The notes below the pieces were generated by a model. It saw only the letters and a list, made by a program, of their open reading frames with translations. It was not told the DNA's origin and ran no database searches. Shown here piece after piece: positions 1-22,598 of a stretch of 22,598 nt of DNA (positions within the stretch are counted from its first letter, which is position 1; every line of letters begins with the position of its first letter). The DNA lies in IMG/VR virus record IMGVR_UViG_3300021962_000702, positions 1-22,598 of that record; one strand, written 5' to 3'. Source of the DNA: a virus. Position numbers and translations under genes: made by a program.

Positions 1-306
1 GTTCATTTTGAGAGTGCTCTACGCCTCTACAACCGCCTTCTGGAGAAAGGAGTGGCAAAGGAGTGTGCAAGGTTTGTACTGCCCATAGCAACGCCCACAC
101 GCCTCTATATGACTGGCTCAGTGCGTTCATGGATCCATTATATTGATCTTCGCTCTGCACACGGCACTCAGAAGGAACACATGGAGATTGCAGAACTTGT
201 TCGTTGTATTTTTACTTGTCAGTTTCCTGCTGTATCTGAAGCACTTGGTTGGACTCGTGAAGGATGTTCAGAATGTGTTGATCCACCTTCTATTACTATT
301 GAATAA
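1..306 (+). CDS. thyX: Flavin-dependent thymidylate synthase ThyX, C-terminal part
   Basis: The frame is open from base 1 to the TAA at 304-306, giving about 101 residues, so the gene begins outside the window. The ThyX C-terminal signature is visible: ARFVLP, then [11 protein letters not shown] and [11 protein letters not shown], matching the family pattern in which an Arg-Ser-x-x-His-x-x-x-Leu-Arg stretch and a Gln-x-Glu stretch line the FAD/dUMP site. ThyX makes dTMP from dUMP using methylenetetrahydrofolate and FAD, supplying thymidylate for phage DNA synthesis. The GTG at 52 is an internal Val codon, not a start. thyX next to phoH fits a cyanophage nucleotide-metabolism block. The active-site motif RHRxxSxNExSxRY should lie upstream and cannot be checked. 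Confidence 0.88.
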
Positions 307-309
307 ATA
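302..309 (+). promoter_or_regulatory. Possible T4-like late promoter (AATAAATA)
   Basis: AATAAATA overlaps the thyX stop codon and lies 26 bases before the TTG start of the next gene. It fits the NATAAATA form of the T4-like late promoter, which is recognised by a gp55-type sigma with gp33 and the sliding clamp. In AT-rich DNA such an octamer can arise by chance, so confidence is low. Confidence 0.25.
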
Positions 310-335
310 TCCTTACATACTATGGAGGTGTAACA

Positions 336-584
336 TTGGCAACATATCCAGTGATTAATAAACAAACTGGCGAACAAAAAGAAGTTGTTCTCAGTGTTCA
401 TGATTGGGATCAATGGAAAAAAGATAATCCAGACTGGGATAGAGATTGGTCAGATCCATCAACTTGTCCGGCATCAGGAGAAGTTGGTGAGATTTATGAC
501 CGACTTGTAAAATCTCATCCAGGATGGAATGATGTTCTTCATAAAGCATCAAAGGCACCAGGATCAAAAGTAAAACCAATTTAA
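336..584 (+). CDS. Small FmdB-like cyanophage protein (zinc-ribbon cysteines absent)
   Basis: An 82-residue protein of unknown function. The TTG at 336 is chosen because GGAGG at 324-328 lies 7 bases upstream and because the N-terminus MATYPVINKQTGE fits a phage family beginning MPTY..xNKKTGE that resembles FmdB putative regulatory proteins. True FmdB zinc ribbons carry CxxC pairs; here there is one Cys (residue 44), so the protein cannot form such a ribbon. The middle is rich in Trp and Asp (residues 23-40), and the C-terminus (KASKAPGSKVKPI) is basic, as in related phage proteins. It lies 7 bases before phoH and is probably co-transcribed with it. The family assignment is from memory and moderately sure. 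Confidence 0.6.
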   Translation: MATYPVINKQTGEQKEVVLSVHDWDQWKKDNPDWDRDWSDPSTCPASGEVGEIYDRLVKSHPGWNDVLHKASKAPGSKVKPI

Positions 585-591
585 TTATTCT

Positions 592-1347
592 ATGGCAAGA
601 AGAAGAAGGGCAGAAGATCAACCAATTGGCGTTGGAATGACTGCCAAGCAAATGAAACGCAAGAAACCAATTGGTGCTGATTTGATGAGAGACATTGAAC
701 CTCTCACAGATAATCAAAAACTTTTATACAAAGCATACGAAAAGAATCAACATATTGTTGCTTATGGATGTGCTGGAACAGGTAAAACTTTCATCACTCT
801 TTATAATGCTCTTCAGGATGTATTAGATGAAAGAAGTCCTTATGAAAAAATTTATATCGTAAGGTCTCTTGTTGCTACTCGTGAGATTGGTTTTCTTCCT
901 GGAGACCATGAGGATAAGTCATCTCTTTATCAGATTCCTTATAAGAATATGGTGAAGTATATGTTCCAGATGCCTGATGATGCATCGTTTGAGATGCTCT
1001 ATGGCAATCTTAAAACTCAAGGAACTATTAGTTTCTGGAGTACTTCCTTTATTCGTGGAACTACTCTTGACAATGCTATTATTATTGTAGATGAATTCCA
1101 GAACTTGAACTTTCATGAACTTGATAGTATAATTACACGAGTTGGTGAAAACAGTAAGATTATGTTCTGTGGCGATGCTACTCAAAGTGATCTTATCAAA
1201 ACCAATGAAAAGAATGGTATTGTAGATTTTATGAAAATCCTTCGTGTAATGCCTTCAATTGATATTATTGAATTTGAAGTTGATGATATTGTCCGCTCTG
1301 GATTCGTGAAAGAATATATCCTTGCTAAAATGGAAGTTAGTGTATGA
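592..1347 (+). CDS. phoH: PhoH-like P-loop ATPase
   Basis: A 251-residue protein with Walker A GCAGTGKT at residues 59-66, Walker B IIIVDE at 163-168 followed by FQN, and SKIMFCGDATQSD further on. This is the layout of the PhoH family, which is related to the N-terminal part of superfamily 1 helicases. The basic N-terminus (MARRRR and KRKK near 22-25) precedes the ATPase core. In E. coli PhoH belongs to the phosphate-starvation regulon; its biochemical role in cyanophages is unsettled, although the gene is common in them. The stop overlaps the start of the exonuclease by 4 bases (ATGA), indicating translational coupling. No Pho box was recognised upstream. Confidence 0.93.
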   Translation: MARRRRAEDQPIGVGMTAKQMKRKKPIGADLMRDIEPLTDNQKLLYKAYEKNQHIVAYGCAGTGKTFITLYNALQDVLDERSPYEKIYIVRSLVATREIGFLPGDHEDKSSLYQIPYKNMVKYMFQMPDDASFEMLYGNLKTQGTISFWSTSFIRGTTLDNAIIIVDEFQNLNFHELDSIITRVGENSKIMFCGDATQSDLIKTNEKNGIVDFMKILRVMPSIDIIEFEVDDIVRSGFVKEYILAKMEVSV

Positions 1348-2024
1348 GTTTTATTCATCATAATTACTTGGGTGATCTTGAATTAGAAAAGAAAGAAACA
1401 AATGGCATCCGTCTGTACCATCTTCCCGATGGTCAATGGGTGCCTTCAATTACTTCTGTGACTTCATTCTACAATCGCCAAATCTTTGTTGAGTGGAGAA
1501 AGAGAGTTGGTACAGAAAAGGCAAATGCTATCACGAAGAAAGCAACTGCAAGAGGAACTGATTTTCACCAAGTCTGTCAGGATTATCTTGAAAACAAAGA
1601 ACTGAACTGGGATGATTATCAACCCCTGACAAAGTTTATGTTCCATCACGCGAAACCTTATCTTGATAAGATAAATAATATTCACGCGATTGAAAGAACT
1701 CTCTATTCTGAATATCTTGGACTTGCTGGACGAGTCGATTGTATTGCTGAATATGAAGGAGAGTTGGCAGTCATTGACTTTAAAACTTCAGAAAAAATCA
1801 AACCAGAAGAATGGATTGAAAATTATTTTGTTCAAGAAACTTTTTATGCTGCTGCATACTATGAGCTCACCAACATTCCTCCCGTTAAATTGATTACCTT
1901 AATGGTAACTCCTGGTGGTGAAGTCAAAGTATTTGACAAAAGAAACAAAGCAGATTATATTAGACTATTAGTTCGTTATATTAAAGAATTTGTACATCAC
2001 AATATTAGGCCAGATGGAGAATGA
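1344..2024 (+). CDS. PD-(D/E)XK exonuclease, MGME1/RecB-like
   Basis: A 226-residue nuclease. Visible motifs are RGTDFH (residues 70-75, the usual G...H helix of RecB-type nucleases), E117, GRVD (129-132) and IDFKT (144-148). D132, D145 and K147 form the expected D...(D/E)xK metal-binding site. Proteins of this type in cyanophages resemble the mitochondrial genome maintenance exonuclease MGME1 and act on single-stranded ends. Likely roles are recombination, end processing or host DNA breakdown. The gene overlaps phoH upstream by 4 bases and gp33 downstream by 11 bases. A sigma70-type promoter for gp33 appears within its last 30 codons. Confidence 0.85.
   Translation: MSFIHHNYLGDLELEKKETNGIRLYHLPDGQWVPSITSVTSFYNRQIFVEWRKRVGTEKANAITKKATARGTDFHQVCQDYLENKELNWDDYQPLTKFMFHHAKPYLDKINNIHAIERTLYSEYLGLAGRVDCIAEYEGELAVIDFKTSEKIKPEEWIENYFVQETFYAAAYYELTNIPPVKLITLMVTPGGEVKVFDKRNKADYIRLLVRYIKEFVHHNIRPDGE
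1933..1961 (+). promoter_or_regulatory. Sigma70-type (early) promoter upstream of gp33
   Basis: TTGACA at 1933-1938, a 17-base spacer, then TATATT (5 of 6 consensus) at 1956-1961. The predicted start near 1968 gives a leader of about 45 bases to the gp33 ATG at 2014. It lies inside the exonuclease gene. The perfect -35 box with optimal spacing supports it; the AT-rich coding context is the main reason for caution. Confidence 0.55.
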
Positions 2025-2271
2025 ATTAGAAAAGGTACTCGAAAGCAAGTTCTTCTGTCCATCACGATTTGCACAGGAGATTGAAAATCTTGTGCAAGTT
2101 AATGTTGAAATGAACTATATTGATGCAATCATTTACTTTTGTGAGCAGAATAATATAGATCTAGAATCAGTTCCTAAACTCATTTCTAAACCTTTGAAAG
2201 AGAAGATTAAGTATGAAGCGATGGAACTTAATTTTCTTAAGAAAACTTCCCGTGCAAAATTAGTTTTTTAA
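2014..2271 (+). CDS. gp33: Late-transcription coactivator gp33
   Basis: An 85-residue protein starting at ATG 2014, preceded by GGCCAGATGGAG; a longer reading from TTG 1990 has no support. The sequence, with FFCPSRFAQEIENLV, MNYIDAIIYFCEQNNIDLESVPKLIS and KYEAMELNFLKKTSRAKL, matches the cyanophage form of T4 gp33 as I remember it. In T4, gp33 bridges the gp45 sliding clamp and host RNA polymerase and, with the sigma factor gp55, activates late promoters. The hydrophobic C-terminal end may be the clamp-contact tail (inference). It is shorter than T4 gp33 (112 residues). The gene lies directly before gp59 with a one-base TAATG overlap. Confidence 0.8.
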   Translation: MENELEKVLESKFFCPSRFAQEIENLVQVNVEMNYIDAIIYFCEQNNIDLESVPKLISKPLKEKIKYEAMELNFLKKTSRAKLVF

Positions 2272-2867
2272 TGATGCCCTTTGATTCATATAAATGTTAT
2301 CTGTCTTTGAAAAATCATTTTACAAAAGACAGTTATGATTATTTCAAGTATTGTGGTAAGTCAAGAGCAACTATTCAATCCTTCTACAAACGAAAAGATC
2401 GTATGTGGTTTGAAAAGATCTCAAGACAAAAAACAGACCAGGAAGTTGTAGATTTCTTTGTTGCTAACTTTGTATCTTGTAATGATCCAGAATCTCTTTG
2501 GATTGGTGAGATGATCAAAGAAGGAGAATCAAGATATCAAAACTGGCAGAAGAAAGTACAATCACTTTCATATGTCTTCAAGGAAGAGAGTCAATCTCTG
2601 TTTGAAGAAAATAAATTTGAGGATGTCTTTAGGTGCTCTAAAGGACATCCAGTTGTATTAAAAAAATATTTGAGTGGAAAGATTTCATTGGAAACAATGG
2701 TTCTTCTGGATAAAATCTTTGCATACTCAAAGAATTTTGATAAAAAACTTCAAGACCCGGTGTGGCAAACCGTCAGTCGTCGGATTAAAAAATATAATCC
2801 ATTTCTAAATATTGATGTATTTCGTTATAAACGAATTTTAAAAGAAGTAATTCTAGGAGAAAAATGA
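2271..2867 (+). CDS. gp59: Helicase-loading protein gp59
   Basis: A 198-residue protein aligning by eye with T4 gp59 (217 residues): FDSYKCYLSLKNHFTKDSYD, SFYKRKDRMWFEKISRQK, DPESLWIGEM, and near the end SLETMVLLDKIF and WQTVSRRIKKYNPFLNIDV. gp59 binds fork DNA and gp32 and loads the gp41 helicase. Two consecutive ATGs (2271 and 2274) are possible starts; 2271 shares a base with the gp33 TAA, so the genes are probably translationally coupled. The short distance to gp32 keeps two interacting replication proteins together, as in T4. Confidence 0.88.
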   Translation: MMPFDSYKCYLSLKNHFTKDSYDYFKYCGKSRATIQSFYKRKDRMWFEKISRQKTDQEVVDFFVANFVSCNDPESLWIGEMIKEGESRYQNWQKKVQSLSYVFKEESQSLFEENKFEDVFRCSKGHPVVLKKYLSGKISLETMVLLDKIFAYSKNFDKKLQDPVWQTVSRRIKKYNPFLNIDVFRYKRILKEVILGEK

Positions 2868-3208
2868 GTTTCTTTGATTCTGAAGTTGTTCGTGCAGAGA
2901 TGACTGAAATTTCTGAACTGCAAGAAGAGATTTATGGAAGCATTTTTAAGTTTCCATCAATGACTAAAGAAGACAAGATTCATCATGTTGATCTTCTTGA
3001 AAAACTTTTAAACAAACAACAGATTCTTTACACACGTCTGAGTCTTTCTGATGACCCCGAAGCAAAGGAGATGAAGCAACGCATTGCTGAGTCTGCTACG
3101 ATGATGGGTCTTCCTTCTAATGTGGATATGAATATCATCTTTGGTAATATGACCAAGATGCTTGAGGCGATGAAGAAGCAGATTGACAAAACGGGTTCTG
3201 ACCTGTAG
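2864..3208 (+). CDS. DUF1825-like cyanobacterial/cyanophage protein
   Basis: A 114-residue protein with a 4-base ATGA overlap with gp59. The N-terminus MSFFDSEVVRAEM and the helical body with LLEKLLNKQQILYTRLSLSDDPEAKEM match the DUF1825 family, which is found in cyanobacteria and their phages and has no known function. The C-terminus has a Met-rich helix (MNIIFGNMTKMLEAMKKQI). The predicted structure is all helical, with no enzyme motif or membrane segment. Its TAG stop (3206-3208) forms the first half of the -10 box of the gp32 promoter. Confidence 0.7.
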   Translation: MSFFDSEVVRAEMTEISELQEEIYGSIFKFPSMTKEDKIHHVDLLEKLLNKQQILYTRLSLSDDPEAKEMKQRIAESATMMGLPSNVDMNIIFGNMTKMLEAMKKQIDKTGSDL

Positions 3209-3211
3209 AAT
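3183..3211 (+). promoter_or_regulatory. Sigma70-type promoter for gp32
   Basis: TTGACA at 3183-3188, a 17-base spacer, then TAGAAT (5 of 6) at 3206-3211. The predicted start near 3218 leaves a leader of about 38 bases before the gp32 ATG (3256), with ACGAGG as a possible ribosome site. The -35 lies in the last codons of the DUF1825-like gene and the -10 contains its stop codon. It would let gp32 be expressed at high level independently of the upstream operon. Confidence 0.68.
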
Positions 3212-3255
3212 AACGAAGTACACAAAGGCCAAATCTCAACAAATACGAGGTACAA

Positions 3256-4209
3256 ATGTCTAATTTTGCAAATCTGAAAAAGCAATCTTCGCTTGGTTCG
3301 CTGACTGAGAAACTGGTGAAGCAAGTAGAAAAGATGAATACCACTTCTGGTGGTGCTGATGAACGTCTCTGGAAACCAGAGATGGATAAAACAGGTGTAG
3401 GTTCTGCAGTCATTCGTTTCCTGCCTGCTCCTGATGGTGAAGATGTTCCTTGGGTAAAAATGTACACTCATGCCTTCCAAGGTCCTGGTGGTTGGTATAT
3501 TGAAAACTCTCTCACAACTGTTGGTCAGAAAGATCCCGTGAGTGAGTATAATCGTGGTCTCTGGAACAGTGGTAGCGAAAAGGATAAGGACACTGTTCGT
3601 AAGCAAAAGCGTAAGCTATCTTACTACTCCAATATCTACGTTGTTAAGGATCCTGCAAATCCTGCAAACGAAGGTAAAGTATTTCTCTTTAAGTATGGTA
3701 AGAAGATCTTTGATAAGATTCTGAATGCTATGCAACCTGAGTTTGATGATGAAGATCCAATCAATCCTTTTGACTTCTGGCAAGGTGCAAACTTCAAGAT
3801 CAAGATTGTGAAGAAGGATGGTTATTGGAACTACGATAAGTCTGAGTTTGATCGTGTTGCTCCTCTCCTGGATGATGACGATGCACTTGAAGCAATCTGG
3901 AAGAAAGAATATTCTCTCTCTGCAATCACTGCTCCAGATCAGTTCAAGTCATACGAAGATCTTGAAAAGCGTATGAATTATGTTCTTGGTATTGGTGGCA
4001 CCAATACTCCTACTCAGTCTCGTGCTGTAGCAGAACAAGAGGATGAATATGAATCTTACAGTGCTCCTGTAAGTCGTGAAAGTAAAGTAATGGAAGAACT
4101 TGAAGAGTCTTACAATCGCAGTAAGTCTCCTTCTCTCCCTAAGATTACTTCAGACGACGAAGATGAAGATGATGCCCTCAGCTATTTCCAAAAACTTGCT
4201 GAAGACTGA
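3256..4209 (+). CDS. gp32: Single-stranded DNA-binding protein gp32
   Basis: A 317-residue protein closely following T4 gp32 in layout. It has a basic/Ser N-terminal segment (NLKKQSSL, the LAST-like region for cooperativity), the OB core with SAVIRFLPAPDGED, GGWYIEN, RKLSYYSNIYVVKDPANPANEG and KVFLFKYGKKIFDKI, and an acidic tail (DDEDEDD near 299-305) used in T4 for partner binding. It coats single-stranded DNA in replication and recombination and interacts with gp59. The T4 zinc site (H64, C77, C87, C90) is not kept: H72 remains, but N84/S85, D93 and S96 lie where the cysteines should be, and the protein has no Cys. It ends exactly where gp53 ends on the other strand. Confidence 0.95.
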   Translation: MSNFANLKKQSSLGSLTEKLVKQVEKMNTTSGGADERLWKPEMDKTGVGSAVIRFLPAPDGEDVPWVKMYTHAFQGPGGWYIENSLTTVGQKDPVSEYNRGLWNSGSEKDKDTVRKQKRKLSYYSNIYVVKDPANPANEGKVFLFKYGKKIFDKILNAMQPEFDDEDPINPFDFWQGANFKIKIVKKDGYWNYDKSEFDRVAPLLDDDDALEAIWKKEYSLSAITAPDQFKSYEDLEKRMNYVLGIGGTNTPTQSRAVAEQEDEYESYSAPVSRESKVMEELEESYNRSKSPSLPKITSDDEDEDDALSYFQKLAED

Positions 4210-5316
4210 TCATTCATAAAGTCTAGCATTATCTGCTCTCTTAAGGTTCTCGGTAACATATTGCTGAGAACCTTTTTTGTATGGCATAATATCATCTAGA
4301 TCATTAAAGATTACGTTTAAGTAAATTGGTTTAAGAATATAGATATTTCTCTTTGCTTCTTCAAGTTGAAGTTCGTACTCGTAGTTTGTAACTGCTCTAA
4401 CAAAAGAAGAGGATGGGATTTGAACAGAATATCCAAGTCCTTCATCCCAGTATTCGTAATAATATGAATTTGCAGTTACTTCTGATGTTTCTGGAAGTGT
4501 AAATAAAACTTCTTCTTTTCTTGGATTTGCTAATATTGGATTCGTAACATTTGGTACAAAGGGTAATTCAAATCCAAATTTATTAACTCTTTTTGATTCA
4601 GTATCCTCTGAGAAAATACCAGTAACAGTATGTTTTCCATTATATTGAACTTCTGATACGTTACTAATCTGAACTTGATCTCCAACTTTTAATGTCAAAA
4701 TAAAATCTTGTAAATCAACCTCTACAATATTGTTGGTTACATTATATTGAATCGATTCTATTTTTGAATTGCTCATTGCCAAAAAGTTTCCACTTGTTCT
4801 CCATCTATTATTGATTTTTATACCTGCTTTTAGTGCAGTGATTCCTAGTGAATTTTTAATTTCTTCTGTTTCATAATGATGTATGCCACCATTGATAACT
4901 TTATAAACTGCTTCATCATCAAATGGTCTTTGTGAGTCTATTTCATTTCTATCATAGTCCTCACTTAAGAAATTCATACTACTAATATCAATGCTTCTAT
5001 ATTTGTCTAGAAGGAATTTGTCAAAAGATTCTTGAGTTACTGGCCATTCTGATTGGATGTTTAAAATGTTATTGGAAAGAAGAACTACCCAATCGAGAGT
5101 TTCATCATTGTAAAACTTAAAAGCAACGTTGTCGGGTCTTTCGTCACCAATGATTTGATACTTCTCAAAGAATTTTAAGTTGCCAAAAATATCTTCACGA
5201 ATTTTTCCACGTTTGAATAGATTCTTGACTGGAATATATTCTGAGATATATTTGTCTCCTGGATTTCTGGAGACATATTCAAAGTTAGGAACTTGTCTGA
5301 AATATGGTTTAGTCAT
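4210..5316 (-). CDS. gp53: Baseplate wedge protein gp53 (long cyanophage form)
   Basis: A 368-residue protein, last gene of the minus-strand late operon. The N-terminal 110 residues carry the gp53 signature: YQIIGDERPDNVAFKFYND, LDWVVLLSNNILN and a WPVT segment. In T4, gp53 joins wedges to the hub during baseplate assembly and is only 196 residues. Here a middle region (about 110-290), rich in short beta strands and including a KVGDQVQISNV stretch, and a C-terminal region (YYYEYWDEGLGYSV; IYILKPIYLNVIFNDLDDIM) are added. The start ATG lies 2 bases after the gp48 stop. The TGA stop abuts the gp32 TGA on the opposite strand with no spacer, and codons near the end double as the gp32 terminator. 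Confidence 0.82.
   Translation of the reverse strand: MTKPYFRQVPNFEYVSRNPGDKYISEYIPVKNLFKRGKIREDIFGNLKFFEKYQIIGDERPDNVAFKFYNDETLDWVVLLSNNILNIQSEWPVTQESFDKFLLDKYRSIDISSMNFLSEDYDRNEIDSQRPFDDEAVYKVINGGIHHYETEEIKNSLGITALKAGIKINNRWRTSGNFLAMSNSKIESIQYNVTNNIVEVDLQDFILTLKVGDQVQISNVSEVQYNGKHTVTGIFSEDTESKRVNKFGFELPFVPNVTNPILANPRKEEVLFTLPETSEVTANSYYYEYWDEGLGYSVQIPSSSFVRAVTNYEYELQLEEAKRNIYILKPIYLNVIFNDLDDIMPYKKGSQQYVTENLKRADNARLYE
4243..4278 (+). terminator. Rho-independent terminator of gp32
   Basis: AAGGTTCTC (4243-4251) pairs perfectly with GAGAACCTT (4266-4274); the stem extends by G-T and G-C pairs to 11 bp. It is followed by T residues through 4278. It begins 34 bases after the gp32 stop and is directional for the plus strand. 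It lies wholly within the coding sequence of gp53 on the minus strand. Confidence 0.88.
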
Positions 5317-5318
5317 TT

Positions 5319-6530
5319 TTAGTAACCTATAGCGTCTTCTGCAATCTTATCATAATCTTTATCATATATTGGCGTGAGTTCTTGAAATTGCAAACTTAAA
5401 GTATAAGCAACCATAGTTCCTGCCTCATCGTTATAAGTCATATAACTTCCAAGTGGAGTGTAATCTACTGAACAATTTGTAAGAGCACACGCTTTTTGAT
5501 CATCTTTTGGACTAATTGTATTAATACCTTTATGTGGAGTATTTGTTCCTTTTAGATATTGAATTGTAAAAACGTTTGGTGCCTTTAAGAATAAACCACC
5601 TTCGTTTTTAACTGCCATATTTTTTTTAAAATATCTTATAATTGCTCTTATTTGTTTTGCTTCCTCTTTATCTCTGGCAGACATTTTAAATTGGAAGGAA
5701 AAAGGTCTTAACTGTGGTTCTTGAAAAAGTAACTCAAGGTTTGGGTTAAGAACAATATTATCAGTTCTTGCAAGTACATTATTAAGACTTGCTGCTTTTC
5801 CAGCAAGAAACTTTTGAATGTAGTCTGTATTTCTATCCAATGCACCAATTATGTCTTTATCTTCTGGGAAATTAAAAGTTCCTTTCTTTATAAATTCATA
5901 TGACTTCCCATAGACAAAATTATCAATAGCATTAACATTATCAGGTCCCCAAGCAACAGAGTTTTGATCACTAATAGGTGCTTGTATTGCCATAAAAACA
6001 GGAGAACCAACTTTAGTGTATTGCGGAGTATTGATGAGACTTCCTCCTCTTGGATTTATTTCACACGCTTGAAATTTTATTCTATCTTGATCTGGTCTTA
6101 TATAACTTGGATAGGTTAATCTTTGTGCTACTGGTTTTTGTGTTTGATTTGGTTCTGATGTAGGTGTGCTTCCTCCTTGTTGATCAGGATTACTTGGATC
6201 GGAGGAGGTATTACCAGTTGTATTTCCTGTCGCTGTTTTATGAAAATTGGGATCATTATTCATTGAAGCAACAAGATCTACATTAGAAATTCCACCTAAA
6301 ACATCTTGATTTCCTGCAGGACCATTAGGAACAGTTTGTAATTTATTAGATCCTTTAGGATATTCTGCGACGTATACAGTATTTCCATATATAAAATTCT
6401 CACCATATTTTGTTTTAATGTTGTTTATTACTTGTTGATCGGCTTCATAAGTAATAAGTGTTTGACCACCGCTTGCTTCAAAAGTTGCTAATCTTCTTCC
6501 TTTATATGGAAACCTTCTAACTTCTGCCAT
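5319..6530 (-). CDS. gp48: Baseplate tail-tube cap gp48
   Basis: A 403-residue protein recognised as the cyanophage version of T4 gp48 (364 residues). It begins MAEVRRFPYKGRRLATFEASGGQ and has PFSFQFKMSARDKEEA, IRAIIRYFKKNMA, FLKAPNVFTIQYLKG, CSVDYTPLGSYMTYND and a C-terminal LSLQFQELTPIYD. This is the tail-tube-like beta fold shared by gp19, gp48 and gp54. gp48 caps the baseplate hub with gp54 and starts tube assembly. Residues about 105-140 are a Gly/Ser/Thr/Pro/Gln-rich linker. The ATG at 6530 has a strong GGAGGAG ribosome site and shares its A with the TGA of a 20-codon ORF upstream. Confidence 0.8.
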   Translation of the reverse strand: MAEVRRFPYKGRRLATFEASGGQTLITYEADQQVINNIKTKYGENFIYGNTVYVAEYPKGSNKLQTVPNGPAGNQDVLGGISNVDLVASMNNDPNFHKTATGNTTGNTSSDPSNPDQQGGSTPTSEPNQTQKPVAQRLTYPSYIRPDQDRIKFQACEINPRGGSLINTPQYTKVGSPVFMAIQAPISDQNSVAWGPDNVNAIDNFVYGKSYEFIKKGTFNFPEDKDIIGALDRNTDYIQKFLAGKAASLNNVLARTDNIVLNPNLELLFQEPQLRPFSFQFKMSARDKEEAKQIRAIIRYFKKNMAVKNEGGLFLKAPNVFTIQYLKGTNTPHKGINTISPKDDQKACALTNCSVDYTPLGSYMTYNDEAGTMVAYTLSLQFQELTPIYDKDYDKIAEDAIGY

Positions 6531-6592
6531 CAGAACTCCTCCGCATTTGCAAAAGGATTGTTAATCTCAATTTTTTGTAGAGTATGAGACAT
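6530..6592 (-). CDS. Possible 20-residue leader ORF before gp48
   Basis: ATG at 6592-6590 opens a 20-codon frame ending in a TGA that overlaps the gp48 ATG (TGATG). The peptide contains KIEINNPFANAEEF, which reads like coding sequence, and the gp48 ribosome site GGAGGAG is inside its last codons. Its own start has no Shine-Dalgarno and follows directly on a TATAAATG promoter-like octamer. It may be a coupling leader, a real micro-protein or chance. Confidence 0.3.
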   Translation of the reverse strand: MSHTLQKIEINNPFANAEEF

Positions 6593-6614
6593 TTATAAGG
6601 AGTTTTTATTTATT
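6590..6614 (-). promoter_or_regulatory. Two overlapping late-promoter-like octamers before gp48
   Basis: On the minus strand, AATAAATA (6614-6607, overlapping the codons and stop of the 128-residue gene) and TATAAATG (6597-6590, 7 of 8 to TATAAATA) lie 60-84 bases before gp48. Either could give gp48-gp53 a second late start within the operon. The two candidates compete, and neither is as good as the site at 7476-7468. Confidence 0.35.
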
Positions 6615-6992
6615 TAGACGGAATTTTGCATAAGGTATGGATAACATTTCATCAAGTTCGTCATACTTTACTATGTGAAGTTTTCCTGCAACTTCTTCCC
6701 AAGTATATTGTCTTCCTTCTCTCCAATGAAAATTAATCGCTTTAAATCCCCATCTCTCCAATGAAGTACAAGCAATCAATGGATGTTGATCATATTCAAT
6801 TTCTGGTGTTTTTGGATTGTAAATGAAGGTATAAAACTTTCCTGGTTCAGGATATAATACTTCTTCTTTGAGTGTATCCATAATAATTAACATCAAGTCT
6901 TCTGGATCATTAGTTCCAGCATCAGCAATTTTCTTTTTGAGTTCTCTCATTCGTGGAGGAACATTAGCATACTGACCGAAACCTTGTGCCAT
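6606..6992 (-). CDS. Conserved phage protein of unknown function
   Basis: A 128-residue protein between gp4 and gp48 in the late operon. I recognise it as a type often found in T4-like cyanophages but know no function. Visible features: an N-terminal helical part (PPRMRELKKKIADAG; EDLMLIIMDTLKEEV), then FYTFIYNPKTPEIEYDQHPLIAC and WGFKAINFHWREGRQYTWEEVAG, a beta-rich aromatic segment. There is no signal peptide or membrane segment. The ATG shares one base with the gp4 TAA (TAATG), so translation is probably coupled. Position suggests a head or tail completion role, but this is context only. Confidence 0.75.
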   Translation of the reverse strand: MAQGFGQYANVPPRMRELKKKIADAGTNDPEDLMLIIMDTLKEEVLYPEPGKFYTFIYNPKTPEIEYDQHPLIACTSLERWGFKAINFHWREGRQYTWEEVAGKLHIVKYDELDEMLSIPYAKFRLNK

Positions 6993-7438
6993 TATCGTGA
7001 GTTAAAAAGTTCTTCTTCTGTAATGACTTTAAATTCTAACATTCTATCAGCACACCACTCTTGTGCTGCTTTCCACTTTGCTTGATTGACTGCATAAGTT
7101 CTACATTCGTGTAGATAAGATTTAGTCACTCTTGATTTTTGTTTTGGTGGAACGGTTTGTTTCTTTGGTTTCACCTCAATCACATAAGTCTTAATTTTAC
7201 CAGATGACTCTTTAACTTTGATTAAGTAGTCTGGAAAGTATCGATGCACTCTACCATCAACAGGAGAAACATAACCAATACAAAACTCTTCTGATGCCCA
7301 AGAAATAATACTTGGATTGTGATCACAGTAATAACAAAATTTGCGTTCCCAACTACTTCTGCAAATTATGTTATTTGCGTCACCTTTATACTTTTCTGGA
7401 TAAGATGGTTTATAGATACTCTTAATACTTTCTGCCAT
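6992..7438 (-). CDS. gp4: Head completion protein gp4
   Basis: A 148-residue protein, close to T4 gp4 (150). MAESIKSIYKPSYPEKYKGD opens it, followed by IICRSSWERKFCYYCD, SWASEEFCIGYVSPVDGRVHRYFPDYLI, YVIEVKPKKQTVPP and KAAQEWCADRMLEFKVITEE. The SSWER, E(E), FPDY and EVKPKK elements follow a PD-(D/E)XK-like nuclease pattern seen in this family. In T4, gp4 completes filled heads before tail joining. The frame is open back to 7684, but the late promoter at 7476-7468 lies inside that extension, so ATG 7438 is chosen; it leaves a leader of roughly 25 bases. It is the first gene of the minus-strand operon. Confidence 0.8.
   Translation of the reverse strand: MAESIKSIYKPSYPEKYKGDANNIICRSSWERKFCYYCDHNPSIISWASEEFCIGYVSPVDGRVHRYFPDYLIKVKESSGKIKTYVIEVKPKKQTVPPKQKSRVTKSYLHECRTYAVNQAKWKAAQEWCADRMLEFKVITEEELFNSR
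7411..7418 (+). promoter_or_regulatory. Possible variant late promoter for the gp54-like gene
   Basis: TATAGATA (7 of 8 to TATAAATA) lies on the plus strand inside the start of gp4, 59 bases before ATG 7477. It is the only reasonable late-type element found upstream of that gene. One mismatch makes it weak. Confidence 0.22.
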
Positions 7439-7467
7439 TTCCAGCATACATAATATATCAGTAAAAG

Positions 7468-7476
7468 TATTTATAG
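7468..7476 (-). promoter_or_regulatory. T4-like late promoter CTATAAATA driving gp4-128aa-gp48-gp53
   Basis: On the minus strand the bases from 7476 to 7468 read CTATAAATA, a perfect match to the T4 late consensus TATAAATA. Transcription would start about 10 bases further on and leave a short leader before the gp4 ATG (7438). It fits head, tube and baseplate genes being late and fits gp33 being encoded nearby. The site ends one base before the ATG of the divergent gene at 7477. Confidence 0.8.
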
Positions 7477-8523
7477 ATGGCAACGCCACCACTAACGAGA
7501 GAGGAGTATCAAAGATTATTTCCATCTTTTGTTGAGATGTTTCCTGAAGGTAATTATGGACCATCTGAAGCAACTGGAGTTCCTCGTCAAACATCAGATC
7601 CAAATCAATCGGGAGATGGAACAAGTCCTGGTAATGGGCAATCTGCTGATAATCGTATTTTTGCAGGTAATGTAGCACCATCAATAAAAGTTGCAGATCA
7701 GATTAAAGAAAAACTTCTTCGTCCAGCATTAACTTCTCATTATCAATGTTGGTTTAATCCTCCAGAGAAAGTTTATAACTGGATTAAAGATAATAAGGGA
7801 TTTGATTATCGTGGTTTTGGTAATGGCAATCAAGAACTAATATCTTTATCTTGTAGTGAAGCAGCATTACCAGGATCTTCATTTATGACCAATGAGATTA
7901 CTGATGATCACACTGGAGTCACTGAGAGACACGCATATCGTAGAGCATATGATGATCGTACTGATTTTACTTTTTATGTAGATCACGGACGACCAGATGG
8001 AAATTATAATGTTCTTTGGTTTTTTGAGAAATGGATGCAATATATTGCAAATGAAGAAGATGCGAATGGATTGGAAAGTCGTCAGTTTAATTATAGAATT
8101 AGATTTCCGGAAGACTATTATAGCGATGAATTGTTTATCAATAAGTTTGAAAGAGATTTGAAAGGACAATTCTTACAGTATAAATTTATGCAAGCATATC
8201 CAATCAGCATAAATTCAATTCCTGTTTCTTATGAGTCTTCTCAACTTCTTAAGGTAACTGTTTCCTTTACCTATACACGTTATTTGACGAAGAGATATAA
8301 TAATATTGCACCACAAGATCTTGGCCAGCAACGTGCTACAGGAGTTCCAAATCCACCAACTTCTTCGCAGGCAAGACAGAATACAAATGCAACGCAACCT
8401 GCAGGAATACTTGCTGATGGGGAAGATCCTTTGTTTAACACTCGTAGGATAACGCCAATTACCGATAGAACAAATAGAGTTAGAAATAGAAATCAGGTTA
8501 TTACCGGAGGATTCATTCGGTAA
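7477..8523 (+). CDS. gp54: Tail-tube-fold structural protein, likely gp54 (tube initiator)
   Basis: A 348-residue protein. Residues 1-60 are Pro/Gly/Ser/Asn-rich, and the end (from about 275) is Gln/Asn/Thr-rich. The core reads LTSHYQCWFNPPEK, LISLSCSEAALPGSSF, DRTDFTFYVDHG, LWFFEKWMQYI, YRIRFPEDYYSDELFI, LQYKFMQAYPISINSIPVSYESS and LLKVTVSFTYTRYL. This is the order of strands and helix in the gp19/gp54 tail-tube family, including the final YP..I..I..SY and TV.FTYTRY elements. gp54 starts the tube on the gp48 cap. Next to gp48/gp53 and gp26 this is the best guess; another tube-like baseplate protein is possible. No clear Shine-Dalgarno precedes the ATG, which almost touches the divergent late promoter. 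Confidence 0.68.
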   Translation: MATPPLTREEYQRLFPSFVEMFPEGNYGPSEATGVPRQTSDPNQSGDGTSPGNGQSADNRIFAGNVAPSIKVADQIKEKLLRPALTSHYQCWFNPPEKVYNWIKDNKGFDYRGFGNGNQELISLSCSEAALPGSSFMTNEITDDHTGVTERHAYRRAYDDRTDFTFYVDHGRPDGNYNVLWFFEKWMQYIANEEDANGLESRQFNYRIRFPEDYYSDELFINKFERDLKGQFLQYKFMQAYPISINSIPVSYESSQLLKVTVSFTYTRYLTKRYNNIAPQDLGQQRATGVPNPPTSSQARQNTNATQPAGILADGEDPLFNTRRITPITDRTNRVRNRNQVITGGFIR

Positions 8524-8528
8524 TCTAT

Positions 8529-8536
8529 TCTAAATA
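8529..8536 (+). promoter_or_regulatory. Possible variant late promoter before gp26
   Basis: TCTAAATA (7 of 8 to TATAAATA) lies 28 bases before the gp26 ATG in the 40-base gap after the gp54-like gene. The same octamer occurs at 21664-21671, also just upstream of a gene. Position is right; sequence match is imperfect. Confidence 0.35.
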
Positions 8537-8563
8537 ATCACACTGAAACTTCTATAGGACATT

Positions 8564-9283
8564 ATGCCTTTACCTAAGATTTCGACGCCAACTTATGAAC
8601 TTGAGTTGCCTTCAACCGGACAAAAAATTAAGTATAGACCTTTTCTTGTAAAAGAAGAAAAACTATTGGTCATTGCATTGGAATCTGAAGATACAAAACA
8701 GATTACTAATGCAATTAAGACCGTAATTAAAAACTGTATTGAAACTAAGGGAGTTAAAGTAGAAGCACTTCCTACGTTTGATATTGAATATCTTTTCCTA
8801 AACATTCGTGGAAAGTCTGTTGGGGAAGAAATTGAAGTTAATATTATCTGTCCTGATGATGGTGAGACACAAGTTCCGGTAAAAATTAATATAGATGATA
8901 TTCAGATTCAAAAGGATCCGGAGCATAATAATAAAATTAAACTTGACGACTCAATTATGATGGAAATGAAATATCCATCATTGGATCAGTTCATTAAGAG
9001 TAATTTTGATCTTTCATCGGATAGTACGATGGATCAATCATTTGAATTGATTTCTTCTTGTATTGATAAGATTTATACTGAAGATGAAGTTTGGGTAACT
9101 GCAGATGTAACCAAAAAAGAACTTATGGAGTTCTTAGATCAAATGAACTCGACACAATTCAAAGAAATTGAAAAGTTCTTTGAGACAATGCCCAAACTTT
9201 CTCATACTATTAAGGTCAAAAATCCAAATACTGAAGTTGAAAATGAGGTCGTATTGGAGGGACTCTCAAGTTTTTTCGCATAG
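8564..9283 (+). CDS. gp26: Baseplate hub assembly protein gp26 (T4_baseplate family)
   Basis: A 239-residue protein starting MPLPKISTPTYELELPSTGQ, with IKYRPFLVKEEKLLVIALES, FDIEYLFLNIRGKSVGEEIE, CPDDGETQVPV, MKYPSLDQF, ELMEFLDQMNSTQFKEIEKF and FETMPKLSH. This is the T4 base-plate family (gp26), well kept in cyanophages. T4 gp26 is needed to assemble the central hub. The ribosome site AGGAC lies 3 bases before the ATG. The gene ends at TAG 9281-9283, directly after T TTT TTC; a -1 slip there would enter the next small ORF and make a 299-residue fusion. With large tape-measure-like genes following, it could act as a tail assembly chaperone (inference). Confidence 0.85.
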   Translation: MPLPKISTPTYELELPSTGQKIKYRPFLVKEEKLLVIALESEDTKQITNAIKTVIKNCIETKGVKVEALPTFDIEYLFLNIRGKSVGEEIEVNIICPDDGETQVPVKINIDDIQIQKDPEHNNKIKLDDSIMMEMKYPSLDQFIKSNFDLSSDSTMDQSFELISSCIDKIYTEDEVWVTADVTKKELMEFLDQMNSTQFKEIEKFFETMPKLSHTIKVKNPNTEVENEVVLEGLSSFFA

Positions 9284-9320
9284 GGATGAGTCATATGGAC
9301 CTGGAGAGTTACTTCAGGTT
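9256..9320 (+). promoter_or_regulatory. Putative -1 programmed ribosomal frameshift signal at the end of gp26
   Basis: T TTT TTC at 9271-9277 is an X_XXY_YYZ heptamer in the gp26 frame (AGT TTT TTC GCA TAG). GGAGGG at 9256-9261, 9 bases upstream, resembles the internal Shine-Dalgarno that stimulates dnaX frameshifting; it is too far from ATG 9286 to serve as an ordinary ribosome site. Downstream, GACCTGG (9298-9304) can pair with TCAGGTT (9314-9320), a modest stem with two G-T pairs, about 20 bases past the heptamer and thus farther than usual. The -1 frame continues without a stop into the ORF ending at 9462. Confidence 0.55.
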
Positions 9321-9462
9321 AAACTTTTCCTTGATGCAGTATCATAAATATTCATTAACAGAGATTGAAAATATGATGCCTTGGGAAAGGGACATTTACG
9401 TGATCTTGTTGAAACAGCATCTGGAAGAAGAAGAACTCAAACAACAACAGCAGCAGCGATAA
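9286..9462 (+). CDS. Small ORF in the gp51 position, likely the frameshift extension of gp26
   Basis: 58 residues from ATG 9286: DLESYFRLNFSLMQYHKYS, LTEIENMMPWERDIYVILL, then an acidic and Gln-rich tail (EEEEL.QQQQQ). A second ATG at 9295 is possible. The pattern LxEIxxMxPWERDxYxxLL is typical of short C-terminal domains of tail assembly chaperones. In T4, gene 51 (hub assembly catalyst, 249 residues) follows 26, so this may be a much-reduced gp51 equivalent. ATG 9286 has only a poor ribosome site (AGGG touching it). The ORF is open in the -1 frame of gp26, so it may be made mainly as a gp26 fusion. Its TAA abuts the ATG of the next gene. Confidence 0.7.
   Translation: MSHMDLESYFRLNFSLMQYHKYSLTEIENMMPWERDIYVILLKQHLEEEELKQQQQQR
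9343..9350 (+). promoter_or_regulatory. Possible late promoter CATAAATA before the first tape-measure-like gene
   Basis: CATAAATA, a NATAAATA-type octamer, lies inside the small ORF 113 bases before ATG 9463. It could give the two large tail genes their own late start. Internal to a coding sequence, so moderate to low confidence. Confidence 0.35.
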
Positions 9463-11760
9463 ATGGCATCAGTATCCGAAAAAATTGATGAAAGAATTTT
9501 AAGGCTACTGGGTCTTGAGGATGTTTTTGACCTTGATTATGATACTTATCTAACTCTTCTTAAGGAAGCAATTGTTACCGGATCAAAGAGGTTACCTCAA
9601 GAAGAACTTGCATTACTTGCTAATGAACGAAAAAGGGTAAGAGGAAAGAAAGGTAGATTTAAACCAAAGAAAGATAAAATAACTGCAGGTAAAGTTGCAA
9701 CAACAAAGTTTCTAAAACCAGAAAAGAAAACATTAGCACTTCCACCTTCACCAACAACTTCTTCAGAAGAAGGAGGTGGATTTGTTGGAATTAAAAAAAC
9801 ATTAGATTCTATTTTAAGTACTTTAGGATCTAAGTTTAAGTTTGATCAAAAGCAAGCAGATCAAGATAGAAAAGAAAAAGAGACAGAAAAAAGAGGAAAG
9901 AGAGAAGCATCATTAGAGGGATTTAAAAAAGGTGTTGCTGGAATCGTAGCAACTACTAAAAAATTACTTGATCCTTTTCAAGCAATCATTGATCGTATTT
10001 GGAAATTCATATTCTTTACTTTACTTGGTAGAGCATTCACTAAGTTTATGGAGTGGATGAGTGATAAAGGAAATCAAGAAAAGTTTAATTCCTTTATAGA
10101 ATTCTTAACGGATCACTGGCCTGCTCTTGCTGGTCTTTATGTTTTATTTGGAACTAGTTTTGGAAAATTAGTACGTGGATTATTAAAAGGTGCAACAAGA
10201 ATGATCGTTGCACTTGCAACCAATATTCCAAAAATCTTTGGATTCATTCGTAAAAATAAAAAACTTGCATTCCTAGCACTTGCTGCCGCACCATTAGTAA
10301 GTAGAGAGATTGGAAATTTATTTGCGGATAAAGAAACACCGGAGTCTGGTTTAATACCAACGAAGAATCTAGAGTTAGACCAAGCAAAACAATCCGCAGA
10401 TCAAGCAGCAAATACTAAAGTTCCAACATTAAATTTTGGTGGAATGGTTCCTAAGTTTAATTTTGGAGGAATGCTTCCAACATTTGCAATGGGAGGAATG
10501 GATTTTTCAGGTGGTGTTCCAATTATGGGTGCAGGTCAGGATGATACTCTAATTGCAGCAAAAACTGGTGAAGCAATTCTGACTGAAAAAGATCAGCAAG
10601 ATATTGGTCAGAGATATGTTGATAGAAATACTGGACAACCTTTAAACATTCCTCAGTATCTTGCAGGAAGAAAACCAGGATCTGTTGCTATGGGTAACTT
10701 AAGATTTCCTGGATTTGGTGGTGGGTTTTTTAATGGAGGAATGATATCTAAGTTTAAAGACGGTGGAATTGTTGGTGGATTTAGTGGCGGAACAAGTCAA
10801 TTTGGAGAAGTTCCTCTTGTTAGAGCAGCGTTATCTTCAGGAATAAAAGGACAAGAGTTAGCGGCATTTTTAGCACAGATGTCTCACGAGACTGGTGGAT
10901 TTAAATGGAGCAGAGAACTTGGAAGAGGTGAAGGAATGGGATATAGTGGTGGAAGTAGATATCACGGAAGAGGATATACTCAACTTACTCACGACTATAA
11001 TTACAGACACTTTGGAAAAAAATTAGGAGTTGATTTAGTAAAAGATCCTGATTTGTTATTAAAAGATCCTAACCTATCAGCAAGAGTTGCTGTAGAATAT
11101 TGGAAAGAAAGAGTAAGACCAAAAGTTAAAGATTGGAGTAATGTTCTTTCGCACTCTGCAGCAATTAATTATCCAGCAGCAACATCACCTGAACAAATAG
11201 TTGGATATAGTGATAGAGCAAATAAGTTCAATTATTATCTCAAGAATTTAAAATCAATTGTAGCAAGGAGCACTCCAAAACCACAGGATAAACCAAAGAA
11301 AAAGTCTCCTGGACTTTTGGAAAATTTTGCATCCTTTATGCCTACTTCACTTTCATTTTTTAGGGGTGGATTAATTAAAGAAAATACCGGAATGAATGTT
11401 AAAGGAGCAACGGCAGATAGACAGCATATTCTTGCTCAACCTGGTGAATATGTTCTTCCAGTTGATACGGTAAATCGTCTTGGAACTTCTTTAATTGATA
11501 AACTTGTTGCTATGACCGATAGCAACTCTAATCCATATTTGGGAAGAGGAACTGTAAGAAAACCGCAGATTACTCCTTATAACGCTTCTGCATTTAATCG
11601 TGGTGGTATGATGACTCTACCTCCAATTACACAATCTGCAGGAGGAGGAAGAGCAAGGTCTGCTGGTCTTGGTGGTGGTTCTGAAGTTCCTGAGTTTTCT
11701 GCAACTGCTCCTGGTAATGAAAGAGCAATAAATGCAAGTATTTACGGATTGGTAGGATAA
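9463..11760 (+). CDS. Large tail protein, tape-measure-like, with embedded GH19 chitinase/lysozyme domain
   Basis: A 765-residue protein. The N-terminus is helical and Lys-rich (1-165), followed by hydrophobic segments around DRIWKFIFFTLLG (177-189), LAGLYVLFG and KLAFLALAAAPL, as in tape-measure proteins. Then come Gly/Phe/Met repeats (NFGGMVPKFNFGGM) and GEAILTEKDQQ. Residues about 449-597 form a GH19-type glycosidase: FLAQMSHETGGF with E476, SREL with E485, RYHGRGYTQLT (499-509), NYRHFGKKLGVDL and PDLLLKDP. GH19 enzymes cut beta-1,4 glycan chains, here probably peptidoglycan during DNA injection. A second QPGEYVLP motif lies nearer the C-terminus. It shares the FIFFT..LG motif with the next gene. 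It sits where a tape measure is expected (after gp26), so a gp29-like role is likely but unproven. Confidence 0.72.
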   Translation: MASVSEKIDERILRLLGLEDVFDLDYDTYLTLLKEAIVTGSKRLPQEELALLANERKRVRGKKGRFKPKKDKITAGKVATTKFLKPEKKTLALPPSPTTSSEEGGGFVGIKKTLDSILSTLGSKFKFDQKQADQDRKEKETEKRGKREASLEGFKKGVAGIVATTKKLLDPFQAIIDRIWKFIFFTLLGRAFTKFMEWMSDKGNQEKFNSFIEFLTDHWPALAGLYVLFGTSFGKLVRGLLKGATRMIVALATNIPKIFGFIRKNKKLAFLALAAAPLVSREIGNLFADKETPESGLIPTKNLELDQAKQSADQAANTKVPTLNFGGMVPKFNFGGMLPTFAMGGMDFSGGVPIMGAGQDDTLIAAKTGEAILTEKDQQDIGQRYVDRNTGQPLNIPQYLAGRKPGSVAMGNLRFPGFGGGFFNGGMISKFKDGGIVGGFSGGTSQFGEVPLVRAALSSGIKGQELAAFLAQMSHETGGFKWSRELGRGEGMGYSGGSRYHGRGYTQLTHDYNYRHFGKKLGVDLVKDPDLLLKDPNLSARVAVEYWKERVRPKVKDWSNVLSHSAAINYPAATSPEQIVGYSDRANKFNYYLKNLKSIVARSTPKPQDKPKKKSPGLLENFASFMPTSLSFFRGGLIKENTGMNVKGATADRQHILAQPGEYVLPVDTVNRLGTSLIDKLVAMTDSNSNPYLGRGTVRKPQITPYNASAFNRGGMMTLPPITQSAGGGRARSAGLGGGSEVPEFSATAPGNERAINASIYGLVG

Positions 11761-11764
11761 TCAA

Positions 11765-14701
11765 ATGGCAAAAATAACCAATCCTTCAAAACTACTACCA
11801 TCAGCAAAATCAACTGCGATCACAAGAGTTGGAAAACCTAATATTCTCGCAAAGACATCTCCACTCTCAAAAGGTTTATTAGCAAAAAGAGAAAATAAAG
11901 ATGCTACGGATGCAAACAATAAATTAGTTAAAGTAGATAAGTTTCTAAAATCAGATCTTATAGTCTCTAAAAAGAAAGCAGAAGTCAAGAGAAAGGAGAC
12001 TGAAAAAGAAGATTTTGCAGAAGCAGAAAAGAAATTAGAAACACCACAATCTAAAAAATTCAAACTTCCTGGAATTTCTTTACCTTCCTTAGGTTTTATG
12101 GATAGGGTAAAGAGGTTTATATTCTTTACCGCACTTGGATGGGCACTACCAAAAATACTTGAATTCTTACCTAAACTTCAAGGATTTGCAAATATTATAG
12201 GTGGTGTTTATAACTTTGCTGAAGGATTATTTGGTAAGTTATTTGATGGTTTTATGAGTCTCGTCAAGTTTGGTGGAGACTTAAAAGATAAAACACTTGG
12301 ATTTATTGCAACAGCAAAAGCAGGTGTAGGTGGAAACTACCAAAAAGAATTTGATAAATTAGAGAAGCAATTTAATACTTTTGTAAATGCTTCCATTATT
12401 GCTGGAGTTCTTGCTGCAGATATTGGTGGTGCTGCGGTTGATGAGTTTAACAAACAAAGAAAAAAGGGACAGAAACCTGAACCTGGAAAACCCGGATCAA
12501 AAGCAGGTGCAAAGGCGGGATCAAAAGTAACAACGGGAAGAGGTGGAGAGAAACCAAAAGGAAAACCGAAAGTAACAACTGGAAAGGGTGGTAAAGTTCC
12601 TTCTTGGTGGAATAAAATGCTTCGTGGGCCTTTTGCAAAACTTAAAGGTCCTTTAAGTAAATTTGCAGGTGCTGCTGTTCCTGGACTAGGTGCTGCTGTT
12701 GGTGCTGCTGATGCAAAGGCAAGATTCGCTGCTGGTGATAAAATAGGAGGTTCAATTGCATCAGTATCTGCAGGTATTGATGGCATTAGTACCATTCTTG
12801 CATTAACTGGAGTTGGTGCTGTAGTTGCGGTTCCTCTTAGTGTCGTAAGTATGGGACTTGATGCAATACTCTTGATTAATGATATTGGAAAAGTAATAAA
12901 AGAAACTTGGCCAATGATGGGATGGCTTCCTACATTTAGAGGTGGCGGAAGAGTTGTTCGTAAGTATCAAGGCGGTGGAACTACAAGAGGTGGAAGACCA
13001 GTAGGAGCACCAAAGAGAAGAGGAATTACTCCAAGAAAAAGAAGAACAGTATTTAAACTAACTCCACCTAAATCTCAACCAGGTAAAGACATTGGTGGGG
13101 AAAAAGAAATAAAGAAATTATATCCTGATCCTGATAAGATGATGACCTTAGATGAATTTAATAGAAGTCCTATGGGACAGGGTTCATATAATTATAATAT
13201 GTATAAGGATGATTTTAAGAAGAGAACTAAAAAACCAAATCCATATAAAGCACTTACTGGAACTGCAAAGATACTGAAAGATATTCCATTAGTCGGTGGA
13301 TTAATGGGTGCTGCTGTTGATATTGCACTTGGACAAAAACCAGATGTAAGAGTTTATCGTTCTATTGCATCTGGTATTGGAAGTCTTGTAGAAAGTCTTG
13401 CAAATCAAAAAACAAATCAAAGTATAACTTCTTTGATGAGAGACATTAGAGGTTTTGCTGAAGGTGGTAGTGTTCCTACATCAAGACAACTTAGAACTGA
13501 TACTAAATCTCTAAGTTCCGGTGATTTAATTTCTAAACTTCTTGAGACAACAATCATACAAAAAGTAAATGATGCAATTCAAAATCTTGAAAAAGAATTG
13601 AATTTAAAAGGTGGTAAAGGTAAAGATGGTGAGGGACCACCTGGACCTCCTGGAGAAGGTGAGACACCTGGAGCAAAACTCAGAGAAGGAAATAATGCTC
13701 AGATTGAAGCAGATCTTTTAGAGTATTTCACTGCATTATACGGCAAACCTGCAGCACTTGGAATTGTTGCTAACTTACAAAGAGAAAGTGGATATAGAAC
13801 AAGAACTCCAGAAAATAAAACTTTTGAAGGGATGGCCCAATGGGATAGAAAAGATAGATGGCCACGATTTGAAAAGTGGGCAAAAAGTAAAGGTCTTGAT
13901 CCATACAATAGAAACACTCAAGCACAATATATTGCAGTTGAACTAAAACAATATGGAACAGATAAAAGATTAAAACAAGCAAAATCACCTGAGTGGGCAG
14001 CACAACTTTTTTATGAAGAGTTTGAAAAGGGTGCGGATACTGGTAAGTATAGTGGAAGTGATACTGAAACTAAACACCTGAAATTTTTGGAAGATATTAA
14101 AAAAAGAAATCCTGATATTGGAAAGAGGTCTGGTGAAGTTGTAGTAAAGCCAGCAGCAAAACCATTGACACCAAGCGGTCAATATGTTCCTAGTGAAATG
14201 GGAACTAAACTTTCTGGTGATCTTGGTGATTTTATGAAATCTTGGGGAGGTGTTCCTGGATCAATACACCAACACTCTAGACACGGAGGACAAGGAACAA
14301 GATCTTATCCTTCATATCATAATGTCGATAGAGCAATTGATTTAGGAGCAAATGCTAATGAGCAAGGTCCTATTCTAAAGAAAATTGAAGAGTTTAATAA
14401 ACTAAAAGGAGTTAAACCAGTTCAACTTTTACACGCTGGAAATGATTCAACAGGTGATCACGATGATCACGTTCACGTAGCATATCAGGGTGGTGGTATA
14501 GTACCAAGAAAACCAAATCGTCCAATTCCAAACTCCTTTGCATCTTATGAAACTTATGGAAGTGGAATGATGATTGCAATTCAACCAATTATTGTTGAGA
14601 AACAAGTTCCAGTTTCTGGTGGTGGAAACAAGATGATTGCATTCCCAGTTCCAGTTGCTGTAAATAGTAATATGGATAACCTAAGTTTCAGTAGAGGATA
14701 A
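11765..14701 (+). CDS. Large tail protein, tape-measure-like, with lysozyme-type and LAS-type peptidase domains
   Basis: A 978-residue protein. It has a Lys-rich helical N-terminus, then DRVKRFIFFTALGWALPKI (FIFFT at 118-122) like the preceding gene, Gly/Lys-rich linkers, and hydrophobic segments (GISTILALTGVGAVVAVPLSV). A short collagen-like GPPGPPG run lies near 629. Residues about 643-775 resemble phage tail lysozyme: YFTALYGKPAALGIVANLQR followed by ESGY (E674), GMAQW, RFEKWA and AAQLFYEEFEKGAD. The C-terminal part has SYHNVDRAID (H852, D859), fitting SxHxxGxAxD apart from the G, and HDDHVHV (H902, H904), a LAS-type zinc peptidase pattern. It probably cleaves both glycan and peptide bonds of the host wall on injection. 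AGGAT lies before the ATG. Confidence 0.72.
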   Translation: MAKITNPSKLLPSAKSTAITRVGKPNILAKTSPLSKGLLAKRENKDATDANNKLVKVDKFLKSDLIVSKKKAEVKRKETEKEDFAEAEKKLETPQSKKFKLPGISLPSLGFMDRVKRFIFFTALGWALPKILEFLPKLQGFANIIGGVYNFAEGLFGKLFDGFMSLVKFGGDLKDKTLGFIATAKAGVGGNYQKEFDKLEKQFNTFVNASIIAGVLAADIGGAAVDEFNKQRKKGQKPEPGKPGSKAGAKAGSKVTTGRGGEKPKGKPKVTTGKGGKVPSWWNKMLRGPFAKLKGPLSKFAGAAVPGLGAAVGAADAKARFAAGDKIGGSIASVSAGIDGISTILALTGVGAVVAVPLSVVSMGLDAILLINDIGKVIKETWPMMGWLPTFRGGGRVVRKYQGGGTTRGGRPVGAPKRRGITPRKRRTVFKLTPPKSQPGKDIGGEKEIKKLYPDPDKMMTLDEFNRSPMGQGSYNYNMYKDDFKKRTKKPNPYKALTGTAKILKDIPLVGGLMGAAVDIALGQKPDVRVYRSIASGIGSLVESLANQKTNQSITSLMRDIRGFAEGGSVPTSRQLRTDTKSLSSGDLISKLLETTIIQKVNDAIQNLEKELNLKGGKGKDGEGPPGPPGEGETPGAKLREGNNAQIEADLLEYFTALYGKPAALGIVANLQRESGYRTRTPENKTFEGMAQWDRKDRWPRFEKWAKSKGLDPYNRNTQAQYIAVELKQYGTDKRLKQAKSPEWAAQLFYEEFEKGADTGKYSGSDTETKHLKFLEDIKKRNPDIGKRSGEVVVKPAAKPLTPSGQYVPSEMGTKLSGDLGDFMKSWGGVPGSIHQHSRHGGQGTRSYPSYHNVDRAIDLGANANEQGPILKKIEEFNKLKGVKPVQLLHAGNDSTGDHDDHVHVAYQGGGIVPRKPNRPIPNSFASYETYGSGMMIAIQPIIVEKQVPVSGGGNKMIAFPVPVAVNSNMDNLSFSRG

Positions 14702-14704
14702 AAA

Positions 14705-16027
14705 ATGCCCGCGAATATTGCAGCACAAGGCGGTCAGTCTCAAATAGATTTATTTGAATTTGAATCAAACTATGATAAACCTAAGTTAGACTTAGCGGGT
14801 GGTATTGTTGAATTAAATTATTATGAAAGTATTCTTGATAACACTGTAAGGGCAACTGCAACTTTTGCTGATACTGGTTATCGAAAAGAAGAGGGTTCTG
14901 CAGTTACTGAGGAACAAGGAATTAAACTTACAACAGGTGAAAAGGTTAATCTAAAAATTACTGATGGGTATGATACAACTTTATCTTTTCTTGGAGAAAA
15001 GCATTTAGTTGTTATGGAACCAAAGCAAACCGCAGGAACAACAAATAAAATTACATTTGATATCGATTTAATTACAGCGGAAGCAGTGAATAATGATCTA
15101 GTTCCTAATAGGTGCGTTAAAAACTATCAAGGTAAGATATCAGATACTGTAGAAAAAATATTAAAAGAAGTATTAAAGACTCCTAAAGAACTTGATATTG
15201 ATACAACATTAAATTCTATAGTTCTTGTTCCTACTACAACAAAACCTTTTTATCAATGTACCTGGTTAGGTCCAAGATCAGTACCCGATGTTCAAGATGC
15301 AAAAGCAAAACTTGCGGGATTTCTTTTCTTTGAAACTTACGAAGGTTATAAGTTTAAATCTATTGATAAATTATTTGAACAAAAACCAAAGAAAAAACTG
15401 ATCTTCAATAATTTGATTGGAGAAATTCCTCCAATGTATGATGCTAAAATTCTTCAATATTCTTTTGTAAGTTCTTTGAATCTTAAAAACATTCTACAAA
15501 CTGGATCACATTTAAAAACTGAATTAAAAGCAATGAATACTTATGAAAGTTCTTATCGCAAAAATGAAGCAGACTCTAAGGATCAATTCAATCAAACCAA
15601 TAACGGTGGAAAGGAACAACCGGTAATTGGAAAGTTTTTAAACTTACAAGAACAGGCATCAAGAATATCATATAAACTTGATGATCAAGGATTTTTAGTT
15701 CCAGGGAAAACATTAAAAGAACAACTTCCAAAATCAACTTATGTAAATTATAACAATGATGAGATTTTAAGACAATCTTATATGAGATATAATAATCTCT
15801 TTTCAACTAAACTTTCTATTGCAATTCCTGGAGATTTTAGTCTTCATGCTGGAGACTTAGTTCATTGCGACTTCCCTGAAATTACAAGTAATAAAACAAA
15901 ACTTGTAAGTGAGAAAGTAAGTGGTATATATATGATATCAGATGTGTGTCATCGTATAACAAAAAATAGTTGTTATACAAGATTAAATCTAGTAAGAGAT
16001 TCAATCGGAAGAAAAGCAATCAAATAA
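14705..16027 (+). CDS. gp27: Baseplate hub protein, gp27-like
   Basis: A 440-residue protein with a good ribosome site (AGAGGA) 3 bases after the previous gene. It starts with a short tail and QIDLFEFESNYDKPKLDLAGGIVELNYYESILDNTVRATATF, the usual opening of hub domains that form the pseudo-hexameric torus. It continues with FYQCTWLGPRSVPDVQDAKA, GFLFFETYEGYKFKSIDKL, and near the end KLSIAIPGDFSLHAGDLVHCDFP and GIYMISDVCHRIT. This matches gp27/gp44-type hubs, which hold the tube end and carry the gp5 spike. It is followed by CP12 and then the gp5-like OB protein, so hub and spike genes are interrupted by a metabolic gene. Confidence 0.75.
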   Translation: MPANIAAQGGQSQIDLFEFESNYDKPKLDLAGGIVELNYYESILDNTVRATATFADTGYRKEEGSAVTEEQGIKLTTGEKVNLKITDGYDTTLSFLGEKHLVVMEPKQTAGTTNKITFDIDLITAEAVNNDLVPNRCVKNYQGKISDTVEKILKEVLKTPKELDIDTTLNSIVLVPTTTKPFYQCTWLGPRSVPDVQDAKAKLAGFLFFETYEGYKFKSIDKLFEQKPKKKLIFNNLIGEIPPMYDAKILQYSFVSSLNLKNILQTGSHLKTELKAMNTYESSYRKNEADSKDQFNQTNNGGKEQPVIGKFLNLQEQASRISYKLDDQGFLVPGKTLKEQLPKSTYVNYNNDEILRQSYMRYNNLFSTKLSIAIPGDFSLHAGDLVHCDFPEITSNKTKLVSEKVSGIYMISDVCHRITKNSCYTRLNLVRDSIGRKAIK

Positions 16028-16031
16028 TAAT

Positions 16032-16039
16032 AATAAATA
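16032..16039 (+). promoter_or_regulatory. Possible late promoter AATAAATA before cp12
   Basis: AATAAATA in a 35-base AT-rich gap lies 24 bases before the cp12 ATG. This is one of the few true gaps in the module. The surrounding TAATAATAATAA repeats make chance matches easier. Confidence 0.42.
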
Positions 16040-16062
16040 ATATTAATTAACTTTGTGTTCAT

Positions 16063-16278
16063 ATGGACAGAACACTTCAACAACACATCAATGATGATCG
16101 TGACGAGTTGGATAATCCAAACACAAGTGGTCAGCGTCGTCGTCATTTAGAAGGAGAACTTGATGCTCTAGAGAAGTATCAAGTGAATCATCCTGATACA
16201 GATCACGATCCAACAGGACTTGAGATGTACTGCGACGAACATCCTGATGCGCTCGAATGTAGAATTTATGAGGATTAA
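16063..16278 (+). CDS. cp12: CP12, Calvin-cycle regulator (auxiliary metabolic gene)
   Basis: A 71-residue acidic protein. The C-terminus LEMYCDEHPDALECRIYED (53-71) is the CP12 signature (LExYCDxxPxAxECRVYxD), with the disulphide pair C57/C66. The helix HLEGELDALEKYQVNH (28-43) stands where CP12 has its AAWDxVEELQ helix. The N-terminal Cys pair of many cyanobacterial and plant CP12s is absent. In the host, oxidised CP12 ties GAPDH and phosphoribulokinase into an inactive complex, stopping the Calvin cycle. Phage CP12 is thought to push carbon to the pentose phosphate pathway for NADPH and ribose. It has no clear ribosome site and follows a late-type octamer. Its TAA shares a base with the ATG of the next gene. 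Confidence 0.9.
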   Translation: MDRTLQQHINDDRDELDNPNTSGQRRRHLEGELDALEKYQVNHPDTDHDPTGLEMYCDEHPDALECRIYED

Positions 16279-16784
16279 TGAACGAATACTCTGGAAACTT
16301 TGATTTAAATTCAGTATCTTCTTTACCAAGATGGTTTGGTAGAGTAGTTTCTAGTGTCTCCTGGCAGGATAATTTGGAACCAGAACACTTTGATGCTGGA
16401 GCAAAAAAAGGGTGGGGATATCGTTATCGTGTTAGGTATTTTGGATTACATTCTTCAAATACAAATGAACTTCCAGATGAACAGTTGCCAATGGCAAATG
16501 TCGTTCTTCCAACAACTTCAGGATCAGGATTAGGTGGGTTTGTCGATACACCTTCTATATCTCCGGGAACAATAGTAACCGGATTCTTTATGGATGGGAT
16601 GGCAGGTCAGGAACCGTATATTGATGGACTCCTTATGAACTCGAATAATAATGTTCCCAAAACTCAACCTAGAGATCAACTAGGCGGTCTTCAACTTTTT
16701 AATGATACTTATGGTCCAGATGCTAAAGTTCCTGACCATTTGAGATTGATTAAAAAGATACCTGGCGTAAAACCAACACGATAA
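16278..16784 (+). CDS. gp5: gp5-like OB-fold hub/spike protein without lysozyme domain
   Basis: A 168-residue protein resembling the first domain of T4 gp5: PRWFGRVVSSV, GWGYRYRVRYFGLHSSN, DEQLPMANVVLPTTSGSGLGGFVDTPSISPGTIVTGFFMD, EPYIDGLLM, then a short Pro/Gln-rich end. T4 gp5 (575 residues) also has a lysozyme domain and a beta-helix needle; neither is present here. It probably forms the trimeric platform under the gp27-like hub. The N-terminal DLNSV recurs in the next protein. Annotating it as full gp5 would be misleading. Confidence 0.78.
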   Translation: MNEYSGNFDLNSVSSLPRWFGRVVSSVSWQDNLEPEHFDAGAKKGWGYRYRVRYFGLHSSNTNELPDEQLPMANVVLPTTSGSGLGGFVDTPSISPGTIVTGFFMDGMAGQEPYIDGLLMNSNNNVPKTQPRDQLGGLQLFNDTYGPDAKVPDHLRLIKKIPGVKPTR

Positions 16785-16797
16785 TCGGAATATAATT

Positions 16798-17847
16798 ATG
16801 AATTATCCAGCAACTGTAGATCTAAATTCTGTACCTGAATATTTTAGAATACAAGACCATAAAGACTGGACTTTGGCAGAATGGTCTCAGAATGACGATG
16901 CGTATAAAAATATTTCAATCCAGAGTCCCTGTAAAAGTGGTAACACAGACATTAAGGGAATTCAGAGAACAATTAAAAATCTCCAGAATGAAATAACAAA
17001 AGTTCAAAAGTACTCTGGTAGATTATCAAACTTAAATTCTGCTGTCAGTGTTTTTATTAATGAAGATTCTGGAGCTGGAAAAACGATAAAGAAATATCTT
17101 GACATTGCAACAGGTGATATTTCTGGTTATGTAAAAAATATTTTAGGTGGTGTTCGTGGATGGGTATTAAATGAAGTTCAAAGAGAAGCAAAAAAACGAG
17201 TTCCTTTTCTTTTCCCTGGAGAAATGCCATCATTTATTGATAACTTAAGTAAGGGAACAAATATAATTTCTTGTGCTTTCTCTAAGATTGTTAGAGGTCT
17301 GGCATCAACTGTTGGAAACTTACTACTACAATTTATCGATAAGTATATCAATGGTCCATTATGTATAGTAGAAAATTTTATTTCTGGAATACTTGATAAT
17401 ATTTTAGATCCGATTATTAATTCTATCAACGCTGCTCTTTCTCTTATAACTGGAGCAGTGAGTAATTTGGCAGGTAGTCTTTTTAATGCACTTGATTTTG
17501 TATCGGGTATTTTAAGTTTCTTTGATTGTGATGATGATCGTGCTTGTCCTTCTGTAGATGAAATTAATCTTGCTGGAACTGCTGCTCTTGCTGGAGATCC
17601 TCCAAGTGGTTCTGGTAATGATGCCGGAGGTAAAGGCGCTTCAGGTGCTCCTGCAACAGCAAATCTTAATGTGACGGGAGGTGCTCCTACATCTACAGAA
17701 ACTCCAACCAATCAATTACCAATTGGAGGATCTAATTCAGAGACTCTATCCGCTGCTGCTGATGAACGAGATTTAATCGAATCCCAAAATGCAAGACGTT
17801 TGTTAGCTGGCGAAACAGTCGATAATGTTACTTTTAGATTAGAATAA
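16798..17847 (+). CDS. Structural protein of unknown function, helical and hydrophobic in the middle
   Basis: A 349-residue protein I do not recognise by family. It opens MNYPATVDLNSVPEYFRI, sharing DLNSV with the preceding OB protein. A helical stretch follows (IKGIQRTIKNLQNEITKVQK), then a long Leu/Ile/Val/Gly-rich part (about 95-240) with LCIVENFISGILDNILDPII and SLFNALDFVSGILSFF. After CDDDRAC, the last 100 residues are low-complexity Gly/Ala/Ser/Thr. The pattern suits a virion protein that inserts into, or packs within, the spike or tube, or a small membrane-active injection protein. The ribosome site is weak (CGGAA). It lies in the run of spike-region genes 16278-19556. Confidence 0.7.
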   Translation: MNYPATVDLNSVPEYFRIQDHKDWTLAEWSQNDDAYKNISIQSPCKSGNTDIKGIQRTIKNLQNEITKVQKYSGRLSNLNSAVSVFINEDSGAGKTIKKYLDIATGDISGYVKNILGGVRGWVLNEVQREAKKRVPFLFPGEMPSFIDNLSKGTNIISCAFSKIVRGLASTVGNLLLQFIDKYINGPLCIVENFISGILDNILDPIINSINAALSLITGAVSNLAGSLFNALDFVSGILSFFDCDDDRACPSVDEINLAGTAALAGDPPSGSGNDAGGKGASGAPATANLNVTGGAPTSTETPTNQLPIGGSNSETLSAAADERDLIESQNARRLLAGETVDNVTFRLE

Positions 17848-17848
17848 A

Positions 17849-18976
17849 ATGGCAGATCAATATAGAGACAGTTGTGTAAAAAGACAAAGTAAGAATAGAG
17901 GCAAAGAAGATCCGATTAGAGTATCTTTCTTCGATAAAGACGGACAGTTAATTGATGATGTTACTCGTAAAGAAGCAAGTTGTATCGCATCAAAAAATTC
18001 TTCTCAACTATTTTATTTTCAGGATGCAAATGGTCTCAGAAGAGAACTTCTGATTGATGATGTAAATAAATTAACAGTTAATGATGCCACAATACCATCT
18101 GTCCCAACTTGCCCAACAGATCCACAACTTTGCGGACCACCTAAAGTTAGATTTCTTAGTGGTGGTGGATTTGGTGCTTTAGCAAATGCAATCGTAAGTC
18201 CCAATTCTTCCTCTATAATCGGATTTGATATTGTAAATCCAGGATTTAATTATCTTTCTGTTCCTCAAGCTTATTTGGAGGATGATTGTGGAAAGGGATC
18301 TGGTGGAAGTTTATTAGTTCAAACTCAACCTTATGGAACCCGATCAGGATTAGGCACCACTACTGTTAGTAGTGGAAAGGGAGGATTAGAAGTTAAGAAT
18401 ATAGTTGTAACTGCTCCTGGAGATGGATATATCGCAGCTCCAGATGGAAGTCTTGGTGGCAATGGAAGAGTTTTTGCGGATGTTGGTGAAGCATACGTTA
18501 AGAAGAATGATGGGACAGTGTATCCAGTTCCTGGTGGTGTTTTACCTCCTGACTTGGCACCCGACGATGAATTCATCCCAGTCAATCCTCTTCCTCAACC
18601 ACAACCGGAACGCCTAGTTACATATCCAGTCATTCTTGAAATAGAGGAAGTTTATGTTGATGATCCTGGATTTCGTTACGTTCCTGGGGATACTATCACA
18701 GCAGAGAAAGGTGCCATTTTAGAACCCGTCATTAATGATAGAGGAGAAATTGAATCCGTAAGAGTTATAAATGGTGGAATAGGGTTCGTAGATACTCCAG
18801 TATTAACCATAAATTCAAATACAGGATATAATGCAAGGTTAATACCAGTATTAAGACCAATACCAATCCCTGAAGGAGTTCCTATAGATGTTCCTCCAGG
18901 AACTCAGATAATTAGTGTAGTTGATTGTGTTGGAAAAATTTCACCAAAATCAAATTTTGATATAGTACCAAGATAA
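17849..18976 (+). CDS. Structural protein with repeated PGxxY beta motifs
   Basis: A 375-residue protein separated by one base from the gene before. After an N-terminal part with several Cys (DSCVKRQSKN; EASCIAS; CPTDPQLCG) it has recurrent units: IVNPGFNYLSVPQAYL (about 128), VTAPGDGYIAAP (about 187), VDDPGFRYVPGDTI (about 270) and INGGIGFVDTPVLTI (about 306). Such units occur in many cyanophage virion proteins and probably form stacked beta modules. A Pro-rich segment (PLPQPQPE, near 248) separates the repeats. Its position among spike genes suggests a tail-tip or fibre component; the exact role is unknown. Confidence 0.72.
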   Translation: MADQYRDSCVKRQSKNRGKEDPIRVSFFDKDGQLIDDVTRKEASCIASKNSSQLFYFQDANGLRRELLIDDVNKLTVNDATIPSVPTCPTDPQLCGPPKVRFLSGGGFGALANAIVSPNSSSIIGFDIVNPGFNYLSVPQAYLEDDCGKGSGGSLLVQTQPYGTRSGLGTTTVSSGKGGLEVKNIVVTAPGDGYIAAPDGSLGGNGRVFADVGEAYVKKNDGTVYPVPGGVLPPDLAPDDEFIPVNPLPQPQPERLVTYPVILEIEEVYVDDPGFRYVPGDTITAEKGAILEPVINDRGEIESVRVINGGIGFVDTPVLTINSNTGYNARLIPVLRPIPIPEGVPIDVPPGTQIISVVDCVGKISPKSNFDIVPR

Positions 18977-18977
18977 A

Positions 18978-19556
18978 ATGGCAAAATCTAAAAACTACGA
19001 AACAAAAAGAACAGGCACAAAGGATGGTCAATTATCATTTGGTCATATTCATGGCGATGAAGTAAAGTCTTCAGTTATGATTCAAGGGCAAGAGTCTCTT
19101 GAATATATTACTATTGATCAGACAGAACCTAGAAAAAGATGGATGACATCTAGATGTAGGGGAAGGTATCAGGTTAAATGTGGAGATGATATTCCAAAAG
19201 ATCAGATTGGAATGTGGTTTAATGCGGACAGTAGTGACATTCTAATTCAAACAAAAGGAAGAATTAGAATGGAGGCTGAGAATATTGATATAATTGCTCG
19301 TGGTCCTGATACAAGTAAAGGTGTAATTAATATTCAATCAAATGAAAGCGTAAATATTGAGACAAAAAGATTCACCGCAAATGCTAATGAGTCTATTAGC
19401 ATTTTTACTGATGGTGATATGTTCCAGAGTGCAATAAATATTATGAAGGTCTATGGTGGTTCTATTCAAAAAATGACTGCCAGAAGTGTAATCAAACCAC
19501 CATCACTACCAATTTTAGATAGTTTAGTTCAATACGCAAAACCATTTAACTTTTAA
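18978..19556 (+). CDS. Candidate spike-tip beta-helix protein (gp5 C-domain-like)
   Basis: A 192-residue protein. Residues about 85-160 show short alternating strands: SDILIQTKGRIRMEAENIDIIA, GVINIQSNESVNIETKRFTAN and ANESISIFTDGDMF. This is the kind of pattern seen in the trimeric beta-helix of T4 gp5 C and VgrG tips. The N-terminal part has GQLSFGHIHGDEVKSSVMIQGQESLEYITID and CRGRYQVKCGDD. With the separate OB protein at 16278-16784 it could complete the membrane-piercing device. No PAAR-type tip motif was seen. The assignment is structural intuition, not a recognised family. Confidence 0.55.
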   Translation: MAKSKNYETKRTGTKDGQLSFGHIHGDEVKSSVMIQGQESLEYITIDQTEPRKRWMTSRCRGRYQVKCGDDIPKDQIGMWFNADSSDILIQTKGRIRMEAENIDIIARGPDTSKGVINIQSNESVNIETKRFTANANESISIFTDGDMFQSAINIMKVYGGSIQKMTARSVIKPPSLPILDSLVQYAKPFNF

Positions 19557-19562
19557 AAAATT

Positions 19563-20354
19563 ATGTCAAGTTCAAGTGATTTTGAGTTGATTCATGGTCA
19601 ACTTCATGTAACAAAAGATCCATCAAAACCAGAAAATCTTGGTAGAGGTCTTGCCACAATTCGTGGTGCTACCTATATGCAAGGTCCTACTGTAATTGGA
19701 AAAGATGATGCCCATAAAGGAATAACAGCGACTTTGATGGTTGCTCCTTTAGATAATAGCGATTCTTCACCTCCCATCATTCCTGGAGCACTTTGCACCG
19801 GAGTGCATAATCCATATTCACTTGCGGTGATTGGAGATGCTGCAATTTTTGACAATTTAGATGTTGCTCAAAATATTGCTGCAGGAAATAATATTGTTGC
19901 TCAAGGTGAAGTAATGTCTCGTTGTGGAGGACATATTCTTTCTGCAAAGAAGAACTTTGATATTTCTCATCCAACTAAAGAAGGTTGGAGACTTCGCCAC
20001 ACTTGTCCAGAGGGTCCTTCAAATGATGTTTATTTTCGTGGAAGAGTAAAAAATAAAACAGAGATTCATCTTCCAGAATATTGGAAAGGTCTCGTAGAGA
20101 TTAATACAATCACAGTTAGTTTAACACCTATTGGTGCTCATCAGGATGTGATCATAAAAAGGTGGGACGATTCGAAAGTATACCTTCAAGCAAAAGGTGG
20201 TATGCCAATAGATTGTTTTTATTATATTATGGCAGAAAGAAAAGACGGTGAAAAATTAATTCCTGAATATCCTGGAGAAAGTCCATCAGATTATCCAGGA
20301 AATAATGATGAGTATTCTATTTCTGGTTATCACTATGATGTTAAGGAGAAATAA
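19563..20354 (+). CDS. Fibre-like structural protein, copy 1 of a related pair
   Basis: A 263-residue protein. N-terminal half: FELIHGQLHVTKDPSKPENLGRGLATIRGATYMQGPTVIG and a repeated AGNNIVAQGEV pattern suggesting fibre-like beta structure. Residues about 130-258 form a domain common in cyanophage fibre-type proteins: KKNFDISHPTKEGWRLRHTCPEGPSNDVYFRGRV, LPEYWKGLVEINTITVSLTPIG and EYPGESPSDYPGNNDEYSISGYHYD. The same domain is in the next gene. The domain resembles the C-terminal part of some fibres with chaperone or host-binding functions, but its exact role is unknown. No good ribosome site precedes ATG 19563. Confidence 0.72.
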   Translation: MSSSSDFELIHGQLHVTKDPSKPENLGRGLATIRGATYMQGPTVIGKDDAHKGITATLMVAPLDNSDSSPPIIPGALCTGVHNPYSLAVIGDAAIFDNLDVAQNIAAGNNIVAQGEVMSRCGGHILSAKKNFDISHPTKEGWRLRHTCPEGPSNDVYFRGRVKNKTEIHLPEYWKGLVEINTITVSLTPIGAHQDVIIKRWDDSKVYLQAKGGMPIDCFYYIMAERKDGEKLIPEYPGESPSDYPGNNDEYSISGYHYDVKEK

Positions 20355-20356
20355 AA

Positions 20357-21055
20357 ATGGCTAACGAATTTGAACCAAAAAATATTGGAAAAAAGAACTG
20401 CGATGGACCAGTTGCTGGAATTCCTCATCCAAGTTATGATTATATTCACAGATCTACAACAGGCGATGATGATTATCCCGAAGATGCTTGTCCTAGATAT
20501 CTTCAAGTTAATGGAAGATTTGCAAATCTCCAAATTGATACTCAAGCAACAGCACCAACTTTTAATGGAAATCTGAACGGAGTTGCGAGTGGAAATAAAG
20601 TTCTTTCTGCATTTGATATTCCACACGTAAAAGATAAAAATAAAAGAATTCGTCACATTGTTGCCGAAGGACCGGAACCTGGAATTTATATTCGCGGAAA
20701 ACTTAGTGATGAAAATATTATTGACTTACCAGAATACTGGGATGGTCTCATAGATCCGGAAACAGTCACAGTCACTCTAACTCAAATTGGATATTCTCAA
20801 GATTTAATAGTTGATAGGATTGAATGTGGTAAAAAAGTTATTATTCGTTCTGGAGTTGGTGCAAATATCAATTGCTATTACGAGGTTTGGGCAGCGAGAT
20901 GGGTTAATCCAATGAATCACGATGAGAAACTTCATGTTGTTTATGAAGGGGAGACACCTAATGATTACCCTGACAGCAATAAAAACTTCTTAATTGGTGG
21001 TTGGGACTATGATCGAAGAAATTCTCAATGGGAGGTGCTTGACAGTGCAGACTGA
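20357..21055 (+). CDS. Fibre-like structural protein, copy 2 of a related pair
   Basis: A 232-residue protein with a strong ribosome site (AAGGAG) that lies inside the end of the preceding gene. The N-terminal 80 residues differ from copy 1 and include HPSYDYIHRSTTGDDDYPED and FNGNLNGVASG. Residues about 85-222 match copy 1: FDIPHVKDKNKRIRHIVAEGPEPGIYIRGKL, LPEYWDGLIDPETVTVTLTQIG and YEGETPNDYPDSNKNFLIGGWDYD. The pair probably arose by duplication with exchange of the attachment half. It is the last late structural gene, and its final codons contain the -35 of an early-type promoter. Confidence 0.73.
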   Translation: MANEFEPKNIGKKNCDGPVAGIPHPSYDYIHRSTTGDDDYPEDACPRYLQVNGRFANLQIDTQATAPTFNGNLNGVASGNKVLSAFDIPHVKDKNKRIRHIVAEGPEPGIYIRGKLSDENIIDLPEYWDGLIDPETVTVTLTQIGYSQDLIVDRIECGKKVIIRSGVGANINCYYEVWAARWVNPMNHDEKLHVVYEGETPNDYPDSNKNFLIGGWDYDRRNSQWEVLDSAD

Positions 21056-21067
21056 CGGTGCTATGAT
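21039..21067 (+). promoter_or_regulatory. Strong sigma70-type (early) promoter opening the tRNA/small-gene region
   Basis: TTGACA (21039-21044), a 17-base spacer, then TATGAT (5 of 6) at 21062-21067, with a predicted start near 21074 and the next ATG at 21093. The -35 lies in the last codons of the fibre-like gene. It marks the switch from the late structural module to host-polymerase-driven small genes. Confidence 0.78.
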
Positions 21068-21092
21068 ACTTAGGTAATCAACGGACGACCGA

Positions 21093-21275
21093 ATGCAAGA
21101 CGAGTACCTCTCACGCTGCGTGGTGGATCCAATCAAGCGTACAGTGTATCTGTACTCTAGTGAAGGATCAGAAAAGCAAGTGACATGTGATACAGTAGAT
21201 GAATTTATGAATGTGCTAGAGTTCGTTCGTGCTACAGTGGATGAAGAGACACTCTCATACGCAAATCCACTCTGA
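21093..21275 (+). CDS. Small conserved cyanophage protein, unknown function
   Basis: A 60-residue protein beginning MQDEYLSRCVVDPIKRTVYL, then YSSEGSEKQVTCDTVDEFMNVLEFVRATVDEETLSYA. I recognise the CVVDPxxRTVxLY...CDTVDEFMxVLE pattern from cyanophage genomes but know no function. The predicted layout is two short strands and two helices, without membrane segments. It is the first gene after the early-type promoter at 21039-21067, with about 19 bases of leader and only a weak ribosome site (CGGACGA). Confidence 0.72.
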   Translation: MQDEYLSRCVVDPIKRTVYLYSSEGSEKQVTCDTVDEFMNVLEFVRATVDEETLSYANPL

Positions 21276-21283
21276 AACCAAAA

Positions 21284-21309
21284 TCGACCTTTAATTACAA
21301 AAAGGTCGA
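21284..21309. repeat. Hairpin in the gap between two small genes
   Basis: TCGACCTTT (21284-21292) pairs perfectly with AAAGGTCGA (21301-21309) around an 8-base loop. On the plus strand it is followed by A residues, not T, so it is not a standard terminator for the genes around it; in the minus direction it is followed by only four T. It may stabilise or attenuate the early transcript. Confidence 0.5.
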
Positions 21310-21355
21310 AAAAAATCTCCCGGTAAAAATTGCCCTTATTACTTTTTTGAAAAGT

Positions 21356-21559
21356 ATGGTTTATAAAATTTCATACAAAGACCTCAAAGAGGAACCAGTC
21401 AAAACTACTCCCGAGAATGTAAAAGAGGCAAACGAAGCACTCTTTTCTGCAAAGTGGAACCTCCCCAAAGCAGCAAAGCACTGCGGAATGTCACAAAAGG
21501 AAATGAAATTGACATTCTGGGAGTTTATCAAGTATAATCCTACTACTTACAAAGCGTAA
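21356..21559 (+). CDS. Small HTH-like protein, unknown function
   Basis: A 67-residue protein from ATG 21356; a TTG three codons earlier is possible but less likely. KWNLPKAAKHCGMSQKEMKLTFWEFIK (about 34-60) reads as a helix-turn-helix (AAKHCGMSQKEM), so it may bind DNA or be a small regulator. The N-terminal KTTPENVKEANEALFSA segment is one long helix. I recall similar small proteins in cyanophages without known function. Within its last 17 codons lies a consensus promoter for the tRNA region, and its stop lies in a weak inverted repeat. Confidence 0.65.
   Translation: MVYKISYKDLKEEPVKTTPENVKEANEALFSAKWNLPKAAKHCGMSQKEMKLTFWEFIKYNPTTYKA
21509..21538 (+). promoter_or_regulatory. Consensus sigma70-type promoter upstream of tRNA-Leu
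   Basis: TTGACA (21509-21514), an 18-base spacer, then a perfect TATAAT (21533-21538). The predicted start near 21545 is about 23 bases before the tRNA-Leu 5' end. It lies wholly within the HTH-like gene. Both boxes match consensus in full, which makes it the best promoter in the window by sequence. Confidence 0.75.
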
Positions 21560-21567
21560 GTTTTTTT

Positions 21568-21651
21568 GGGGCGGTGGTGGAAGTGGTAGACACACCAGAC
21601 TTAAAATCTGTTGGGAGCAATCCCGTGGGGGTTCAAGTCCCCCTCGCCCTA
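21568..21651 (+). tRNA. tRNA-Leu (anticodon UAA)
   Basis: An 84-base class II tRNA. The acceptor GGGGCGG pairs with TCGCCCT (two G-T pairs), with A as discriminator. The anticodon loop CTTAAAA has TAA at 21602-21604. The long variable arm TGGGA-GCAA-TCCCG is typical of Leu. The T arm is GGGGG-TTCAAGT-CCCCC. CCA is not encoded. There is no intron, unlike the host tRNA-Leu(UAA) of many cyanobacteria. It reads UUA/UUG codons, frequent in this AT-rich phage. The top pair of the anticodon stem is mismatched (C-T). Confidence 0.95.
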
Positions 21652-21663
21652 TGAGGTTCTACC

Positions 21664-21671
21664 TCTAAATA
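21664..21671 (+). promoter_or_regulatory. Possible variant late promoter TCTAAATA
   Basis: The same octamer as at 8529-8536, 23 bases before ATG 21694 and 12 bases after the tRNA-Leu end. It is 7 of 8 to TATAAATA. If real, the following gene could also be read late. Confidence 0.28.
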
Positions 21672-21693
21672 AACAAAAGTAAAGGACTATTCT

Positions 21694-21963
21694 ATGAAAT
21701 ACAGAATAGATGCCAGATATGTTTGGTATAATCGCGGAACTGAAATTGTTCTAATGTATTTCATAAATCAAATACCCTTCACTTTTGATGACCTTCCAAA
21801 GACTGCAATGCAAGATTTGGAACTTATTCATCTCGCAGATAACGAAAGAAGATTTGAACCAGAAGACCTTTATCAAGCATCATACTACTTAATGCTTGAA
21901 GAATGTCATCCACTTTTATATGAAGTGGATCTGGAAAATCCAGAAATGTTACCTGCTGATTAA
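21694..21963 (+). CDS. Small protein of unknown function between two tRNA genes
   Basis: An 89-residue acidic protein not recognised. MKYRIDARYVWYNRGTEIVLMYFINQIPFTFDDLP is beta-like, followed by helices (AMQDLELIHLADNERRF; EDLYQASYYLMLEECHPLLY). There is no signal peptide or clear membrane segment. AAAGGAC, 8 bases before the ATG, is a fair ribosome site. The stop is one base before tRNA-Thr, so one transcript probably carries both. Confidence 0.68.
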   Translation: MKYRIDARYVWYNRGTEIVLMYFINQIPFTFDDLPKTAMQDLELIHLADNERRFEPEDLYQASYYLMLEECHPLLYEVDLENPEMLPAD

Positions 21964-21964
21964 T

Positions 21965-22036
21965 GCCCTTGTAGCTCAGTGGTAGAGCAACGGTTTTGTA
22001 AACCGTTGGTCGTCTGTTCGAATCAGATCGGGGGCT
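21965..22036 (+). tRNA. tRNA-Thr (anticodon UGU)
   Basis: A 72-base tRNA. The acceptor GCCCTTG pairs with CGGGGGC (two G-T pairs), discriminator T. The D arm is AGCTCAGTGGTAGAGC. The anticodon stem is ACGGT/ACCGT with loop TTTGTAA and anticodon TGT at 21997-21999. The T arm is GTCTG-TTCGAAT-CAGAT. CCA is not encoded. It reads ACA and related Thr codons. Confidence 0.95.
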
Positions 22037-22053
22037 TGAGTTCTATAACTCCA

Positions 22054-22212
22054 ATGTCACTTATTTCACAAACAGACCGCGAGATGGTCATTGAAGCACT
22101 TGAATATTATGTTCAAAAACTTAAGGAAGATAACTGCACTCCTGCCTCTATCAGTGCTTTCCAAACCCTCCTTAACTGGGTCGAACTTGAGCATTTCAAA
22201 CATGAGAATTAA
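22054..22212 (+). CDS. Small helical protein, unknown function
   Basis: 52 residues from ATG 22054, the first ATG after tRNA-Thr; the frame is open further back but only across the tRNA. The body ISQTDREMVIEALEYYVQKL, then TPASISAFQTLLNWVELEHF, predicts two amphipathic helices. Such short helical proteins are frequent in the early regions of cyanophages, with no assigned role. No clear ribosome site was found. It overlaps the next ORF by 11 bases. Confidence 0.55.
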   Translation: MSLISQTDREMVIEALEYYVQKLKEDNCTPASISAFQTLLNWVELEHFKHEN

Positions 22213-22375
22213 TCTGTGGTACTGTAGCGAAATGAAGCAGTGGCGTTGGACACTAACTGATAATTCTAGACCAATTTCTAGACAAGAATCTGGACAACAA
22301 CCACATCTTCGTGATGCTATGAATGATGTGGCGAACACAGTAGAATATATGTTAGAATGCAAACAAAGTGAGTAA
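22202..22375 (+). CDS. Small protein of unknown function
   Basis: 57 residues from ATG 22202, overlapping the previous gene by 11 bases. It starts MRINLWYCSEMKQWRWTLTD, a Trp-rich strand pattern, then helix RDAMNDVANTVEYMLECKQ. No family was recognised. ATG 22202 is preferred over the earlier start in the same frame (22091) because that would overlap the previous gene almost fully; GAACTTGAG upstream is a weak ribosome site. Confidence 0.6.
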   Translation: MRINLWYCSEMKQWRWTLTDNSRPISRQESGQQPHLRDAMNDVANTVEYMLECKQSE

Positions 22376-22385
22376 AAATACTTAG

Positions 22386-22598
22386 ATGAAATCAGATTTC
22401 TTTATAGATAAGGTAAGTAAGGAGGAAGTTAAAGACCTTCTTTATACATACCATTATCTTAAAGATGAATCCAAAGATTTTAAATCTGGTTTCAATTACG
22501 GACTTTACCGAAACACTTTCACAGATGTCCTTAGAATTGGCAACTGTCTTGGTGCTTGCATTTTTACTGGTCTCCCAGTTCCAGAAATAGCAAAAGGT
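22386..22598 (+). CDS. Mom-like (GNAT-fold) protein, N-terminal part
   Basis: A frame open from ATG 22386 to the window end, giving 71 residues. The N-terminus MKSDFFIDKVSKEEVKDLLY, then YHYLKDESKDFKSGFNYGLYRN and GNCLGACIFTGLPVPEIAKG, resembles phage proteins related to Mu Mom, which modify DNA bases or act as acetyltransferase-fold enzymes. The NYGLY....GACIFTGLP part corresponds to the first core strands of that fold. A function in protecting phage DNA from host nucleases is an inference. The rest of the gene, with the residues that could confirm it, lies outside the window. Confidence 0.5.
   Translation, partial: MKSDFFIDKVSKEEVKDLLYTYHYLKDESKDFKSGFNYGLYRNTFTDVLRIGNCLGACIFTGLPVPEIAKG

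Follow-up and report, generated by a model that had tools for sequence, protein, structure and literature searches.

We have analyzed the gp26 locus in a 22,598-base fragment of a T4-like cyanophage genome (the whole of this stretch is called here the window). Judged from its sequence, the gp26 protein is a member of the T4 gp26/gp51 family PF12322 (E = 4.5e-79; 265.6 bits, against a family cut-off of 24.5), and it matches phrog_150 over positions 5–232 of 282. The gene sits between that of the tail tube protein and that of a tape-measure-like protein, the latter assignment being a weak match. The features of the locus are:

7477–8523, + strand: tail tube protein gene, upstream, in the position of lambda V (PF23849, E = 1.1e-13; phrog_45, E = 1.7e-30)
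8564–9283, + strand: gp26, the putative short tail assembly chaperone, 239 amino acids when read without a shift, G-like (PF12322, phrog_150)
9256–9261, + strand: GGAGGG, possible internal Shine-Dalgarno stimulator, 9 nt 5′ of the heptamer (sequence, codon enrichment)
9271–9277, + strand: slippery heptamer T_TTT_TTC, in phase (sequence, conservation, synonymous fixation)
9277–9462, + strand: −1 frame extension, a T-like tail, annotated in relatives as gp51, baseplate hub assembly catalyst (phrog_634)
9278–9337, + strand: downstream RNA hairpin, probable 3′ stimulator, with an inner stem pairing 9298–9306 with 9312–9320 (folding, covariation)
9281–9283, + strand: zero-frame stop codon TAG, one codon past the heptamer
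9286–9288, + strand: ATG of a stand-alone 58-amino-acid ORF, a start that is not conserved (no ATG near the junction in 35 of 102 representatives)
9463–11760, + strand: tape-measure-like protein with a GH19 domain, downstream, in the position of lambda H (phrog_8927, PF00182)

An earlier note on this DNA had described the genes that follow as resembling tape measures. This holds in part. The proteins encoded at 9463–11760 and at 11765–14701 have weak tape measure matches (E = 1e-5, to phrog_8927, and E = 2.6e-8, respectively). The first also carries a chitinase-type GH19 domain (PF00182, E = 1e-14), and the second a phage tail lysozyme domain (E = 5.9e-16). On the other strand, the longest ORF for a head-closure protein (6992–7684, − strand) runs into the tail tube gene; it matches its family from residue 86 onwards, so that the real start is probably internal.

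The gp26 coding sequence ends with AGT TTT TTC GCA TAG. It was this arrangement that led the earlier note to propose a programmed −1 frameshift joining gp26 to the short ORF that follows, in the manner of the lambda G/GT tail chaperones. The heptamer is indeed present in the correct phase, and the −1 frame is open to 9462 as claimed. After a −1 slip the reading would be SFF-RIGMSHMDLESY, with a stop codon at 9460–9462 and a product of 299 amino acids.

The conservation of the heptamer was examined in 209 loci, 171 of which are non-redundant. They were drawn from Kyanoviridae, Emdodecavirus, Menderavirus, Pootjesviridae, Ackermannviridae, those Straboviridae that lie outside the T4 pattern (Aeh1, phage 65 and a KVP40-like phage), and phages of Pelagibacter, Methylophilales and Ochrobactrum. 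An Ackermannviridae-like set of 17 is treated separately below, leaving 154. No variation in the heptamer is seen among close relatives from IMG/VR (80/80). In every one of the 154 loci a T_TTT_TT[C/T/G] sequence is found in phase, 0–6 nt ahead of the gp26 stop codon. The position of the motif within the gene is equally restricted. Among 103 gp26 representatives sharing <85% nucleotide identity (24,566 codon positions), T_TTT_TT occurs in phase 101 times, and 96 of these occurrences fall within the last four codons.

Synonymous positions were analyzed in 96 representatives, again with <85% nucleotide identity. The first phenylalanine codon of the site is TTT in all 96; elsewhere in gp26 64% of phenylalanine codons are TTT and 36% TTC. 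The codon ahead of it is AGT, TCT, GAT, AAT or GCT, with T always as its third base. Naive probabilities for these two observations are ~10^-18 and 10^-20, respectively, values that are optimistic given the relatedness of the sequences. On this codon evidence, the alternation between AGT and TCT shows repeated change under one constraint. Of 225 scorable codon columns, 9272–9274 is the only one with zero synonymous variation. Conservation of the heptamer solely for a Phe-Phe dipeptide is ruled out by this synonymous fixation, and its chance occurrence is ruled out by the same fixation taken together with the conservation and the clustering at the end of the gene. The conclusion that emerges from these comparisons of sequence is that the observed motif is real, far beyond chance.

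The sequence read in the −1 frame is that of a recognizable protein segment. It matches phrog_634 with E = 1.9e-28, and it also matches the C-terminus of phrog_150 (positions 241–281, E = 6.8e-5); there are therefore members of the gp26 family that have both parts in one chain. With a single exception, the relatives keep the −1 frame open for 152–206 nt beyond the gp26 stop codon. The junction of 23 of the 102 representatives has neither ATG nor GTG nor TTG nearby, and translation begun at the first start codon that follows would in many cases lack conserved residues of the tail. The tail thus behaves, as far as these alignments indicate, as an extension and not as a separate gene. It is present and unannotated after position 2217 of the Aeromonas phage Aeh1 locus (L088), after 2241 of that of dinky (L086) and after 2250 of that of 3M (L098).

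We also compared the locus with the corresponding genes of T4. T4 gp26 and T4 gp51 both belong to PF12322. T4 gp26 matches phrog_150 at positions 14–235 and T4 gp51 at positions 13–280, and T4 gp51 matches phrog_634 in addition. When aligned, T4 gp51 is co-linear with the predicted fusion across the junction, in one frame, and T4 gp26 ends where the unshifted gp26 ends. Neither a slip site nor a tail was found in T4 gp26 or its AbTZA1 counterpart. The number of PF12322 genes per genome follows the same division: two in 4/4 genomes of the T4 pattern, and one in 15/15 other genomes checked. Two genes in one group thus stand against a single gene with a slip site in the other. A search with the gp26 of the window gave one match within its 22.6-kb record, which is a fragment of the genome.

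The distance from the GGAGGG on the 5′ side of the heptamer to ATG 9286 is 24 nt, and to ATG 9295 it is 33 nt, too long for normal initiation, in agreement with the view of the earlier note that the element is badly placed to initiate the next ORF. Its codons are enriched at this site. GGG is used at the conserved glycine in 27/94 cases compared with 37/587 elsewhere (p = 3e-9), and GAG precedes that glycine in 43/77 cases compared with 577/2220 elsewhere (p = 6e-8). This enrichment fits a Shine-Dalgarno-like stimulator in the cyanophages only. The suggestion that the element acts as in dnaX is to that extent plausible, but it does not extend to the site in general. As a universal feature the element was rejected, being absent from phiM7, R10Z and others.

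On the 3′ side the RNA (about 9278–9340) folds into a hairpin of −24.2 kcal/mol (z = −3.99; 0/200 shuffles). Over 96 representatives, the RNA 3′ of the heptamer folds better on average than its dinucleotide shuffles, with a mean z of −1.8. In the subclade of the window the inner 9-bp stem has compensatory changes in 26 relatives, with 18 double-changed cells (0/500 shuffles). In a sister subclade the hairpin is instead one of 5 bp; it is 98.2% paired and has 12 double-changed cells (0/500 shuffles). A different stem, with a single compensating pair, is present in the S-PM2 group. We looked for covariation in the stem of a fourth clade (A6) and saw none. The stems were picked from the same sequences in which they were tested, and the shuffles ignore relatedness, so that the covariation figures are to be read as support and not as proof. 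A single universal stimulatory hairpin is ruled out, since the subclades differ in their stems and that of A6 is without covariation.

We consider it very probable that a tail assembly chaperone of two forms is made from this locus by programmed −1 ribosomal frameshifting of the G/GT type. The anatomy of the locus, its conservation, the open −1 frame, the co-linearity with T4 gp51 and the paralogue count all point to this, and they give the frameshift and the lambda analogy of the earlier note strong comparative support. The tail might instead be a gene in its own right: translation of the 58-amino-acid ORF would be coupled to the gp26 stop codon and begin at ATG 9286 or 9295, with the heptamer merely encoding Phe-Phe. 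An ATG does lie close to the stop codon in 67/102 representatives, annotators assign two genes in relatives, and the phage S-SCSM1 retains an ATG-started tail outside the −1 frame. Yet separate translation would leave unexplained the fixation of synonymous positions within and before Phe-Phe, and it accords poorly with the 23 representatives that lack a start codon near the junction, where the first available one is often inside the conserved tail. The tail is moreover fused in one frame in T4 gp51, and in the window ATG 9286 has no Shine-Dalgarno sequence at normal spacing. Two separate genes are accordingly a very unlikely arrangement.

A fusion could also arise without any ribosomal slip, if the mRNA gained a base through transcriptional slippage on the T run. 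C48C1, HTVC008M and Atu_ph04, where seven or eight T stand in a row, would lend themselves to this. In the window and 140/154 relatives, however, the run is short, six T and then a C, as suits slippage of tandem tRNAs, and the downstream hairpins with their compensatory changes fit stimulation of the ribosome; we regard a transcriptional origin as extremely improbable. There is finally the possibility that both products are made, a frameshifted long chaperone together with a free tail peptide initiated independently. This would add to programmed frameshifting and is not an alternative to it. ATG codons at 9286 and 9295 are present in the window and in many relatives, but they are not kept across lineages, and we think such a peptide unlikely. 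We know of no role for it.

Several lineages depart from the common pattern. In S-SCSM1 (L089, MK867354.2; ~2215–2245) an 11-nt insertion past the gp26 stop codon closes the −1 frame; the gp51 tail now lies in the +1 frame and has an ATG of its own. This is the sole such break in the 171 non-redundant loci; the insertion may be genuine, or it may reflect a sequence error. The Ackermannviridae-like loci (L086, L091, L094, L095, L098 and L182–L196) have lost the upstream half of the heptamer and kept T_TTC_A. ATT, GTT, GCT or CTT precedes TTC, and the −1 tail is still open; the remaining sequence suggests that slippage there would need to involve a single tRNA. In L101, L199, L200, L210 and L211 there are runs of eight T ending at the gp26 stop codon, and in these lineages transcriptional slippage could add to ribosomal slippage.

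A tentative scheme, to which we give slightly less than an even chance, would make the frameshift ancestral to a wide T4-like assemblage, with three fates. In one, T_TTT_TTN is retained with lineage-specific, interchangeable stimulatory hairpins. In another, that of the Ackermannviridae, the site is reduced to T_TTC_A; re-pairing is impossible at the upstream codon there, which would leave a single tRNA-Phe to slip. In the third, that of T4 and its close relatives, the gene has been duplicated. We found no description in the literature consulted of hairpins with compensatory changes or of the reduced T_TTC_A site, the work of Vladimirov et al. (2022) being known to us through papers that cite it.

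Under programmed frameshifting the majority of ribosomes would terminate at 9281 to give gp26, the short form. A minority would slip back by one base with tRNA-Phe on TTT and TTC (9272–9277), resume at CGC (9277–9279) and bypass the stop codon, giving the 299-amino-acid long form with its gp51-like tail. The Shine-Dalgarno-like sequence 5′ of the site and the hairpin 3′ of it would probably raise the rate of slipping. The short and long forms probably both bind the tape measure protein, and by analogy with lambda gpG and gpGT the tail of the rarer long form would recruit tube or hub subunits. That slippage takes place, how often it does so, what each RNA element contributes and which partners the two forms bind are inferences. 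An AlphaFold2 model of gp26 (pLDDT 85.5) gave no significant match in a Foldseek search of the PDB; the HK97 chaperone gp13 (2ob9) was among the weak matches (E = 1.4, probability 0.21, TM 0.42 by target length). For the functional analogy with the chaperones we rely on the order of the genes, on the frameshift and on what is published for T4.

Were the two-form reading correct, the dosage of the chaperone would apparently be set by frameshifting in one branch of the T4-like phages and by two genes in the other, offering a clean comparison of two routes to one protein pair. The gene model at the gp26/gp51 locus is probably wrong in many deposited T4-like genomes.

According to Atkins et al. 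(2016; PMC5009743), long-tailed phages, T4 excepted, have kept the G/GT frameshift. The locus shares with lambda G/GT (Xu, Hendrix and Duda, 2004, as summarised in PMC5009743) the order tube, chaperone, extension, tape measure, and an in-phase slip near the 3′ end where a −1 shift gives short and long forms. It differs in belonging to PF12322, another family by sequence, in its T_TTT_TTC site, and in coming from a contractile-tailed T4-like phage. In T4 itself the short form, gp26, and the long form, gp51, are of the same protein family as here, but they are the products of two paralogous genes with no frameshift, in contrast to the one gene and slip site seen in the genome fragment of the window phage.

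As represented in papers citing it, the study of Vladimirov, Gautam and Davidson (2022; Virology 566:9–15) identified T4-like tail assembly chaperone genes; it is credited with the two-gene solution in some T4-like phages by PMC10885494, and with poly-T −1 frameshift signals in T4-like chaperone genes by PMC12846349. By these accounts the link between T4 hub assembly proteins and tail chaperones, put forward as new in the earlier note, had already appeared in print, in outline at the least. What the present analysis may add to that work is the evidence on hairpins, the range of loci surveyed and the variant of the Ackermannviridae. In Pseudomonas phage Adele and the Vandenendeviridae (PMC12846349) the gene of the short chaperone likewise has a poly-T motif close to its end, and the −1 frame is open family-wide; this is another phage family, with GTTTTT as its motif.

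The gp51 of cyanophages and marine vibriophages has been reported to be ~20% of the length of other gp51 proteins, without the first ~200 residues, and gp51 was listed as missing in Aeh1 (Sullivan et al., 2010; PMC3037559). The shortened gp51 is the same ORF as the tail described here, read there as a reduced gene. Unlike in that reading, the missing N-terminus would here be supplied by gp26 through the frameshift, which accounts for the long-noted "reduced" gp51 of these phages, and the gp51 of Aeh1 is recovered as an unannotated −1 frame.
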